NCBI RefSeq assembly: GCF_000186345.1
Contig: NC_014962.1
Coordinates: 558,001 to 622,000 of the forward strand
Source of the DNA: Isosphaera pallida ATCC 43644
Lineage (GTDB): Bacteria; Planctomycetota; Planctomycetia; Isosphaerales; Isosphaeraceae
DNA: 64,000 nucleotides
Reading direction: 5' to 3'
Below, piece after piece: positions 1 to 64,000 of this stretch. Under the pieces are notes generated by a model. That model was not told where the DNA came from. It made no database searches and saw nothing but the letters and a program-made list of their open reading frames with translations. A program made the translations under genes and the position numbers. Position 1 is the stretch's first letter; the number at the start of each line of letters is the position of its first letter.

Positions 1-125
1 CGCTGCGCACCTCGTCGCGCAAAGACGCGCGGCTCGACCTGGGAACCTGGTCTGATCATGCCGGATTTTGGGAAGATGTCGATTGGTTCGCTGAACCCGC
101 TGCTGAAGAGGAGGTCGATTACTGA
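1..125 (+). CDS. 3' end of an upstream gene (partial)
   Basis: An open frame runs from the window edge (codons in phase with position 3) to a TGA at 123-125 and encodes about 40 residues. They are acidic and tryptophan-rich near the end (WEDVDWFAEPAAEEEVDY). The composition looks like a real protein C-terminus rather than noise. The family cannot be identified from this fragment. The following 126-388 has no convincing gene and serves as the upstream region of the next one. Confidence 0.5.
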   Translation, partial: LRTSSRKDARLDLGTWSDHAGFWEDVDWFAEPAAEEEVDY

Positions 126-388
126 ACGAACGAACCCATTCGTTTCAACCTGATCCGACCTAAAAGAAAGACGAGACAGTGGAACGAAGCCAACAGCAAA
201 GGGCACGAAATGACCCAAGAGAAAGGCAACCGCACATGTGATCAACAGCGTCGTCGGGTCATCCAAGTGAACCAAGTGGGGACGAGGAAAAGCAAAGGGA
301 TCGACATCCTCGTGGGATTCGTCCTTGAGGCGAGGGACCGAGGGAGTGGGGTGGGTTGGGGTGGCGTGCAGTGCCACCGGAGAAGGGA

Positions 389-2050
389 ATGATGACACGA
401 TCGCCCGTCTCGGAAGAACAGGTGCCGTTCCTACGCGCGATCCTCGCCGCGCCCGACGACGACGCCCCCGCGCTGATTCACGCCGATTGGCTGGAAGAGA
501 ACGGTCAACCCGAGCGGGCCGAGTTCATTCGGCTTCAGATCGAGCGGTCTCGCCTGGAGGAGACCGACCCAGCCTTCGTGGCGTTGCGTCGCCGCGAGTT
601 CGAGCTACTGAGGGTCTGGGAAAAGGAGTGGAGGCGCGAGGCTCGTCCGTTCGACACCGCCTCGCGGCCTTTCGAACGGGGCTATTTGCGGAGTGGGTCG
701 TTCTCGCATCTCGACCGCTTTCGGCGGCAGGCCGTTGAGTTGATCGATCGGGTGCCGTTGCAACGGGTTCGGATCGGTGGATTCGACCAAAGCGCCCACG
801 GTCTAGAAACCTTGGCCAACCATCCTGCAACCCCCGGATTGACCACGCTGGCGTTGAGGTCGCGGCGGTTTTTGGCGCGTCAGATGCAGGCGTTTCCCCG
901 TTGCTCGCCGGAGCGGTTCCGGTCGTTACGCGTGCTGGATTTGGGCGGTCACAACCGGATCGGTTCCTCGGGAGTCGAAGCGTTAGCCGGGTCCGATTGT
1001 GTGCGCGGGGTCGTGACGCTCAATCTCGGCGGCAACGATTTGGCCGAGGCCGGCTTGAGAGCCTTGACCGCGTCCTCGTGTCTGACCCAGTTACGCGCGT
1101 TGGGTCTGCGTGGGTTATTTCTCACGACCGCTGAGGTGGATGCGCTCGATCGTCGCGGTCGTTTCGGCGAGTTGACCCGTTTGGAGGTCTCGCTCTGCTC
1201 CGACGATCCGTTCGCCATCGCCCGGCTGGTTCAGGGCGAACTCATCAGACGGTTAGAACGTCTCGACCTCGTGGCCCACTGGTACCCCGATCGGTTGTTT
1301 GACGAGCTGGAGCTGGTTCCCCCGGAGTGTCTGCGCAGTCTGCGTTGGTTGGGTCTGGAAGGGGTGCTGAGCGTGGAGCAGATCCAACGTCTGGGGCGGG
1401 CCGAGTCGTTGGAGGGGATACGGACTCTCCGTCTAAACCGCAACGCGCTGAATGACGAGGGGTTGGTCGCCTTGGCCGACGCCCCGCTGTTGGAACGGAT
1501 TGAACATCTCGATCTGACCTTCAACTCATTTGGGAGTCCCGGAGTGCGGGCTTTGATCGAATCGCCGCGTCTGGGTCGCTTGAAATCCCTTCGAATCGCT
1601 CAGAGGACTACGCGGCCGATCATCGACGCGCTGGAAACTCTCATTCGATCGCCCCTCAAAAATCAATTGCGGTTGTTGGAGGTCGCCTATTCCGAGACCA
1701 ACGCGGGGGTGCTTCGACGGCTGGCTAATGATTCGACGATGATCCTGCGGTTGAGACCGATCAATCAATTCGGCTTGCCCGCCACGGCAGGGTTGGGGTG
1801 GGAGGAACCTTGGCGAATTGAATTGGATCCGCCGTTGGATCGCGGCGACACCTGGGACCACGCCCCCTCTTTGGATCCCAGCCCGTTCGCCGAACCGCCG
1901 GAGTTCTCCTTGGCCTCGGGGGGGGGGCCGCTTCGCCTTGACGCGCGGGCCGCTGCCGGTTTTGCTGAAGCGCTCCGATTCCACTCCGCGCGATGTTTCT
2001 CCTCCGGTACGTTCGCGCCGGTGGTTGTTGCCTCTTCCCCCGATCTCTAG
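389..2050 (+). CDS. TIGR02996-domain leucine-rich repeat protein
   Basis: About 553 residues. The N-terminus (FLRAILAAPDDDAPALIHADWLEENGQPERAEFIRLQIE) is a clear match to the TIGR02996 'repeat-companion' domain, common in planctomycetes, with the typical ADWLEE and RAEFIRLQ blocks. The rest is a series of ribonuclease-inhibitor-like leucine-rich repeats (for example LRVLDLGGHNRIGSSGVEAL and LRLNRNALNDEGLVAL). I place the start at 389 (or 392) because GGAGAAGGG at 379-387 is a good ribosome binding site; the frame is open upstream to 356. No signal peptide, so probably cytoplasmic. The role is unknown; LRR arrays suggest protein binding. The next gene has the same architecture and follows after a short gap, indicating tandem duplication. 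Confidence 0.85.
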   Translation: MMTRSPVSEEQVPFLRAILAAPDDDAPALIHADWLEENGQPERAEFIRLQIERSRLEETDPAFVALRRREFELLRVWEKEWRREARPFDTASRPFERGYLRSGSFSHLDRFRRQAVELIDRVPLQRVRIGGFDQSAHGLETLANHPATPGLTTLALRSRRFLARQMQAFPRCSPERFRSLRVLDLGGHNRIGSSGVEALAGSDCVRGVVTLNLGGNDLAEAGLRALTASSCLTQLRALGLRGLFLTTAEVDALDRRGRFGELTRLEVSLCSDDPFAIARLVQGELIRRLERLDLVAHWYPDRLFDELELVPPECLRSLRWLGLEGVLSVEQIQRLGRAESLEGIRTLRLNRNALNDEGLVALADAPLLERIEHLDLTFNSFGSPGVRALIESPRLGRLKSLRIAQRTTRPIIDALETLIRSPLKNQLRLLEVAYSETNAGVLRRLANDSTMILRLRPINQFGLPATAGLGWEEPWRIELDPPLDRGDTWDHAPSLDPSPFAEPPEFSLASGGGPLRLDARAAAGFAEALRFHSARCFSSGTFAPVVVASSPDL

Positions 2051-2103
2051 TCAACTCCAGTCCATCGCGCTTCGGTAGGACTCTTGTGTAAGATTGGCGA
2101 AGG

Positions 2104-3426
2104 ATGGGGTGTGTTGCCGTCCGTTGCGAGGTTCATCCCTTGTCAAACGCCTCCGACTCCCTCACCAACGCCGACCGCTTGGCGCTGTTTCAGACGATCC
2201 TGGACGATCCCGAGCAGGATGCCCCCCGTTTGATCCTCGCCGACTGGCTGGAGGAACACGGCGAGGCGACCCACGCTGAGTTGATCCGCCTTCAAATCGA
2301 GAGGGACGACCTGCTGCAACGCTGTCCCACCCACCCTGCGCTCGACGACCTGAACTACCGGATCGACCGGATCGCCCACGACGTGGAAATGCGTGTGCAT
2401 CGGCGGTTGCCCCGGATTGCGGGCGTGCGTTGGGGGCATTGGGAAAAAGGGTGGCCGCGATTGCTCCAGGTGGCGAAGCTGCGGATTTATCTGGACCACG
2501 CCGCCGAGTTGCATGCCGCGGCCCCCTGGGACCGTCTCAGGATCGAGGATGCCCCCTCGCTGGCCGACCTCGTGGAACTGGGAAGCCGCGTCCAGGCCGC
2601 GGTTTTGCTCTCGACCCTCATCTTCCGGCCCAACAGCATGGATCACCACCGCGTGCGGGAACTGGCGCGGGGAACCCACTTCAAACGCTTGAGACGTTTG
2701 GTCCTGAGCGGTCATCATATCAACCGCGCTTGCGTCGAGATGTTGACCGACTCGCTCAACCTGAGTCGCCTCAAGGTGTTAGATTTGACCGAATCCCGCA
2801 TCGGCCTGGGCGGAATGCGGGCGCTGAGCGGATCTAATCGTCTCGAAGGATTGACGGACCTGAATTTGTCTGGCAACTTCGCCGACCTCGGCGACAAGGG
2901 CCTAGAGGCGCTGGCCCGAGCGACCAGTTTGCCGCGGCTGGTTCGCCTCAGCTTGGCCCGCAACCAGTTGGGCACCGATGACTTGGACATTTTGGCCGAC
3001 TCCCCGCGGTTGGAGCGTCTGGAAATCCTCGATCTTAGTCACAACCGTCTGCCCGGCGAGGCGCTGGCGGCCCTGCTGTATTCCCCGGCGGTTCGCAACC
3101 TGCGACGCCTCCACCTGGGCGGCAACGCCATCCACGCGGCCGCCTTGCGCGAGATCGCCGACTCCCCACGGTTGGAGCGTCTGGAAATCCTCGATCTGAC
3201 CCCCATCGCCGCCACCCCCAAGCTAGCTGACATGCTGACCTGTTCGATCATCTGGCCGAACCTGGCTCAAATCGTCCTGCGTCGCCCCGATGACTTGACC
3301 CATCATCAAATCGACCAACTCCATGAGCGCTTCGAGGGCAAGTTGCGGCTTTGGACCAGTCGGCTGCCGACACGCAAAACCGCGCTGGAAACCACCTGGA
3401 TCGACCACGAAGTGAGCGTGTGGTAA
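2104..3426 (+). CDS. TIGR02996-domain leucine-rich repeat protein (paralogue)
   Basis: 440 residues with the same layout as its upstream neighbour: a TIGR02996 block near residues 25-65 (LFQTILDDPEQDAPRLILADWLEEHGEATHAELIRLQIE) followed by leucine-rich repeats, several with the consensus LxxLxLSxNxLxxxxLxxL and a period near 27 residues. The start is uncertain: ATG 2104 is used here, but a TTG near 2140 would begin just before the conserved domain. Two nearly identical 41-base stretches 162 bases apart (2995-3035 and 3157-3197) show a recent duplication of a two-repeat unit. The function is unknown; the family is generally assumed to bind proteins. The gap to the next gene (3427-3664) contains nothing I can support. 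Confidence 0.85.
   Translation: MGCVAVRCEVHPLSNASDSLTNADRLALFQTILDDPEQDAPRLILADWLEEHGEATHAELIRLQIERDDLLQRCPTHPALDDLNYRIDRIAHDVEMRVHRRLPRIAGVRWGHWEKGWPRLLQVAKLRIYLDHAAELHAAAPWDRLRIEDAPSLADLVELGSRVQAAVLLSTLIFRPNSMDHHRVRELARGTHFKRLRRLVLSGHHINRACVEMLTDSLNLSRLKVLDLTESRIGLGGMRALSGSNRLEGLTDLNLSGNFADLGDKGLEALARATSLPRLVRLSLARNQLGTDDLDILADSPRLERLEILDLSHNRLPGEALAALLYSPAVRNLRRLHLGGNAIHAAALREIADSPRLERLEILDLTPIAATPKLADMLTCSIIWPNLAQIVLRRPDDLTHHQIDQLHERFEGKLRLWTSRLPTRKTALETTWIDHEVSVW
2995..3197 (+). repeat. Intragenic direct repeat, 41 bases, 162-base spacing
   Basis: Positions 2995-3035 and 3157-3197 match at 40 of 41 bases, the only difference being CCGCGG versus CCACGG. The spacing of 162 bases equals 54 codons, which is two LRR periods of 27 residues, so the repeat preserves frame and solenoid register. 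Confidence 0.85.
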
Positions 3427-3664
3427 TCCAACGGCGCGTCCAAGCTTGCCACGCGAAACCGCGACGCTGCGTCCGCTTGGTTGCAGCACATGCACGTTGT
3501 GGGTTTGAGGTTCGACACACCGCCCTGAAGCCGAAGCTCAAGCGGAGCGGCGTTGATTCCAAGACGACCGGCGGGTTATGGTGAATCGTTGCCGGATTGT
3601 TGGAGATCAGACGAAGCAACGACAAGACAGGCGACGACACCGAACCGATCGGGAGGCGTCAAGC

Positions 3665-5305
3665 GTGGGACTCTTCGGCCAACTCTGGAGGGGCGGGAAG
3701 AAGTCGGGGACGGCTCAGCCGGTGGTTCAGACCTTCGAGTTGGCCTGTCCCGATTGCGGCGCGACGATTCAGGGGCGGCGTCACGAAAGCTATCAGGCGA
3801 TCCGCTGTCCAGTCTGCCGGGGCGGGGTGTTCGTGTTGCCCCGAAGTCCCTTCGCCGAACCTCCGCCGCCCCCGTTTCGAGAACCCACCCGCGTGCTGGC
3901 CGGACCAGTCGCGCCAATGATGAGCGGCACGCCCGACGATCGCTTCCGAGCCGTCGATGATCCAGTGGTGCCCGACATCGCCTGGACCGAGGCCGAGCGG
4001 GCTTTTGAACCAACCCCCGACCCCTCGCGGGATCGCTCTGCCGATCTCGCTGTGGTCGAGGACGAACCCCTGGAAATTGTGTGGACCGACGAGCAGGAGG
4101 ACCCCGCCCCGCCCCCGCCACCTAAGCCCCCCGCCCGACCACGATCGACTCGAACCGCGTCCACCCACGCCGCGCCGTCACCACCTCCCACCTCGCAGCC
4201 GCCCTCCCCAGCGTCGCCTCCCGCTGCCAAGAAGGGGAAATCGGCAGCCCCAACAGCCCCGCTGCCTTCGGTCGATCGCCTCAACACCGCACAGGGAAGG
4301 CCGCGGCAGGACACGCCGCCGGCCCAACCATTCACCGAAGCTGATCAACGCATCACTTGGAGCGAGTGGGTCCAAACGCGACGGCGAGTCTTGATCATGC
4401 TGGCGGTTGTCGGGTTCGTTGGGGTCACCATTTGGCAGAACCTTCGCCAAGCGCGACTGGAGGAATATCCCCGAATCGTCGCCGAGGGCTACGAACGGGG
4501 CATCCCCGCGCTCGAAGCGGGCCAGTTCGACCTGGCCAAACAGCTGCTGGCCGACGCCCTCCGCGCAGTGGAGGGACTCGGCGGCCAAGTCGAACACGCC
4601 GCCGAGATTCGCCAGGCTGCCCGCGAGGCATTTTTGTACGCTGACCTTTGCCGCGAGTCGCTGGAAACCGTCCTCGACGAAGCCGCGCGGTCCGATCCGG
4701 TCGAATGGCCGATTCGATTTCGGAGACTCTACCAAGGACAGGCCGTGGTTCTGGAGGCCACCGTCGAGGAGGAACCCACGCTAGGGGGAATCTCGATCGA
4801 TGATCGGATCTTCACCGGTCCGGGCCCCCGCCCCCAACGGGTCGGTCGATTTGTCCTTGCGGATCTGAATGCCTTCCGGGATCTCAAACCCGCGCCCCGG
4901 CCCGGCGACCGTTTGCGGTTCGGCGCGCGGTTGCAATCCCTCACGCTCGACCCGGACACCAACGAGTGGTTCATCCGATTCGAACCCAATAGCGGAGTGT
5001 TTTTGACCCACACCCGCGCGTTGGAAGTCTTGGGCTGGCCCGGACCCAACCGCGACCCAATCAGACCGATCACCCCGGCCGGCGATCGGGACATCCCCGC
5101 CGGAGAAGATTCGCTCATCGGCCTCAGCCGGGGGCATGTCTTGGGACTCCTCGGCAAGCCGGAACGGGTGCAACTCCGCGCCACCCAGGGACTCTTGATC
5201 GAGAATTGGGTCTATCGCCGGGGCAACCAGACGCAAACCGTGGTCTTCCAAAGCCGTGCGGGAAACGCCCAACCAGTCGTCAAGGCCCGTTACGTGCGTC
5301 CCTAA
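3665..5305 (+). CDS. Zinc-ribbon, single-pass membrane protein of unknown function
   Basis: 546 residues from a GTG start at 3665, chosen because GGGAGG at 3651-3656 lies 8 bases upstream; the frame is open back to ATG 3578. A zinc ribbon with two CPxC knuckles (C28/C31 and C48/C51) opens the protein. Then comes about 180 residues of low-complexity Pro/Ser/Thr/Ala sequence, a single membrane helix (about residues 242-258, VLIMLAVVGFVGVTIW), and a C-terminal domain of about 280 residues with no recognisable motif. The layout (cytoplasmic zinc ribbon, disordered linker, one helix, outer domain) recurs in planctomycetes, but no function is established. The segment 4990-5300 resembles a repeat seen in lipoprotein SmpA/BamE-like folds only vaguely, so I make no claim. 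Confidence 0.75.
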   Translation: MGLFGQLWRGGKKSGTAQPVVQTFELACPDCGATIQGRRHESYQAIRCPVCRGGVFVLPRSPFAEPPPPPFREPTRVLAGPVAPMMSGTPDDRFRAVDDPVVPDIAWTEAERAFEPTPDPSRDRSADLAVVEDEPLEIVWTDEQEDPAPPPPPKPPARPRSTRTASTHAAPSPPPTSQPPSPASPPAAKKGKSAAPTAPLPSVDRLNTAQGRPRQDTPPAQPFTEADQRITWSEWVQTRRRVLIMLAVVGFVGVTIWQNLRQARLEEYPRIVAEGYERGIPALEAGQFDLAKQLLADALRAVEGLGGQVEHAAEIRQAAREAFLYADLCRESLETVLDEAARSDPVEWPIRFRRLYQGQAVVLEATVEEEPTLGGISIDDRIFTGPGPRPQRVGRFVLADLNAFRDLKPAPRPGDRLRFGARLQSLTLDPDTNEWFIRFEPNSGVFLTHTRALEVLGWPGPNRDPIRPITPAGDRDIPAGEDSLIGLSRGHVLGLLGKPERVQLRATQGLLIENWVYRRGNQTQTVVFQSRAGNAQPVVKARYVRP

Positions 5306-5385
5306 ACCATTCAACCACCCGCGCCGATTCCCACATCCCTCCCCCCAACCCATCACCCTCAAGTCGTGTTATTATTTCCGAAAAG

Positions 5386-5409
5386 ACCGAAAACTTCGAA
5401 GTTTTTGGT
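5386..5409. terminator. Hairpin, possible terminator of the zinc-ribbon gene
   Basis: Bases 5386-5409 fold into an almost complete 11-pair stem (ACC-G-AAAACTT with AAGTTTT-T-GGT, one G-U pair) around a minimal loop. The core 5390-5405 is a perfect 16-base palindrome. It lies 80 bases past the stop codon at 5305. The T-run is inside the stem rather than after it, so it could equally be a protein-binding palindrome. Confidence 0.4.
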
Positions 5410-5581
5410 GTTGGTGGAGGCTTTGCTCGCTTTGGAAGTGGTGGAAGGTTTAGGCTGAACGAAATATGTTGTCTGCTTGTCGTGATGTATCAAGTTTGTA
5501 GAATCATTCTGGTTCGCCGTTAGGCTGTCGGGGTATGGAGACGTGCTGTGCCGCATGGCTCCCGCTTCGATGGCCGCCGCA

Positions 5582-5597
5582 AGCGTGCCGGCACGCT
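5582..5597. promoter_or_regulatory. Perfect 16-base palindrome upstream of the cbb3 operon
   Basis: AGCGTGCC is followed directly by its reverse complement GGCACGCT, 77 bases before the first gene of the oxidase operon. The position fits an operator for a dimeric regulator. No family-specific consensus is recognised, so regulation is inference. Confidence 0.35.
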
Positions 5598-5673
5598 GAG
5601 GGCGTTGTCAGGCCGACCGCGGTTTAAGGCGGCGAAATGGACATAACATCAAGGAACATTCATTCGGTGAGGA

Positions 5674-6048
5674 ATGATGGCCTCCAACCTGCTCGACCCC
5701 GCGACCCAACGGGGCGCGCCGGCGTCTCGTTCGCGTCGTGCGGGTGTTCGGAATGTCTGGACATTGGTTTGGATCATCCCCGTTTTAGGCTTGGGCCTGA
5801 TGTTGTCGCTGGGCGCAATTTGGACGGCTCAACCGCCGCCACGGTGGTGGCCGCCCGACGCGCCGAGTCCCGAAGAGAAGTTGGCTAAAGTTCGGCAATG
5901 GGACCAATCAGCCGCGGAGTTGGAACGCGCGATTGACCGTTTGGCCCGCGAGGGATCGAGCGTGTTGCCACCCTCGGGAGCGTCGTCATCCAACGCAGCC
6001 GCGTCGAGCCCGACTTTGGTCTCCCCGACTTCGGAGCAAACTCCATGA
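5674..6048 (+). CDS. Small single-pass membrane protein, first gene of cbb3 operon
   Basis: 124 residues. One membrane helix lies near residues 29-50 (WTLVWIIPVLGLGLMLSLGAIW), followed by a PPPRWWPPDAP segment, a charged helical stretch (EEKLAKVRQWDQSAAELERAIDRL) and a Ser/Ala-rich tail. A GTGAGG ribosome binding site precedes two adjacent ATG codons (5674, 5677). The stop overlaps the ccoS start by four bases, so the two are translationally coupled. Its position resembles that of FixH/CcoH assembly factors, but I do not see the FixH signature; it may be a lineage-specific oxidase accessory subunit. Confidence 0.65.
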   Translation: MMASNLLDPATQRGAPASRSRRAGVRNVWTLVWIIPVLGLGLMLSLGAIWTAQPPPRWWPPDAPSPEEKLAKVRQWDQSAAELERAIDRLAREGSSVLPPSGASSSNAAASSPTLVSPTSEQTP

Positions 6049-6272
6049 CGCTTTATGTTGCGGTGGTGTTGGGAGGGGCGGCGGCGTTCTGCGGAGTCGC
6101 AGCCCTCGCGCTGGCCTGGGCGTTCCGCACCGGCCAGTTTGGTGATTTGCAGGCCGGCGCGCGTTCCATTTTCGACGAGGCCGAACCAATCGGTTCGACC
6201 ACCGACGATGGGTTTGCCTCGCCGACCTCCTCCGCCGATTCCTCTTCATCTTCGTCCCGGAGTCGCTCATGA
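6045..6272 (+). CDS. ccoS: cbb3-type cytochrome oxidase assembly protein CcoS
   Basis: 75 residues with one N-terminal membrane helix (VAVVLGGAAAFCGVAALALAWAF) followed directly by RTGQFGDLQ and an acidic turn ending FDEAEP, the diagnostic CcoS/FixS pattern. CcoS is required for cofactor insertion into cbb3 oxidases. The Ser-rich C-terminal tail is longer than usual. It overlaps its neighbours on both sides by four bases, so it belongs to a coupled operon. Confidence 0.85.
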   Translation: MTLYVAVVLGGAAAFCGVAALALAWAFRTGQFGDLQAGARSIFDEAEPIGSTTDDGFASPTSSADSSSSSSRSRS

Positions 6273-7840
6273 GCCTCACCGTTTCGCCTCCCGGTCGTTC
6301 GGGGCCGGCACCCGCGTCCGAACGCGCGGCCGCAAGCCGGACGGAGTTTCAAGACGAGCAACGCCTGAGAGCAGCGCGCCGAACCGCGGCAATTGACGCT
6401 TCGACACGTCTGCCGGTGCTGGTCTATTTCGCCTCAGCGCTATTTTGGTTGATTATGGGGTCGGTGCTGGCCATTTTGGCGTCGATCAAGCTGCACGCAC
6501 CTTGGTTTTTCGACGAGGCTTCGTGGTTGACGTTTGGTCGGGTTCGGCCAGCGCACCTCAACACGATGGCTTATGGATGGGCGTCGATGGGTTCGGTCGC
6601 CACCGCGTTGTGGTTGACCGCGCGGTTGACCCGCGCGCCGTTGGCCTATCCCCGGTTGGTGGCTGGTTCGGCGATCCTCTGGAACCTGGGACTGTTGGCC
6701 GGGGCGATCGGCATTCTGACCGGCTCCTCTACCTCGGTGGAATGGCTTGAGCTGCCCCCCTGGTCGGCTCCGCCCATCGCCGCGGCGTTCGTGATTGTGT
6801 CGGTCTCGGCGTTCGTGACCTTCGCGCGACGCACCGAGAAGCATGTTTACGTTTCGCTCTGGTATATCCTGGCGGCAGTGCTTTGGTTTCCATGGTTGTA
6901 CACTGCAGCCAACTTGATGATGTTCAGCCAGCCAGTGAGCGGCGTGCCGCTAGCGACACTCAACTGGTGGTACGCCCACAACGCCCTGGGTCTGTGGTTC
7001 ACCCCAGTGGGGCTGGCGGCCGCCTATTACCTGATCCCCAAAGTGATCGGCCGGCCAATCTACAGTTACGCCCTCAGCGTGATCGGCTTTTGGTCGCTGG
7101 CGTTGTTCTACAACTGGAACGGTGGCCACCACCTCATCGGCGGTCCCGTGCCGGCTTGGCTGGTGACCGTCTCGATCGTGGCCAGCGTCTCGATGATCAT
7201 TCCAGTTATCGCGGTGGCTATCAACCACCACATGACCATGACATCGCACTTTTCCGTGCTCAAACGCAGTCCGACCCTGCGGTTCGTGGTCTTCGCCGCG
7301 GTTGCCTACACCCTGACCAGTCTGCAAGGCTCGATGGAGGCATTACGCGAGGTCAACCGGATCACCCACTTCACCCATTACACGATCGGCCACGCGCACT
7401 TAGGGTTGTACGGATTTGTCACGATGATGCTGTTTGGGACAATGTACTACGCCGTTCCCCGCCTAACTGGGCGCGAATGGGCCTCGGCGACGGCCGCCCG
7501 GCTCCATTTCTGGACCTGCGCCCTGGGAGTGGTCCTGTACGTTGGGGCTCTATCGATTGGCGGCTGGATCCAAGGAATGATGCTCAACGACGCTGAGACG
7601 CCGTTCATGAAGATCGTGGAGACCACGATTCCCTACCTTCAAGCGCGAAGCGTGGCCGCCGGTCTGATGACCACTGGTCATGTGATTTTCTTGGGACTGT
7701 TCATCATGAATCTGACAGGTTTTGGTCCCCGGCGTCAAGGGCCGCTCACATGGGATGAACGGGCCGATTCGGCCCACCGCGGCCACCAACTCACACGCCC
7801 ATCCTCATCCAGCATGAGCCTCAAGGAGACGCGCGTATGA
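6269..7840 (+). CDS. ccoN: cbb3-type cytochrome c oxidase subunit I
   Basis: 523 residues, about 12 membrane helices. It is the catalytic heme b / heme b3-CuB subunit of the high-affinity terminal oxidase, reducing oxygen to water in the cytoplasmic membrane. Visible ligand blocks include HLNTMAYGWASMG (low-spin heme), WWYAHNALGLWFTP and WNGGHHLIGG (CuB site), and THYTIGHAHLGLYGF (hemes b3 and b). The N-terminal 45 residues are a polar extension that most CcoN proteins lack. It overlaps ccoS and ccoO by four bases each. Confidence 0.95.
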   Translation: MSLTVSPPGRSGPAPASERAAASRTEFQDEQRLRAARRTAAIDASTRLPVLVYFASALFWLIMGSVLAILASIKLHAPWFFDEASWLTFGRVRPAHLNTMAYGWASMGSVATALWLTARLTRAPLAYPRLVAGSAILWNLGLLAGAIGILTGSSTSVEWLELPPWSAPPIAAAFVIVSVSAFVTFARRTEKHVYVSLWYILAAVLWFPWLYTAANLMMFSQPVSGVPLATLNWWYAHNALGLWFTPVGLAAAYYLIPKVIGRPIYSYALSVIGFWSLALFYNWNGGHHLIGGPVPAWLVTVSIVASVSMIIPVIAVAINHHMTMTSHFSVLKRSPTLRFVVFAAVAYTLTSLQGSMEALREVNRITHFTHYTIGHAHLGLYGFVTMMLFGTMYYAVPRLTGREWASATAARLHFWTCALGVVLYVGALSIGGWIQGMMLNDAETPFMKIVETTIPYLQARSVAAGLMTTGHVIFLGLFIMNLTGFGPRRQGPLTWDERADSAHRGHQLTRPSSSSMSLKETRV

Positions 7841-8532
7841 GCGACCATCACGCCAACGGCTCGGCTCCCGCCACATCCGAGCGACTTTCATTGATGAACT
7901 ATGCGCCGCCGATCGTCCTAGGCGTGGCCCTCACCTTCCTCTCCTCCTGGCTGGGGTTGGTGTTGGCCCCTCTCGTTCAAATAGGTGATCAAGGGCCGAT
8001 TCCGACCCTGGAGGGGGGACTGGATCAATACCCCAACCCCTCGGTCGGTCGTCTTGAACTGGGCCGCCAGGTCTACATCGAGAACGGTTGCTTGTATTGC
8101 CACAGTCAACAAATCCGTCCCGAGCCCTTTGGAGCCGACATCGCGCGGGGCTGGGGGCCGCGACGCACCACCCCGACCGACTACATCTACGACAAGCCGC
8201 ATTTGCTGGGCACTTCGCGTACCGGGCCAGATTTGACCAACATCGGCGCGCGTCAACCGTCCGCCGAGTGGCACCATCGTCACCTCTACTGGCCGCCCTC
8301 GACCTCGCCGGGCTCGATCATGCCCTCGTTCCGGTTCCTGTACGAGACCCGCAAAATCGTGGGCGAACCTTCCGATCGTCGCATCGTCGATTTCGAAGGC
8401 GTGCCCGAACACCTCCAACCGCCGCCCGGCTATCAAATCGTACCCAGTGAAAAGGCGACCGCTTTGGTGGCCTACCTGATCTCGCTAGACCGGACCCAGG
8501 ACCTTCCTGTCGCGGGAGCCCCCACCCCATGA
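7837..8532 (+). CDS. ccoO: cbb3-type cytochrome c oxidase subunit II
   Basis: 231 residues. It is the monoheme membrane-anchored cytochrome c of the cbb3 oxidase. After a single helix (about residues 27-47) comes the heme motif CLYCH (C85, C88, H89) in the classical CcoO context, ENGCLYCHSQQIRPEPFGAD. Downstream are the RTGPDLTNIG and PGSIMPSF blocks, the second carrying the Met ligand. It is coupled to ccoN and to the next gene by four-base overlaps. Confidence 0.95.
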   Translation: MSDHHANGSAPATSERLSLMNYAPPIVLGVALTFLSSWLGLVLAPLVQIGDQGPIPTLEGGLDQYPNPSVGRLELGRQVYIENGCLYCHSQQIRPEPFGADIARGWGPRRTTPTDYIYDKPHLLGTSRTGPDLTNIGARQPSAEWHHRHLYWPPSTSPGSIMPSFRFLYETRKIVGEPSDRRIVDFEGVPEHLQPPPGYQIVPSEKATALVAYLISLDRTQDLPVAGAPTP

Positions 8533-9749
8533 GTTCCACTCGTTCATCCGACTCCACGGCTACGCTTGATCCCATGTGGGAGGAGGAATCCCAAGACGCC
8601 TCGGCGGTCGCGGTTGAGGACCGTTCGCACGGCCTGGACGACTCTCAGGAAGGGGACGAGTTCGATGGATACGAGGTTACGGAAATCCATGAACCCATCC
8701 TCCGCGAGCAGTCCGAACCACGCGACGGCTACGAGCCTCTGCCCAACTGGGCGGTTGCGTTGGCGGGAGCGCTGCTGTTCTGGGGCGGTTATTACCTGCA
8801 GCGCTACTCGGGCGACTTCAGCGCCACGATTCTGACAGACGACCCAGCGATGGTGAACCCCGCGATCGCGGCGCTGCCTCCTCCTGAGTTGTCCCCGTTC
8901 GATCTGGGCAAAAAATTGTTCGCCGCCCAAGGTTGCGTCTCCTGCCACCAGACCAACGGTCAGGGCGTGCCCAACCAGTATCCGCCGCTGGATGGCTCGG
9001 AGTGGGTCGTGGGCCCCGGTGCCGAACCCCGGCTCAAGCGGATTCTACTTCACGGTTTGCAAGGTCCGGTGACGGTCAAAGGCAATACCTACAACGGCAA
9101 TATGCCGGCCTTCGGCGACCGAATGGATGATGAAAAGATCGCCGCTGTGTTGACCTACATTCGGGGAGCTTGGAGTAATCAAGCTCCGCCGATCGAATTC
9201 GAATCAGTTGCCGCCACCCGCGCCGCCACCCAGGGCCGAACTCAACCCTGGAGCGAATCGGAATTGTTGAGCATCAACGAAGATGATCCGTTCCCCGGCG
9301 CGGCCCCCGCTTCGGACGCGGCCCCGGCCTCTGGTACCAACGCCAGTGCCGGTGACAGTGGCGCGACTCCCGCAGCCGCTCCCAACCCCAAAACGACCCC
9401 GACCCCCACGCCCCCTTCGCCCAACGCCGCGGCCCCCGGCGCAGCCGAGGTCAAGGAGGCGTCCTCCAACGCCAACTCGCCGCCGCCTTCCGCGTCCCCT
9501 CAACCCAAGGCCGACGCCACTTCGTCCAGCACGATCTCCAACGCCAACGCCGCTCCGCCACCGTTGACCGCCGAACTCAAAGCCATTCGCCGCAAAGGCG
9601 GGCTAGTTTACGCTCTGGAAGGGAAATGCGTGACGTGTCACCAGAACAGCGGCCTCGGCTTGGGCAACCAGTATCCGCCCCTGGCTGGTTCGGAGTGGGT
9701 CGTCCCGCGCCGCGACCAAGGACCGCAAGGTGCCCTGGACCGAGGCTGA
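8529..9749 (+). CDS. ccoP: CcoP-like diheme cytochrome c subunit with a truncated second heme module
   Basis: 406 residues. One membrane helix near residues 74-92 is followed by a complete cytochrome c module with CVSCH at 136-140 and a downstream Met in GNMPAFGD. A Pro/Ala/Ser-rich linker of about 100 residues follows, then a second CVTCH at 367-371 within a sequence closely repeating the first module (NQYPPLxGSEWVV). Right after GSEWVV the second module breaks off and the frame ends at 9749. The next bases in another frame (to the TGA at 9784-9786) encode VPWTEAELLSITEDDPPK, which repeats the first module's exit (QPWSESELLSINEDDP). Most of the second heme domain therefore appears deleted with a frame change. 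Only the first heme is likely to be fully ligated. Confidence 0.85.
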   Translation: MSSTRSSDSTATLDPMWEEESQDASAVAVEDRSHGLDDSQEGDEFDGYEVTEIHEPILREQSEPRDGYEPLPNWAVALAGALLFWGGYYLQRYSGDFSATILTDDPAMVNPAIAALPPPELSPFDLGKKLFAAQGCVSCHQTNGQGVPNQYPPLDGSEWVVGPGAEPRLKRILLHGLQGPVTVKGNTYNGNMPAFGDRMDDEKIAAVLTYIRGAWSNQAPPIEFESVAATRAATQGRTQPWSESELLSINEDDPFPGAAPASDAAPASGTNASAGDSGATPAAAPNPKTTPTPTPPSPNAAAPGAAEVKEASSNANSPPPSASPQPKADATSSSTISNANAAPPPLTAELKAIRRKGGLVYALEGKCVTCHQNSGLGLGNQYPPLAGSEWVVPRRDQGPQGALDRG

Positions 9750-9786
9750 GTTGCTCTCGATCACCGAAGACGACCCGCCGAAGTGA
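9750..9786 (+). pseudogene. Out-of-frame tail of the second CcoP heme module
   Basis: In a different frame from ccoP, these bases and the few just before encode a peptide ending LLSITEDDPPK and a stop at 9784-9786. It aligns with the exit of the first heme module (LLSINEDDP). It is best read as the residual 3' end of the ancestral ccoP after an internal deletion. Bases 9787-9960 contain no supported gene. Confidence 0.6.
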
Positions 9787-9960
9787 CGGCCTCGAACTGG
9801 AACACCACGCGGTTACCAACAGGGTAGTCGAGTGGAATAAAGATTGACCGCCACTCGAACACGAATTGATTAAACAACACTGATGAGAAGGTGAGGTGGG
9901 ATCAGGACGCCGGATGACCGGTTGGTTGCCTACCACGCTTCTCTTCAACGAGGATGTCCG

Positions 9961-12873
9961 ATGTCGTCTTGCGTCGATCCCCGGTCCTCCGCGCCGCCGC
10001 TTTGCGAGAGTTCGGAGGAGGCTCGAACAGAACCGGTTCCCTGGCGTTTGATCGTGGGATTGCTCATCCTTGGGCAGTCGATGGCGTTGGGGGTGGCGGT
10101 CAATTTGTTGGAGTTGGACGACCCGGCGCGGGGGCCGATCCAGACGATCCTACTGGGATCGGCCCTGGTGGTGACAGCGTTGCTGGGCGGGCCGTTGGTG
10201 GTCGCGCTAGCCGATCGGCTGCGTCAGGGACGCCTGACGGTAGAAAGTCTGTTTTTGCTCAGCGCCGGGGGGGCTCTGGTGGTCTCGACCCGCTCGTGGT
10301 GGATCGGCCACGGCCCGGTGTTCTTTGAGGTGGTCTCGGTGATCCTGGTCGTTTACGGGATCAATCGGGCGATTCTGGCGCGGGGGCGTCGTCGGGCGTT
10401 GGAGCGTTGTCGAACCTGGAGCGGGTTGCCCGAACGGGCGCGGCGGGTGGTCTCCTTGGGAGAGCCGAACAGCGACGCCACGACGTTGGAAACCGTGACC
10501 GTGTCGGTGGATCAACTCGTCGCTGGCGATCGAATCGAAATCCGCGCGGGGGAGCCGATTCCGATTGACGGACGGCTCGAAGCAGATCGTGTTTCGATCC
10601 AGGAGAGTCGATTCACCGGTGAATCCATGCCAGTGGTCAAGCGTCGCGGCGATGTGGTTTGGGCGGGAACGGTGGTCTTGGAGGGACCGATCATCGTGAG
10701 GGTGGAGCGCGGCGAAGGGCAACGGCGGGTTGATCGCCTGCTCGACGCCGTGGAACGCGCCCGTTACCAAACGCCGGGGCTGTCGGCGTCGCTGGATCGG
10801 GTTGCCTCCTGGTTCACGCCGATCGTAGCGGCGATCGCTGGGGCCGTGTTCGCCTTTTGGACCTGGCGGGACGGTTGGGAAACCGGGCTGCTCAACGCGA
10901 TGGCAGTTTTGTTGACCGCCTGTCCCTGCGCCTTGGGTCTGGCCGCGCCGTTGACTGTGTGGACCGGCCTGGCGCGGTTGGCTGAACAGGGGATCATGGC
11001 CCGTCGAGGCGACCTGTTAGAACGTTTGGCCCAGATCGATTGCGTCGTGTTCGACAAGACCGGTACGCTCACGGAGGATCGCCCCCGTCTGGTGGATTGG
11101 GTTCAAATCGGGGAGGATTCCCCGAACCAGGGAGGGACCTTGCCGCCGCGCGAATCGTTCCGCCAAGCCGTAGCGCTGGTGGCCGCCGGTTCGGATCATC
11201 CCTTGACCCGTGGCTTGATCGAAGCATGGCAACGCGAGGAGGAGCTTCAGGCGGTTGTCAGCGACGCGCAGGGGGATGGGTGGGTTGGCGGGTTGGAACC
11301 CGACTCCGCGCGACCGGGCTGGCGGTTGATTGCACGACAGGTTCATCCTGGTTGGGGTGTATCGGGATCCATCCGTTGGGACGGGGATGAGACATCCCCA
11401 ACGGTTGAGATTCGTCTGGGCCGGCGCGAGTGGGTCGCCGCGTTGGACGACTCCGCCGATCGGTTCTTGACCGACTCGCTCAAGCGGGACAAGCAGAAGA
11501 AGGACGCGGGACCGACGCTCTGGATCTCCTGGAACGGTCGGCTGGCGGCGCGGGCGACATTCGCCGAACGGGTTCGTTCGTCGTGGCGAGCGACCCGCGA
11601 CCAGTTGGAACGCCTGGGGTTGGAGGTGGCGATTCTGTCTGGAGATACCCAGGAACGGGTCGCGGCCGTGGCAGGTCAAGGGGTGGTGTCCTGGAGTCAA
11701 GCCTCGCCGGAAGAGAAACTGACCCGAATCGCCGACCTGAAGGCGCGGGGGCGGCGTCCCCTCATGGTGGGTGACGGATTCAACGATCTTGGAGCATTGA
11801 CCACGGCACACGTGGGGCTCGCGGTGTCCGGCTCCACAGCCGCAGCGCGTCACGCGGCCGACGCGCAACTGCTTCATGACGAGCTAACGGCGATCGCGCA
11901 GGCGGTGGCGTTGGCCCGGCGGACGCGAACCCAACTTCGGGGCAATCTGACCATCGCTTTGGGGTACAACCTGGTGGGCATTCTAGTCGCGTCGTTGGGA
12001 TGGATTCATCCAATCACCGCGGCGGTGTTGATGACCCTAGCCAGCGCGACTGTGGTGGGGCGTTCGATTTACGCTGCTGGGTCTGAGCCCACTTCGTTTT
12101 CGAGCGGGGAGGAGCCGGCACTGCGCGAAGCGCCGGTTCCCGTCGGCGACACCGAACCGATCGAACAACTCCGTGATGATCATGTGACGTGGCGGAGTCG
12201 TTGGTTGAGCGTCGGCTGGTTGGCTCAGTTGCCCATTGTGTTGGCCCTGGCCGACCTCGAACCGCTGTCGGGATTGACTCCCTTGGGGATCGCGGCTTGG
12301 CTGGGGCTGGGGTGGTGGGGACCACGCTGGTGGCGTAATCTGGCGGGGTCCCGCCCGCGGTTGGATCGCGTCGTGGGCATGGTGGCAGTGGGGAATCTCG
12401 GCATGGCGTTGGGGTGGTGGATCGATCTGGGGTTCCAATCGGCGGTCGTCGCGCATCAGACAGGCGGTTGCGCCTGTTTGACGGTGTTCGAGGCCGATTC
12501 GCCCTCGCTGGGCTTGGGCATGTGGCTGGGGATGCTGGCGTTAGGGAACCTAGCGATGGTCTGGTTGCGGCATCCCAAGCGTCCCGAAGGGTCCGGTTGT
12601 CCCACCTCGGCCTGGGTGCTGGGCAACGTGGGGATGATCGCCGGTATGATCCTAGGTGGATCGATGGCCGCCGCGTGGGCGATGGAGTGGCAAGTTGGCG
12701 CGTCTCACGCCGTGCTGCTGGAGTGGTGTGGGATGACGCTGGGAATGCTCGTCTGGATGGAGTTGGGTCACGAGTGGGGGGCTAACGGCTGGTGGGGATG
12801 CGTTTGCGGGGTGGCGCGCCCGCCACGCTCCTTGTCTCAGCCCTCGGTCACGATGGATCAGTCTCAAACGTAA
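9961..12873 (+). CDS. Copper-type P1B ATPase with C-terminal membrane extension (CcoI-like)
   Basis: 970 residues from ATG 9961, preceded by GAGG at 9950-9953. All P-type ATPase motifs are present: FTGES near residue 217, the transmembrane metal site CPCALG near 321, the phosphorylation site DKTGTLT near 365, the SDHPL adenine-site HP pair, and GDGFND near 604. The CPC motif indicates Cu(I). Its place right after the cbb3 genes suggests the CcoI role of exporting copper for oxidase assembly. Two oddities: there is no N-terminal heavy-metal-associated CxxC domain, and about 260 residues with five or six predicted helices follow the normal end near residue 706, including a GGCACLT cysteine pair. 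The extension is not a family I recognise. Confidence 0.88.
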   Translation: MSSCVDPRSSAPPLCESSEEARTEPVPWRLIVGLLILGQSMALGVAVNLLELDDPARGPIQTILLGSALVVTALLGGPLVVALADRLRQGRLTVESLFLLSAGGALVVSTRSWWIGHGPVFFEVVSVILVVYGINRAILARGRRRALERCRTWSGLPERARRVVSLGEPNSDATTLETVTVSVDQLVAGDRIEIRAGEPIPIDGRLEADRVSIQESRFTGESMPVVKRRGDVVWAGTVVLEGPIIVRVERGEGQRRVDRLLDAVERARYQTPGLSASLDRVASWFTPIVAAIAGAVFAFWTWRDGWETGLLNAMAVLLTACPCALGLAAPLTVWTGLARLAEQGIMARRGDLLERLAQIDCVVFDKTGTLTEDRPRLVDWVQIGEDSPNQGGTLPPRESFRQAVALVAAGSDHPLTRGLIEAWQREEELQAVVSDAQGDGWVGGLEPDSARPGWRLIARQVHPGWGVSGSIRWDGDETSPTVEIRLGRREWVAALDDSADRFLTDSLKRDKQKKDAGPTLWISWNGRLAARATFAERVRSSWRATRDQLERLGLEVAILSGDTQERVAAVAGQGVVSWSQASPEEKLTRIADLKARGRRPLMVGDGFNDLGALTTAHVGLAVSGSTAAARHAADAQLLHDELTAIAQAVALARRTRTQLRGNLTIALGYNLVGILVASLGWIHPITAAVLMTLASATVVGRSIYAAGSEPTSFSSGEEPALREAPVPVGDTEPIEQLRDDHVTWRSRWLSVGWLAQLPIVLALADLEPLSGLTPLGIAAWLGLGWWGPRWWRNLAGSRPRLDRVVGMVAVGNLGMALGWWIDLGFQSAVVAHQTGGCACLTVFEADSPSLGLGMWLGMLALGNLAMVWLRHPKRPEGSGCPTSAWVLGNVGMIAGMILGGSMAAAWAMEWQVGASHAVLLEWCGMTLGMLVWMELGHEWGANGWWGCVCGVARPPRSLSQPSVTMDQSQT

Positions 12874-12971
12874 ATCCGCCAAGCCCTGCGGGACAACACC
12901 AATTGCCAGCGTTGTCGCCACTTCTAACGGCGCGGGTCGTTCGTTGGCTTGAGTTGAAGAGGAGTTTCGGC

Positions 12972-13008
12972 CACCGCCTGGAACAAAACGGGTTCGTTCG
13001 AGGCGGTG
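12972..13008. terminator. Hairpin between convergent genes
   Basis: CACCGCCT (12972-12979) pairs perfectly with AGGCGGTG (13001-13008) across a 21-base loop that can form a small inner stem (GAAC with GTTC). It lies between two convergent stop codons (12873 and 13042) and fits a bidirectional terminator, though no clear T-run follows. Confidence 0.4.
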
Positions 13009-13041
13009 CCGCGAGCTTGAAAGAGCGACCGACCGCTCGGC

Positions 13042-16000
13042 TCACACCGTGAAAGTCAGCAGGCGGGAACCAACCGCGACCGGTTGACCGTTGCGGTCCA
13101 CCACGGTGGGGGAGATGGCCAGGGTGTAGTTGCCGGGGGTGAGGTTAGCGGGCAGCACCAAACGCACCGTTTGGGCGTCGAAACGGGTCGCCAAGGCGAT
13201 CGGTACCACGTTGCCCAGCGCGTTAGTGAGGGTGTAGCTGGAGACGAGGAACGCGGTGGCGGCCATTTCGACCGAATAGGCCAGTTCGATCCGGTTGGGG
13301 GCCGGACGAGAGAGCGTGGCGATCGGCGAGGAGGTCGAACCGCCCGTGGCGTTGACTGTGAATCGGAAGCTCGTCGTGGTGACGGGCGCACCCACTGCGT
13401 TGACGACCGAGGGCAGCAGAGTCAACTCGTAGGGGGCGTTGGGCAAAGCGTTGGCGAAGACCAGGCGGGCGGTCGCGTCGCCGTCGGCCTGGACCACCGA
13501 GACGGCTGGGATCGTCTGGCCGTTATCCAAACGGGTCAACACATACGACGCCGATTGGAACGCGCTGAGCCCCATCCGCTGGTTGAACCGCAGGTCGATT
13601 GTGTTGGAGGCGAGAGTGGCCACGCCGCCGTCCGGCACCGTTTGGGTGCCGACCAACACGTTGGCGAGGGTCGGAGCCTGACGACGCACCTCGAAGCCGA
13701 AGACGGTCGGGGCTGTCACTGGGTTGCCCGCCAGGTCGGTGACCTCTGGCTGAATTCGCAGTTGGTAGGGACCATCCACGAGCGCCTCGGAGAAGCTCAC
13801 GCGGGCGCGGGCGGCGTCGAGGAACTGAACGGTCACGGTCAGCCCTGGTTGAAGCGGTTGGCCATCGGTGCGGACTAGGCGGTAACCCGCGGCGGTGAAG
13901 GCGGCTCCGGCCATCGGTTCATCGTAGAACACTTCAATGTCACGCAGGTCATTGACCACGATCGCCGGCAGGTCGATGGTAGCGCGGGGCGGCACCAAGT
14001 CGTCGGGATTGATTGGTCGGACGAGCAGGGGCCGAATCCGTTCGCCTTCCAGGGGATTGCCTGCCAGGTCGCGGATGCGGCTGGGGGTGCGGAACTCCAA
14101 TACTTCGCCGGTGATTGGATCGACCCGCGAGGCATCGATCACCAGACGATATTCGTCAGAGTTGGTGAGAGGCACCCGCGGGGTGATCCGCGCCACCGAA
14201 ACCGACGCCCCGGGACCGCCCACCGACTCGATCGAGGCGATCGGCAGGTCCTGGAAAATCGGCCGGTTTTGCGCGTCGAAGCCGGTTCGGACCTGGAGGC
14301 GATAGTTAGCGATGTCGAAGGCCCCGAGGCTCACGACCTCTGAAAAGACCAGGTCGAATGAGACCAGGCCGTTGGAGATGACCGGGTTGACCGGCAGGAT
14401 CGTCTCGACTCGGGGCGGGATCACGTCGGCTCCCCCGACCACCGCCACGTCGAAGGGGAAGTCACGTGTCACCAATGGACGGGCGGGCGAAGCCAGATCG
14501 ACCACCGCTTCGGAGGCCCGCAGACGATAGGTGCCGTTGGGCAAGGTGCCGGTGAAGATCAGACGGGCCTGGGTGGGTGAGAGCCGTTCCACCGCCGCGA
14601 CTCCAATTGGCAACTCCTCGACAATCGGCGGCACGGTGGGTCGGGTTTCCAACCGCACGAGTTGATAAGAGGCCGGCTCGAACGCCGCGGCGCTCATCGG
14701 TTGGCTGAAGAGCAGGTCGAGCGAGTCGATCAGAGTCGAGACCCCACCCGTGGTCGAAGCCAGGGCGAAGGGAGGCGGAGCCTGTTGCGGCGAGGTTGGT
14801 GCTACGAACGAAAACAGCCGAGGCTCGACCAGGGCGATGCCCCCCGAGTCGGCCACTGGACCGTCGATGCGCAGGAAGTAGGTGCCGGGCGCGAGCGGGT
14901 CGAAGCCCACCCGCGCCGTCGAGCCGTTGATCCGTTCCACCTGGCGGATTGGCAACGACCGGCCGTCGGGACCGATCAATTGATAAACCGACGCTTGAAA
15001 CGCAGCCGGGTTCATGGCCCGCGAGTAGGTGACGGCCACCGCGTTGACCGCGCCATCGGGCAGGGCGTTCATCGGCGAGACCGTCGCGGTGGGGGCGACG
15101 GCTCTCACCGAGAACTCGAAGACCCGTTGACCGATCAACGCATTGCCGACCCGGTCAGTGAGGTTAGCGTCGAGGGTCAGGCGGAAGTTGCCGTCGGTGA
15201 GAGGTTGGGGGGGAATCAGGCGGACGGTGCGGGGGTCGAGTTGGACGACGGTTAGGCCGGTGATCGCCGGGCCGCCTAGGAAGGTCAGAGTGTAGCTCTG
15301 GGGCTGGAACGCCGTCAGACCCATCGGCTCGGAGAAGGTCACGTCCAGGAAGCTCAGAGTGCCGGCGGAGACCCCCGAGACGCTCAACGCGGCGGTCGGT
15401 CGGGTCGAATCGACCGCGAACTCCAGAAACCCTTCGCTCACCGCCACGTTGCCCGCCAGGTCGGTCACCCCTAGACCTAGGAACAGGCGGAATCGGCCAT
15501 TGGCCAGTGGCGCGGCCAGATTGATCCGGGCGGTTTGTGGGCTAATCCGCGTTACCGAGAAAATCGGCGCAGGCAGCCCCTGGCCCGGTCCCTCCAGCAC
15601 GAAGAGTTCATATTGCAGGCGCTCGAACGCCGAGTCGGCCATTGGCTCGCTGAACAACACGTCGAACGAGGAGATCGACTGGGTTTGCGTTCCCGAGATC
15701 GCCAGCGAAGCCCTGGGACGGATCGTGTCGGGCACGAAGTCGAAGGTGGTGGGCGGATCGAGCGGCTTGCCCGCCAGGTCGGTGATGCCCGGCCCCAAGA
15801 TCAAGCGATAACGCTGGTTGAGCAGAGGCGAGGCGGGGATGATGCTCAACGACTGGGCGTCGAACCGGGCAACCGAGGCCAGAGGCACTACCTGGCCGTC
15901 GTTGGGGCCGCCCACAATCCGCAGTTGGTAGTTGACCGCGTTGAAGGTGAAGTTGGACATCGGTTCGGAGAACCGGACCTGGATCGAGGTCACCGGCTCA

Positions 16001-18018
16001 TTGAGCAGAGGCGGTACATTGATCGAGGCAGTTGGGTTGCGCAGTTCCAACGTGACGATCCGGGGTTGGCCCACGTCGATGACGTTGCCCGCCAGGTCGG
16101 TCACGCGGCGGGTCAAAGTGATCCGGTACGAGCCGTCGGCGGGCGGTCGTTCAAAAACGAGCCGCGCGGTGCGGCGGTCGAACTGATTGAGGTTAATGAC
16201 CTCACGCAGCGGCACCACCTGGCCGGAGTTGGGACCGCCCTCGATCGTGACAACGTAGCCGCCGGTGACAAACGCCCCTTCGCCCATCGCTTCCGAAAAC
16301 GTCAGGTCGAAGCTGGGTTGCACAGGGTTGACCGCGTTGGAAATGTCCACCGTTTGCAGCACCGGGATGATAGGATCGACCCGGAACGGCAGGCCATCCA
16401 GCGGGTTGCCCAGCGCGTCGATCAGACGCACCCGGTTGCCCGCCAGGTCGGTCACCAAGCCGGTGGGGATGATCTGGTAAAACTCAGCCGTCAAAGGAGG
16501 TTCAGGGATCAGGAAGACCGAGTCTCCCTGGGGACCGGCCACCGCGTTTCGAATCGGCACGATCCGTCCTGCCTCGATCCCGGCGGTCACCAATAGGAAA
16601 TAGTTTTCGGGCAGAAACGCCGCGGGAGCCATCGGCCGGCTGAACCGAATCTCTAAAGTGGGACGGGCCGAGTAGATCAAGTCGGGGTTGACCAGTTGGC
16701 CGGTGGGCGAGTCGGTTTGCAGGTTGAAGCGGTAGACCGCCGTTTCCGACACGTTGCCCGAGCCGTCGATCGCCCGGAAGGTGATGATTTGGAGCCCGTC
16801 GGCGCTGCCGTCGAGTGGCAAGCCAGTGGTCAGGCGGAACGTGCCGTCCGCCTCCACTGGAACCGTCAGGAACGGTCCGACGTTGATCTGCGCCTCCACC
16901 CGAATCGCGCTAGCGACCGTTAGGTTGTCCGACACCCGGCCCACAATCGTGACGTTTTGCGAAACCTGAATGTTTTGGGCCGGACTGAGAATCTGGATGG
17001 TTGGTGGGGTCAGGTCGGGGATGCGGCGCACCTGGAGGTCGCTGACGAACCGTTGGCCGAAGGCGTCGCGGGTTTCGACCCGGAAGTTGGTCGCGCCGAA
17101 GGGGAGATCGACGGTGAAGCCGTAGCGTCCCGTGGCGTCAGCGATCGTGGTCTGGTCGAAGATGCCGTCGTCGCCTTGGTCTAGCCGGACGGTGGAACCG
17201 GGTTGAGTCACGCCGGTAAGGACGATGCGACCATCGGTGACGATGCCGTCACCGTTGGGGTCGAACTCGCGGGCCACGCCCAGGGTCAGGAAGCTGACTG
17301 GGCGAATCCGGGTCGAGGAGAAGAGGTTGAGCGCCGCGATTTTGGAGTCGGCCAGCGTCAGGCGGCCATCCAGGTTAAGATCGAAGTTGGCGGGGGGACG
17401 CTGAGGAGCCCGACGCTGAAGCTGCTGGTTGTAGGCGTTCTGGTCGATCTGGTTGACCTGAAAATCGCCATTGACGTCACCCGCCAGCCGGAACAGGGCA
17501 GCATACGGCCCTGAGGTGTTGCGGTCGGCCCGCACTTGAAGCTCATATGATCCCGGCGCGAGGGCGACCGTTGCGGTGGCTGAACGACCGATCCGCGAGT
17601 TGGGGGACGCAGGATTGTCCTGCCGCTGCGCCAGGATTTGAGGAGCGGGCGAACCACCAGTCGGCACAATCCTCACCGCCGCCGGATCCAACGACCGATT
17701 GCCTGTGGCGACAATCGTGACGGTCATCAACACCGGCCCCCCCGTGGCCGCGGGAAAGGCGAAATCGTCGGGCGAGACTGTGAAGGGACGCACATCGACC
17801 CGCTGAGTCGGGGTGATCGCCCCGGTCAGACGGGCGAAAATCCCGTCGGTCAACAACTGACGGTTTTCCAACGACTCGACCCGGATCTCCGAACGCCGTG
17901 CGGGCCGACGCCTTATCGGATGGCGTCCGGCAAGGGCCCGCTCCGATTGAGGGGTGTCGCCCGGCTGTTGGTCGTTCCAATCCCGTTGGTCGCTCGTTTC
18001 GCGCGGTTGGCCGCCCAT
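13042..18018 (-). CDS. Giant exported protein with dockerin-like segment and about 11 Ig-like (SbsA-type) repeats
   Basis: About 1658 residues. I place the start at 18018, where GAGGGG precedes ATG by about four bases; the frame is open to 18123. Near residues 46-56 is RVESLENRQLLT, resembling the LEPR-XLL motif of planctomycete surface proteins. A dockerin-like pair of calcium loops follows at about 175-245 (DVNGDFQVNQID and DLNLDGRLTLAD), then a carboxypeptidase-regulatory-like segment. The rest is a tandem series of about 100-residue Ig-like domains, each with a strand such as LDLTFSEAMG, a Y-x-L strand and VTDLAGN, as in SbsA/Big_5 domains of S-layer and adhesion proteins. No C-terminal anchor is seen. 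Likely a cell-surface structural or adhesive protein. Confidence 0.85.
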   Translation of the reverse strand: MGGQPRETSDQRDWNDQQPGDTPQSERALAGRHPIRRRPARRSEIRVESLENRQLLTDGIFARLTGAITPTQRVDVRPFTVSPDDFAFPAATGGPVLMTVTIVATGNRSLDPAAVRIVPTGGSPAPQILAQRQDNPASPNSRIGRSATATVALAPGSYELQVRADRNTSGPYAALFRLAGDVNGDFQVNQIDQNAYNQQLQRRAPQRPPANFDLNLDGRLTLADSKIAALNLFSSTRIRPVSFLTLGVAREFDPNGDGIVTDGRIVLTGVTQPGSTVRLDQGDDGIFDQTTIADATGRYGFTVDLPFGATNFRVETRDAFGQRFVSDLQVRRIPDLTPPTIQILSPAQNIQVSQNVTIVGRVSDNLTVASAIRVEAQINVGPFLTVPVEADGTFRLTTGLPLDGSADGLQIITFRAIDGSGNVSETAVYRFNLQTDSPTGQLVNPDLIYSARPTLEIRFSRPMAPAAFLPENYFLLVTAGIEAGRIVPIRNAVAGPQGDSVFLIPEPPLTAEFYQIIPTGLVTDLAGNRVRLIDALGNPLDGLPFRVDPIIPVLQTVDISNAVNPVQPSFDLTFSEAMGEGAFVTGGYVVTIEGGPNSGQVVPLREVINLNQFDRRTARLVFERPPADGSYRITLTRRVTDLAGNVIDVGQPRIVTLELRNPTASINVPPLLNEPVTSIQVRFSEPMSNFTFNAVNYQLRIVGGPNDGQVVPLASVARFDAQSLSIIPASPLLNQRYRLILGPGITDLAGKPLDPPTTFDFVPDTIRPRASLAISGTQTQSISSFDVLFSEPMADSAFERLQYELFVLEGPGQGLPAPIFSVTRISPQTARINLAAPLANGRFRLFLGLGVTDLAGNVAVSEGFLEFAVDSTRPTAALSVSGVSAGTLSFLDVTFSEPMGLTAFQPQSYTLTFLGGPAITGLTVVQLDPRTVRLIPPQPLTDGNFRLTLDANLTDRVGNALIGQRVFEFSVRAVAPTATVSPMNALPDGAVNAVAVTYSRAMNPAAFQASVYQLIGPDGRSLPIRQVERINGSTARVGFDPLAPGTYFLRIDGPVADSGGIALVEPRLFSFVAPTSPQQAPPPFALASTTGGVSTLIDSLDLLFSQPMSAAAFEPASYQLVRLETRPTVPPIVEELPIGVAAVERLSPTQARLIFTGTLPNGTYRLRASEAVVDLASPARPLVTRDFPFDVAVVGGADVIPPRVETILPVNPVISNGLVSFDLVFSEVVSLGAFDIANYRLQVRTGFDAQNRPIFQDLPIASIESVGGPGASVSVARITPRVPLTNSDEYRLVIDASRVDPITGEVLEFRTPSRIRDLAGNPLEGERIRPLLVRPINPDDLVPPRATIDLPAIVVNDLRDIEVFYDEPMAGAAFTAAGYRLVRTDGQPLQPGLTVTVQFLDAARARVSFSEALVDGPYQLRIQPEVTDLAGNPVTAPTVFGFEVRRQAPTLANVLVGTQTVPDGGVATLASNTIDLRFNQRMGLSAFQSASYVLTRLDNGQTIPAVSVVQADGDATARLVFANALPNAPYELTLLPSVVNAVGAPVTTTSFRFTVNATGGSTSSPIATLSRPAPNRIELAYSVEMAATAFLVSSYTLTNALGNVVPIALATRFDAQTVRLVLPANLTPGNYTLAISPTVVDRNGQPVAVGSRLLTFTV

Positions 18019-18530
18019 CGTTCCCCTCGTCGCAGGTGTCGGTACGGTGGATGCGTCGTCGGTGGTGAAGGTGAACTGTTCGGCTGGGTCGGCTCGGCGG
18101 TCACAACATCCGCCGGCACCCAATCCGGCGTCTCCGGGCCTATTCAGACCTCGAACGCAGTTCGCTCAAGTCAAAGTTAGCTTACCGCCCGGTCTGATGC
18201 TGTCAAAGTACGCAAAACGGAAAAGCAAGGTGGTTTCCGTAATTCAGAAAACAGCTTTTCGAGTTGACACGGAGAACCTTCCCGCAAGCGAACCGGCTCG
18301 TGAGCGGTTTGTGACGCTTTCATGTCATGGCCGGGGAAAATTTTGTGGGTGATATCCGATCGAGGGGTGGGGAAAGGGGACCCGCAGAGGATGGAAATGC
18401 TTCGTGGAAGCGTGTGGGGAGTCGGTCGCTCAAGATGGACCGGGCCGCTACAATGAGTAATCGCGTCGTAACGGTTTCGCCTCTGAGAAATTCCGAGTTC
18501 GGACTCGCTTTTGCTTGGAAATGGCCCGCC
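18019..18530. other. Divergent intergenic region
   Basis: 512 bases between the minus-strand giant exoprotein and the plus-strand YgiQ gene. It holds a perfect -35-like TTGACA at 18264-18269 on the plus strand, but no matching -10 at normal spacing. Both flanking frames stay open into it (to 18123 on minus, to 18327 on plus), so alternative starts are possible. Nothing else stands out. Confidence 0.4.
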
Positions 18531-20615
18531 ATGTCGTCTGACCGTTTGAGTTCGATTGACGGAATGAGTGGTTCCTTGGGGTCTTCGGCCTCGTTCGTGG
18601 GGATCGAGACGCTGGGGACGCCGCCCGCACCCACGACGCGGGAGGAGATGAAGGCGCGGGGTTGGGACAAGGTGGATATTGTTCTGGTTAGCGGCGACGC
18701 CTATATCGACCATCCGGCATTCGCGGCCGGGATTTTGTACCGGGTGTTGGAGGCGGCCGGTTATCGCGTCGCGGTGTTGCCCCAACCGGATTGGCGAAGC
18801 TGCGAGCCGTGGCGGATGTTTGGGCGTCCCCGGCTCTTTTTCGGCGTTTCGGCCGGCAACATGGACAGCATGATCAACCATTACACCGCCAACAAGAAGG
18901 TCCGTAACGACGACGCCTATTCGCCGGGCGGACGGATCGGCCTGCGTCCCGACCGGGCCACGATGCCCTATTGCCAGAGGGCGCGGGAGGCGTTTCCTGG
19001 CGTGCCGGTGATCGCCGGCGGGGTTGAGGCGTCGCTGCGGCGGTTGGCCCATTACGACTACTGGTCCGACACGGTCAAACGCTCGATCCTGCTGGACAGC
19101 AAGGCCGACCTGGTGGTCTTCGGTATGGGCGAGGAGCCGATTCTGGAGATCGCCCGACGCTTGGCCGCGGGCGAGCCGGTGACAGCGTTGCGCGACATGC
19201 GCGGGGTCGCCTATGCTTTGGGGGCCAAGGAGCCTCGCCCTGAGGATGCTTTGGTCATCCCGTCTTATGAAGAGGTCAAGACTGACAAGCGCAAGTTTGC
19301 GTTGGCGACGAAGATCATCCACCAGGAAACCAACCCGTTCAACGCCCGCAAGCTGATCCAGGCCCACGGTGATCAAGCAGTGGTGGCCAACCCACCGAGC
19401 CTGCCGGTGACCCAGGAGCGGATGGATTGGATTTACGACCTGCCCTACACCCGACGCCCCCACCCGCGTTACCGCGGCGAGCCGATTCCCGCCTTCGAGA
19501 TGATCAAGGATTCGGTGACGATCATGCGCGGCTGCTTCGGCGGTTGCACCTTTTGCTCGATCACCGCCCATCAGGGTCGAATCATCCAATCGCGCTCGAA
19601 GGAGTCGATCCTGGCCGAACTCCGCAAGATTGGTCGAGATCCGGAGTTCAAAGGGGTTGTCTCCGACATCGGCGGGCCGACGGCCAATATGTATCAGATG
19701 CGCTGCACCAAGCCGGAGGCCGAGGCCAAATGCAAACGGCTCTCGTGCGTGTATCCCAAGGTGTGCAAGCTGCTAGGAACCGATCACGGTCCGGTGGTCG
19801 AACTGATGCGGGAGAGCCGCCAGGTTGAAGGAGTTCGCAAGGTCATGGTGGCTTCGGGGGTGCGGATGGACTTGGCCCAACAGTCGCCGGAATACCTCGA
19901 CGAATTGGCAGCGCATCACGTGTCGGGACAACTCAAGGTCGCGCCTGAGCATGTGAATTCAGGCGTGCTGGCGCGGATGAAGAAGCCGGACAACATCGAC
20001 TTCGTGGGTTTCACTCGCAAGTTCCGCGAAGCCAGCGCCCGGGCGGGCAAGAACCAACGGATCGTGCCCTACTTCATCGCCTCGCACCCTGGTAGCGACC
20101 TGGAGGCAATGATCGAACTGGCGGTCTTCCTCAAACGCAACAACTACAAGCCGGACCAGGTGCAGGACTTCATCCCCGCACCATTCGACATCGCCACCTG
20201 CATGTATTACACCGGGATCGACCCGTTCACCGGCGAAGAGGTGCATTCGGCCAAGAAGCTGCGTGACCGCAAGCTGCAGCGGGCGTTGCTGCAGTTCTTC
20301 AAGCCGGAGAACTACTTCGCGGTACGCGAAGCGCTGTTGGAGGCGGGCCGCAAGGACCTCATTGGCTCGGGTCCGGAGTGTCTGATTCCGGCTAACCCGC
20401 CCCGCGAAGCGCGGATGGCGCGGATGCGGGCAGCGGCCAAGTCGTTGGGCGAGGGGCGCTATGTTCATACCATCGCCAATCCGTCCCAAGGGGAGCCACC
20501 CGATGGTTGCGGCTCCGGTGAGTTCAAGCCGACCGGCTACCGACCGGGGCGAACGTCGGCGAAGCGGCGGCAAGACCGGAAAAAAAGGGGGGCAGGCCGC
20601 GCTCGGCTCTCCTGA
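18531..20615 (+). CDS. YgiQ-family radical SAM protein
   Basis: About 694 residues from ATG 18531; starts at 18564 or further upstream are possible, since ribosome binding sites here are weak. The N-terminal region (REEMKARGWDKVDIVLVSGDAYIDHPAF) matches the YgiQ family. The radical SAM cluster motif CFGGCTFC (C335, C339, C342) binds the 4Fe-4S centre that cleaves S-adenosylmethionine. The C-terminal part contains the QVQDFIPAPFDIATCMYYTG block typical of YgiQ and a basic tail. The biochemical substrate of YgiQ proteins is not established. It stands alone. The following 20616-20894 contains an imperfect inverted repeat (CCTGACC at 20701 with GGTCAGG at 20736) that could end its transcript. Confidence 0.9.
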   Translation: MSSDRLSSIDGMSGSLGSSASFVGIETLGTPPAPTTREEMKARGWDKVDIVLVSGDAYIDHPAFAAGILYRVLEAAGYRVAVLPQPDWRSCEPWRMFGRPRLFFGVSAGNMDSMINHYTANKKVRNDDAYSPGGRIGLRPDRATMPYCQRAREAFPGVPVIAGGVEASLRRLAHYDYWSDTVKRSILLDSKADLVVFGMGEEPILEIARRLAAGEPVTALRDMRGVAYALGAKEPRPEDALVIPSYEEVKTDKRKFALATKIIHQETNPFNARKLIQAHGDQAVVANPPSLPVTQERMDWIYDLPYTRRPHPRYRGEPIPAFEMIKDSVTIMRGCFGGCTFCSITAHQGRIIQSRSKESILAELRKIGRDPEFKGVVSDIGGPTANMYQMRCTKPEAEAKCKRLSCVYPKVCKLLGTDHGPVVELMRESRQVEGVRKVMVASGVRMDLAQQSPEYLDELAAHHVSGQLKVAPEHVNSGVLARMKKPDNIDFVGFTRKFREASARAGKNQRIVPYFIASHPGSDLEAMIELAVFLKRNNYKPDQVQDFIPAPFDIATCMYYTGIDPFTGEEVHSAKKLRDRKLQRALLQFFKPENYFAVREALLEAGRKDLIGSGPECLIPANPPREARMARMRAAAKSLGEGRYVHTIANPSQGEPPDGCGSGEFKPTGYRPGRTSAKRRQDRKKRGAGRARLS

Positions 20616-20894
20616 CCATCATGCCGGCAGGATCGGCTCCCAAGACCATCACCCAAGTCGTTCCAACCCGACACCACTTATGCAAAAGCGACTCCATTCA
20701 CCTGACCTCGCTCCATGATTCTCCAACCCCGGCGGGGTCAGGGACCACGGAATCGGTTGAGAACGCATTGCGTCCTCCCGTCGGATCTTGGTTGAAATGA
20801 CTCGGGTGATCCTCAGCACAGCCTCGCGCCAGCGTCGTGGTTCGTGGTTGGGTGCGACCCGCCAAGACTTGATCACGGTTGGGAATGGGATAAC

Positions 20895-20917
20895 CTACTG
20901 GTACGGAGTACCTGTAG
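20895..20917. promoter_or_regulatory. Dyad operator candidate of the Mo/W operon
   Basis: Left half CTACTGGTAC and right half GTACCTGTAG flank a GGA spacer and match as inverted repeats at 9 of 10 positions. The dyad lies 20 bases before the start of a CsoR/DUF156-family gene. CsoR-type repressors bind G/C-tract dyads of the TACC...GGTA type in their own promoters, so autoregulation of the whole operon is a reasonable inference. Confidence 0.6.
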
Positions 20918-20936
20918 CCCTTGTCGAGGCGAAATG

Positions 20937-21230
20937 ATGAGCGAGGCCGCTGAAGCCAATCCGTACTGCGAGGAGGTCCGCCGCGACCTCCACGGCCGTT
21001 TGAGCAAGGCCGAAGGGCAACTTCGCGGGGTTGGGCGGATGATCGACGATCAACGTCCAGTGGGCGAGGTACTCCAGCAGCTCGCCAGCATCCGTTCGGC
21101 CGTCAAGGGGATCACCAAGGCCGTGATGCGGTCCTATCTGGAACGTCGCGCTGTCGAGATCGTCAAGACCGGCGATCCCAAAGCAATCGACGCGATGCTC
21201 GAGACGCTGATCAAGTTCGTCAAGGAGTGA
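20937..21230 (+). CDS. CsoR/RcnR (DUF156)-family repressor without the copper triad
   Basis: 97 residues, all-helical, with the DUF156 core (RLSKAEGQLRGVGRMIDD...VLQQLASIRSAVKGI). Start at ATG 20937, seven bases after GAGG 20926-20929; ATG 20934 is adjacent. The family forms tetramers that bind promoter dyads and release DNA when a metal or thiol effector binds. Aligned by eye with mycobacterial CsoR, the Cys-His-Cys copper ligands become Val (QRPVGEV), Tyr (MRSYLE) and Arg, so Cu(I) sensing is unlikely. A Cys and a His near the N-terminus (NPYCEEVRRDLH) could form a different site. It is the first gene of an operon for Mo/W uptake and storage (tupB starts 4 bases later), so the effector may relate to those oxyanions; that is inference. 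Confidence 0.85.
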   Translation: MSEAAEANPYCEEVRRDLHGRLSKAEGQLRGVGRMIDDQRPVGEVLQQLASIRSAVKGITKAVMRSYLERRAVEIVKTGDPKAIDAMLETLIKFVKE

Positions 21231-21234
21231 AGCT

Positions 21235-21885
21235 GTGCGGGCGTTTGATCCCGACCTTTTGCCGGTCGTCGCGTTGACCCTGCGGGTGACAGTGTCGGCG
21301 TTGGTCATCGCGGCGGTGGTCGGGATTCCGGCGGGGGTGTGGCTGGGATTGGCCCGGTTTCCCGGGAAGCGGGTGCTGACGGCGCTAGTGTACACCGGGA
21401 TGGCCTTGCCGCCGGTGGTCGTCGGATTGCTGACCTACATGCTCCTCTCCAGAAGCGGGCCGCTGGCCTTTCTCGAATGGCTGTTCACACCTAATGCCAT
21501 GATCCTAGCCCAGACGGTTATGGCCCTACCGCTGGTCGCCGGATTAGTGATGGGGGCGGTCGCCTCGGTGCCACACGACTTGGTCCTTCAGGTTCGGAGT
21601 CTGGGGGCGACGCCGTGGCAAGTGCGTTGGACCATTCTACGCGAGGTGCGGGTCGCCGTCCTCTTCGCCTTGTTGGTAGCCTTCGGGCGGATCGTCAGCG
21701 AGGTTGGGGCGGCCTACATGGTTGGCGGCAACATCCAGGGATACACACGGGTTTTATCTACGGCCGTCATGATGGAAACCGGCAAAGGGGATTTCGGCGT
21801 GGCTTTGGCGCTGGGGGGATGGCTGATGGTGCTGGCCCTGACCGTGAACCTGGCGGCGATGCGGCTTCAGGGGAGGTTGGCGTGA
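21235..21885 (+). CDS. tupB: Tungstate/molybdate ABC transporter permease (TupB-like)
   Basis: 216 residues with about five or six membrane helices and the EAA-loop region (VRSLGATPWQVRWTILREV) that contacts the ATPase. The GTG start at 21235 is four bases after the regulator's stop. The sequence GGNIQGYTRVLSTAVMMETGKGDFGVALALG is typical of the TupB/WtpB-type permeases. It imports tungstate, and possibly molybdate, with TupC and TupA, whose genes follow directly. The stop overlaps the tupC GTG start. Confidence 0.87.
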   Translation: MRAFDPDLLPVVALTLRVTVSALVIAAVVGIPAGVWLGLARFPGKRVLTALVYTGMALPPVVVGLLTYMLLSRSGPLAFLEWLFTPNAMILAQTVMALPLVAGLVMGAVASVPHDLVLQVRSLGATPWQVRWTILREVRVAVLFALLVAFGRIVSEVGAAYMVGGNIQGYTRVLSTAVMMETGKGDFGVALALGGWLMVLALTVNLAAMRLQGRLA

Positions 21886-22610
21886 GTGACCAACCGGCCT
21901 ACCGCCTTGAGAATCTGACCGTCGCGGTTGGGTCGCGTGTGGTTCTGGATTTGCCTGCGTTCGAGGTGGTCCACGGCGAGGTGTTGTGCCTGGTCGGGCC
22001 GCCGGGATCGGGCAAAAGCACCCTTTTGCGAATCCTCGCCGGGCTCGACTCGCCCAACGCAGGTGTCGCCTGGCTGCGGGGCCAACGGTTCGACCGGAAG
22101 GCCCCCGCGACCCTGAAACGCACAGTCACCCTCATGTTCCAGCGGCCCTTGCTCCTGACCGGCACGGTGCGCTCGAACGTGGGATACGGTCTCAGGCTCC
22201 GAGGCGTGTCCGACTGGAGAGCCAAAGCCATGACAATGCTCGAACGGGTTCACCTCAAACATTTAGCGGATCGACCGGCGACAGCCATCTCCGGAGGCGA
22301 GGCGCAGCTGGTCGCGCTGGCCCGCGCCCTGGCGTTCGGCCCGGAAGTGCTGCTGCTCGATGAACCGACCAACAACCTCGACCCGGCCCGCGTGGCGCTA
22401 GTGGAGGAGGTGGTGCTGGCCGACCACCAAGAGCGGGGAACCACGGTGGTGTGGGCGACCCACAACCACTTCCAAGCCCGACGAGTCGGCGACCGCGTCG
22501 CGCTGCTCCTGGAGGGCAAGGTGATCGAAACCGCCCCGGCGACCGAGTTCTTCGAGTGCCCTTGCGACCTACGTACAGCCGCGTTCGTTCAAGGGAAAAT
22601 GGTGTACTAA
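21882..22610 (+). CDS. tupC: Tungstate/molybdate ABC transporter ATPase (TupC-like)
   Basis: 242 residues from GTG 21882, which overlaps the tupB stop (GTGA) and follows a GGGGAGG ribosome binding site at 21871-21877. ABC motifs are present: Walker A GPPGSGKST (39-47), signature ISGGEAQ, and Walker B VLLLDEPT with the following H-loop (VWATHN). The adjacent tup genes make it the energising subunit of the importer. Sequence upstream in the same frame belongs to tupB in another frame and is not part of this protein. Confidence 0.9.
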   Translation: MSDQPAYRLENLTVAVGSRVVLDLPAFEVVHGEVLCLVGPPGSGKSTLLRILAGLDSPNAGVAWLRGQRFDRKAPATLKRTVTLMFQRPLLLTGTVRSNVGYGLRLRGVSDWRAKAMTMLERVHLKHLADRPATAISGGEAQLVALARALAFGPEVLLLDEPTNNLDPARVALVEEVVLADHQERGTTVVWATHNHFQARRVGDRVALLLEGKVIETAPATEFFECPCDLRTAAFVQGKMVY

Positions 22611-22611
22611 A

Positions 22612-23442
22612 ATGCGAATCATTGTGTTTTTCCTTCTTTTTCTTGTCGGCTTCTTTGGGAACGGTTGCGTTGACTCATCTCCAACGAGCTTCATCGTGGC
22701 CACCACCACCAGTACTCGCGACACCGGCTTGTTCGAGGAACTCCTGCCCGTGTTTCAGGCGAAGACCGGCATCGAGCCGCGGGTGGTGGCGGTCGGGACC
22801 GGCCAGGCGCTGGAGATCGGACGGCGGGGCGACGCCGACGTTCTGCTCACCCACGACCCGGACGGTGAGCAGCGGTTTGTAGCCGAGGGGTTTGGCACGT
22901 CACGGATGCTGGTGATGTCCAACGATTTCGTGCTAGTCGGGCCGGTGGACGATCCGGCCGGTGTCGGCGGGGCGACGTCGGGAGCCGACGCATTTCTTCG
23001 GATCGCGCGGAAGCAGGCCGTGTTCGTTTCGCGCGGCGACGAATCCGGCACACACCGCAAGGAGAAGGCGACGTGGGCGTTGGCTGGCCTCGAGCCGTCC
23101 GGCGACTGGTATGTGCGCTCCGGTCAAGGCATGGGGGCCGTGCTGAGGATGGCCGACGAGAAACGCGGCTATACCCTTTCCGACAAAGGGACGTTCTTAG
23201 CCCAGCGTGACAAGTTGAGCCTTGCTGTAGTGTACACAGGTGATCCCACATGGACGAATCAGTACGCGGTCGTTCCGGTGAACCCCGCGCGGCATCCGCA
23301 TGTGAAGCATGACCTTGCCGAGAGATTCGCCGAGTTCCTGGTCTCGGACGAGGGCCAGCGTCTCATTGCCGAATTTGGCCGGGCGAAATATGGAGAGCCG
23401 CTCTTCCGGGCGAACTCGCCGAGGGCAGGAGGCGGCCCGTGA
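22612..23442 (+). CDS. tupA: Tungstate-binding lipoprotein of the TupABC importer
   Basis: 276 residues. The N-terminal hydrophobic segment ends at GNGC (Cys19), a plausible lipobox, so it is probably anchored outside the membrane. The oxyanion-binding motif TTTSTRDTGL (residues 31-40) is the TupA hallmark, and RGDESGTHRKE is the second conserved block. It captures tungstate or molybdate and delivers it to TupBC. TupA-type proteins usually prefer tungstate, but specificity cannot be read from sequence here. The stop overlaps the next gene's GTG start by four bases. Confidence 0.92.
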   Translation: MRIIVFFLLFLVGFFGNGCVDSSPTSFIVATTTSTRDTGLFEELLPVFQAKTGIEPRVVAVGTGQALEIGRRGDADVLLTHDPDGEQRFVAEGFGTSRMLVMSNDFVLVGPVDDPAGVGGATSGADAFLRIARKQAVFVSRGDESGTHRKEKATWALAGLEPSGDWYVRSGQGMGAVLRMADEKRGYTLSDKGTFLAQRDKLSLAVVYTGDPTWTNQYAVVPVNPARHPHVKHDLAERFAEFLVSDEGQRLIAEFGRAKYGEPLFRANSPRAGGGP

Positions 23443-24767
23443 CGGACCACCCTCCGCCCCTCCCCAGCCGGACCCGCTTCGCGGTGTTGAAGGTGTGTTA
23501 CCTGCTGGCGGTGACTGCCGCGGTGTTTGTCGTGCCGGCCGTCGAGGCGACCCGCCCGGCCCGCTGGTGGGTCGTGCCCGGTCTCCTGCTTCTCCAGGCC
23601 GCGATCTTGATTGGTTGCGGGGTCGAGGGGCGGGATCTCTTGAGGCCGCTGGGTCGATTGAAGTGGCTGTTCGTCGTGCTGCTCGCTTGCTACGCCTTCT
23701 TGCCGGGCGAGGATGAACGCGCTGTCGCTGTCTGGCGGGCGATTCCCATCGCGGGGTGGACGTGGTGGGTGAACCTCGGCGGCCTCGCCCTCGCTGCGCT
23801 GATGTGCCTACAAATCCTGACTGTCTTGCTGGCATCAGCCGTCGTGCGTTTAACCGGACCGGGAACCGATCTCGTTGTCGGGTTGCGCTTCCTGGGATTG
23901 CCGAAGCTGTTCGTTTACCCGCTCGATCTGGTGCTGGCTCACCTTGGCGGCGCACGGTGTCCAAGAGCGAGGGGCGGCGGAGGAGGCCGTGGCCGTAGAG
24001 GCGTTGGAGGAGGACGCGCAGCCGCCGAGACACTCGCGCCTGGATTCTTTTCGGTGCTGAGGGGACTCACGCGGGGCGACGTGGCGGCCTTCACGACGGC
24101 GATTCAAAAGGCCCTCGACGACGCCCGCCGCCAGGTCGAAGAGAACGCGGGGGAACCGCTTGACCCCCAGTTCGCCAACGACGCGGCCGTCATCGCCGGC
24201 GTCGGGTTGGTGATGGTCGGGTTCAAGATGCTCAAACTGCTGCCGGGTGTTCCAATCGCTAGCGGACACAAGACGCTGCTGCTGTTCCCGCTCTATCTGC
24301 TGGCAGCGCGACGGACCCACACCCGTTGGGGCGGGACGGCGGCCGGCTCGGTTATGGGGGTCGTCGGGTTCCTCCAGGGGGACGGGCGTTTCGGCGTCCT
24401 AGACATTCTCAAGCATGTGACTCCAGGGTTGTTGATCGACTTGACAAAACCAGTAGTAGAGCGTTTGCCCGAGCGGGCGTGGGTCTACGGCGTCCTGGGG
24501 TTGCTAGCGGGCGTTGCCCGCCTGACGACCGAACTCGCCGTGCTGTGCCTCCTAGGCACGCGGGCCGAAGTCTACATCATTCTCGGAGTGAAGTTGGTTC
24601 CGACGCTCCTAGCCGGAGCCCTCGGCGGCGTAGTCGCCGTGGCGGTCCTCCGAGTCTTTCCTAACGATCCCGATCAACCGCCGAACGAGTCCGACGGCCA
24701 ACCCAAGTCGGCGGTCGAGCTGGTCGCCGTCACCCATCAACATGAGAATGCAAAGGAGAACGGATGA
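23439..24767 (+). CDS. Polytopic membrane protein of unknown function in the Mo/W operon
   Basis: 442 residues from GTG 23439, overlapping the tupA stop and, at its own end, the first MoSto gene (ATGA). About four or five helices in the N-terminal half (ending LRFLGLPKLFVYPLDLVLAHL) resemble EcfT/CbiQ transmembrane subunits. A soluble, partly acidic segment follows (about 205-250). About five helices in the C-terminal half include GGTAAGSVMGVVGFLQGDGRFG and recall ECF S-components. Both resemblances are impressions, not assignments. A Gly/Arg-rich stretch at about 23955-24015 is unlike the rest and might reflect a local frameshift, because another frame there reads as a coherent acidic peptide. 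Operon position suggests a role in moving or sensing Mo/W. Confidence 0.8.
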   Translation: MTDHPPPLPSRTRFAVLKVCYLLAVTAAVFVVPAVEATRPARWWVVPGLLLLQAAILIGCGVEGRDLLRPLGRLKWLFVVLLACYAFLPGEDERAVAVWRAIPIAGWTWWVNLGGLALAALMCLQILTVLLASAVVRLTGPGTDLVVGLRFLGLPKLFVYPLDLVLAHLGGARCPRARGGGGGRGRRGVGGGRAAAETLAPGFFSVLRGLTRGDVAAFTTAIQKALDDARRQVEENAGEPLDPQFANDAAVIAGVGLVMVGFKMLKLLPGVPIASGHKTLLLFPLYLLAARRTHTRWGGTAAGSVMGVVGFLQGDGRFGVLDILKHVTPGLLIDLTKPVVERLPERAWVYGVLGLLAGVARLTTELAVLCLLGTRAEVYIILGVKLVPTLLAGALGGVVAVAVLRVFPNDPDQPPNESDGQPKSAVELVAVTHQHENAKENG

Positions 24768-25630
24768 ACGAGCTCATCAAGGAAGGCGAAGGACGCCGCA
24801 CCCACATCAAAAGCTTACTGATGCGGGAGTCCCTGATGGATCGCAAGGTGTTGGCCGCGAGCGATGCCCAGGAAGTGCTGCCGATCCTGCCGGATGTTCA
24901 TGTCGTCCATATCGGCGGGGCCAGCATCCTCGACCGGGGCAAGGCAGCGCTCGTTCCCTTGCTCGACGAGGTCGTGCGGTGCCGCCAGACCTATAAGATT
25001 CTCCTTGGGGTCGGCGGCGGCGCGCGGATGCGGCACACCTATCACATCGCCCTCGACCTAGGCATCCCGACCGGAGGGCTGGCAATGGTAGCTGGCGCGG
25101 TCAACGAGCAGAATCGATTCATGGTCCAGGCGCTTTTGGCCAAGCATGGCGGGGTGGTGCTGCACAAGGATCATTACGTCGTTCTGCCTTTGTGGATGGC
25201 CGCCGGCATGATTCCGATCCTCAGCGGCATGCCACCCTACCACTACTGGGAGCCGCCAACCGGTGACCGGCGGGTGCCGCACTACCGCGAGGACTTCGGC
25301 TTGTTCATGGTCAGTGAGGTGCTCGGCGCAGCGTCGATGATCTACGTGAAGGATGAGGACGGCTTGTACACCGCCGATCCTAAAACCAACCCCGACGCGA
25401 CCTTCATCCCCCACATCACCGCCCAGGAATTGCTGGCCCGCAATCCACCTGAACTGATCATCGACCGCTCGGTGATCGAGAGCATGGTATTCGCCCGCAA
25501 CACCCGCCGCATCCAGATCATCAATGGCCTGAAGCCGGAACTGCTCGGCCGGGCTCTCGCCGGCGAGCCAGTCGGCACCGTCGTCACCGCCCCTCGTGAC
25601 ACGACCAAGGAGGCTGCTGATGGCTGCTGA
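24764..25630 (+). CDS. Molybdenum/tungsten storage protein subunit (MosB-like)
   Basis: 288 residues of the amino-acid-kinase fold (UMP-kinase-like). The nucleotide-site blocks VVHIGGASILDRG and GVGGGARMRHTYHIALDLG are visible, and the segment YVKDEDGLYTADPKTN matches what I recall of Azotobacter vinelandii MosB. In MoSto an alpha3beta3 cage uses ATP to store over 100 Mo or W atoms as polyoxometalate clusters in the cytoplasm. It is coupled to the preceding membrane protein by an ATGA overlap and overlaps the next subunit gene. No nitrogenase genes are in the window, so the stored metal probably serves other Mo/W enzymes. Confidence 0.88.
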   Translation: MNELIKEGEGRRTHIKSLLMRESLMDRKVLAASDAQEVLPILPDVHVVHIGGASILDRGKAALVPLLDEVVRCRQTYKILLGVGGGARMRHTYHIALDLGIPTGGLAMVAGAVNEQNRFMVQALLAKHGGVVLHKDHYVVLPLWMAAGMIPILSGMPPYHYWEPPTGDRRVPHYREDFGLFMVSEVLGAASMIYVKDEDGLYTADPKTNPDATFIPHITAQELLARNPPELIIDRSVIESMVFARNTRRIQIINGLKPELLGRALAGEPVGTVVTAPRDTTKEAADGC

Positions 25631-26450
25631 GACCCCCGCTCGCAAAACCATCCCGACCCCGCTTCGGGACGGCACGCTCGACGCGGCCACGTTGCTCGAA
25701 GCATCCCAATACGGTTCGCCGATCCGCGTGCTGCCAGAGGTGAATGTCGTCAAGGTCGGCGGCCAGAGCTTCTTTGACCGCGGACGCTCGGCCGTGTGGC
25801 CACTGGTCGAGGAACTCGCGCGCTGCGCTCAATCGCATCAGATCATTCTGGGCATGGGGGGCGGTACCCGCTCGCGGCACGCCTACAGCATCGGGCTGGA
25901 ACTCGGACTGCCTACGGGCATCCTTGCCGCGATTGGGGCCTCCACGGCGCTTCAGAACGCCCACATGATGCAAATGCTCATGGCCAAATACGGCGGCATC
26001 CTCGTGAGCTTCGAAGAGTTCGAGAAGCTGCCGATGTACCTTCGCAACGGCGGCATCCCGATTATGGTCGGGATGCCGCCGTTTCATCACTGGGAGCGGC
26101 CGCCGGAAATGGGCCGCATCCCGGCCAACCGCACCGACGCGGGCGTGTTCCTGATGGCTGAGTTCCTCGGCGCGCGGTCAATGATCTACGTGAAGGACGA
26201 GGACGGCCTGTACACCGATGACCCGAAAAAGAACCCCGACGCAACCTTCATCCCCAGAATCACCGCTCAGGAACTGCTCGACATGGACCCCAACGACCTG
26301 GTGATCGAACGGGTGGTGCTTGGCTACCTCCAAAAGGCCCACTACGTCCGATCAGTTCAGATCGTCAACGGCCTCAAGCCAGGGTTGCTCACCCGCGCAC
26401 TGGCTGGAGAACATGTAGGGACGATCATCGAAGCGCCACTTGATCCATGA
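25620..26450 (+). CDS. Molybdenum/tungsten storage protein subunit, second paralogue (MosB-like)
   Basis: 276 residues from ATG 25620, seven bases after a perfect AAGGAGG at 25606-25612 and overlapping the end of the previous gene. It is paralogous to that gene: VVKVGGQSFFDRGRSAVWPLVEE, GMGGGTRSRHAYSIGLELGLPTG and YVKDEDGLYTDDPKKN align throughout. It ends VGTIIEAPLDP, close to the known MoSto beta C-terminus. The pair probably forms a hetero-oligomeric cage. Both copies look more like the beta than the alpha subunit of Azotobacter, as judged from memory. Last gene of the operon. Confidence 0.88.
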   Translation: MAAETPARKTIPTPLRDGTLDAATLLEASQYGSPIRVLPEVNVVKVGGQSFFDRGRSAVWPLVEELARCAQSHQIILGMGGGTRSRHAYSIGLELGLPTGILAAIGASTALQNAHMMQMLMAKYGGILVSFEEFEKLPMYLRNGGIPIMVGMPPFHHWERPPEMGRIPANRTDAGVFLMAEFLGARSMIYVKDEDGLYTDDPKKNPDATFIPRITAQELLDMDPNDLVIERVVLGYLQKAHYVRSVQIVNGLKPGLLTRALAGEHVGTIIEAPLDP

Positions 26451-26487
26451 AATGAAGCGACTTGCGACCGCGCCGGTTCAGGCCTAG

Positions 26488-26565
26488 CCAACCACCGGTT
26501 GGTTGGGGTGGGTCGGGATGAAAAGGTAACGCGGCGGCGAGGCCAATCGGCCAGCCACGCCGCCG
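26488..26565. terminator. Two hairpins between convergent operons
   Basis: CCAACC-ACC-GGTTGG at 26488-26502 is a tight 6-pair hairpin. CGGCGGC (26532-26538) pairs with GCCGCCG (26559-26565), with an inner GGCC/GGCC stem. They lie between the MoSto stop (26450) and the convergent DUF4159 gene's stop (26573) and fit transcription termination in both directions. T-runs are absent, as is common in GC-rich genomes. Confidence 0.45.
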
Positions 26566-26572
26566 GTTCGGG

Positions 26573-28903
26573 TCACGGCAGGGTGGAGTAAACCACGATG
26601 TTAGAGACGATTTTCAATGCGCTCTCATATTTATAGCCTTTACAGTCGGAGCCTTGGTGCCGTTCCAGAGCGCAACCAAGGTCATACTTGGAGTAGATGA
26701 CGACCCAGCGGCCGTTGATCTTAACTCCTTCGAGTTCCGCGGGGCCGATGCGTCCGCCGGCGGCTTTGGAGAATTCGACCGCGTTGAGGTCGTAGACCAC
26801 GTTGAAGAGTTCGTCGTCGGGCGGAATCGGTTCTAGAGGGTTGTTGGGCAGCAACTCGGCGACGAACTTGCGGAAGGCCGCGTCGAACGCCGGGCTACCG
26901 CAGGCGGCGTCCGCGAAGAATAGACCGCGGCCGGGGTCGAGATGCTTGCGCAACGCCTCCATGTCTTCGGGCGTGAACGAGAGCGATGCGCGACCATGTA
27001 CATAGATCAGGGGATAATAAATCAAATTGGGGTCGCGTGGCAGCAGTTCCTTGTGGTTGATCACCACGTCGAAGCCCAGTTGGTCGCGCAGCGCCGTGGT
27101 GAGGTTGGGGATCGCCAGGGGAGCCACGTTCCAGTCGCCGGCGTGGCGCAGCTTGGCGATCCGCAGCGCGCCGCGCTTTACGTCGTCGGTTTTGAAGTTG
27201 CGAATCTCGCGGACTTTGAGCTTATCCTCGGGCAGTTCCCGTCCAGTGGCGTAATCGACGATATTCTGGCCAACTCGGATGGCGCGCTCGACGGCGGGGT
27301 TGCCCGGCTGGCTTTCGGCGTGGTTCCAGTAGGCGGCCAGCATCTGCGGGGTATAGACCACCACGGTTCGGCAGCCAAACTCGATCCCCCAAAGCTCGTG
27401 TACGTTGGGGCTGAGCCGGTGATAGGAACGCCAGATTGGATGATCTTCCGAAAGCCGACGCAGTTGATAATCTGGTTCGGGGAAGATTTCGGTCAATAGG
27501 GCGCGGAAGCCCTGGTCGAAAGCGGGTTCAGAGCAGCCGGCCTCGGCCAGGATGAAGCCACCTTGTTCGACATAGTCGCGCAACAGGCGCTTGGCTGCAG
27601 GGGTGAACACCGGTGCTTGCTTGCCGTTGATAAAGGCAATCGGGGCCTGAAGCAGATCGGCGAGCCCCGCGTCCGGCGAGTTGGGGTTGACCACCTGCCA
27701 AGTGACGAACGCCTTCCAGTCCCGCGAAACCGCGTTGGTCAGGTTGCGGATGTCGTCCACATGAATGTTCCAGTCGTTCGCGGGTTGGTGGACGAGCTTG
27801 TTGATCAGCACCGGAGCGCGGCCCTTGGCCAAAAACAGCAGGGCGTAACTCGTGACCAAAACCGGGTTATCCTCGATGCCGCCCCCGCCGTTCCAGGAAC
27901 CCAGCAACGGGTCTTGCTCCTTGACGAGCTTGGCCGCGCCCCGCAGGTACCAGTCGTGTTCACCAAAGTAGCGCTGGCCGGAGAGCCGTCCGGCCCGTTC
28001 CAAACCATAAAGATAATAATAAGTCCAGGGTTGGCGGCCCAGGCCGTCGGTGAAGTTGAAATCGACCTGGAAGCGACGGGCCATCCAGTTGATCCCAGCT
28101 TGGATGCGGTTGTTGACCACGCCGCCTTCACCGCAGTTGCGCACCTTGTCGCCCACCAAGGTTTCGACCGATTGGACCCGTTTGGCCCCGGTGATGACCA
28201 GACTGGAGATCCCTGCGCAGGTCATGCTCGCTGTGGAGGTGTCGTCGTCGATGACGTAGGGCCAGCCGCCCGAGTTGTTCTGACAACGCTCCCAATAGTT
28301 GCGGGCCAGTTCCCACACCGAATCCTTGACCTCGACTCCCACCTCGCTGGCGGCGTAGAGACCGAGCAAGGCGAATTGACTATTCGAATTGTCAGGGCGT
28401 TGACCTTTATTCATGCCATAGGTCCAAGCTCCGGCGTAGCGTGGGCTGTCCTCGCGGCGAAACTGGGCTCGTTCCAGCCAGGCGACCCCAGCAGCGATGC
28501 GGACTTTATCCCGTTGGGGGTCGCCAGCTGCAAGCGCCATAACCTGAAGCGCCACGGCGTAGGTGCTGTCCAGTTGGTCGGGACGGGCGCGGCGGATGAA
28601 CTCCAACGCGCGGGAGACCGTCGGTGAATCGATCGGCTCGCCCGCGTTGATCAGCGCTAGGGTCGCCAAACTGGTCAAGCCGTGATATTTGGCGAAGTCG
28701 TCGGCGAAGCCGCGCCACGAGCCGTCCGGTTGTTGCTTATCGCGCAGCGACTTGACTCCCAGACGGATTGCCTTCTCGACCTGTTCCTGGGTGACCTGAG
28801 CGCCTCGGGGTTGCGCCTGGGCTGGGGTGACCATCAACCAACCCGGTTCCCACATCAGGACGGCTAGTCCCAACCCGACCGCCCAGCGTAGCCCGGAACC
28901 CAT
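26573..28903 (-). CDS. Exported protein: terpenoid-cyclase-like helical repeats plus two DUF4159 domains
   Basis: About 776 residues from ATG 28903, chosen because it begins a signal peptide (MGSGLRWAVGLGLAVLMWEP...AQA); ATG 29002 is an alternative. Residues 40-400 form squalene-cyclase-type alpha/alpha-toroid repeats (SLRDKQQPDGSW, WLERAQ...YAGAWTYG, NNSGGWPY). After that DUF4159-like segments occur twice: about 440-610 (APVFTPAAKRLLRDYVEQGGFILAEAGC) and about 620-776 (SFTPEDMEALRKHLDPGRGLFFADAACGSPAF). Each has the 'open a file drawer' class I amidotransferase-like look. This architecture is common in planctomycetes and its role is unknown. The open frame continues far upstream, but that part overlaps the next gene and is not coding. 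Confidence 0.82.
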   Translation of the reverse strand: MGSGLRWAVGLGLAVLMWEPGWLMVTPAQAQPRGAQVTQEQVEKAIRLGVKSLRDKQQPDGSWRGFADDFAKYHGLTSLATLALINAGEPIDSPTVSRALEFIRRARPDQLDSTYAVALQVMALAAGDPQRDKVRIAAGVAWLERAQFRREDSPRYAGAWTYGMNKGQRPDNSNSQFALLGLYAASEVGVEVKDSVWELARNYWERCQNNSGGWPYVIDDDTSTASMTCAGISSLVITGAKRVQSVETLVGDKVRNCGEGGVVNNRIQAGINWMARRFQVDFNFTDGLGRQPWTYYYLYGLERAGRLSGQRYFGEHDWYLRGAAKLVKEQDPLLGSWNGGGGIEDNPVLVTSYALLFLAKGRAPVLINKLVHQPANDWNIHVDDIRNLTNAVSRDWKAFVTWQVVNPNSPDAGLADLLQAPIAFINGKQAPVFTPAAKRLLRDYVEQGGFILAEAGCSEPAFDQGFRALLTEIFPEPDYQLRRLSEDHPIWRSYHRLSPNVHELWGIEFGCRTVVVYTPQMLAAYWNHAESQPGNPAVERAIRVGQNIVDYATGRELPEDKLKVREIRNFKTDDVKRGALRIAKLRHAGDWNVAPLAIPNLTTALRDQLGFDVVINHKELLPRDPNLIYYPLIYVHGRASLSFTPEDMEALRKHLDPGRGLFFADAACGSPAFDAAFRKFVAELLPNNPLEPIPPDDELFNVVYDLNAVEFSKAAGGRIGPAELEGVKINGRWVVIYSKYDLGCALERHQGSDCKGYKYESALKIVSNIVVYSTLP

Positions 28904-29208
28904 GCGGTGCACCGCGTTGGAACGCTCTAGTCCAGGCCGCTGGCTCTCACCCGAGGTGAAGACCACCAACGCCTGACGCGGCAGACACTGACGATGAATC
29001 ATCGACGCGGCCCTTTGGAACAAAGCGTCGGAGCCAAAATCCGCTCCGATCTGACCGGATGAAACCAAACCGCGCCGCGGCGACCCCGTTATCCGGACCG
29101 TCGCGGGTTGGTTCGTGTTTCCCAAGCGTAGGAAGGCGGGGGGCCGATCGTCAAATCGTTTCGTCCCATCCACGACGCGGGGGCACAGCCCCAAGGCGTG
29201 AAGATCGA
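28904..29208. other. Intergenic region with uncertain start of the downstream gene
   Basis: 305 bases between the exported 418-residue protein and the DUF4159 protein, both on the minus strand. The DUF4159 frame stays open through it and an alternative start lies at 29002. I see no promoter, RNA or terminator signal. Confidence 0.35.
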
Positions 29209-30465
29209 TCAACGCAGCGTGGAGGGGCCATCGTCCTTGTACACGGCACGGCCTTGAGCCAACAGAGACGCCGCGGATCGTCGAACCGATTGAAACGCGT
29301 CTAAGGGAACAGGGGTGACCGACCGCGCTGAGGTGAGGGTAGTTTGGGGTTGGGACCGATTCAGGGCAAGAGGGATCGGCGGGGTCGAGAACCCGAGCCA
29401 AACCCGCTGACCATCCCGTGAGACCACCGCTTGAGACCATCGCGCGGTGGCAGGCACGACCACGCGCTCGTCGTCGACCTGGAACCGGGGTGGTCCCGAG
29501 ACGCTGGGAAACTTCAGAGCAACCTCGACCAGTCGTGGCACCTCCCAACCCGGTTCGCGGATCTGAAACACCATGTGCGGTTCGCCCGACGCGCCGTTGA
29601 CGATGACCGGACAGCGCTCGTGACGCGCCGCCGTCGCCGGGTTCCCGTCGTGGAGGCCAATCGGTCCAGCCGCCACGATCGCGTGGCTGGTTTGGGAGAA
29701 CTCGACCCACCAGAGTTTTGAGGGGCCCAGTTTGGAGGTGGGAGAGGCCGACTCTCCCAGACCACCCGTGTGGTTGGTTACGGGGTCGGGTCGGAGTGGA
29801 GCCTTGTTTGGGACCACCTGACAAACGGTAGCGATTCCAAACCGGCGCAACCGGGGATGTTGAACCCGAATGATTTCCATAATGTGAAGTTGATCTTGCG
29901 GACAATCGGCAACCTGCCAGGGAACGGGCCGGCTGACCAATGGGCGTCCCGTTTCGTCGGCCTCGTCGAAATCGACCCGGTGGATTCGGCCGTCTCCCGA
30001 GGCGTAGACCACGCAAGCCCGGGTCCCCGGCTCGAAGCTGGGAGGCGTGACCGGCAGGGTGTCCATCGGCTGGCGGTTGAGGATGCGGCCATCGGGCACT
30101 GACAACCGCAGCAGGCCGACCTCGCCGATGAGACGCTCGGCTCCGGTGCCTTCGTAAACCCGGTAACGTCCCACTGCCTGAGCCCGGCCGTAGTCGTCCA
30201 CGAAAGGAGACACAACCACCGAATCCAGCATCATGTCAGGAGGCAGCGGGACAACTACCGTTTCGCCAGTGTCGGGATCGAGCAGATTCAGACGCCCCGC
30301 CGCTGAACCCAAAACCTGGGGCTGAATAGCGGCTAGGGTCGGTTGATCGGGGAAGCGGCGTTGCGACTCGGGTCCGGCGAATCGCGCCGCGGCCACCGCC
30401 AGAGCGATCAAACTCAGGCTCAGAAGCAGTCCGGTGCGAACGAAGCGCGACATAAGTGTGATCAT
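29209..30465 (-). CDS. Exported protein of unknown function
   Basis: 418 residues from ATG 30465, with GGAG about 9 bases upstream. The N-terminus MITLMSRFVRTGLLLSLSLIALAVAAARFAG is a signal peptide or anchor. The mature part is beta-rich with phrases such as LLDPDTGETVVVPLPPDMML, GRYRVYEGTGAERLIGEVGLL, and CVVYASGDGRIHRVDFDEAD, which look like beta-propeller blades reporting stored values. No catalytic motif is recognised. It is 300 bases upstream of the DUF4159 gene in the same direction and could be co-transcribed with it. Confidence 0.65.
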   Translation of the reverse strand: MITLMSRFVRTGLLLSLSLIALAVAAARFAGPESQRRFPDQPTLAAIQPQVLGSAAGRLNLLDPDTGETVVVPLPPDMMLDSVVVSPFVDDYGRAQAVGRYRVYEGTGAERLIGEVGLLRLSVPDGRILNRQPMDTLPVTPPSFEPGTRACVVYASGDGRIHRVDFDEADETGRPLVSRPVPWQVADCPQDQLHIMEIIRVQHPRLRRFGIATVCQVVPNKAPLRPDPVTNHTGGLGESASPTSKLGPSKLWWVEFSQTSHAIVAAGPIGLHDGNPATAARHERCPVIVNGASGEPHMVFQIREPGWEVPRLVEVALKFPSVSGPPRFQVDDERVVVPATARWSQAVVSRDGQRVWLGFSTPPIPLALNRSQPQTTLTSARSVTPVPLDAFQSVRRSAASLLAQGRAVYKDDGPSTLR

Positions 30466-31560
30466 CTCTTCGGACTCCACTACGCGGCTTCGACGATTCC
30501 CTTCGGGTTGGACGCGCCCGACCCCGTGTCGGGGAAACAGTTCATCCCACCGGATTGGAACGTCTCGGCTCATCGAGATGAGCAAATCGACAAGTCGCCG
30601 CGCGGGGGGCGGAAATTACGAATAGGAATGTCAAATCATTGATGAAAACGGGATTGTCCCCGCCTTGATCCAGCGTGTCCGCTCCCAAGCAGACACGCCG
30701 ACAGCAGCGCAGACCTCCGGCGCTACGAGTCGTAGGCGAAAACGACTCGGCGCGAAGCGGATGCTATGGCAACCGCGTCGCATCGCGTCGCACGCGGCAC
30801 CGGAGAGGGTTGGGGAATGACCACCACGCGAACCGAAACGGTCGCAAATGGTGTGGTGTTCGAACAGGCGATGCCTAGCCTATTGGAAGCGCAGGGAGGG
30901 TCAGAGCGTTTGGGCGGCCTTGAGAGGCGGCGCGAATCGCTCGACGAACGCCATTGTGTGGGGATCGTCGCTGCGGCGCGCGGTCCAGATCAGGCCAACC
31001 GGTTGGGGAGGGTGGCCCGAGCCTCGGGACGTCGCCGGGGCACATCGGGCCAAACGCGGGGGGGGAAGGTCGTTGGAAGGCGGAGGGGCAAGCGGAATCA
31101 TTCCAGTCCTCGTCGTCAGGCGTCGCTCCGAACCAAAACCCCGACGGCTTGGTTTCAGAGGACCAAGGCGACACCCCTCTCTACGCAACCCGAGCGCCAA
31201 ATCGTGGGCCCTGTCACCAGGATTCACCAAATTCGCATCATCTCTTACTGGATCCTGCTGATTTATCGTGCGAATCCAGGGTCAAAACTGGATTAGAGGG
31301 TCGCCAAATCAAGGTTTTGAGGTGACTTTCAAGCGATCATTGGGTTCGGTCTGCCTATAATCTGTGCGTTTCTGTTGAAGATTTAAGCGGGGTTCTTGAT
31401 GAGTGGGAAGTGGGGGGACGCTTGATTGCGACCGGTTGGAGGGATACTCTGAGGAGGAGGGATGGTCGCTACCAGGTGGGCGTGTTTCGACGCGGCGCCG
31501 ACAGGGGGCGTGAGGGCGACCGGGGTTCCCCTGGGAATTCAAGTGGGGAAGGGTGGCGGC
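30466..31560. other. Long intergenic region
   Basis: About 1.1 kb between divergent units without a supported complete gene. Several overlapping open frames here are arginine/proline-rich and overlap on both strands, as expected from non-coding GC-rich DNA. One minus-strand stretch (about 30901-31010) encodes PVGLIWTARRSDDPHTMAFVERF, which is reminiscent of the C-terminus of a LysR-type regulator and could be a gene remnant. The last 250 bases are AT-richer and include a perfect TATAAT. Confidence 0.4.
31356..31361 (+). promoter_or_regulatory. Candidate -10 box upstream of the moxR operon
   Basis: A perfect TATAAT sits about 200 bases before the MoxR start in a locally AT-rich stretch. No good -35 is found at 16-18 bases, so it may be an extended or weak promoter, or chance. 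Confidence 0.3.
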
Positions 31561-32586
31561 ATGGCCAGCGCGTCGGCGGATCGCATTTCGCAACTCCTGG
31601 AGGAGTTTCACACCACGCGCGATCAAATGCTGGTCGAGCTAAGCAAGGTGGTGGTGGGTCAGCGAGAGGTCATCGAGTTGATCCTAGCGGCCATTTTCAC
31701 TCGGGGTCACTGCCTCTTGGTGGGGGTGCCGGGGCTGGCCAAGACGCTGATGGTCTCGTCAATCGCCCGCATTCTCGACGTGGGGTTCAAGCGGATCCAA
31801 TTCACCCCGGACTTGATGCCCTCGGACATCACCGGAACCAACGTGCTGGAGGAGCCCGAAACTGGCCGACGGACCTTTCGCTTCATTCACGGGCCGATTT
31901 TCTCGAACATCATTCTCGCCGACGAAATCAACCGAACTCCGCCCAAAACTCAAGCGGCGCTGTTGCAGGCCATGCAGGAGCGTGAGGTGACCGTAGGCCA
32001 AGAGACCATGAGCCTCCCCGAGCCGTTCCTGGTGATTGCCACCCAGAACCCCATCGAACAGGAGGGCACCTATCCGCTGCCTGAAGCCCAGCTCGACCGT
32101 TTCATGTTTGACATTCGGGTGGGCTACCCCACCTTGGAAGAGGAAGAGAAGATTCTGTCCTCGACTACCAAGGGAGAAAAACACGAGTTAGGCAAAATGC
32201 TGTCGGGGCGGGCGATCCTCAACCTTCAAAAGTTGGTGACGTCGGTACCGGTGTCGGATTACGTGATCAAGTACGTGGCGCGTCTGGTCCGGGCGACCCG
32301 TCCGGTTGATCCCCACGCTCCCCCCTGGGTCAAGGAGATGATCGACTGGGGGGCTGGTCCCCGCGCGGGTCAGGCATTGATTCTGGGCGGCAAGGCCATG
32401 GCGGCGATGGATGGACGCTATTCGGTCGCGCTGGAGGATGTCCGCAAGGTGGCCGTGCCGGTGCTTCGTCACCGGATCGCCGCGAGCTTCAAAGCTCAGG
32501 GCGAGGGGCTGACCACCGAGGACCTGATCCGGCGGCTACTCAGCGAGGTCAAAGAGCCGGAGATTCCCAAGTACGAGCGGCGTTGA
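31561..32586 (+). CDS. MoxR-family AAA ATPase
   Basis: 341 residues from ATG 31561 (frame open upstream, without a better start). The MoxR family acts as a chaperone-like ATPase, often with VWA proteins, maturing or activating partner complexes. Motifs: Walker A GVPGLAKT near residue 56, Walker B IILADEINR near 117, TQNPIEQEGTYPLPEAQLDRF with sensor 1, and the C-terminal lid domain. It is followed within 75 bases by a DUF58 gene and then two VWA proteins, the usual moxR-DUF58-bat arrangement. Confidence 0.93.
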   Translation: MASASADRISQLLEEFHTTRDQMLVELSKVVVGQREVIELILAAIFTRGHCLLVGVPGLAKTLMVSSIARILDVGFKRIQFTPDLMPSDITGTNVLEEPETGRRTFRFIHGPIFSNIILADEINRTPPKTQAALLQAMQEREVTVGQETMSLPEPFLVIATQNPIEQEGTYPLPEAQLDRFMFDIRVGYPTLEEEEKILSSTTKGEKHELGKMLSGRAILNLQKLVTSVPVSDYVIKYVARLVRATRPVDPHAPPWVKEMIDWGAGPRAGQALILGGKAMAAMDGRYSVALEDVRKVAVPVLRHRIAASFKAQGEGLTTEDLIRRLLSEVKEPEIPKYERR

Positions 32587-32660
32587 ACCGGACCGCGGCC
32601 GCGACCGTGATCTCCCGAGCTTGAGTCTCCCCCTGTCCGCGCCTTCGGAGCCTTCGCGCC

Positions 32661-33572
32661 ATGTCTAACGCCGAAACGTATCTCAAGCCGGAGGTGATCC
32701 GCCAGGTCGCGCGACTGGACCTTAAAGCCAAGTTCATTGTCGAGGGCTTTCTGGCCGGCTTGCACGCCAGCCCGTTCCACGGCTTCTCGGTCGAGTTCTC
32801 CGAACACCGCAAATATTCACCAGGGGACGACATTCGGGACATCGATTGGAATGTCTACGCCAAGACGGACCGGTTTTACATCAAAAAGTTCCAGGCCGAA
32901 ACCAACCTGGACGGCTTCCTCGCCATCGACGTGTCCAACTCAATGGGAATGACCCCCCACGGCGAGATGACCAAGCTCGATTATGCCATTTGTCTGGCAG
33001 CTTCGTTAGGTTATTTGATGATTCGTCAGCAGGACCCGGTGGGTCTGTTCGCCTTCTCCGACCGGATTCGCCTGAGTTTGCCTCCTAAGAGCCGACGCTC
33101 TCAACTGGCCAATATCCTCACTGCGCTAGAGTCGCTCAAGCCTGAGAAGGTCGCCAGCAACATCGCCGCCTGTTTGCATCGAATCGCCGAGATGGTCAAG
33201 CATCGGGGGCTGATCATGATTTTTTCCGACCTAATGTATCCCGACGCTTTGGCCGGGGCCGATCCGGTCATCGAGGCGCTGCGGCGGTTCCGTTATCGCG
33301 GTCACGACGTGATCGTGTTCCATATCTTGGATCAAGCTGAGGCGCTGTTTCCCTTCGATGGTTTGCTAGAGTTGGAGGACAACGAGACCGACGCCAAGCT
33401 CGTGGTGGACGCTGCCGGGATTCGAGCCGACTATCTCGAAGCGGTGGCGACGCTCCGCAATCATTATGCCGTCGAGTGTGGCCAGTCCCGGATCGACTAT
33501 GTGCCGTTGCACACTGGAATGCCCTTCGACAAGGCGCTTTTGAGTTACCTCATCAGTCGGCGGGGGCGCTGA
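32661..33572 (+). CDS. DUF58 domain protein with VWA-like fold
   Basis: 303 residues. The hallmark DUF58 block YSPGDDIRDIDWNVYAKTDRFYIKKF lies near residues 52-77, and a MIDAS-like DVSNSM follows near 91-96, indicating a metal-ion-dependent VWA fold. DUF58 proteins normally sit next to MoxR ATPases, as here, and are presumed substrates or partners. No membrane helices are predicted, so probably cytoplasmic. Confidence 0.9.
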   Translation: MSNAETYLKPEVIRQVARLDLKAKFIVEGFLAGLHASPFHGFSVEFSEHRKYSPGDDIRDIDWNVYAKTDRFYIKKFQAETNLDGFLAIDVSNSMGMTPHGEMTKLDYAICLAASLGYLMIRQQDPVGLFAFSDRIRLSLPPKSRRSQLANILTALESLKPEKVASNIAACLHRIAEMVKHRGLIMIFSDLMYPDALAGADPVIEALRRFRYRGHDVIVFHILDQAEALFPFDGLLELEDNETDAKLVVDAAGIRADYLEAVATLRNHYAVECGQSRIDYVPLHTGMPFDKALLSYLISRRGR

Positions 33573-33731
33573 CCCCGACGGATCGTCTCGTTTCCTCCGA
33601 CCAAGTCGCCCGACGCGATGGACTGGGTTGGACGTGATTGGTTGGAAACGAGTTGTCCGACTCCGACCTTGGTCGGCTGCCGATTTTTCCTTCTTCTTTG
33701 TTCCTCCGGCGCGTGGTGGAAGCCTGTTCGC

Positions 33732-36026
33732 ATGGACCTGACCTTGTTGCATTCCGGGTTGGCGGCGGGGGCGGCGCTGGCGGCCTTACCGATCCTGCTG
33801 CACCTGTTTCAACGCCGCACTCCCAAGAAGGTTGTCTTTCCGGCCTTACACCTGATTCGAGCCCAATCGATCAAGACCAACCGACGGTTGCGGATCAAGA
33901 ACTGGCTACTCTTGCTGGCTCGCATGGCTTTGATCGCGTTGATGGCCCTGGCGTTGGCCCGTCCTACTTTGCACAGTCAGGCCGTGTTGGGGGACGAGGA
34001 GGTTTCCACCGGATTGGGCTTGGTCATCGACACCAGCTTGTCGATGACCTATCAAGAGGGGGGCCAGACCTTGCTCGATGAGGCCCGCGAGGCGGCCCGG
34101 GTGCTGCTGGGCAAGACCCCCTCCAGCTCGCAGGTTTATCTGATCGACTCGGCCGAGCCGGTCAAGATCGCGCCACTTTCCCCCTCGGCGGCCCGCGCTC
34201 GTTTGGACGAGATCAAGCCGCGACCTGCCAACCGTCCGCTCAACGACGCGATCGCCGCGGCGATTCGCTCGGTGGCCGAGAGCGACCAGCCCCGCCGCGA
34301 GGTCTTCGTCCTGACCGACCTGGCCCGCACCTCCTGGGATGTGGGTCGCGCGCTGAGCGAGGCCGAGAAAACCCTGGTGGCTGATCGCGGCATCTCGATT
34401 TACGTCATTCGTCTTAAGGCGGAGGCACCCCGCAACGTGGCGATCATCGCGTTGGAGCCGACGGCCGACTTGATCACCGAAGCGGCTCCCTTGGCGATCC
34501 GCGCGACCCTGGTCAATCAGGGACCAGCCACCACCCGCCGGGTCGATTTCAGCGTGGACGGCCAGCCGCGCGGAGTTCAAACCGTGGAACTCGGGGCCGA
34601 CACCGAGACCCAAGTCCTCTTCGACGTTCCCAAGCTGGCGCGGGGGCTTCATCAAATTGAAGTTCGCCTCGCCGAGGGAGCCGACCCGCTGGACTTCGAC
34701 AATGTCCGACTCCTGGCCATTCGGGTGCGTGATCCCATCAAAGTTTTAGTAGTCTCCGATCTGGTGATCGACGGCGAGTTCATTGCCAACGCTCTGGACC
34801 CCTCGCTGGAGCCGTTGGAGAACGCCCAGGAGATGGGGCCGGTGGCTCGTCCCTTCCGAGTCGAACGCCGGTTGGCCCGCCAGGGCGATTGGACCGCGCC
34901 GGAGACGCTTGACAACGCGGCGGTGGTCTTTGTCAACAACGTCGAGCGGATCGACGACCAACAGTGGAGTCGGCTCAACGCCTTCGTTCGCCGCGGCGGC
35001 GGACTGGTGCTGGGAGTCGGACATCGGACCGACCCAGACTTCTACAACACCGCCTTGGCCCGCCAGGTGATGCCCGCGGCGCTCGATCAGGTGGTCAGGT
35101 TGCGGGAATCGACCACCTTCGGCCGGGCGGAACGGTCCCATCCGTTGATCGACACCCCTTACCTTGACGAACTGGTGACCGACTTGGCGGGGATTCCGGT
35201 GTCGGTGTTTTACGCGGTCACGCCCGCTCCTTCCGCCGCGGTCGTCGTGACCTTGGCGACCAACGCCCCCGCGCTTTTGGAGCGGAATTTTCCGGGCGGT
35301 CGCGCAGGCAAGGTGTTGCTGTGGACCACGCCGCTGTCGCGGCGTCCCAACCCCAACGATCCCGCCGCCTGGAACGAGTTTCCCAACCCATCGTTCTGGT
35401 CGTTCGTCGATTTGACCTATCGCACGGTTCCCTATCTGGCCGGTTTGGCCTCCGAACGGCTCACCTACGAGGCCGGCGAGGAGGTTTTGCTGACCATCGA
35501 CCCGGTGGGAACCTCTGGCGGATCGTCCGTTGGCAACCCTGAGGAAGGCGCCACGCGGCAGTGGGTGGTGACCGGACCAGGCGACACGCCGCCTGAACGG
35601 ATCGGAACGCCGCGGGGAGGCAACCTGTTACCCATCCTGGGAATCGAGACCCCGGGCTTTTGGAGCGTCAAGCCGGTCAACCCCAACCTTGGACCCGCGT
35701 TGGGGTTCGCGGTCAACCCGCCGGCCCGCGAGGCGCTGCTCAAGCCGATTGAATCCACCGAGATCGAGCTGTTGCTGGTCAAAGACCGTCTGGCGATCGC
35801 CGAAGGATTGGCCGACCTCAAACGAGCCACCGCCGCGCAACGAATCGGCCGCGAACTGTTTCCCGTTCTCATGGCGTTGATCCTCATTCTAATCACACTG
35901 GAAAACCTCTTGGCCAACACCTTCTATCGCCCGGCCCATTCCCACGATGTCCAAGTCGCCGCAGGGATTGGCCGCGAACGCCAAGACCGCTACGAGCCGT
36001 CGGCCGATTTCAACTCCACGAGATGA
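33732..36026 (+). CDS. BatA-like membrane protein with VWA domain
   Basis: 764 residues from ATG 33732 (the frame is open to 33618 but the BatA domain begins here). The aerotolerance-type N-terminal domain (LHSGLAAGAALAALPILLHLFQRRTPKKVVFPALHLI) carries one helix, and a second helix (LLLLARMALIALMALALARP) precedes the VWA domain with MIDAS DTSLSM near residue 100. A large extracytoplasmic part and a final membrane helix (LFPVLMALILILITLENLL) follow. It forms a unit with MoxR and DUF58. The exact function in planctomycetes is unknown; in other bacteria Bat genes relate to stress tolerance. Confidence 0.87.
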   Translation: MDLTLLHSGLAAGAALAALPILLHLFQRRTPKKVVFPALHLIRAQSIKTNRRLRIKNWLLLLARMALIALMALALARPTLHSQAVLGDEEVSTGLGLVIDTSLSMTYQEGGQTLLDEAREAARVLLGKTPSSSQVYLIDSAEPVKIAPLSPSAARARLDEIKPRPANRPLNDAIAAAIRSVAESDQPRREVFVLTDLARTSWDVGRALSEAEKTLVADRGISIYVIRLKAEAPRNVAIIALEPTADLITEAAPLAIRATLVNQGPATTRRVDFSVDGQPRGVQTVELGADTETQVLFDVPKLARGLHQIEVRLAEGADPLDFDNVRLLAIRVRDPIKVLVVSDLVIDGEFIANALDPSLEPLENAQEMGPVARPFRVERRLARQGDWTAPETLDNAAVVFVNNVERIDDQQWSRLNAFVRRGGGLVLGVGHRTDPDFYNTALARQVMPAALDQVVRLRESTTFGRAERSHPLIDTPYLDELVTDLAGIPVSVFYAVTPAPSAAVVVTLATNAPALLERNFPGGRAGKVLLWTTPLSRRPNPNDPAAWNEFPNPSFWSFVDLTYRTVPYLAGLASERLTYEAGEEVLLTIDPVGTSGGSSVGNPEEGATRQWVVTGPGDTPPERIGTPRGGNLLPILGIETPGFWSVKPVNPNLGPALGFAVNPPAREALLKPIESTEIELLLVKDRLAIAEGLADLKRATAAQRIGRELFPVLMALILILITLENLLANTFYRPAHSHDVQVAAGIGRERQDRYEPSADFNSTR

Positions 36027-36033
36027 TTCGACC

Positions 36034-38385
36034 ATGATGCGACTGAGCGTCAATCCGATCGGACCTTGGGCCCTGATTATTCTCGGGGCAGTCTCGGTGC
36101 TGGCGGCGACCTGGTGGGCCTATCGGGTTCCGGTTCGCAGCGGGGTCAGCCGCCTGCGTTGGGTGGTGGTCGGACTGCGGATCGTGGCGGTCCTGCTTTG
36201 TCTGGCAGCGCTATTGAGACCCTCGGTGCTGATCGCTGAGCGCAAGACCGAATCAGCTTTGGTGCTGATGCTGGTCGATTCCTCGACCTCGATGACCCTC
36301 ACCGACGAAGTGGGGGGACGTTCCCGCTGGGAAGTCGCTTTGGAGACGGTCCAACAGGCCCGCGCTGCGATCGAACGGATCGGGGGCGCCTCCGTGTCGG
36401 CGGAGCGGATCATGGAGGAGGAGGCCGCGGGTCTTCAAGCACAATATTATCGCTTCGACGGACAGTTGACTGAGTGGGAACCCTCCTCCAACTCCCCAAA
36501 GGACCAAGAGGGTGACCAGGCCGCGTCGCGGCCCGGCGTCGGTGTCGAGACGTCCGACTCAGCTCAAGACAGCAGTTCACCCAAGCCTCCAGAGGGTCGG
36601 GAGACGGCGTTGGGATCAATGCTGGCCGAAGCGCTGCGGCGTCACGAAGGCAAGCGGATTGCCGCGATGGTGGTGGTGAGCGACGGAGCCAGCAATTCGG
36701 GTCGTCCCCCTCTGACCGTGGCCGAACAGTTCAAAGCGCGGGGGATTCCAATCACCTCGGTGGGGTTGGGTTCGGATCGGACCGGTCCCGAAGGTCGGGA
36801 TATTGCGGTGCGGGAGATCGTCACGGCCCCCACGGTGTTCGTCAAAAATGAGTTGCAGGTGCGGGGAACCGTCCGGGCGCGGGGATTCGCTAACGTCCCC
36901 CTGGAGGTCGAACTGCTGGCCGACGGCGTCAAAGTCGCCTCGACTCGGATCACCGCCCGCGGCGACGACGAGATTCTCAGCGTCCGCGACCTGAAGCATG
37001 TGTTCGAGACGCCCGGCGAAAAGCGGCTCACCTTGCGGGTCGAGCCGCTCGACGGCGAGACATTGCGGGCCAACAATGAGGTCGGTACCTATCTCGATGT
37101 TCTCAAAGGCGGTCTGGCGGTGCTTTACCTTCAAGGACCCAATTTCTCCTGGGAATATAAATATTTGGTGACGTCGCTCGACACCTCGCCCGACATCCAG
37201 GTGGACCTTGCGGTGCTGCGCCGTCCGGCCACCGCGACCACCAGTGAACTGCCGCCCGACGCACTTCAGCCGGGTAAGTATGACGTGTTCGTCCTTGGGG
37301 ATTTCCCTGCACGGTTGTTGACCACGATGCAGCAACGCCAATTGGCCGACCGGGTGGATCAAGGGGCAGGATTGATCATGCTAGGAGGGCGGGACAGCTT
37401 GGGACCGGGCGGTTGGCGGGACACCGCCCTGGCCCGGATTTTGCCGGTGGAGGTTCACCCCGGCGACGGCGACACCGACCCGCCCGGCGGCATCAAAGTG
37501 GTTCCCAACCCGGACGCTTTGGATGCATATGTGATGAAACTGGCCTCCAACTTGGAGGAGTCACGCGCGATTTGGGAGGCTCTGCCGCCGATTCCGGGGG
37601 CGAGCAACTTGAATCGTCCCAAGATTGGGTCCTCGATCTGGGCCACCTCGCCCGATCGTCGTCCTTTGCTGGTGGCTCAGGAGATTGGTCTGGGTCGCTC
37701 AATGGTCTTCGCCGGTGAAACCTGGGTCTGGGCGCGAGCTTCGGAGGCGAGCTTCGCCGCCCACCGTCGGTTGTGGCGCCAGATCATCCTTTGGCTGGCC
37801 CGCAAGGAGGAGACCGGCGAAAACGAGGTCAAGCTCACGCTGGATCGCCGCGGCCTGCGGTTAGGCCAGAAGCTCGACCTGACCATCCAAGCGCTCGACG
37901 GCGAAAAAACCCCGATTCCTGACGCCTCCTTCCAGGCTGAGGCAGTTCGGCTCGACGCCAACGGATTGGCGGTTCCTGAAACCAACATGCCTATTGATCT
38001 TTATAAATCTGGGGCCGAGGCTCGTGGCAGCCTCTTCGCTACCGGCGAGCCTGGGGAGTATCGCATCACTGCCACCGCCCGCGACGCCCAGGGCGAGATT
38101 CTTGGAACCGACTCGGCCCGCTTTCTGCTCATCGAGGACGACCGCGAGTTGGAGAACCCCGCTGCCAACCTCGCTTTGCTTAAGCAACTGGCCTCGATCA
38201 CCGGCGGCGAATTCCTTCCGCCTGACAAGCTGGGCGACTATCTCGAAGCACTTCATCGCGACAGCCCGGCCCGTTTCGAGGTCCTCACCGAGCATCGTAT
38301 CTACGACAACTGGCCTTACTTTCTGGCTTTCGTCACCGTCTTGACCCTAGAATGGGCGCTACGGCGTCGGATTGGTTGGGTGTGA
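36034..38385 (+). CDS. Membrane VWA / glutamine-amidotransferase-like protein
   Basis: 783 residues, starting 8 bases after the BatA-like stop. Two N-terminal helices are followed by a VWA domain with MIDAS DSSTSM near residue 80. A middle CARDB-like beta region follows, then a class I amidotransferase-like segment (YDVFVLGDFPARLLTTMQQRQLADRVDQGAGLIMLGG) that lacks an evident catalytic Cys, and a C-terminal helix (YFLAFVTVLTLEWALRRRIGW). This composition is typical of the last gene in planctomycete moxR-bat clusters. Likely periplasmic with membrane anchors at both ends. Confidence 0.85.
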   Translation: MMRLSVNPIGPWALIILGAVSVLAATWWAYRVPVRSGVSRLRWVVVGLRIVAVLLCLAALLRPSVLIAERKTESALVLMLVDSSTSMTLTDEVGGRSRWEVALETVQQARAAIERIGGASVSAERIMEEEAAGLQAQYYRFDGQLTEWEPSSNSPKDQEGDQAASRPGVGVETSDSAQDSSSPKPPEGRETALGSMLAEALRRHEGKRIAAMVVVSDGASNSGRPPLTVAEQFKARGIPITSVGLGSDRTGPEGRDIAVREIVTAPTVFVKNELQVRGTVRARGFANVPLEVELLADGVKVASTRITARGDDEILSVRDLKHVFETPGEKRLTLRVEPLDGETLRANNEVGTYLDVLKGGLAVLYLQGPNFSWEYKYLVTSLDTSPDIQVDLAVLRRPATATTSELPPDALQPGKYDVFVLGDFPARLLTTMQQRQLADRVDQGAGLIMLGGRDSLGPGGWRDTALARILPVEVHPGDGDTDPPGGIKVVPNPDALDAYVMKLASNLEESRAIWEALPPIPGASNLNRPKIGSSIWATSPDRRPLLVAQEIGLGRSMVFAGETWVWARASEASFAAHRRLWRQIILWLARKEETGENEVKLTLDRRGLRLGQKLDLTIQALDGEKTPIPDASFQAEAVRLDANGLAVPETNMPIDLYKSGAEARGSLFATGEPGEYRITATARDAQGEILGTDSARFLLIEDDRELENPAANLALLKQLASITGGEFLPPDKLGDYLEALHRDSPARFEVLTEHRIYDNWPYFLAFVTVLTLEWALRRRIGWV

Positions 38386-38458
38386 GGACGAATCAACGGT
38401 TTGGTTCCGGCCACCGGTGGCTGGTTCGACCCGCGTTGTGTTGTCGGTTTCGAGCGAC

Positions 38459-39850
38459 TCAGACGCGACTCGGTTCATCGAACTCAGTCAAAAGCAACGT
38501 GGGCTCGGACAAGTGACGGACCACCGCGTTGCCGAACTCGGCCGCGGCGGCTCCATCCACCACCCGATGATCGAAGGTGATCGAGAGATACACTAGATCG
38601 GCCGGGCGAATCCGGTCCTGGTCGTCGTACACCGGACGCCTCACGATGCGGCCAACCCCGAGGATGCCCACCTGAGGGATGTTGAGGATCGGCGCAGTGA
38701 ACAGGCCGCCGATGTTGCCGATCGAAGTGACGGTGAAGGTACCGCCAGTCAGGTCCTCGCGGGTGATGCTCCCGTCGCGGACCGCACGGCTGAGCCGTTC
38801 CAAGTCGCGGCACAGCGCCGGCAGAGGCCGACGATCGGCGTGACGCAGCACCGGCACCACCAGACCGCTTGGCGCGGACACCGCGACCCCCACATGCCGC
38901 TCGTTGTGCAAGGTGATCCGCCCGGCGGTTTCGTCAAGCGTGGCGTTCATGATTGGCACGTCGATCAGCGCCCGCGCGACAGCCTTGATGATGAAGGGGG
39001 TGTAGGTGAGCCTCACACCTCGTTGAATCATCGCCTCTTTGATTTGGGAACGAAGCGCCACCAGAGCAGTCAAGTCGCACTCCTCGACATAGGAGGCGTG
39101 GGGGATGGTTCGTTTGGCTTCCACCATCCGATCGCCGATTTTACGACGCAGACCGATGTAAGGGATGACTTGCCCCGGTTCTCCGAACTCGTTTCGCTTG
39201 GCTGGACCGCCGCGGGCTTTGGAGGAAACCGCCGCGGCGTCGCGTTTGGCGACAGGGGGTTCTCCCGACGGGAACGACCCCGCAACCGCGCCGGCACGCT
39301 CGCGCAATACCCGAGCCAGATCTTCCAAGCGAACTCGGTCGATTCCTTCGGCCGTCTTCGAGGCGGGGATGGCGTCGAGGTCCAAGCCAAGTTCTCGAGC
39401 CAGGCGGCGGACCACTGGCGCGGCTTGCTTGCGGGGCGAGGAAGGCGAAGCGGTGGGGCGGGGGGGGGGAGCGGTCGAAGCCCGATTGGTTCCATTGGAG
39501 GGTGGCGGTTCGGCAGCGTGGGCGACTTCGACGACGGGGGGGGCATCGGTTCGGGAGAGCGTCTCGGTTCGCGCGGAGGGAGCGACCGGAGCCGCTTGAG
39601 CCACGGGAGTGGGGGTGTCTACAGCTTGATAGGACAAGACTCCCTCGCCCACGGCCACGCGATGACCAGGAGAGGCTTTGAGGGCGGTGATCCGTCCCTC
39701 GAAGGGGGCGGGCACCTCCATCGTCGCCTTGTCGGTCATGACCTCCATCAAGGGTTGGCCGCGACGGACCACGTCTCCCACGTTAACCCGCCAGGCGACC
39801 AGTTCGGCCTCCTGGACCGCTTCGCCAAGTTCGGGCAACTTGAAGATCAT
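38459..39850 (-). CDS. 2-oxoacid dehydrogenase E2 (dihydrolipoamide acyltransferase)
   Basis: 463 residues. The N-terminal lipoyl domain carries the lipoylated Lys41 in TDKATMEVP. A Pro/Ala-rich linker leads to a peripheral-subunit-binding domain (about 145-180) and the catalytic domain, which ends with ITFDHRVVDGAAAAEFG, containing the active-site His and Asp. It transfers the acyl group from E1 to CoA. It lies 138 bases downstream of E1beta, in the same direction, forming an E1alpha-E1beta-E2 operon. No E3 gene is in the window. The closest resemblance is to branched-chain 2-oxoacid complexes. Confidence 0.92.
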   Translation of the reverse strand: MIFKLPELGEAVQEAELVAWRVNVGDVVRRGQPLMEVMTDKATMEVPAPFEGRITALKASPGHRVAVGEGVLSYQAVDTPTPVAQAAPVAPSARTETLSRTDAPPVVEVAHAAEPPPSNGTNRASTAPPPRPTASPSSPRKQAAPVVRRLARELGLDLDAIPASKTAEGIDRVRLEDLARVLRERAGAVAGSFPSGEPPVAKRDAAAVSSKARGGPAKRNEFGEPGQVIPYIGLRRKIGDRMVEAKRTIPHASYVEECDLTALVALRSQIKEAMIQRGVRLTYTPFIIKAVARALIDVPIMNATLDETAGRITLHNERHVGVAVSAPSGLVVPVLRHADRRPLPALCRDLERLSRAVRDGSITREDLTGGTFTVTSIGNIGGLFTAPILNIPQVGILGVGRIVRRPVYDDQDRIRPADLVYLSITFDHRVVDGAAAAEFGNAVVRHLSEPTLLLTEFDEPSRV

Positions 39851-39988
39851 CGCGCGGACTCCCTACGAGCAACGTGTTCCATTTCATCCCGTCAACAATC
39901 CCAAACATCATCAATCAAGCCGACAACATGGACGGAAACCAAACCGGCGGCAGGGTGGGGTGTCCTGGCGCGACGCGAGTCCAGGCGA

Positions 39989-41050
39989 TTAGGCGGTCTC
40001 AGCGATCAGGTCGCGCAGGGCCTCGTGGACGTGGTGCAGTTGGGGAACCGAGTGGTTTTCGTAAACCTCGTTCAAACCGATGCCGGGGACATGTTTTCCC
40101 ATCAGCACGCGTGGGCGGGCGATCAGGTCGTAAAAGGCGTCTTCGATCACCCGGCGCAGCAGATGTTCCCCGAAGTTGGTGACTTCGGTATCCTCGTTGA
40201 CCACCAAAAACCGCCCGGTTTTTGCGACCGAGGCTCGGATGGTGGCCCAATCGTAGGGGAAAATGGTGCGCAGGTCGATCACTTCGACCGAGGCACCTTG
40301 CTCCTGAGCGAGGCGGTCGGCAGCCTTGAGGCATAGATGCAGGGTGCGTCCGTAGCTGACCACGGTGACGTCGGTTCCCTCGCGGGCGACGCGGGCTTGG
40401 CCCAAAGGAATGAACCGGGGGACGATGTCCGGCCAGCGGGGGGTCCACGAGGCCCGCGCAGCACCCACCGGGGCGTCGATCATTTCCGAGAGGGTGCGCT
40501 CGTCTTCAGGTTCGCCGGGTAGTTTTTCCTCGCTCTTGACCCGCAGCAACGCTTTGGGCAGCAGATAAAGAACGGGGTTGGGGTCGGCGATCGCCGAAAG
40601 CATCAGGCCGTGGGCGTCGATCGCGTTGCTGGGCATGACGATCTTCCAGCCCGGCAGGCGGCTGGCCCAGGATTCAAACGAGTGCGAGTGATATAAACTG
40701 CCGTGGATGCCCGCGCCATTGGGGGTCATCACCACGATCGGCATCTCGTATTGGCCCGCCCCCGACCAGCGCTGGTTGCCTGCAACCTTGAGCAAATCAA
40801 TGCAGTTGAAGGCGTAGTCGCAAAACTGAATCTCGGCGACGGGACGACCACCGGCGTAGGCGATGCCCATCGCTGCGCCAATGATCCCACGTTCGTCCAG
40901 CGGCGAGTTCCAGGCGGTGCGTAATCCCTGGGTGGCGGTGAAGACGCCGCCCAAAGGCGGCCCGACATCCTCGCCGAAGATGTCGGTGACGCCCAGATGT
41001 TCCTCGCCGTAATGAAGCGCCATCCGCACGGCCTGCACCAAAGTGGCCAT
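39989..41050 (-). CDS. 2-oxoacid dehydrogenase E1 component, beta subunit
   Basis: 353 residues from ATG 41050 with AAGGA about 10 bases upstream; the longer open frame overlaps the E1alpha gene and is not coding. The transketolase-like pyrimidine-binding domain begins MATLVQAVRMALHYGEEH and contains GEDVGPPLGGVF, RPVAEIQFCDYAFN and HGSLYHSHSFESW, as in branched-chain-type E1beta. It pairs with E1alpha to decarboxylate a 2-oxoacid using thiamine diphosphate. Confidence 0.92.
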   Translation of the reverse strand: MATLVQAVRMALHYGEEHLGVTDIFGEDVGPPLGGVFTATQGLRTAWNSPLDERGIIGAAMGIAYAGGRPVAEIQFCDYAFNCIDLLKVAGNQRWSGAGQYEMPIVVMTPNGAGIHGSLYHSHSFESWASRLPGWKIVMPSNAIDAHGLMLSAIADPNPVLYLLPKALLRVKSEEKLPGEPEDERTLSEMIDAPVGAARASWTPRWPDIVPRFIPLGQARVAREGTDVTVVSYGRTLHLCLKAADRLAQEQGASVEVIDLRTIFPYDWATIRASVAKTGRFLVVNEDTEVTNFGEHLLRRVIEDAFYDLIARPRVLMGKHVPGIGLNEVYENHSVPQLHHVHEALRDLIAETA

Positions 41051-41228
41051 CTGCGTCGATCCTTTCAATCCACGCGCCCGCGCCACAAGATAGATAAGAC
41101 AAGACAAAGGGTGCGGGGGGTGATGTGACCCGCGTGTTAGGAACCTTCCTAGGATGCCGGGCAACCAGTTCGGCACCCAGGAAGGGGTGAGATGAGAGGG
41201 GCTGGAAGGGGATAGGAAAGTGGGGCGA

Positions 41229-42332
41229 TCACCGGGGCAGTCCGGTGTAATCCTCAGGATAAACGGCGTCGTATCGACTGGGGGCGTAGGTGAACCGTTC
41301 GACATCCTCGGGGCGGGGGCGGGCCTCGTCCAGCACCTCTTCGACGGCCCGCTCGATCTGATCGCGGCATTCCCGATGAACCTGGTCGAGGTCGGCTTCA
41401 TTGGCCAGGCCGCGTTCGATCATTTTGGATTCGAGGAGGGCGATGCAGTCGGCCTCAGTGTCGATCCGGCCGGCTCCGCTGCTGGAGGAGTGGCCGTGAA
41501 GCCGGGAGACCCGAGCCTGAAGCAGGTAGGGCCCGCGTTCGCGGCGGCAGTAGTCGATGCCCCGTTGCAGGGCGTGCCAGCTGGCCACCACGTCGTTGCC
41601 GTCCACCAGTTCGCAGGGAATTTCGTGCGCTTTGGCCATCTTGAGCGGGCGGGCCTCGTCCATCTGCGAGGTGGTCAGGGTGGAGATCCCGTAGGCGTTG
41701 TCGGTCACGATGAACAGCACCGGCAGTTCCTGGCGGGGGCGGGTCGCCCAGAGAAGCCCACTGGCAAAGTCGCCTTCGGCCGAGCCGGCGTCGCCGCCGG
41801 TTACGATCGAGATGCCGTCGCCGCCCAACCGCTTTTGGATCATGGCTGTGCCCGGCGCGATCACGTATTGGTTTTCAATGACCGAGAAGACGGGGACCAC
41901 GTTCCAGTCGGCTCGGGCGAAGTGACCAACGAAGTTGCGGCCCATCGAGAAGGGGTCGGTCCGAGTCATGATCATCTGGCGAATGGCGTCGCGCGGATCC
42001 ATCCCCATCGCTAAAAGGGTGGCACTGTTGCGATAATGGAGATGAAGGTAGTCAAACGCCGGTCCCCGACCCTTCTTGACCTGTAGACCCAGGCAGACGT
42101 TGAACGCCTCCTCGCCGGGACCACCAACCCAGAAGTAAGCCTGACCGGACTTGCTCAGCTTGATCATCCGCTCTTCGAGGGTTCGTCCCAGAACCATCAA
42201 GCGGTGCAACGTGAAAATACGATCAGCGGGAAGCGATTCGTTGCCGGTGTAGACCCGGCCGTCACGGGGCGGGGTCGGGGCCGGGGACGGAAGCATCCGC
42301 GTCGGATTCGATAAGAAACGCGCGGGTTCCAT
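41229..42332 (-). CDS. 2-oxoacid dehydrogenase E1 component, alpha subunit
   Basis: 367 residues. The thiamine-diphosphate motif appears as GGDAGSAEGDFASGLLWATRPRQELPVLFIVTDNAYGIS, and the phosphorylation-loop region as RLHGHSSSSGA. GGPGEEAFN and HLHYRNSATLLAMG are typical of branched-chain or related E1alpha. Start at 42332, preceded by AAAGGA. It is the first gene of the E1alpha-E1beta-E2 set; a 178-base gap separates it from E1beta. The substrate (branched-chain, pyruvate or acetoin) cannot be decided from the sequence. The AcoR-like regulator 1.8 kb away makes acetoin conceivable. Confidence 0.92.
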   Translation of the reverse strand: MEPARFLSNPTRMLPSPAPTPPRDGRVYTGNESLPADRIFTLHRLMVLGRTLEERMIKLSKSGQAYFWVGGPGEEAFNVCLGLQVKKGRGPAFDYLHLHYRNSATLLAMGMDPRDAIRQMIMTRTDPFSMGRNFVGHFARADWNVVPVFSVIENQYVIAPGTAMIQKRLGGDGISIVTGGDAGSAEGDFASGLLWATRPRQELPVLFIVTDNAYGISTLTTSQMDEARPLKMAKAHEIPCELVDGNDVVASWHALQRGIDYCRRERGPYLLQARVSRLHGHSSSSGAGRIDTEADCIALLESKMIERGLANEADLDQVHRECRDQIERAVEEVLDEARPRPEDVERFTYAPSRYDAVYPEDYTGLPR

Positions 42333-42536
42333 CGGCCATTCCTTTCCGGGGCGGGGGCCCTAGGTTCTACAGGATGGGAGGTGGTGACGCGCCGATCGGC
42401 GGAACGAACCGGAGGACTGGTCACCGGGAGACCAAGCGTCGAGGCGGAGTCCTCCAGGAAACCTTCAACCACGACAGCATGTCTCGTCATCCGGTGACAA
42501 GGCCAGGCGGAACGGGCCGGGACGCCGATTGCCAGG

Positions 42537-42602
42537 CGCGATGTGTAGGCATTCTATGCCTGGCTTCCGGGTTTTGGAAGTCGAACACATCGCGGGTTTT
42601 TT
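42537..42602 (+). ncRNA. Three-helix structured element ending in a T-run
   Basis: A closing stem CGCGATGTGT (42537-42546) pairs perfectly with ACACATCGCG (42585-42594). Inside are two hairpins: AGGCAT-TCT-ATGCCT (42547-42561) and CTTCC-GGGTTTT-GGAAG (42564-42580). Six T bases (42597-42602) follow the closing stem two bases later. Together they form a compact three-way junction that also resembles an intrinsic terminator on the plus strand. I do not recognise an RNA family, and there is no obvious gene ending just upstream. Confidence 0.5.
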
Positions 42603-42734
42603 GGAAAAGCAAAGCGATTGTGGCGGCTGGCGGCTTGGGAGCGATTGCTATGGTGACGCTGCCAGGGATGAAATGTTTCTCCCGCGACAGAGACGGTTCG
42701 AGGGCGAGCTCAGCGCCTGCGAGACGCCCGAGAA

Positions 42735-43367
42735 TTGAGAATCCACCACGACCGCGCGTTCCCCAAGGGAAGCGATTGGCCGCAACAGCACGGGCCCACT
42801 CTCCATGACTCGGCCATCGACTGTCAACGCGAGTTGGTTGACAACCTCGACGCGGCCCGCCTGCTTTGGGGCATCGATATGCCGATCCCCAGCGGTCGAG
42901 GCGGACTGGACGCACGCTCTGGATGTTTCAGAATGCGACGAACACGGGCCTGATCGGCGCGGGCAAGTCGGGCCGCGGCCTCACGGCCCTCCACCACAAC
43001 GACCTGGTGATCTTCCGTGGCGAGGCGTCCCCCTGGACGGCGTTGATGCTCGAATGGAACGCTCCGCGACTCCTTCGGCGATTCGCAAACAGCCAGCACC
43101 GATCGCCGCCCCGTGGTCATCGACGGCGGGCTTCTGGTACGCCTCAACGACACCCCCAAACGTCCCCAAAACGCTCTGCCCCACGCGCTGGTCGAGCATT
43201 CCTCGCTGCTGGCCCTCGAGCCAAACACCGGCAAGCCGCTTTGGCGAGCCCGCAACGTCATCGCCAGCAGCGCGATTCCCATTCCCATCGAACACAACGG
43301 CACCACTTCGCTCGTCACGGCTTACAACGGCGTGGTCGATCCCAGGAATCTCCCGCTGCCTGACTAG
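42735..43367 (+). pseudogene. Remnant of a PQQ-like beta-propeller protein
   Basis: Peptides typical of PQQ-binding-like beta-propellers occur in three frames in order. First comes SDWPQQHGPTLHDSA...AARLLWG from about 42765; then GLIGAGKSGRGLTALHHNDLVIFRGEAS from about 42950; then VVIDGGLLVRLND...LLALEPNTGKPLWRAR and LVTAYNGVV to the stop at 43365-43367. No single frame joins them, so the gene has suffered at least two frameshifts and is probably dead. The region has no conserved start. Confidence 0.6.
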
Positions 43368-44111
43368 GCCAAACCCGAACATCGCGGAATGCGGTCGCTT
43401 GTCGAGCCGCAACGAGTCCCGCGAATCGGGCTTCCAGGTGATCGACGCCAAAAATTGTCCATGATTAACATCATTTTGTTATGTTAATAATCGATATTAA
43501 GGTAGCCACAATTGGACTTAGGCGATCATGTCCAACGGCCGGATCATCACAAAACAACTGACCAGTGTACTTTGATGTTTCAACTCAAGGATAGTCGGAT
43601 AGAATAGCTGTCCGGCAAGCTACCCGTGAATCTGGCCGGTGGAGATGTTTGTCCCGTTCGACCCGCCATCGCGGACAGGCGGTTGTTTGTCCGCACCGGT
43701 GATGAGTTGGCGTGCGGCAACCTGTGTAAACCCGTGGTCGAGCGTGGGCGGCGACTCTCGGACTTTCCTGACATCTAGACTTCGAGCCATGAACCAAGCG
43801 AGGGGTTGAATCCGATAGCAGGTTGAAGTTGCGATCCTTCCCCGCGTCTCCCTGCCACGATGGAGTGAGGACGTCCGGAAGGAGCGAAACCGACGTTTTT
43901 CTTGATTCATCGGGGTTGTGAGGCCGTCCAGCCGTCGGATAGGATGATCGAACTGCGAGCGGTTCCGATCCAAGGATTGCTGAGTGACACGGCGGGTCGA
44001 AACCGCGCTATATCCTGTTGGAACCAACCCGATTGGCGAGCGGACGGCAGGGGGCTTAGCTTAGCGGTTGGCAAAGGGCTCGTAAGAGTGGGATGGGATG
44101 GGGAGGGGACC
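43368..44111. other. Non-coding stretch upstream of the AcoR-like gene
   Basis: 744 bases without a supported gene. The first part continues the eroded propeller remnant. Positions 43455-43515 are strikingly AT-rich for this genome and carry inverted repeats. The remainder looks like the leader of the AcoR-like gene; the AcoR frame is open back to 43902, but the ribosome binding site supports 44112. Confidence 0.45.
43465..43500. repeat. Overlapping inverted repeats in an AT-rich patch
   Basis: TTAACAT (43465-43471) is repeated inverted as ATGTTAA (43481-43487), and TTAATA (43484-43489) is repeated inverted as TATTAA (43495-43500). The two dyads share bases. They may be regulator sites, or a scar of inserted DNA next to the broken propeller gene. 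Confidence 0.5.
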
Positions 44112-46403
44112 ATGCCCAGTCGCAACGGCGGATCGGAACGAATCTGGTCGCGTTACGTCGAGACCGGGGACGACCGCGAAGCCCGCCGGGTTTTGCCCCG
44201 CGTCATTTGGGAGTCGTGGCGACGTTGCCGGGAAGATTGGCGGCTGGATGTCGGGCTGGCGGAAGTGACCAGTCGGTTGCCCGAGGAGCAGTGGCGGGCG
44301 TTGCGCGAGCGTCACCGCCAATGCTGGTGGGGCGGCGTGGAGCCACTTTGGAACGAGGCAGCTCGACGGGTTGGCGAAAACGGTGGCGTGGTGGCGATCT
44401 TCGACGCCGAAGGCTGGATGCTCGACCTGGAGGGCGACTCCCGAGCGCGGACGCGTCTGGAGACGATCCGCTTCGCGCCGGGCTATAACTGGAGCGAAGC
44501 CTCTGCCGGAACCAACGGACCGGGTCTGGCGCTTTGGCGACGCGAGCCGGTGAGGGTTCGAGGCGCGGAACACTACATCGCGGCCTGGCATCCTTGGAAC
44601 TGCGCCTCGGCGGTGGTGCGCGACCCGGAAACCGAGCGGATCGTCGCCGCCGTCGATGTCACGGCACCGGCCGGTTCGGAAGCATCGCGTTCGCATGCCT
44701 TGGCCGTGGCCGCCACCTTGGCGAGGGCCGCTGAGGCGGAGTTGGCCCATCGTTTCGAGGCCCGCCGCGCAGCGCTGCTGGACCTTTTCCGTGGTCTGGC
44801 CGCCGGTCGGTCCTCCGAGGGACTTTTGGCGGTGGACGCGGGGTTGCGTGTGCTGCGGTGTAACGACGCGGCCGCGGTTCATCTTGGCCCCCCCGACCGT
44901 CCCAGCCTGGAGCATTGCCCCGGACTCAAGGCGGCGGTCCTCAACATCCTTGAGCGTTATCGTGGCCCCAAGACCCACCCCGGCATCATCGGGAGCGAGG
45001 GTGACGACCACCCCTCCGGCGAGGATCAGATCGAGTTCGAGCGATTCGAGTTGACCGAGTGCCGCCACGTCGGCTCCCGCGCCACGCGCGTCCTGGTGGC
45101 CCCCGCCTGGCGCGACGGCCAACTCCTCGGCGCGCTCTTGCTGCTCGCTGGCTCCCTTACCCGCGCCGTGGTTCAAGGACGATCCACGTCGTCCGCGACG
45201 ATTCAAGATAAAACGCACCCGAATATGACGATAACCGCCCGTCGTTGTGATCAGGATCCTCTGGCCATGCTCGACGGACAGACCGAAGCCCTTGTTCGGC
45301 TCAAGGACCGCGCCCGACGCGCTGCGGCCTCCGAACTGCCGATCCTGCTGATGGGCGAGACCGGGACCGGCAAAGAGGTCCTGGCGCGGGCGATCCACGC
45401 CGCGAGTCGCCGGGGTCGGACTGGACGGCCCTTCGTCGCGGTCAACTGCGGCGCGTTGCCCGAGAGTCTCATCGAGTCGGAACTCTTCGGCCACGCCCCA
45501 GGAGCCTTCACTGGTGCCACGGCACGGGGGCGTCCCGGTCGCTTCGTCGAAGCTGACGGCGGTACCCTGCTGCTCGACGAAGTTCACGATCTGTCGCCCT
45601 CGGCGCAGTCGGCGTTGCTGCGGGTGCTTCAGGAAGGGGAGGTCACCCCGCTGGGCGGCTCGACCCGGCGGGTCGATGTGCGGGTGATCGCGGCCTGCAA
45701 CCGCGACCTGCGGGCCGAGGTCGCGGCCGGCCGGTTTCGGGCCGACCTGTTTTATCGTCTCCATGTGCTCACCCTCGAACTGCCGCCGTTGCGTTGCCGG
45801 CGCGACGACATTCCCCATCTGGCCCATCTCTTTTTGGAGGAGGCGCTGGCGGCCCGGGAAGCCGGGGCGTCGGGTTCCAATCCCATCCGGGGTTGGACCC
45901 CCCGCGCTTTGGAGGCGCTCCAGGCTTACGACTGGCCTGGCAACCTGCGGGAACTCAAGGCGGTCGTTCACGCGGCGGTCACCTTCGCCGAGGGAACCCT
46001 GCTCGATCTGGACGATCTGCCAGACTTCCTCCGCCCGGAATCCCTCCGAGTCGTTCCTCCGCCTGGCTGCCCCCCGGCGTTTCCCGCTGATTCGTCGGTC
46101 GCTTCGCCTCTCCTTGGCCGGACGTCTCGAACAACGGCTTTGGGTCGCGGCGACCACACCGCGGAGGATGTCCTCCTCCCCGCCAATCCCGCCAACGCGG
46201 AACCCTGGCTCCGTGCGCTTCAAGACGCCCAAGGCAATCTCGCCGAGGCGGCCCGGAGGTTGGGTGTCTCGCGGATGACCCTCTACCGGCGTATCAACCG
46301 ACGGGGACTCATCCGCATTCGAAGACTTCAAACCAACGGCCCCGACCCCGCGCGGGACATCCACCCTCAAGGCCAGGGCCATTGGGACGAATACCGCCCC
46401 TGA
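44112..46403 (+). CDS. AcoR-like sigma-54-dependent transcriptional activator
   Basis: 763 residues from ATG 44112, which follows GGGAGGGG at 44101-44108. The N-terminal half has the AcoR-family sensory region: a GAF-like domain at about 70-230 (FAPGYNWSEASAGTNGPGLAL is typical) and a PAS-like segment near 235-290. The AAA+ domain has Walker A GETGTGKE near 415, the sigma-54 contact loop GAFTGA near 464, and Walker B GGTLLLDEVHD. A Fis-type helix-turn-helix closes the protein (NLAEAARRLGVSRMTLYRRINR). AcoR-family activators switch on alcohol or acetoin oxidation genes. The alcohol and aldehyde dehydrogenase genes directly downstream, behind a sigma-54 promoter, are its likely targets. Confidence 0.93.
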   Translation: MPSRNGGSERIWSRYVETGDDREARRVLPRVIWESWRRCREDWRLDVGLAEVTSRLPEEQWRALRERHRQCWWGGVEPLWNEAARRVGENGGVVAIFDAEGWMLDLEGDSRARTRLETIRFAPGYNWSEASAGTNGPGLALWRREPVRVRGAEHYIAAWHPWNCASAVVRDPETERIVAAVDVTAPAGSEASRSHALAVAATLARAAEAELAHRFEARRAALLDLFRGLAAGRSSEGLLAVDAGLRVLRCNDAAAVHLGPPDRPSLEHCPGLKAAVLNILERYRGPKTHPGIIGSEGDDHPSGEDQIEFERFELTECRHVGSRATRVLVAPAWRDGQLLGALLLLAGSLTRAVVQGRSTSSATIQDKTHPNMTITARRCDQDPLAMLDGQTEALVRLKDRARRAAASELPILLMGETGTGKEVLARAIHAASRRGRTGRPFVAVNCGALPESLIESELFGHAPGAFTGATARGRPGRFVEADGGTLLLDEVHDLSPSAQSALLRVLQEGEVTPLGGSTRRVDVRVIAACNRDLRAEVAAGRFRADLFYRLHVLTLELPPLRCRRDDIPHLAHLFLEEALAAREAGASGSNPIRGWTPRALEALQAYDWPGNLRELKAVVHAAVTFAEGTLLDLDDLPDFLRPESLRVVPPPGCPPAFPADSSVASPLLGRTSRTTALGRGDHTAEDVLLPANPANAEPWLRALQDAQGNLAEAARRLGVSRMTLYRRINRRGLIRIRRLQTNGPDPARDIHPQGQGHWDEYRP

Positions 46404-46482
46404 GGCGCGACACCCGCCCATCTTTTTCCGCGTCGATCGCCTCCCCAGGTGTGACAGGCGCCTCATCCTAGAGTTGATCGCG

Positions 46483-46532
46483 GTGACGAATGTCACGTCG
46501 AAGTCGGGTCGAATGTCACTCAACCGATGACA
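46483..46532. promoter_or_regulatory. Candidate enhancer sites of the sigma-54 activator
   Basis: GTGAC-GAAT-GTCAC at 46483-46496 is a perfect 5-base inverted repeat, and TGTCA (46514-46518) with TGACA (46528-46532) forms a second. A further TGTGACA lies at 46450-46456. They are 64-146 bases upstream of the -24 element, the normal range for sigma-54 activator binding. That the AcoR-like protein binds here is inference. Confidence 0.5.
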
Positions 46533-46595
46533 ACAAGGCGGCGTCGAAGCGGCAACGGTGGTGGTTCGACCCGAAAATCGGCTAGGTTGGCGTAT

Positions 46596-46612
46596 TTGGC
46601 ATGAAGGGTGCA
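46596..46612 (+). promoter_or_regulatory. Sigma-54 (-24/-12) promoter
   Basis: TTGGCATGAAGGGTGCA fits the consensus YTGGCACGRNNNTTGCW with two mismatches. The essential GG and GC dinucleotides are present and correctly spaced. It lies downstream of a gene for a GAFTGA-containing activator and upstream of the dehydrogenase genes it presumably controls. Confidence 0.65.
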
Positions 46613-47000
46613 TTAAGCCTAAACATCCGCGGCAGGCGCGGGGTCGTGCTCGCGTCCGGGCGTGGTGGAGGGACTCGGTGAATCGAGCAGGTTGGCTCGA
46701 CTCGCAGCCTCCGAACTGCCCAACAAGTCTTGCCGCGTTAATTCGTCTCATCCCGTCTTGCGTTCCCCGGCTTTGGTTCGCCGTGACAAAACGACCCACC
46801 TCATCGTCGCGTCGCAAGACGTGTCGTTGTGTGGTGGTTGGTTCGTCGCGCTGCGCGGTGTGGCGTTGGCGGAGGGGACGCGCGGAGCAAGCCTGACCGC
46901 TCTGATCGTCCCGGAGGACGGGGAGAGTGCTGGTGGGGTGTGGCGGGCATGGGTTCGTGTTCGTGGGAATGTTCCATCGAGGAATCGAGGAGTCGCCCTG

Positions 47001-48020
47001 ATGATGATGATGAAAGCCGCGGTGGTTCGCGACTACGGTGAACCGTTGACGATCGAGGATCTGCCGATTCCCTGTCCTACGGAGGGACAGGTGCTGGTCA
47101 AGATGGAAGCCTCGGGGCTGTGCCACACCGACATTCACGCGGCCCACGGCGATTGGCCGATCAAGCCGCCGCTGCCTCTGATTCCGGGCCACGAGGGGAT
47201 TGGGATCGTCACCCAGGTGGGGCCGGGTGTCCGCGAGGTCAAGGAGGGGGACCGGGTGGCGATTCCCTGGCTGGGTTACGCCTGCGGGGTCTGCGAATAC
47301 TGCGCCTCGGGGTGGGAGACGCTTTGCGAGAAGCAGCTCAACAGCGGCTACGCCTTGCCAGGGGCCTACGCCGAATACGCCACCGCCTTTGCTCGCTACG
47401 TCGGCCACGTGCCCAAAGGGGTGAGTCCTTTGGATGCTGCCCCATTGAGTTGCGCGGGGGTGACCACTTATAAAGCCGTGAAGGTCTCTGGAGCGCGTCC
47501 CAGCGATTTGGTGGCGATCTTCGGGGTGGGTGGCTTGGGCCACCTGGCGATTCAGTACGCCAAGATCGCTGGGTCGACGGTGGTGGCGGTCGATCTTCTG
47601 CACGAAAAGCTCGACCTGGCGACCAGTCTGGGGGCCGATTACACGATCAACGCCCGTCACGAGGACCCCGCCGAGGCGATCAAGAAGCTGGGCGGGGCCG
47701 ACGCGGCGATCTGCCTGGCGGTCGCGCCCAGAGCGTTCGAACAAGCCTACCGCTCGCTGCGTCGGGGGGGACGACTGGTGTTCGTCGCGCTGCCGGCGGA
47801 TAATCATGTCCAGATCCCTATTTTCGAGACGGTGCTCAATGGGATTTCGATCATCGGTTCGATTGTCGGCACCCGGGTTGATCTCAAGGAGGTGTTCGAG
47901 CTTCACGCCGCCGGCAGGACCAAGGTGATTTACGAAACCCGCAAGCTCGACGAGGTCAATCACTGTTTCGAGGAAGTCGAAGCCGGCAAGGTTCCCGCCC
48001 GTTTGGTCTTCGAGTTCTGA
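47001..48020 (+). CDS. Zinc-dependent alcohol dehydrogenase (AdhP-like)
   Basis: 339 residues, with GAGGAG at 46988-46993 seven bases before a run of four ATG codons; the first is used. Catalytic zinc ligands lie in GLCHTDIH and PGHEGIGIV, and structural zinc cysteines in ACGVCEYCASGWETLC. The NAD-binding Rossmann motif is GVGGLGHLAIQYAK. It oxidises primary alcohols to aldehydes and resembles the ethanol/propanol-preferring AdhP type. The aldehyde dehydrogenase gene 157 bases downstream would complete oxidation to the acid. Confidence 0.93.
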   Translation: MMMMKAAVVRDYGEPLTIEDLPIPCPTEGQVLVKMEASGLCHTDIHAAHGDWPIKPPLPLIPGHEGIGIVTQVGPGVREVKEGDRVAIPWLGYACGVCEYCASGWETLCEKQLNSGYALPGAYAEYATAFARYVGHVPKGVSPLDAAPLSCAGVTTYKAVKVSGARPSDLVAIFGVGGLGHLAIQYAKIAGSTVVAVDLLHEKLDLATSLGADYTINARHEDPAEAIKKLGGADAAICLAVAPRAFEQAYRSLRRGGRLVFVALPADNHVQIPIFETVLNGISIIGSIVGTRVDLKEVFELHAAGRTKVIYETRKLDEVNHCFEEVEAGKVPARLVFEF

Positions 48021-48177
48021 GTTAGGGAATCCCGGCCTTGCCGAAAGGACGCAGGCGTGGCGTCCGACGCCGCGCCCGGCGACTTCTGGCACGCATTCCA
48101 CCCGTTGCAAGCCTTTCCATCCCTCGTCCGTCGCGTCGCAAGGCCACGGATCGAAGTCACCAAGGAGATTGAATGCC

Positions 48178-49680
48178 ATGTCCGTTTCCACTTTGGACCC
48201 AACCCGCCACGCGCCGGTGGTCCCTAAGTTCAAGCCTCAAGGAATGTTGATCGACGGCCGTTGGACCCAGGCGGTTGATGACGAGAATTTCGAGACGATC
48301 GACCCGGCGACCGAAACGGTGCTGGCGCATGTGCCTTCGGGGGGGCGAGTGGATATCGACCTGGCGGTGAAGGCGGCCCGCCAGGCGTTCGAGTCGGGTC
48401 CGTGGCCCAAGATGACTCCCTCGGAGCGGGGCCGTTTGCTTTGGAAACTGGCCGATCGTCTGGAGGAATGCCGCGACGAGTTCGCCGAACTCGAGTCGCT
48501 GGACAACGGCAAGCCGCTGGCCGTCGCGCGGGTCGCTGACGTGCCGCTGGCGGTCGATCTGTTCCGCTACATGGCCGGTTGGGCCACCAAGATCGAGGGC
48601 AAAACCATCCCGATTTCAGCTCCCACCGCGCCTGGGGCGGAGTTCCTGGCGATGACCCTGCGCGAGCCGATCGGTGTGGTCGGTCAGATCATTCCCTGGA
48701 ACTTCCCGTTGCTGATGGCCGCCTGGAAGCTCGGTCCGGCCCTGGCCACGGGTTGCACGGTGATCCTCAAGCCGGCGGAACAAACTCCGCTTTCGGCTCT
48801 AAGGCTGGGCGAACTGATCCAAGAGGTCGGCTTCCCTGCCGGGGTCGTCAACATCGTCACCGGCTTCGGCGCGACGGCCGGGGCGGCCCTGGCGGCGCAC
48901 CCCGACGTGGACAAGGTGGCGTTCACCGGCTCGACCGAGGTGGGCCGGGCGATTGTTCAGGCGGCGGCGGGCAACCTCAAGCGGGTTACCTTGGAACTCG
49001 GCGGCAAGAGCCCCAACGTCGTTTTCGCCGACGCCGATCTCGAGACCGCGATCCCCGGCGCGGCCAACGCGATCTTCTTCAACCACGGGCAATGCTGTTG
49101 CGCAGGCAGCCGTCTGTATGTGCAACGCTCGATCTTTGATCGGGTGGTCGAGGGAGTCGCCAACCACGCCCGTTCGATCAAACTGGGACATGGTCTGGAC
49201 GAATCCACTCAAATGGGGCCGTTGATCTCGAACGAGCAGCTTCAGCGGGTCAATGGTTTTCTGGAGTCCGGAGTCCGCGAAGGGGCGCGGGCGGTGGTAG
49301 GCGGCGGTCGGGTGGGGCATCGGGGGTTCTTCGTGGAGCCGACGGTGCTGGTTGATGTCAAGCCGACGATGAAGGTGGTCTGCGAGGAGATTTTCGGCCC
49401 GGTGGTCACGGCGATGCCGTTCGACGACCCGGCCCAGGTCGAACCAGCGGCCAATGAAACGATCTACGGTCTGGCCGCCGGCATCTGGACCCGCGATATT
49501 GGCAAAGCGCACCGGCTGGCCAAGCGACTTCGCGCGGGGACGGTTTGGATCAACTGCTACAACATCTTCGACGCCGCCTTGCCCTTTGGCGGCTACAAGC
49601 AGTCCGGTTGGGGGCGCGAAATGGGCTACGAGGCGATTCAGCTTTACACCGAGACCAAGTCGGTCTGCATCGGTCTGTGA
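48178..49680 (+). CDS. NAD-dependent aldehyde dehydrogenase
   Basis: 500 residues from ATG 48178; AAGGAG at 48162-48167 supports it over the in-frame TTG at 48169. Family motifs: PWNFPLLMA, VAFTGSTEVGRAI, the catalytic-base glutamate in LELGGKSPN, and the nucleophilic cysteine in NHGQCCCAGSRL. It closely resembles class 1/2 ALDHs that convert acetaldehyde and similar aldehydes to carboxylic acids. It probably shares the sigma-54 promoter with the alcohol dehydrogenase. The following 49681-49885 holds nothing obvious. Confidence 0.94.
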   Translation: MSVSTLDPTRHAPVVPKFKPQGMLIDGRWTQAVDDENFETIDPATETVLAHVPSGGRVDIDLAVKAARQAFESGPWPKMTPSERGRLLWKLADRLEECRDEFAELESLDNGKPLAVARVADVPLAVDLFRYMAGWATKIEGKTIPISAPTAPGAEFLAMTLREPIGVVGQIIPWNFPLLMAAWKLGPALATGCTVILKPAEQTPLSALRLGELIQEVGFPAGVVNIVTGFGATAGAALAAHPDVDKVAFTGSTEVGRAIVQAAAGNLKRVTLELGGKSPNVVFADADLETAIPGAANAIFFNHGQCCCAGSRLYVQRSIFDRVVEGVANHARSIKLGHGLDESTQMGPLISNEQLQRVNGFLESGVREGARAVVGGGRVGHRGFFVEPTVLVDVKPTMKVVCEEIFGPVVTAMPFDDPAQVEPAANETIYGLAAGIWTRDIGKAHRLAKRLRAGTVWINCYNIFDAALPFGGYKQSGWGREMGYEAIQLYTETKSVCIGL

Positions 49681-49885
49681 CACTCCGACCGAACCCAAGC
49701 CAACCAAGCCGGCCCGTGAGTCTGCAACCCGCTGGGTCACGCTACCCCGTGTCGAACTGCCGTGCCCCCACTACGGCGGTTCGACGCGGCTTCGATCACG
49801 CTGATGGAACAAGGGCGAATGAGCCGATGGAAAAGGAAGGAGGTGTGTCCAGTCCGTTCTTCGTTTCCCCCTCGATCTAGTTGTC

Positions 49886-50629
49886 ATGGCCCCATTCACC
49901 ATCCCCTTCTCCACGACGACGCCCTCACCGCCTCGACCCGCGGCGATGGTTCCGTCAACGATGTCAACGCCAACTCCGACGCCCGACGCGACTTCTCATC
50001 CCACCTGGACTCCGACGCAAGTCGGAGGAGCGTCCCAAACCTCTGGGCAACGCGAACCTGGTCATCCCCTCGACGCGCTTCGCGCTGACCTCCACGCCTC
50101 GTTGACCTCCAACCGCTGGTCCTTGGCGTTGGCATGGTTCGGCTGGATCCATCTGGCCTGTTTCCTGGTCTGTCACGCGATGTACCGGCGGGACACCCAC
50201 GGCGATGTGCGGTTCCCGGCGGTTTGGTTGGTGGAATTGATCTTGATTCTGACCGCCGCCCGCCTCGTTTTGGGCAAAGGCTGGATTCGACCGCCCGCCG
50301 TCAACCTGATTGCCCGATTCTGGATCACCTTCCTCATCCTGTCGTTCAGTGTGTCGCTTTACAATGTGCAGACCGGCTGGGCGCTCGATTGGTTCAAGCC
50401 AATCTGGGCGACGCTCAGCACCTTCCTGTTCGCGGGGTTGGCCTGGATGTTCAGTTTGCGGTTTCTGATCCCGGCGGTTTTCATGGGGTTGGTCGGGATG
50501 CTGATGGTTCAACTCCCCGATTGGAATTACCTCATCTACGGCTTAGCTTGGTGGCTCTGGTTCCAAATCTTCGCCTGGCGCTGCCGGGTGGCGCGGGAGG
50601 CTCCGAGCCTTCCCGTGGCACCGTTCTGA
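49886..50629 (+). CDS. Hypothetical integral membrane protein
   Basis: 247 residues. The first 75 are Pro/Thr/Ser-rich and low-complexity. Then about five membrane helices follow (WFGWIHLACFLVCHAMY, VWLVELILILTAARLVLG, RFWITFLILSFSVSLY, TLSTFLFAGLAWMFSLRFL, FMGLVGMLMVQL). No family is recognised. The gene is convergent with the CDC48-like gene, 30 bases away. An ATG further in, after the low-complexity stretch, might be the true start. Confidence 0.6.
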   Translation: MAPFTIPFSTTTPSPPRPAAMVPSTMSTPTPTPDATSHPTWTPTQVGGASQTSGQREPGHPLDALRADLHASLTSNRWSLALAWFGWIHLACFLVCHAMYRRDTHGDVRFPAVWLVELILILTAARLVLGKGWIRPPAVNLIARFWITFLILSFSVSLYNVQTGWALDWFKPIWATLSTFLFAGLAWMFSLRFLIPAVFMGLVGMLMVQLPDWNYLIYGLAWWLWFQIFAWRCRVAREAPSLPVAPF

Positions 50630-50659
50630 TCTGACCTGGGACGCAGGGGGAACCCACCT

Positions 50660-53197
50660 TTAGAGGCTGCCGGCGGTTGAGGCGTGGTCGAGCTTACGGG
50701 CGGCAATCGCGTCGAGCAGATCGGTTCGCGCGACCTTGGGCAAGGTCGTGGTCGTGGCGACGGAACCAGCTTCGCGTTGAGCGACAATCCGGCGGATGAC
50801 GCGGCGGGCCGCCTCGTGACAGACCGCCCGCAGGTCGGCCCCGGTCAGACCTTCGGAGACCTCGGCGAGTTCGTCGAGGCTCACTGCGGGGTCCAATGGC
50901 ATGTCGCGCAGGCCGATAGCCAAAATCGCCCGGCGATCGTCGCGGTTGGGCGCGGGCACTTCGACGATCAAGTCGAACCGGCCCGGACGCCTCAATGCCG
51001 GATCGATCCGATCGACCCGGTTGGTCGCCGCCAGCACCAGGACGCCGCCAAGATCCTCGATACCGTCGAGTTCGGCGAGGAACTGGCCTACGACCCGCTC
51101 GGCCACCTGGCTGTCGGAGCCGCCCCCCTCGCCGCGGGTCGGCACCAGGGCGTCGATCTCATCGAAGAACAGGATGCATGGCGCGGCCTGACGAGCTTTG
51201 CGGAATACCTCGCGCACCGCCTTTTCACTGTCGCCTACATATTTGGATAACAGTGCCGGACCTTTGACCGGGATGAAGTTGGCTTGGCTTTCGCGGGCGA
51301 TTGCCTTAGCGATCAGGGTTTTGCCGCAACCGGGCGGCCCGTGCAACAAGATCCCCCGAGGTGGACGCGCTTGGAATGAGGCGAACAGGTCCGGGTGGCG
51401 CAATGGCCACTCGACCGCCTCGATCAAGCGTTGGCGGACCTCGGCTAAACCGCCCACGTCGGCCCAAGAGACCTCGGGCACCTCGACGAACACTTCGCGG
51501 ATCGCCGAGGGTTCGATGTCCCGAAGCGCCAGTTGGAAATCCTCCATGCCGATCTTGAGCGTTTTGAGTTGGTTGTAGGGGAGCGCGCCGGAGTCAAAGT
51601 CGATCGCAGGCATCAGACGGCGCAAGCGGACCATCGCCGCTTCGCGGCAGAGCGCTTCCAGGTCGGCCCCGACGAAGCCGTGGGTGATGGCGGCCAGCTG
51701 GTCAAGGTCCACGTCGTCATCCAGAGGCATCCCGCGGGTGTGAACATCCAAAATGTCGCGGCGGCCCTCGCGGTCGGGGATCGGCAGGGCGATCTCGCGG
51801 TCGAACCGGCCCGGACGCCTTAGCGCCGGGTCGAGGTTGTTGGGCAAGTTGGTGGCCGCCAGCACCAGAACCCGTCCCCGCCGATTCATGCCGTCCATCA
51901 GCGCCAGAAGTTGGGCGACGATCCGCTTTTCGACTTCGCCGACGGCGTTCTCCCGCTTGGGGGCGATGGCGTCGATTTCGTCGAGGAAGATGATACTGGG
52001 GGCCGAACGGGCCGCTTCGTCGAAAATCCTCCGCAGATGGGCTTCGGATTCGCCATAGAACTTATGAACGATTTCGGGACCGTTCACTGCAAAGAAAGCA
52101 GCGTCGGACTCGGCCGCCACGGCGCGGGCGATCAAGGTTTTGCCGCAGCCGGGCGGTCCATGAAGCAGAACCCCCTGGGGCGGGTCGATGCCCAGGCGTT
52201 GAAACACTTCGGGATGACGCAACGGCAACTCAATCAATTCTCGAATGCGGTTCAACTCGCGTTTGAGTCCGCCCACATCTTCGTAGCGGACGGTTCGCCC
52301 GCCGCGTCCCGCCGAGGAGCTGAAACCGCCGCGGGGACGGCGTGGGATCGACGACCGCGCCGCCCCACCGCCCAGGGAGGAGCTGGACGACCCGGAGGAC
52401 CAGACCGCAGCGCGTCGTGGCGAGCCCAGGCCGCCGGAGCGGGCAAAGCCCCAGATGCCGGAGTCGCTGGCGTCATCGTGTCCATGACCATCCGAGGCAT
52501 CTCCAACGCGAGGTGAGCCGGCTCGAGATCGTGACGAGGAGGAAGAAGAAGGGGGACGTTGCAGTTCCAGAGTCGAATCGGGACCGACCACCACCGGGCC
52601 GGGCGGCTCGACCGAGCGGACCTCGAACTCGCGCAATGCTCCGCCGATCATGCGGATTCGCACCAGGTCGCCGGCAATGAGGGCCAAACCATCGAACCGT
52701 GCGCCGAGATATTGCAGGTCGCGGTCGTCTGGGAAATCGCCCAAAGGGACCAGGCCAACCTTCTCAGCGATGGTGAATGGAACTACACGCACCCTCACCA
52801 AGTCGTCGAGCGCGACCCCGGCGTTGTCGCGGGTGGTCGCGTCCAGATGAACCCGACGACGCTCACGATCCTCCGGGTACGCCGGCATGGCGCGCGCCAC
52901 GGTGCGCCGGGTTCCCACAATCTCGACCACTGCCCCTGGCGCGGCTCCAAGTGCTTCGAGATCGGCTGGGTCAAGTCGAGCCAAACCCCGTCCCTGATCG
53001 CGTGGGCGGGCTTCGGCCACCTTGAACGGCGTCTTGGTCGATGGCGATGCGGTCGCGTGGTCGTTGGCCGAGGCGTCACGGTCGGGAGGTGTTGGAGACG
53101 AGTTGGCCGATAGGGACTCGCTGGAGTTGGAGAGGGAGTCGGAACCGACGGCGGGCTCGTGGTGGGTCCGGGGAGATGTCGAGTCGGTTGGGTTCAT
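50660..53197 (-). CDS. CDC48/VCP-type tandem AAA ATPase
   Basis: 845 residues. After a disordered Ser/Thr/Pro-rich start comes a CDC48-type N domain (about 60-215; RGLARLDPADLEALGAAPGAVVEIVG), then a Ser/Arg/Gly linker and two AAA modules. D1 and D2 each have Walker A GPPGCGKT and a DEIDA Walker B (IIFLDEIDAIAP and ILFFDEIDALVP), with arginine-finger blocks RRPGRFD in both. Such hexameric unfoldases remodel or extract proteins. The start overlaps the Hsp20-like gene by four bases (ATGA), which in turn overlaps an NtrC-type gene, so the three form one operon. Bacterial CDC48 homologues next to Hsp20/GvpH-like genes have been seen in gas vesicle clusters, though no gvpA is visible here. Confidence 0.93.
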   Translation of the reverse strand: MNPTDSTSPRTHHEPAVGSDSLSNSSESLSANSSPTPPDRDASANDHATASPSTKTPFKVAEARPRDQGRGLARLDPADLEALGAAPGAVVEIVGTRRTVARAMPAYPEDRERRRVHLDATTRDNAGVALDDLVRVRVVPFTIAEKVGLVPLGDFPDDRDLQYLGARFDGLALIAGDLVRIRMIGGALREFEVRSVEPPGPVVVGPDSTLELQRPPSSSSSSRSRAGSPRVGDASDGHGHDDASDSGIWGFARSGGLGSPRRAAVWSSGSSSSSLGGGAARSSIPRRPRGGFSSSAGRGGRTVRYEDVGGLKRELNRIRELIELPLRHPEVFQRLGIDPPQGVLLHGPPGCGKTLIARAVAAESDAAFFAVNGPEIVHKFYGESEAHLRRIFDEAARSAPSIIFLDEIDAIAPKRENAVGEVEKRIVAQLLALMDGMNRRGRVLVLAATNLPNNLDPALRRPGRFDREIALPIPDREGRRDILDVHTRGMPLDDDVDLDQLAAITHGFVGADLEALCREAAMVRLRRLMPAIDFDSGALPYNQLKTLKIGMEDFQLALRDIEPSAIREVFVEVPEVSWADVGGLAEVRQRLIEAVEWPLRHPDLFASFQARPPRGILLHGPPGCGKTLIAKAIARESQANFIPVKGPALLSKYVGDSEKAVREVFRKARQAAPCILFFDEIDALVPTRGEGGGSDSQVAERVVGQFLAELDGIEDLGGVLVLAATNRVDRIDPALRRPGRFDLIVEVPAPNRDDRRAILAIGLRDMPLDPAVSLDELAEVSEGLTGADLRAVCHEAARRVIRRIVAQREAGSVATTTTLPKVARTDLLDAIAARKLDHASTAGSL

Positions 53198-54063
53198 CGG
53201 TTCAGTCGGGCCTCCAGGACGCCGTGAGTCAACCGCGAGCGTAGGCCGGCGGGGTCAAACGTTTGGTCGAGCATCACTTCGACGCGGTAGCGGCGGGCGG
53301 CGGTGGTCTCTAGGAACAACAAATTGCCGTCGAGTTCGAGATCAACCTCGTCCAGGCTGTTGACCCCGGGAATCTCGAAGAGCAAGGTCACGCCCTCCGG
53401 TTCGTCGAAGCGGTCGTAGCGCGGGGTGAGGGGAGCGTGACGATCGTGGTGATCGTCGCCGCCGCCCACCTTGACCGCCACCTTGTCGGGGGGGGACGCT
53501 TCGGTGGGGGATTCGGAGTTATCCGAAGAGTCTTTCTGGTCGCGGATTGGTTGGCCATAATCGTCCAACAGAGAGCGGACCTTCACGGTGGTCTCCACCT
53601 TCAGATCGCCCCGGCCCACCGTGTGGCGCAATTGCCGTCCCTTGTCGGCGAACTCGCCCAACGATCGCACCAAGCCGATCAGACCGTCGAGCAGACCTGT
53701 GACGTTTCCGGTTTTGGAGCAGGAGTCGCGGGCGCGTCGCGCGTCGGGGGAAGGAGGTCTCCGGTTGGGATTGCCATGTCCGTTGCCGGTCGGGCTGGAC
53801 CGGGTTTCGGTGGGTGGATGGCAATCCGACTTAATGGCGTTAGAGCCGGATAACGAATCATTCGTCTGAGACGGATTGGCAGAGAACTCGCCGAACATGC
53901 CTGGTTGTCCTTCACATTCACGTCGCAGGGAAGGGCGCTCGTCATGGTTGCTGGAAGTCGGGAGTCGGGTGCCGAATCGATCGAAAGGGCGGCAAGGAAA
54001 AAGGGCGAGGAGCTGCGGCGGCGGGGGGCGGGGGTTGACGTCGTGGTTTCGACACGCCGTCAT
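53194..54063 (-). CDS. Hsp20 / GvpH-like protein
   Basis: Up to 289 residues; an alternative start at ATG 53898 (MFGEFSANPSQ) would remove 55 residues whose Pro/Arg-rich composition looks non-coding, but the ATGA overlap with the upstream gene favours 54063. The C-terminal 90 residues have an alpha-crystallin-like pattern (EGVTLLFEIPGVNSLDEVDLELDGNLLFLET). The middle segment GLLDGLIGLVRSLGEFADKG recalls gas vesicle protein GvpH. It is a small-heat-shock-like chaperone, probably a partner of the downstream CDC48-type ATPase. Confidence 0.75.
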   Translation of the reverse strand: MTACRNHDVNPRPPPPQLLALFPCRPFDRFGTRLPTSSNHDERPSLRRECEGQPGMFGEFSANPSQTNDSLSGSNAIKSDCHPPTETRSSPTGNGHGNPNRRPPSPDARRARDSCSKTGNVTGLLDGLIGLVRSLGEFADKGRQLRHTVGRGDLKVETTVKVRSLLDDYGQPIRDQKDSSDNSESPTEASPPDKVAVKVGGGDDHHDRHAPLTPRYDRFDEPEGVTLLFEIPGVNSLDEVDLELDGNLLFLETTAARRYRVEVMLDQTFDPAGLRSRLTHGVLEARLNR

Positions 54064-55628
54064 CCTTCCAAACCGCCGGATGACCCAGCGCGGTCGGGGT
54101 CGCGGAAATCCAGGCCGTAGGCACGCGCTTTGGTGCGGAGAGTCTTGGCGTCCACCCCCAACAAACGAGCAGCACGGGTCAGATTGCCCCCGGTTTGTTT
54201 CAAGGTCGCGGCCACCGCTTGTCGTTCCACCACCGCGACATGACGCCGCACAATCTCTTTGAGCGAACCGGTTGGTTCGTCGTGCGACATGGATGGTGAC
54301 GGATCCCGATCGTTGCCCAACTGAAACCGGGAATCGGATTCACTTGACCGTGGTGTGGCAACGTTGCTTTGCGACTGGGGGGACGCCTCGGCGAACTCGA
54401 GGTGGTCTGGCTCGATCTGATCGCCGTCGGCCCATAACACCGCACGCCGCATCAGGTTACGTAGCTCGCGCACGTTGCCGGGCCAGGAATGGTGGTGCAG
54501 CCGTCGCAGGGTCTCGTCGGTGAGGATCGGGTTGGGACGTTCCAGTTCCCGGGCGGTTTGGGCAACGAAGAGGCGGGCGAGGGGGGCGATGTCCTCGGGA
54601 CGTTCGCGTAAGGGGGGGACCGTGATGACGAACTCAGCCAAACGATGGAACAAGTCGCGGCGAAACCGACCTTGCGCCACGCGGTCGTCGAGGCGGGCAT
54701 GGGTGGCCACCACGATCCGCGCATCGAGCCTTCTTGGGGTGTCCGAGCCAACACGGGTGGCGCATCGGTCCTGAATCGCTCGCAGGAGACTGGCCTGAGC
54801 CGATTCGGACAAGTTGCCAATCTCGTCGAGAAACAACGTGCCACCTCGCGCTGTCTCGAAACGCCCCGACCGGCTCCGATCGGCCCCAGTGAACGCGCCG
54901 CGTTCGTGGCCGAAGAGTTCGCTTTCCACCAGATGGTCGGGCAGCGCCCCGCAATCGACCGGCACAAACGGGCCGGCGCAGCGACGGCTGCCGCGATGGA
55001 TCGCCTGAGCGACTTGCTCCTTGCCCACGCCAGTCTCGCCCAGCACCACGACAACGAACTCGGTGGGGGCGACGCGGCGGACCTGATCGGCCACCCGACG
55101 CATCGCGGTGGAAACGCAGCCCCAGACGGTCGATCCTCCCTCCAACTCGGAGACGATCGGATCGGGGTTCGCGAAGGAAGGCGGAGGGGAGCTTGGAGCC
55201 CAAGCAGGCGTGGTGGCCGAAGCGCGTCGTCGCGCTTCGGCGGCTCGACCGACGGCGAACAGGACATCCTCGTTGTTGAACGGTTTGCTCAAGTAGCCAA
55301 AGGCCCCCTGACTGGCAACCTGACGCGCCGCGTCGGGACTGCCGTGGGCGGTGATCACCACCACCGGCAAACCGGGATCGACCTCAAGCAGATCCCGAAA
55401 AACTTCCAGCCCATGACGCCTTGGCAAGTTCAGGTCGAGCAACGCCACGTCGGGCGCATTCCGTCGCGCCAGTTCAAGCGCGGTGGGACCATCGGCCGCT
55501 TCGATCGGCTCATAGCCTTCGCGGCTCAAGAGGGTCGCCAGCGACCATCGCACATCCGGTTCGTCGTCGGTAATCAGCACGCGGGCGCGACACGCCGACG
55601 CGGGACCGACCGTCGCGGAAGAAGGCAT
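54060..55628 (-). CDS. NtrC-type sigma-54 response regulator
   Basis: 522 residues: a receiver domain (phosphoacceptor Asp65 in [10 protein letters not shown], acidic pair D21-D22, Lys in [10 protein letters not shown]), an AAA+ sigma-54 domain (Walker A GETGVGKE, contact loop GAFTGA, Walker [12 protein letters not shown]), and a Fis-type DNA-binding end ([20 protein letters not shown]). No histidine kinase is adjacent, so its partner lies elsewhere. It heads an operon with the Hsp20-like and CDC48-type genes, overlapping the former by four bases, which suggests control of a stress or gas-vesicle programme. Confidence 0.93.
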
Positions 55629-55652
55629 CCGGGCGGGCTCCCATTCATTCCA

Positions 55653-55835
55653 TCAATCGAGGCGAATCAAATCTGTCGAACGACCCTTCGAGGGGCGAAG
55701 GCCGTCGAGCCGAGGGAGGGCAAGTTGGATCGCGTCGGAAAACAAGGCGTTCCGCTCCACCAGAACGCCGGTCCCGTCGGGAGCATAGGTCAAGAACCCC
55801 GAGTCGGTCCAAATCGGAACCCAAGGTCGTTTCAA
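55653..55835 (-). CDS. Possible small ORF between copA and the response regulator
   Basis: 60 codons from a TTG at 55835 encode WVPIWTDSGFLTYAPDGTG and further sequence that reads more naturally than the surrounding non-coding frames. There is no ribosome binding site. It is in the same frame as the upstream copA gene, just past its stop codon, so it could also be an ancestral extension or a chance frame. No family is recognised. Confidence 0.22.
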   Translation of the reverse strand: MKRPWVPIWTDSGFLTYAPDGTGVLVERNALFSDAIQLALPRLDGLRPSKGRSTDLIRLD

Positions 55836-55850
55836 CGCGACATAGCGACG

Positions 55851-58376
55851 TCAGGAGGGACGATCCCAGGCGTGGCTCGGCGTGGAGAGGGTGAAATGGG
55901 AAATGGGCGGAGCGGAGCGTTGGCGAAGGGGGTGGTGGTTGAGCCTCAAGGACCGCAGGACCACCACGAGGGAACTGCCCGCCATCGCGCAGGCGGCGAC
56001 GATCGGACCCCAGGCTCCGAAGGCTCCCAAGGCGGCCAACGGCAGACCAACCACGTTGTACGCGAAGGCCCAAATCAGATTGTCCCGGATCGTTTCCCGA
56101 GTCGCTCGGCTGAGTTCCCAAGCCCGGATTACTCCCAGGGGGTCGTCGCCCACGATCACCAGGTCAGCCGCAGCCCGCGCCAGATCGACTCCCGAGGCCA
56201 TCGCTAGCCCCACGTCGGCCGCGGCGAGCGCCGGGGCGTCGTTGAGACCGTCTCCCACCATCGCCACCCCTGCTCCAGGTTCGTCCCGAACCAGTTGGGC
56301 ACGGGTGGATTCGACCCAATGCCGCTTCTGCTCGGGACGGACCTGGGAATGAACCGCCTTGGCAGGGATGCCCAACGCCTGGGCGACCACCGAAGCGGCG
56401 CGGGGACCATCCCCCGTGATCATCTCGACCGTCAGCCCCCGCGCCTTGAGAGCGGCCACCAACTCCGCGGCCGCGGGGCGGATAGGATCGCTCAGGGCCA
56501 ACGCGGCGACCGCTCGCCCTTCAACCGCCGCGGCCACCACCGCACGCGCCTCGTCCCGCTGTTGGTGAATCCAATCCCGCAACTCAGTCAGATCGACACT
56601 GGTTTCCTCCAGCCACTCTGGTGCGCCCACCCGCACCGTTCGGCCCTCGACGACCGCCTCGACCCCCCGTCCTGTGATTTCGTCGCCGTGGAGGTGGGAG
56701 CCGTCAAGGGAACGCTTATTCGGCTCCGGGACGTTTCCATTCGCTGACGGGACGCTGGATTGGGCGGCTTCCCGAGCGTAATGCTCGATCGCGCTGGCCA
56801 GGGGGTGCGTGCTGACCGCTTCGGCCTGGGCGATGGCGCGCCAGACACGCGGGGCGTCCAGGGCATCGAGGGCCGGGGTGGTCTGGACGGCGACGACCTG
56901 GGGCTTTCCCAAGGTCAGGGTACCGGTCTTGTCGAACAGGACCAGGCGGACACGGGCCAGACGTTCCAGCGCGGCCGCGTCGCGCACGATTAGACCCTCG
57001 CGGGCGGCGCGGCCCACCGCGACGGCCACGGCCATCGGCGTGGCCAACCCCAGGGCGCACGGGCAGGCGAGGATCAGCACCGCCACGGCGTTCCAAACCG
57101 CGCGGGTTGCGTCGCCGTCCCAAACGAGCCAGCCTAGCAGAGTGACTGCGGCGAGTCCCAGCACGATCGGCGCGAAGACCGCCGCGACCCGATCGGCCAG
57201 ACGTTGGGCGTCGGTCTTCGAGGCCAAGGCTGAGCGCACCATCGCTCCAATGCCGGCCAACGCGGTCTCCTCGCCCAGGCGCAGCGCCTCGACCACCAGG
57301 AGGCCGCCGCCGTTGATCGTGCCACTTAGGACCCAATCGCCCGGACCCCGCGGCACCGGCAGCGATTCCCCGGTGAACAACGATTCGTCGATCGCCGAGC
57401 GTCCCGAACGAATGATTCCATCGACCGGCACCCGTTCTCCAGCCCGCACCCGCACGCGATCGCCCTTGCGGAGCTCCTGGACCGGAACTGTGCGGATCCC
57501 GGCGGAGGCGTCGGACTCCTCTCCGGCGTTCGGTTCCAGGCGTGAGGCAAACCGGGGCGTCTGATCGAGCAGACGCTCCAGCGCCGCGCCGGCTCCGCGT
57601 CGCGACCGCGTCTCCAGCCATTTGCCGAAGGCAACCACGGTGAGGATGATCCCCACGTCGGCCAGATGGTGAACCGCCCCCGCGCCATGAGAAGCGTGCT
57701 TCGTCTCCGAGCCGATCCCGCTCCACCAAGCGACAGTCCCGGCGACCAGGGCGGCGGTGGTTCCCAGCGATACCAGAACCTCCATGTTGGCCCGTCCCCG
57801 GCCCAACGCGCGCCACGCTCCTTGATGGAACGGCCATCCTACCCACGACCAGGTGACCAACGCCAGTAACGAGGCGAGCGCCGATCCCCAGAACGAGGCT
57901 TCTCCAACTAACGCCAGAATCAGCGTCGGCACGCTCAGCAACGCGCCGAGGACCCAACGACGTCGCCACTGACGGGCCGCCCGGTCCCATTCCGCCCTCA
58001 ACGTCGCTGCCGGGTTGTCGTCGCCGCGGGCGATTGGTTCCATTTCGTAACCCCCCCGTTTCAACGCGGCGATCAGGCGGGCGTCGGAGGCGCGGGGATC
58101 GTCCGCCTCGCGCCAAACCCGCGCCTGATGGGTGGCAAGGTTGACCTGGGCGGCGACGACTCCCGGAACCTCGTTGAGCAACCGTTCCACTCGGGTCACG
58201 CAACTCGCGCAGTGCATCCCGCGCACTACCCAGTCGCTGGGGATGCCTCGGATTGGCTGAGGGGATGGGGTGGAGGGAGTCGCCGCGGGCGTTGAGGATT
58301 CGGCGGAGGGAAGGAGGGGCAGCGTTGGCAACGATCGCCTTCCGGTTGACGAAGGGGTTGAAGGCAGGTTGGGCAT
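55851..58376 (-). CDS. copA: Copper-transporting P1B ATPase (CopA-like)
   Basis: 841 residues from ATG 58376. After a Pro/Ser-rich lead is one heavy-metal-associated domain with GMHCASC (about residues 53-59). Membrane helices frame the usual motifs: FTGES near 335, CPCALG near 440 (Cu site), DKTGTLT near 479, the STHPL adenine-site HP pair, and GDGLND near 710. It expels Cu(I) from the cytoplasm, using ATP. This is the second Cu-type ATPase in the window; unlike the one after ccoP it has the HMA domain and no C-terminal extension. The 58377-58635 interval separates it from the divergent sulfatase gene. Confidence 0.93.
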   Translation of the reverse strand: MPNLPSTPSSTGRRSLPTLPLLPSAESSTPAATPSTPSPQPIRGIPSDWVVRGMHCASCVTRVERLLNEVPGVVAAQVNLATHQARVWREADDPRASDARLIAALKRGGYEMEPIARGDDNPAATLRAEWDRAARQWRRRWVLGALLSVPTLILALVGEASFWGSALASLLALVTWSWVGWPFHQGAWRALGRGRANMEVLVSLGTTAALVAGTVAWWSGIGSETKHASHGAGAVHHLADVGIILTVVAFGKWLETRSRRGAGAALERLLDQTPRFASRLEPNAGEESDASAGIRTVPVQELRKGDRVRVRAGERVPVDGIIRSGRSAIDESLFTGESLPVPRGPGDWVLSGTINGGGLLVVEALRLGEETALAGIGAMVRSALASKTDAQRLADRVAAVFAPIVLGLAAVTLLGWLVWDGDATRAVWNAVAVLILACPCALGLATPMAVAVAVGRAAREGLIVRDAAALERLARVRLVLFDKTGTLTLGKPQVVAVQTTPALDALDAPRVWRAIAQAEAVSTHPLASAIEHYAREAAQSSVPSANGNVPEPNKRSLDGSHLHGDEITGRGVEAVVEGRTVRVGAPEWLEETSVDLTELRDWIHQQRDEARAVVAAAVEGRAVAALALSDPIRPAAAELVAALKARGLTVEMITGDGPRAASVVAQALGIPAKAVHSQVRPEQKRHWVESTRAQLVRDEPGAGVAMVGDGLNDAPALAAADVGLAMASGVDLARAAADLVIVGDDPLGVIRAWELSRATRETIRDNLIWAFAYNVVGLPLAALGAFGAWGPIVAACAMAGSSLVVVLRSLRLNHHPLRQRSAPPISHFTLSTPSHAWDRPS

Positions 58377-58635
58377 GGCGACGATCGTCTCCCAAAACGC
58401 GACATGGCCGGGATTCCCACAGAGGGCGATCCCACAAGCTCGATGCGGCCTTTCCCACTCTACAAGTCGCTGGCAAGGGGAGCGTGAGGTGAGTACAACC
58501 AAGCAGAGCCGTTTGATCCGTCGTGCGGCCGAAATCCTGCAACGCCGTGATGGTCCTCGCATGGTTTGAGGAGCGACGTTTGAAGACGGGTGCAAACCGT
58601 TCCCGACTTTGACTTCAAGAAAAGGTGATTTGCCA

Positions 58636-60060
58636 ATGAGCCGATCTTGGGTTGGTGGTGGGACGAGACCCCGTTGGGAGGCATGGGCGTGGGCATTGAC
58701 GGTTCCGATCGTGCTGGGGCCGAGCCTCCGGGGCGAGGCCCGCGAGGCGGGACGGGACAACGCCCACCCCCGGCCCAACCTGGTGATCGTGCTTTGCGAC
58801 GATCTGGGATATGGTGATCTCGGTTGCTATGGACACCCCGCGATTCGGACTCCCCGGCTCGACCGCATGGCCAAGGAGGGAATTCGTTTGACCCGTTGCC
58901 ACGCGGCCGTGCCGGTTTGTTCGCCGTCGCGGGCCGGTTTGCTCACAGGCCGTCACCCCCACCGCGAAGGCATCCGCGATTGGATTCCCGCCGATTCAGG
59001 GATTTTCCTCCGCGCCGACGCGCCTGGACTGGCCAAGCTGCTGAGGGCCGCCGGTTATCGAACCGCGCATGTGGGCAAGTGGCACCTCAACAGCAGACTC
59101 GACGGCACCGAGCCGACTCCGGGCGATCATGGCTTTGAACACTGGCTGGCCACCCAGAACAACGCCGCGCCCAGTCACATGAACCCAAACAACTTCGTCA
59201 AAAATGGTCAACCGACCGGACCTTTGGAGGGACACGCGACCACTCTGGTGATGGACGAGGCGCTCGATTGGTTGAAACAGCGATCGGACGAGGAGCCGTA
59301 TTTCCTCAATATCTGGTTTCACGCGCCTCACGAGCCGGTCGCCACCCCGGAGGAGTTCCGCGCGCCATATCGTCGATTCGACGAAGAATCTGAACCGAAT
59401 CGGTCGGTTTATTATGGTTCGGTGGAGTTGATCGACCACGAAGTGGGACGCTTGCTCGACGCGATCGACGCGCGGGGCGACGCAGCGCGGACTTTGGTGG
59501 TCTTCACCTCCGACAATGGACCCGAGACGCTTCGGCGTTATCGCGGAGCGGTCAACTCGTATGGCTCACCGGGACCGCTCAGAGGAAGGAAACTGCACAT
59601 CTACGAGGCTGGCCACCGAGTGCCGGCCCTGATCCGCTGGCCGCAACGGATCGTCCCCGGCGGCGTTCTCGACGAGCCGGTCGGATTGATCGATCTGTTG
59701 CCCACGATGGCCGAACTTATTGACATTTCCTTACCCGAAGGGGTGGAATTCGATGGAACCAGTTTGGTTCCCTTGCTCCAAGGCCAACCGTTGCGGCGGG
59801 ATGTCCCGCTGGTTTTCGAGTATGAACGCGCGCTGTCGCGTCCCTTCACCGGCGCGGTGATCGACGGCCCCTGGAAGTTGCTGGCCGACGCCCAGGCCCA
59901 ACGGTTCGAGTTGTATCGGATCGATCGCGATCCGGGCGAACAGGTCAATCTTCTCGAACACAACAAGGATCAGGACCGGGAGATCGCCGCGGTCTTCGAG
60001 CGGCTCACGCGGGCGTTGGCCGAACGCCGTCGCGCGATTGAACCACCAGAAAGCCGCTGA
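58636..60060 (+). CDS. Exported type I sulfatase
   Basis: 474 residues from ATG 58636. A signal peptide (ALTVPIVLGPSLRGEA) precedes the sulfatase core: metal-binding VIVLCDDLGYGDLGCYG, and the formylglycine site CSPSRAGLLTG with Cys95, the residue converted to formylglycine. Conserved HVGKWHL and FTSDNGPE follow. It hydrolyses sulfate esters, probably on polysaccharides, in the periplasm or outside. Sulfatases of this type are abundant in planctomycetes. It stands alone; the following 280 bases (60061-60340) contain no clear signal. Confidence 0.95.
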   Translation: MSRSWVGGGTRPRWEAWAWALTVPIVLGPSLRGEAREAGRDNAHPRPNLVIVLCDDLGYGDLGCYGHPAIRTPRLDRMAKEGIRLTRCHAAVPVCSPSRAGLLTGRHPHREGIRDWIPADSGIFLRADAPGLAKLLRAAGYRTAHVGKWHLNSRLDGTEPTPGDHGFEHWLATQNNAAPSHMNPNNFVKNGQPTGPLEGHATTLVMDEALDWLKQRSDEEPYFLNIWFHAPHEPVATPEEFRAPYRRFDEESEPNRSVYYGSVELIDHEVGRLLDAIDARGDAARTLVVFTSDNGPETLRRYRGAVNSYGSPGPLRGRKLHIYEAGHRVPALIRWPQRIVPGGVLDEPVGLIDLLPTMAELIDISLPEGVEFDGTSLVPLLQGQPLRRDVPLVFEYERALSRPFTGAVIDGPWKLLADAQAQRFELYRIDRDPGEQVNLLEHNKDQDREIAAVFERLTRALAERRRAIEPPESR

Positions 60061-60340
60061 GTGGTCATGGTCGGGTTGACAGGCGACTCATCATTATGGG
60101 CTCGTAACCTCCAGAAGATTCCACCATGTCTCAATCGACCCCGACCCCTGCTCAGCGCGTCTGTCAACCCCGTCATCGCCAACGTCAACACGAGGGAATT
60201 CATCGCAATCGAGTACGCTCTGGAGATCGTCGGCCTCGCGCCTGAAACACAACCGGTTCCCAACCCCGATTCCACATCGAGGACCGAGTCACTCAAATGA
60301 GAATCGGAGTTGAAACTCAGGTGTCACGTTTTGGAAGAGG

Positions 60341-60877
60341 TCAGAATTCGGGTGGCGGCGGCGCGGAGACGGTGAGCATGGCGATGATGACGCCGATGGC
60401 CATGAGGATGACCATACCATAGAAGAAGCCGATCCCGTACATGTAGTTGACGGCGTCGGAGGGTTTGTTCTTGAGCTTGAGGATTTTGGTGTTAACGACG
60501 CCGCACACCCAGGTCCAGTGGAGAACCAGGTGTTCTAGGGCCAGCAAGGCGATGATGACCAGGAAGGCGGTTTGGAGGTTGCGCCATTGGTCGAAGCTGA
60601 GTCCCCAGAGGAGCCAGCCGTCGGCCTCGGTGGCGCGGGGGAAGACCAGGACCAATACGGCCGAGACCCAAAGCAGGCCTAGCAAGGCGGCCAGCAACAC
60701 AGCGTCGAGGGTGAAGTTGAGAAGTGCCCAGGAGAACATCCGCTTAGGTTTGGCGGCTCCGGCTTTGGTGTTGGCGTTGGTTGGAGAGGGGGGTTCCGAG
60801 TCGGTTTCGACGGCTTCAGCGATTGGTTCGGTATCGACCGCCGAGGTGGTATCGCGGAGCGGGGTCGGGGAACTCAT
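60341..60877 (-). CDS. Small four-helix membrane protein (DUF4405-like)
   Basis: 178 residues. About 45 polar residues are followed by four membrane helices. Phrases such as NFTLDAVLLAALLGLLWVSAVLVLVFP, LWGLSFDQW and EHLVLHWTWVCGVV resemble DUF4405 proteins, which carry His residues that may bind heme. One of the expected histidines is not obvious here. It is encoded 200 bases from the large dehydrogenase/heme protein gene on the same strand; a functional link is speculative. Confidence 0.65.
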   Translation of the reverse strand: MSSPTPLRDTTSAVDTEPIAEAVETDSEPPSPTNANTKAGAAKPKRMFSWALLNFTLDAVLLAALLGLLWVSAVLVLVFPRATEADGWLLWGLSFDQWRNLQTAFLVIIALLALEHLVLHWTWVCGVVNTKILKLKNKPSDAVNYMYGIGFFYGMVILMAIGVIIAMLTVSAPPPPEF

Positions 60878-61079
60878 GGCACGAATCTCGTGGAGGGGTG
60901 ACGATCCAACGGCGGGGTGGGACCATCTTGTAGCAGGCGATGGAACGCGGCGGGACGAAGGGTCTTGAACAACACGCGACTCGCCGAGCCGGGCGGAATC
61001 CTAGCGAAAGATCAACCAAACCTTGGCGGTCCAAGCTTTGGTTCCGCCCGATCGTTCCACGCCGAGGGGAGGAGACGGG

Positions 61080-64000
61080 TCATCGGGCGTTGAAGTTAGG
61101 GGCATCGGGCAGACGACGTGCGCCGGGAGCGCCAGGAGGTTTATCCCAGGAAAGGTATTCGAACAAATCCGCGATTTCCTGGGTTGTCAGTTGTTCTTCC
61201 AGTTTTTCGGGCATCAGGGAGCTTTCAGAGACGTGGATCTCTTCGATCGCAGCGCGGGGGAGAGTTTCGAGTTGGCCGCCCTGGAGTTTGAGGACGACCC
61301 GTTCGGGGCCATCCTCGACCTTGAGTCCTGAGAGCACCCGGCCGTCGTCCACCACGACCAGCACCGCCTGATATGCTTGCCCGATCACCAAGCTGGGATC
61401 GAAGGTGTTAGAGATGAGTTGATCATAGGAGTTACGGCCGTTGTTGGTGAGTTCGGGGCCGACGTCGTAGCCCTCGCCGTGCAGGACGTGGCATTGGGCG
61501 CAGACCTTGGCGAAAACGAGTTTGCCCCGCTGAGGATCGCCAGGGGTTCGGAACAGCAGCTCGCGCATGCGAGCGACGACCTGTTCACGTTCGGGGTTGC
61601 GGCCTTCGCGGACCTTGCCTAGCAATTCGACGGCCCGCTTGGCCACCTTGGGATGGCCCGACGCTTGGAGCTTGCGAGCCTGGGTGAGGTTGACCGCCGA
61701 ACGGTCCAGCGCCCCTTGGGCGATTGCTTCCAGCAGCGCTTCGCTCCAGGAGGCGCGTTGGGTGAGCAATTCGACCACGCGGGGTTGAAGCGGCGCCGGC
61801 AGGCGGTCGAACGATTCCAGCAAGGGCGCGGCCAGAGCAGGCGATTCGCAGCGTCCCAGCGCCGAGAGCCAGCGGGCGCGGTCTTCAAGCGGCGTGGCGT
61901 CGTCGCCTAGGCGGTCGATCACGGTCAAGGCGATGCGTTGGGCCTCGTCGCTGTCGGGCGGGATGGCCCGCAGCAGGGTTTCCAGGACGGCTAGGCGTTG
62001 ACCGGGATCGACCTGATCGCCGGCCAAAAGGTTCAGCAAGGCGGTTCGGCTGGCATTGTCGCCCAGCAGGGCAGCGAGTTGCCGAGCGGCGAAGGGGGCG
62101 GTGTCGCGGCGGGCCAGGCGACCGATCTTGGAACCCAGCGCCTCGATCCAAGCGGCGCGTGGGGAGCTGCCGCCGTCGCCGACGCGGGCGACCAACACAC
62201 TCAAGACCTCGTCCAGACGTTGGGCGAAGCGTTGTTGGGTTAGGTCGAGCAGCCGGGCCGCGTCGGCTGGTTCGACGATCCCAGCGAGGCGGGCCAGCAT
62301 GGGTTCGAGGTTGGGGGCCGGTTGGTCGGCGGGGGCGTTGGCGAGGGCGTTGAGGAAGACCGTCGCGCCACGGGAGCCGTCCGGTTTGCGGGTTGTGGCG
62401 GGGGCGTCGTCGCCGCCTTCCGGGTCACCGGGCAGCAGGGGGTGGAGATTTTGCCAGACCACGCGAGCTAACAGGTCGTCCTGGGAGGGGTGGCGCGCCA
62501 GGGTCGCCAGCAGTTCCACCGGGTCGATGATGCCGTCGGGCATCTTGCGGGCGGCAACGGCCACTTGCAGGGCGACCTTGGGGTCGGGGTCGAGGGCGAG
62601 TTCGACGATGCGGTGCCAGACCCGGCGATCGACTTGACGCGAGGGGACCGGAGTCCGTCCGGCCTCGTCTCGAACTGCCACCGCCTCGCGTCGGGCAGGG
62701 GGACCGGCGGGGGCGTTGCCCACAGCGCGCACCGCCCAGGCCCGCACGGTCGGGTCGGGGTGGCTCAGCAGAGTCAAATGGTCTTCGACTGGTAGGTTGC
62801 CAATGGCCACGCGGGTGAATAAGGCGTTGAGCCGGGTGACGCGGGGCAGCGAGTCGTCCAGAATCATCTGTTGCAGACGCTGGGCGATTGCCGGGGTGCC
62901 GCGCTCCCAGAGCAAGCGGCGGGCCTGGTCGCGAAGATAATCGTTGCTCGCGCCCAGACGTTCGAGGAGTTGGGCGTCGGTTTCGGCGGCCAAGTTCAGA
63001 CCAACAACGCGCGGAGTGTCGCCGTAGCGGATGCGATAGAGACGACCCCGCAAGCGGTCGATGCCTTCGGGGTCGCGGTTGGCGTCTTGATAACAGTGGT
63101 AGCGGTCGTACCAATCCAGAACATAGAGGCAGCCATCGGGACCGGTTTTTTGGACGACCGGCATGAACCAGGCGTCATTGGCGGTGAGGAAGTCGGGGTG
63201 CTTGGTGCCTTTGTAGGTGGCTCCGACAGGGTTGACCTCATCGACGTTGATGCAACCGCCGTGGATGTTGCCCATGTAGAGTTTGCCGCGGTAGGCGGGC
63301 GGGTAGGCGTCGGAGTCGAAGAAGTGGATGCCGCAGTAGGCCGCCTTCTGGTGGCCGTAATCCACGATCGATTCGGCCTTCCAGGTGTGGGGAGGGTAGG
63401 GGCCGCCCTGACGGTGGTAGTAGCCGGTTTCGACCAGATGCCAGAGGTGGTCGATCACGCAGGCCGACAGGAAGGCGTCTCCTTCATGGTTGAACGCCAC
63501 GCCCCAGGGGTTGCTGGTTCCTTCGGCGAAGACCTCAAACTCGCGCGTGACTGGATGGATGCGGAACAAGGCGCAAGTGAACTTGTGAATGCGTCCCCGG
63601 TAGGCGATGGTCGAGGGGTTGAAGACGCCGTTGAGGCCGTAGAGCCAGCCGTCGGGTCCCCAGGTCAGCGAGTTGGGCAGTTCGTGGGTGTCGTCGCGTC
63701 CAAACCCAGTGAGGACGACTTCGCGGTGGTCGGCTTGGCCGTCGCCGTTGGTGTCTTTGAGGAAGAGCAGGTCGGGGGCATTGGCCAGCCAGACCCCGCC
63801 GCCGCCCACCGCGACTCCCGAGGGGATGTTCAGGCCGTCGGCGAAGACGGTCACCTTGTCGGCCTTGCCATCGCCGTTGGTGTCTTCGAGAACTTTGAGA
63901 CGGTCGCGGCCCGGGCCGGCGGAGCGTCGGGGATATTCGAGGCTCTCGGTAATCCAGAACCGGCCCTTCTCGTCGATCGTCATGGCGACCGGGTTGACCA
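61080..64000 (-). CDS. PVC-type dehydrogenase/HEAT/heme-binding protein (start beyond window)
   Basis: About 970 residues visible. The frame continues past the window edge (VNPVAMTIDEKGRFWITES), so the start is missing. The N-terminal half is a beta-propeller of the TIGR02604 'membrane-bound dehydrogenase' type (GDGKADKVTVFADGLNIPSGVAVGGGGVW, GLNGVFNP, FDSDAYPPAYRGKLYMGNIHG). HEAT-like helical repeats follow (about residues 340-800). A TIGR02603 heme-binding domain closes it, with CAQCH and GYDVGPELTNNGRNSYDQLISNTFDPS. Such proteins are a planctomycete speciality, probably periplasmic sugar or polyol oxidoreductases that pass electrons to a cytochrome c. Confidence 0.93.
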   Translation of the reverse strand, partial: VNPVAMTIDEKGRFWITESLEYPRRSAGPGRDRLKVLEDTNGDGKADKVTVFADGLNIPSGVAVGGGGVWLANAPDLLFLKDTNGDGQADHREVVLTGFGRDDTHELPNSLTWGPDGWLYGLNGVFNPSTIAYRGRIHKFTCALFRIHPVTREFEVFAEGTSNPWGVAFNHEGDAFLSACVIDHLWHLVETGYYHRQGGPYPPHTWKAESIVDYGHQKAAYCGIHFFDSDAYPPAYRGKLYMGNIHGGCINVDEVNPVGATYKGTKHPDFLTANDAWFMPVVQKTGPDGCLYVLDWYDRYHCYQDANRDPEGIDRLRGRLYRIRYGDTPRVVGLNLAAETDAQLLERLGASNDYLRDQARRLLWERGTPAIAQRLQQMILDDSLPRVTRLNALFTRVAIGNLPVEDHLTLLSHPDPTVRAWAVRAVGNAPAGPPARREAVAVRDEAGRTPVPSRQVDRRVWHRIVELALDPDPKVALQVAVAARKMPDGIIDPVELLATLARHPSQDDLLARVVWQNLHPLLPGDPEGGDDAPATTRKPDGSRGATVFLNALANAPADQPAPNLEPMLARLAGIVEPADAARLLDLTQQRFAQRLDEVLSVLVARVGDGGSSPRAAWIEALGSKIGRLARRDTAPFAARQLAALLGDNASRTALLNLLAGDQVDPGQRLAVLETLLRAIPPDSDEAQRIALTVIDRLGDDATPLEDRARWLSALGRCESPALAAPLLESFDRLPAPLQPRVVELLTQRASWSEALLEAIAQGALDRSAVNLTQARKLQASGHPKVAKRAVELLGKVREGRNPEREQVVARMRELLFRTPGDPQRGKLVFAKVCAQCHVLHGEGYDVGPELTNNGRNSYDQLISNTFDPSLVIGQAYQAVLVVVDDGRVLSGLKVEDGPERVVLKLQGGQLETLPRAAIEEIHVSESSLMPEKLEEQLTTQEIADLFEYLSWDKPPGAPGARRLPDAPNFNAR

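Follow-up and report, generated by a model that had tools for sequence, protein, structure and literature searches.

The locus and its genes

The window analysed here is a stretch of 64,000 nucleotides, positions 558001-622000 of the 5,472,964-bp chromosome of Isosphaera pallida. Strain IS1B of this hot-spring species is a thermophilic planctomycete whose chromosome has been published (PMC3072084). Except where the chromosome is named or the genome sample is described, positions are those of the window. At 42537-42602 an earlier note had drawn attention to a compact, gene-free element of nested inverted repeats that ends in a T-run. The element lies in a divergent gap, with a 2-oxoacid dehydrogenase cluster on the minus strand to one side and a sigma-54 activator gene on the plus strand to the other, in the following setting:

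35947-38385: VWA-domain gene, neighbour of the aco cluster
38459-39850, minus strand: E2, member of the 2-oxoacid dehydrogenase cluster
minus strand, same cluster: E1 beta
41229-42332, minus strand: E1 alpha, acoA-like, member of the same cluster
43902-46403, plus strand: sigma-54 activator, AcoR-like
46662-48020, downstream of the sigma-54 activator gene: alcohol dehydrogenase (Pfam)
48169-49680: aldehyde dehydrogenase (judged from its translation)

We interpret the genes at 38459-49680 as a cluster of the acetoin-dehydrogenase-like (aco) kind whose activator is AcoR-like; the substrate is presumed from the kinds of genes present. In the gap itself (42333-43901) a codon-usage caller reported a short ORF at 43113-43367 and otherwise no intact gene. 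The ORF bears a weak resemblance to PQQ propellers from other planctomycetes (Pfam PQQ_2, E = 0.11; best relative, E = 3.5e-5), and we take it to be a decayed gene. Traces of a PQQ-propeller-like gene remnant broken by frame changes are legible on the plus strand across 42740-43370, the ORF among them. Between this remnant and the activator gene, 43400-43600 is locally AT-rich (GC 0.445 vs about 0.62) and contains an imperfect inverted repeat (43458-43471/43481-43494). A further inverted repeat in the same divergent gap has one arm at 42414-42432 and the other at 42486-42504; its perfect core of 8 bp is GTCACCGG/CCGGTGAC.

Sequence and predicted fold of the element

On direct reading, the perfect 10-pair stem, the inner hairpins of 6 and 5 pairs and the TTTTTT two bases further on proved exact to the base as first described. 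The parts, all on the plus strand, are as follows:

42531-42564: competing hairpin, GCCAGGC (42531-42537) with GCCTGGC (42558-42564), which excludes the closing stem
42537-42546: 5' arm of the closing stem, CGCGATGTGT, recognised from the sequence as half of an inverted repeat; pair probabilities 0.81-1.0
42547-42561: inner hairpin 1, AGGCAT-TCT-ATGCCT, 6 bp, recognised from the sequence; pair probability about 0.5-0.6 as RNA
42562-42582: inner hairpin 2 in its extended form, GGCTTCC-GGGTTTT-GGAAGTC, 7 bp (one G-C and one G-U pair added to the core); pair probability about 0.6
42564-42580: core of inner hairpin 2, CTTCC-GGGTTTT-GGAAG, 5 Watson-Crick pairs, recognised from the sequence
42585-42594: 3' arm of the closing stem, ACACATCGCG, recognised from the sequence as the other half of the inverted repeat
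42597-42602: T6 run, two bases (GG) past the stem, the predicted end of a plus-strand transcript, from the sequence, the ranking of runs and the frequency of such runs

The two arms, CGCGATGTGT and ACACATCGCG, pair perfectly over 10 bp to close a stem-loop of 58 nt in which they stand 38 nt apart. The comparison of folding energy with shuffled sequences that the earlier note had proposed favoured the element: its RNA fold has a z of -3.49, and none of 200 shuffles folded as low. As DNA, the minus strand reaches a z of -4.46. The closing stem forms with a pair probability of about 1 in the RNA ensemble. Its interior is split between a three-way junction (-30.3 kcal/mol) and a rod (-31.3 kcal/mol), both inside that same stem, and the junction hairpins have an ensemble pair probability of about 0.6. 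The modest pairing of inner hairpin 1 arises because the rod competes with it. With energies this close, the RNA is predicted to have two states, of which the three-way junction is one.

A third arrangement precedes these in simulated partial transcripts, where the hairpin at 42531-42564 is favoured up to about position 42584 and gives way only after synthesis of the 3' arm. This order of events is what an attenuator might show, with the early hairpin as antiterminator, the later one as terminator and a downstream plus-strand gene under their control. Like known terminator/antiterminator attenuators, the element offers two mutually exclusive hairpins, the later of which is followed by a T-run. 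Unlike them, it retains nothing of its early helix in the full transcript, where the pair probability of GCCAGGC/GCCTGGC is zero, and it lacks an aptamer, a leader peptide and an intact target gene. On the plus strand, the decayed PQQ-like remnant comes next, and the intact gene starts 1.3 kb away. Simple counting moreover predicts a 7-mer match of this kind in roughly one in ten such stretches, so that the match is weak evidence of a switch, and we hold an attenuator to be highly improbable.

At the level of double-stranded DNA, the inverted repeat might instead be bound by a protein that regulates the divergent aco genes; the AcoR-like sigma-54 activator, whose gene starts at 43902, is one candidate. 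The repeat is well placed for such a role: it lies upstream of the acoA-like start, about 205 bp from it, and the activator gene adjoins the gap. Against it, the arms are 38 nt apart, nested hairpins and a T-run are features that a regulator site does not need, and no convincing -24/-12 sigma-54 promoter was found. In Clostridiales, many sigma-54 activators have sites of the form TGT-N10-12-ACA (PMC6615313). The sole match to this pattern in the gap lies at 42674, outside the element, a test that is partial since AcoR itself is listed among the proteins with a distinct motif (PMC6615313). We therefore regard a regulator site as quite unlikely.

The element against the genomic background

Our genome sample was one contiguous stretch, the initial 2 Mb of the chromosome. 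A loose search for three-helix arrangements returned 22 in the real sequence vs 11-17 in simulations. A tight search for junctions (outer stem of at least 10, inner helices of at least 6 and at least 5, no more than 8 unpaired junction bases) returned the element itself and nothing else, and it returned nothing from second-order Markov sequence (24 x 2 Mb, 48 Mb in all), a result that overstates the case because the criteria were fixed after the element had been seen. The earlier argument that three nested perfect helices are improbable holds up with this post hoc reservation.

Strong folds occupy particular places in this genome. We defined a strong intergenic fold by a z of -3.6 or lower for its GC content, which is about the strength of the element or stronger, and found 76 in the 2-Mb scan. 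A gene 3' end faces 58 of the 76 (76%) from at most 120 nt away, whereas the figure for background windows is 22% (Fisher p = 7e-24). Divergent-gene gaps hold four (5%), compared with 25% of background. Strong hairpins in I. pallida are mostly 3'-end structures, and a TTTT tail accompanies 5 of the 58 that lie at 3' ends. Some of the strong hairpins are very long, among them one with an uninterrupted 21-bp stem at 1363873-1363938 of the chromosome.

The T-run places the element in a smaller class. The 2-Mb sample has 388 intergenic hairpins directly next to a T5+ or A5+ run, and the element ranks second among them. The hairpin in first place stands next to an A-run; the element is equal in energy to a T-run hairpin at 862677 and is thus tied for strongest among the hairpins directly before a T5+ run. 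With A5+ runs as the control, hairpins of -25 kcal/mol or lower number 9 before T5+ and 4 before A5+ runs, and those of -20 kcal/mol or lower just past a same-strand gene number 6 and 1, respectively. At moderate energies, T-runs in the sample show no excess of hairpins. Because the excess is confined to the strongest hairpins, U-tailed termination is probably sparse in I. pallida, and among such sparse terminators the element would rank with the clearest cases.

These comparisons also bear on whether the element arose in GC-rich spacer DNA by a rare accident and was noticed because it was sought. It was selected after the fact, it lacks conservation, and the same GC-adjusted z is reached by 53 100-bp bins in the 385 kb of intergenic DNA in the sample; judged by fold energy only, it is a strong element and not an exceptional one. 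Against coincidence stand the 48 Mb of simulated sequence with no tight equivalent, the non-random placement of strong folds in the genome, and the T6, which adds a factor of 0.00044, the frequency with which such a run begins 0-3 nt from an intergenic position. The fold of the element is not due to chance, and we consider a coincidental origin of the whole to be rather unlikely.

Conservation and lineage of the locus

Rfam 15 (4227 families), searched at gathering and relaxed thresholds, yielded no match above the gathering threshold; the best one below it, naRNA4, scored 19.9 bits vs the 59.5 needed. BLAST with 141 bp against 45 Isosphaeraceae returned short chance matches only. The covariance search of related genomes that the earlier note had proposed was carried out with a single-sequence model alongside a DNA search, the large scans being run with stricter filters, and neither found a homologue in the 45 Isosphaeraceae or in 392 Planctomycetota genomes. 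No second copy was found in the I. pallida genome, exact-pattern scans found none in genomes, and the searches tried of plasmids, phages and public contigs gave no homologue. A regulatory leader was among the possibilities first raised; a conserved one finds no backing in the Rfam and homologue searches. The weak covariance-model matches in relatives that we inspected had broken or compressed helices and no T-run, and we judged them to be chance. We judged likewise a single viral exact-pattern match because it has the short pattern in common and the rest of the element is absent.

The single copy bears as well on whether the element is a recombination or mobile-element hairpin, such as an attC site, an IS200/IS605-type end or a REP-like sequence. 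Its palindromes are imperfectly nested and also fold well as single-stranded DNA, as such hairpins would, but it occurs once in the genome and is absent from the relatives, plasmids and phages searched. Its closing arms, CGCGATGTGT/ACACATCGCG, are without the RYYYAAC/GTTRRRY pairs of attC, and the Pfam matches of the neighbouring genes include no integrase or transposase. The suggestion of a repeated or mobile recombination site is accordingly unsupported, and we regard it as extremely improbable.

The host locus itself has a restricted distribution. At E <= 1e-60, E1 alpha is absent from the 44 other Isosphaeraceae genomes, and the nearest proteins found, in other families of Planctomycetota, are only 49-54% identical and thus too distant for comparing non-coding upstream DNA. 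The VWA-domain gene is widespread in Isosphaeraceae, and in the 11 relatives examined its far-side flank matches the window and nothing in the aco cluster has a match there (1.5 kb of flank compared). Judged by these gene comparisons, the host aco locus is lineage-specific, and the lack of homologues is not evidence against a function of the element.

Discussion

From what is directly observed, namely the sequence, its predicted stability and position, the orientation of the T-run, the genome-wide placement of similar hairpins and the absence of homologues, we infer a branched, intrinsic-terminator-like hairpin that would act on plus-strand transcription and that has probably been orphaned; this is the reading towards which we lean, with some reserve. 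Once RNA polymerase had passed 42594, the 10-bp closing stem would snap shut in the exit channel, and the U6 tract (42597-42602) right after it would weaken the RNA-DNA hybrid, so that the complex would halt and release an RNA with its 3' end near 42602. The loop would be made shorter, and the arms drawn close to each other, by the inner hairpins or by the rod in their place.

In favour of such a terminator, a U-rich tract on the same strand comes straight after a stable hairpin. Against it, the upstream neighbour, the acoA-like E1 alpha gene, runs on the minus strand, so that the same-strand upstream gene that is usual, if not obligatory, is missing; the T-run counts only six bases, with GG at its end; and no homologue shows conservation. 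We read the element as an orphan because of this opposite-strand neighbour, and its origin could be one of two. It may terminate a short RNA, so far unannotated, that starts in about 42333-42536, or it may be the leftover of a gene lost as the aco cluster and its surroundings rearranged. The earlier idea that it is the end of a lost gene's transcript thus survives in part: a transcript end fits best, given the plus-strand T-run and the concentration of strong hairpins at gene 3' ends, whereas a coding remnant just upstream was sought in 42250-42536 and not found.

Comparison with known terminators clarifies what is unusual here. Like U-tailed intrinsic (Rho-independent) terminators, the element is a 58-nt stem-loop with a stable stem and a T6 within two bases on the same strand. 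Unlike them, it has a branched top and 38 nt between its arms in place of a small loop, a closing stem that is only moderately GC-rich, and no same-strand gene upstream. In strength it resembles the 3'-end hairpins of I. pallida, mostly without a T-run, and through them the 'I-shaped' terminators that lack a U-tail in GC-rich bacteria, from which it differs in having a T-run and in sitting in a divergent gap. TransTermHP accepts a stem of at least 4, a loop of 3-13 nt and a whole of at most 59 nt (PMC12207403), limits that are a search criterion and no mechanistic requirement. The overall length and the 10-bp stem of the element lie within them and the branched interval between its arms does not, and a simple terminator scan misses the element because its loop is branched and long.

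Alternatively, the acoA-acoR gap may give rise to a dedicated small regulatory RNA, at most about 250 nt long, whose 3' end, body and terminator together, is the element. A fold of its own and a T-run in a gene-free gap are what such an RNA would present, but we found no promoter-like site, no Rfam match and no homologue in the family or phylum genomes searched, and we think this unlikely. A broader version, in which a species-specific small RNA or attenuator in this gap uses 42531-42564 and 42537-42602 as alternative states to tune plus-strand transcription beside an acquired acetoin-dehydrogenase-type gene cluster, seems to us very unlikely. Nothing suggests a new kind of RNA, and an orphaned transcript end is a plausible account of the element.

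Taken alone, the element matters little, as one terminator-like hairpin in one genome, and the genome-wide pattern at gene 3' ends is the more useful result. We found no transcript-end map for Planctomycetota. I. pallida seems to mark the 3' ends of its genes by strong hairpins, mostly without a T-run, and for want of that run standard terminator finders would miss them.
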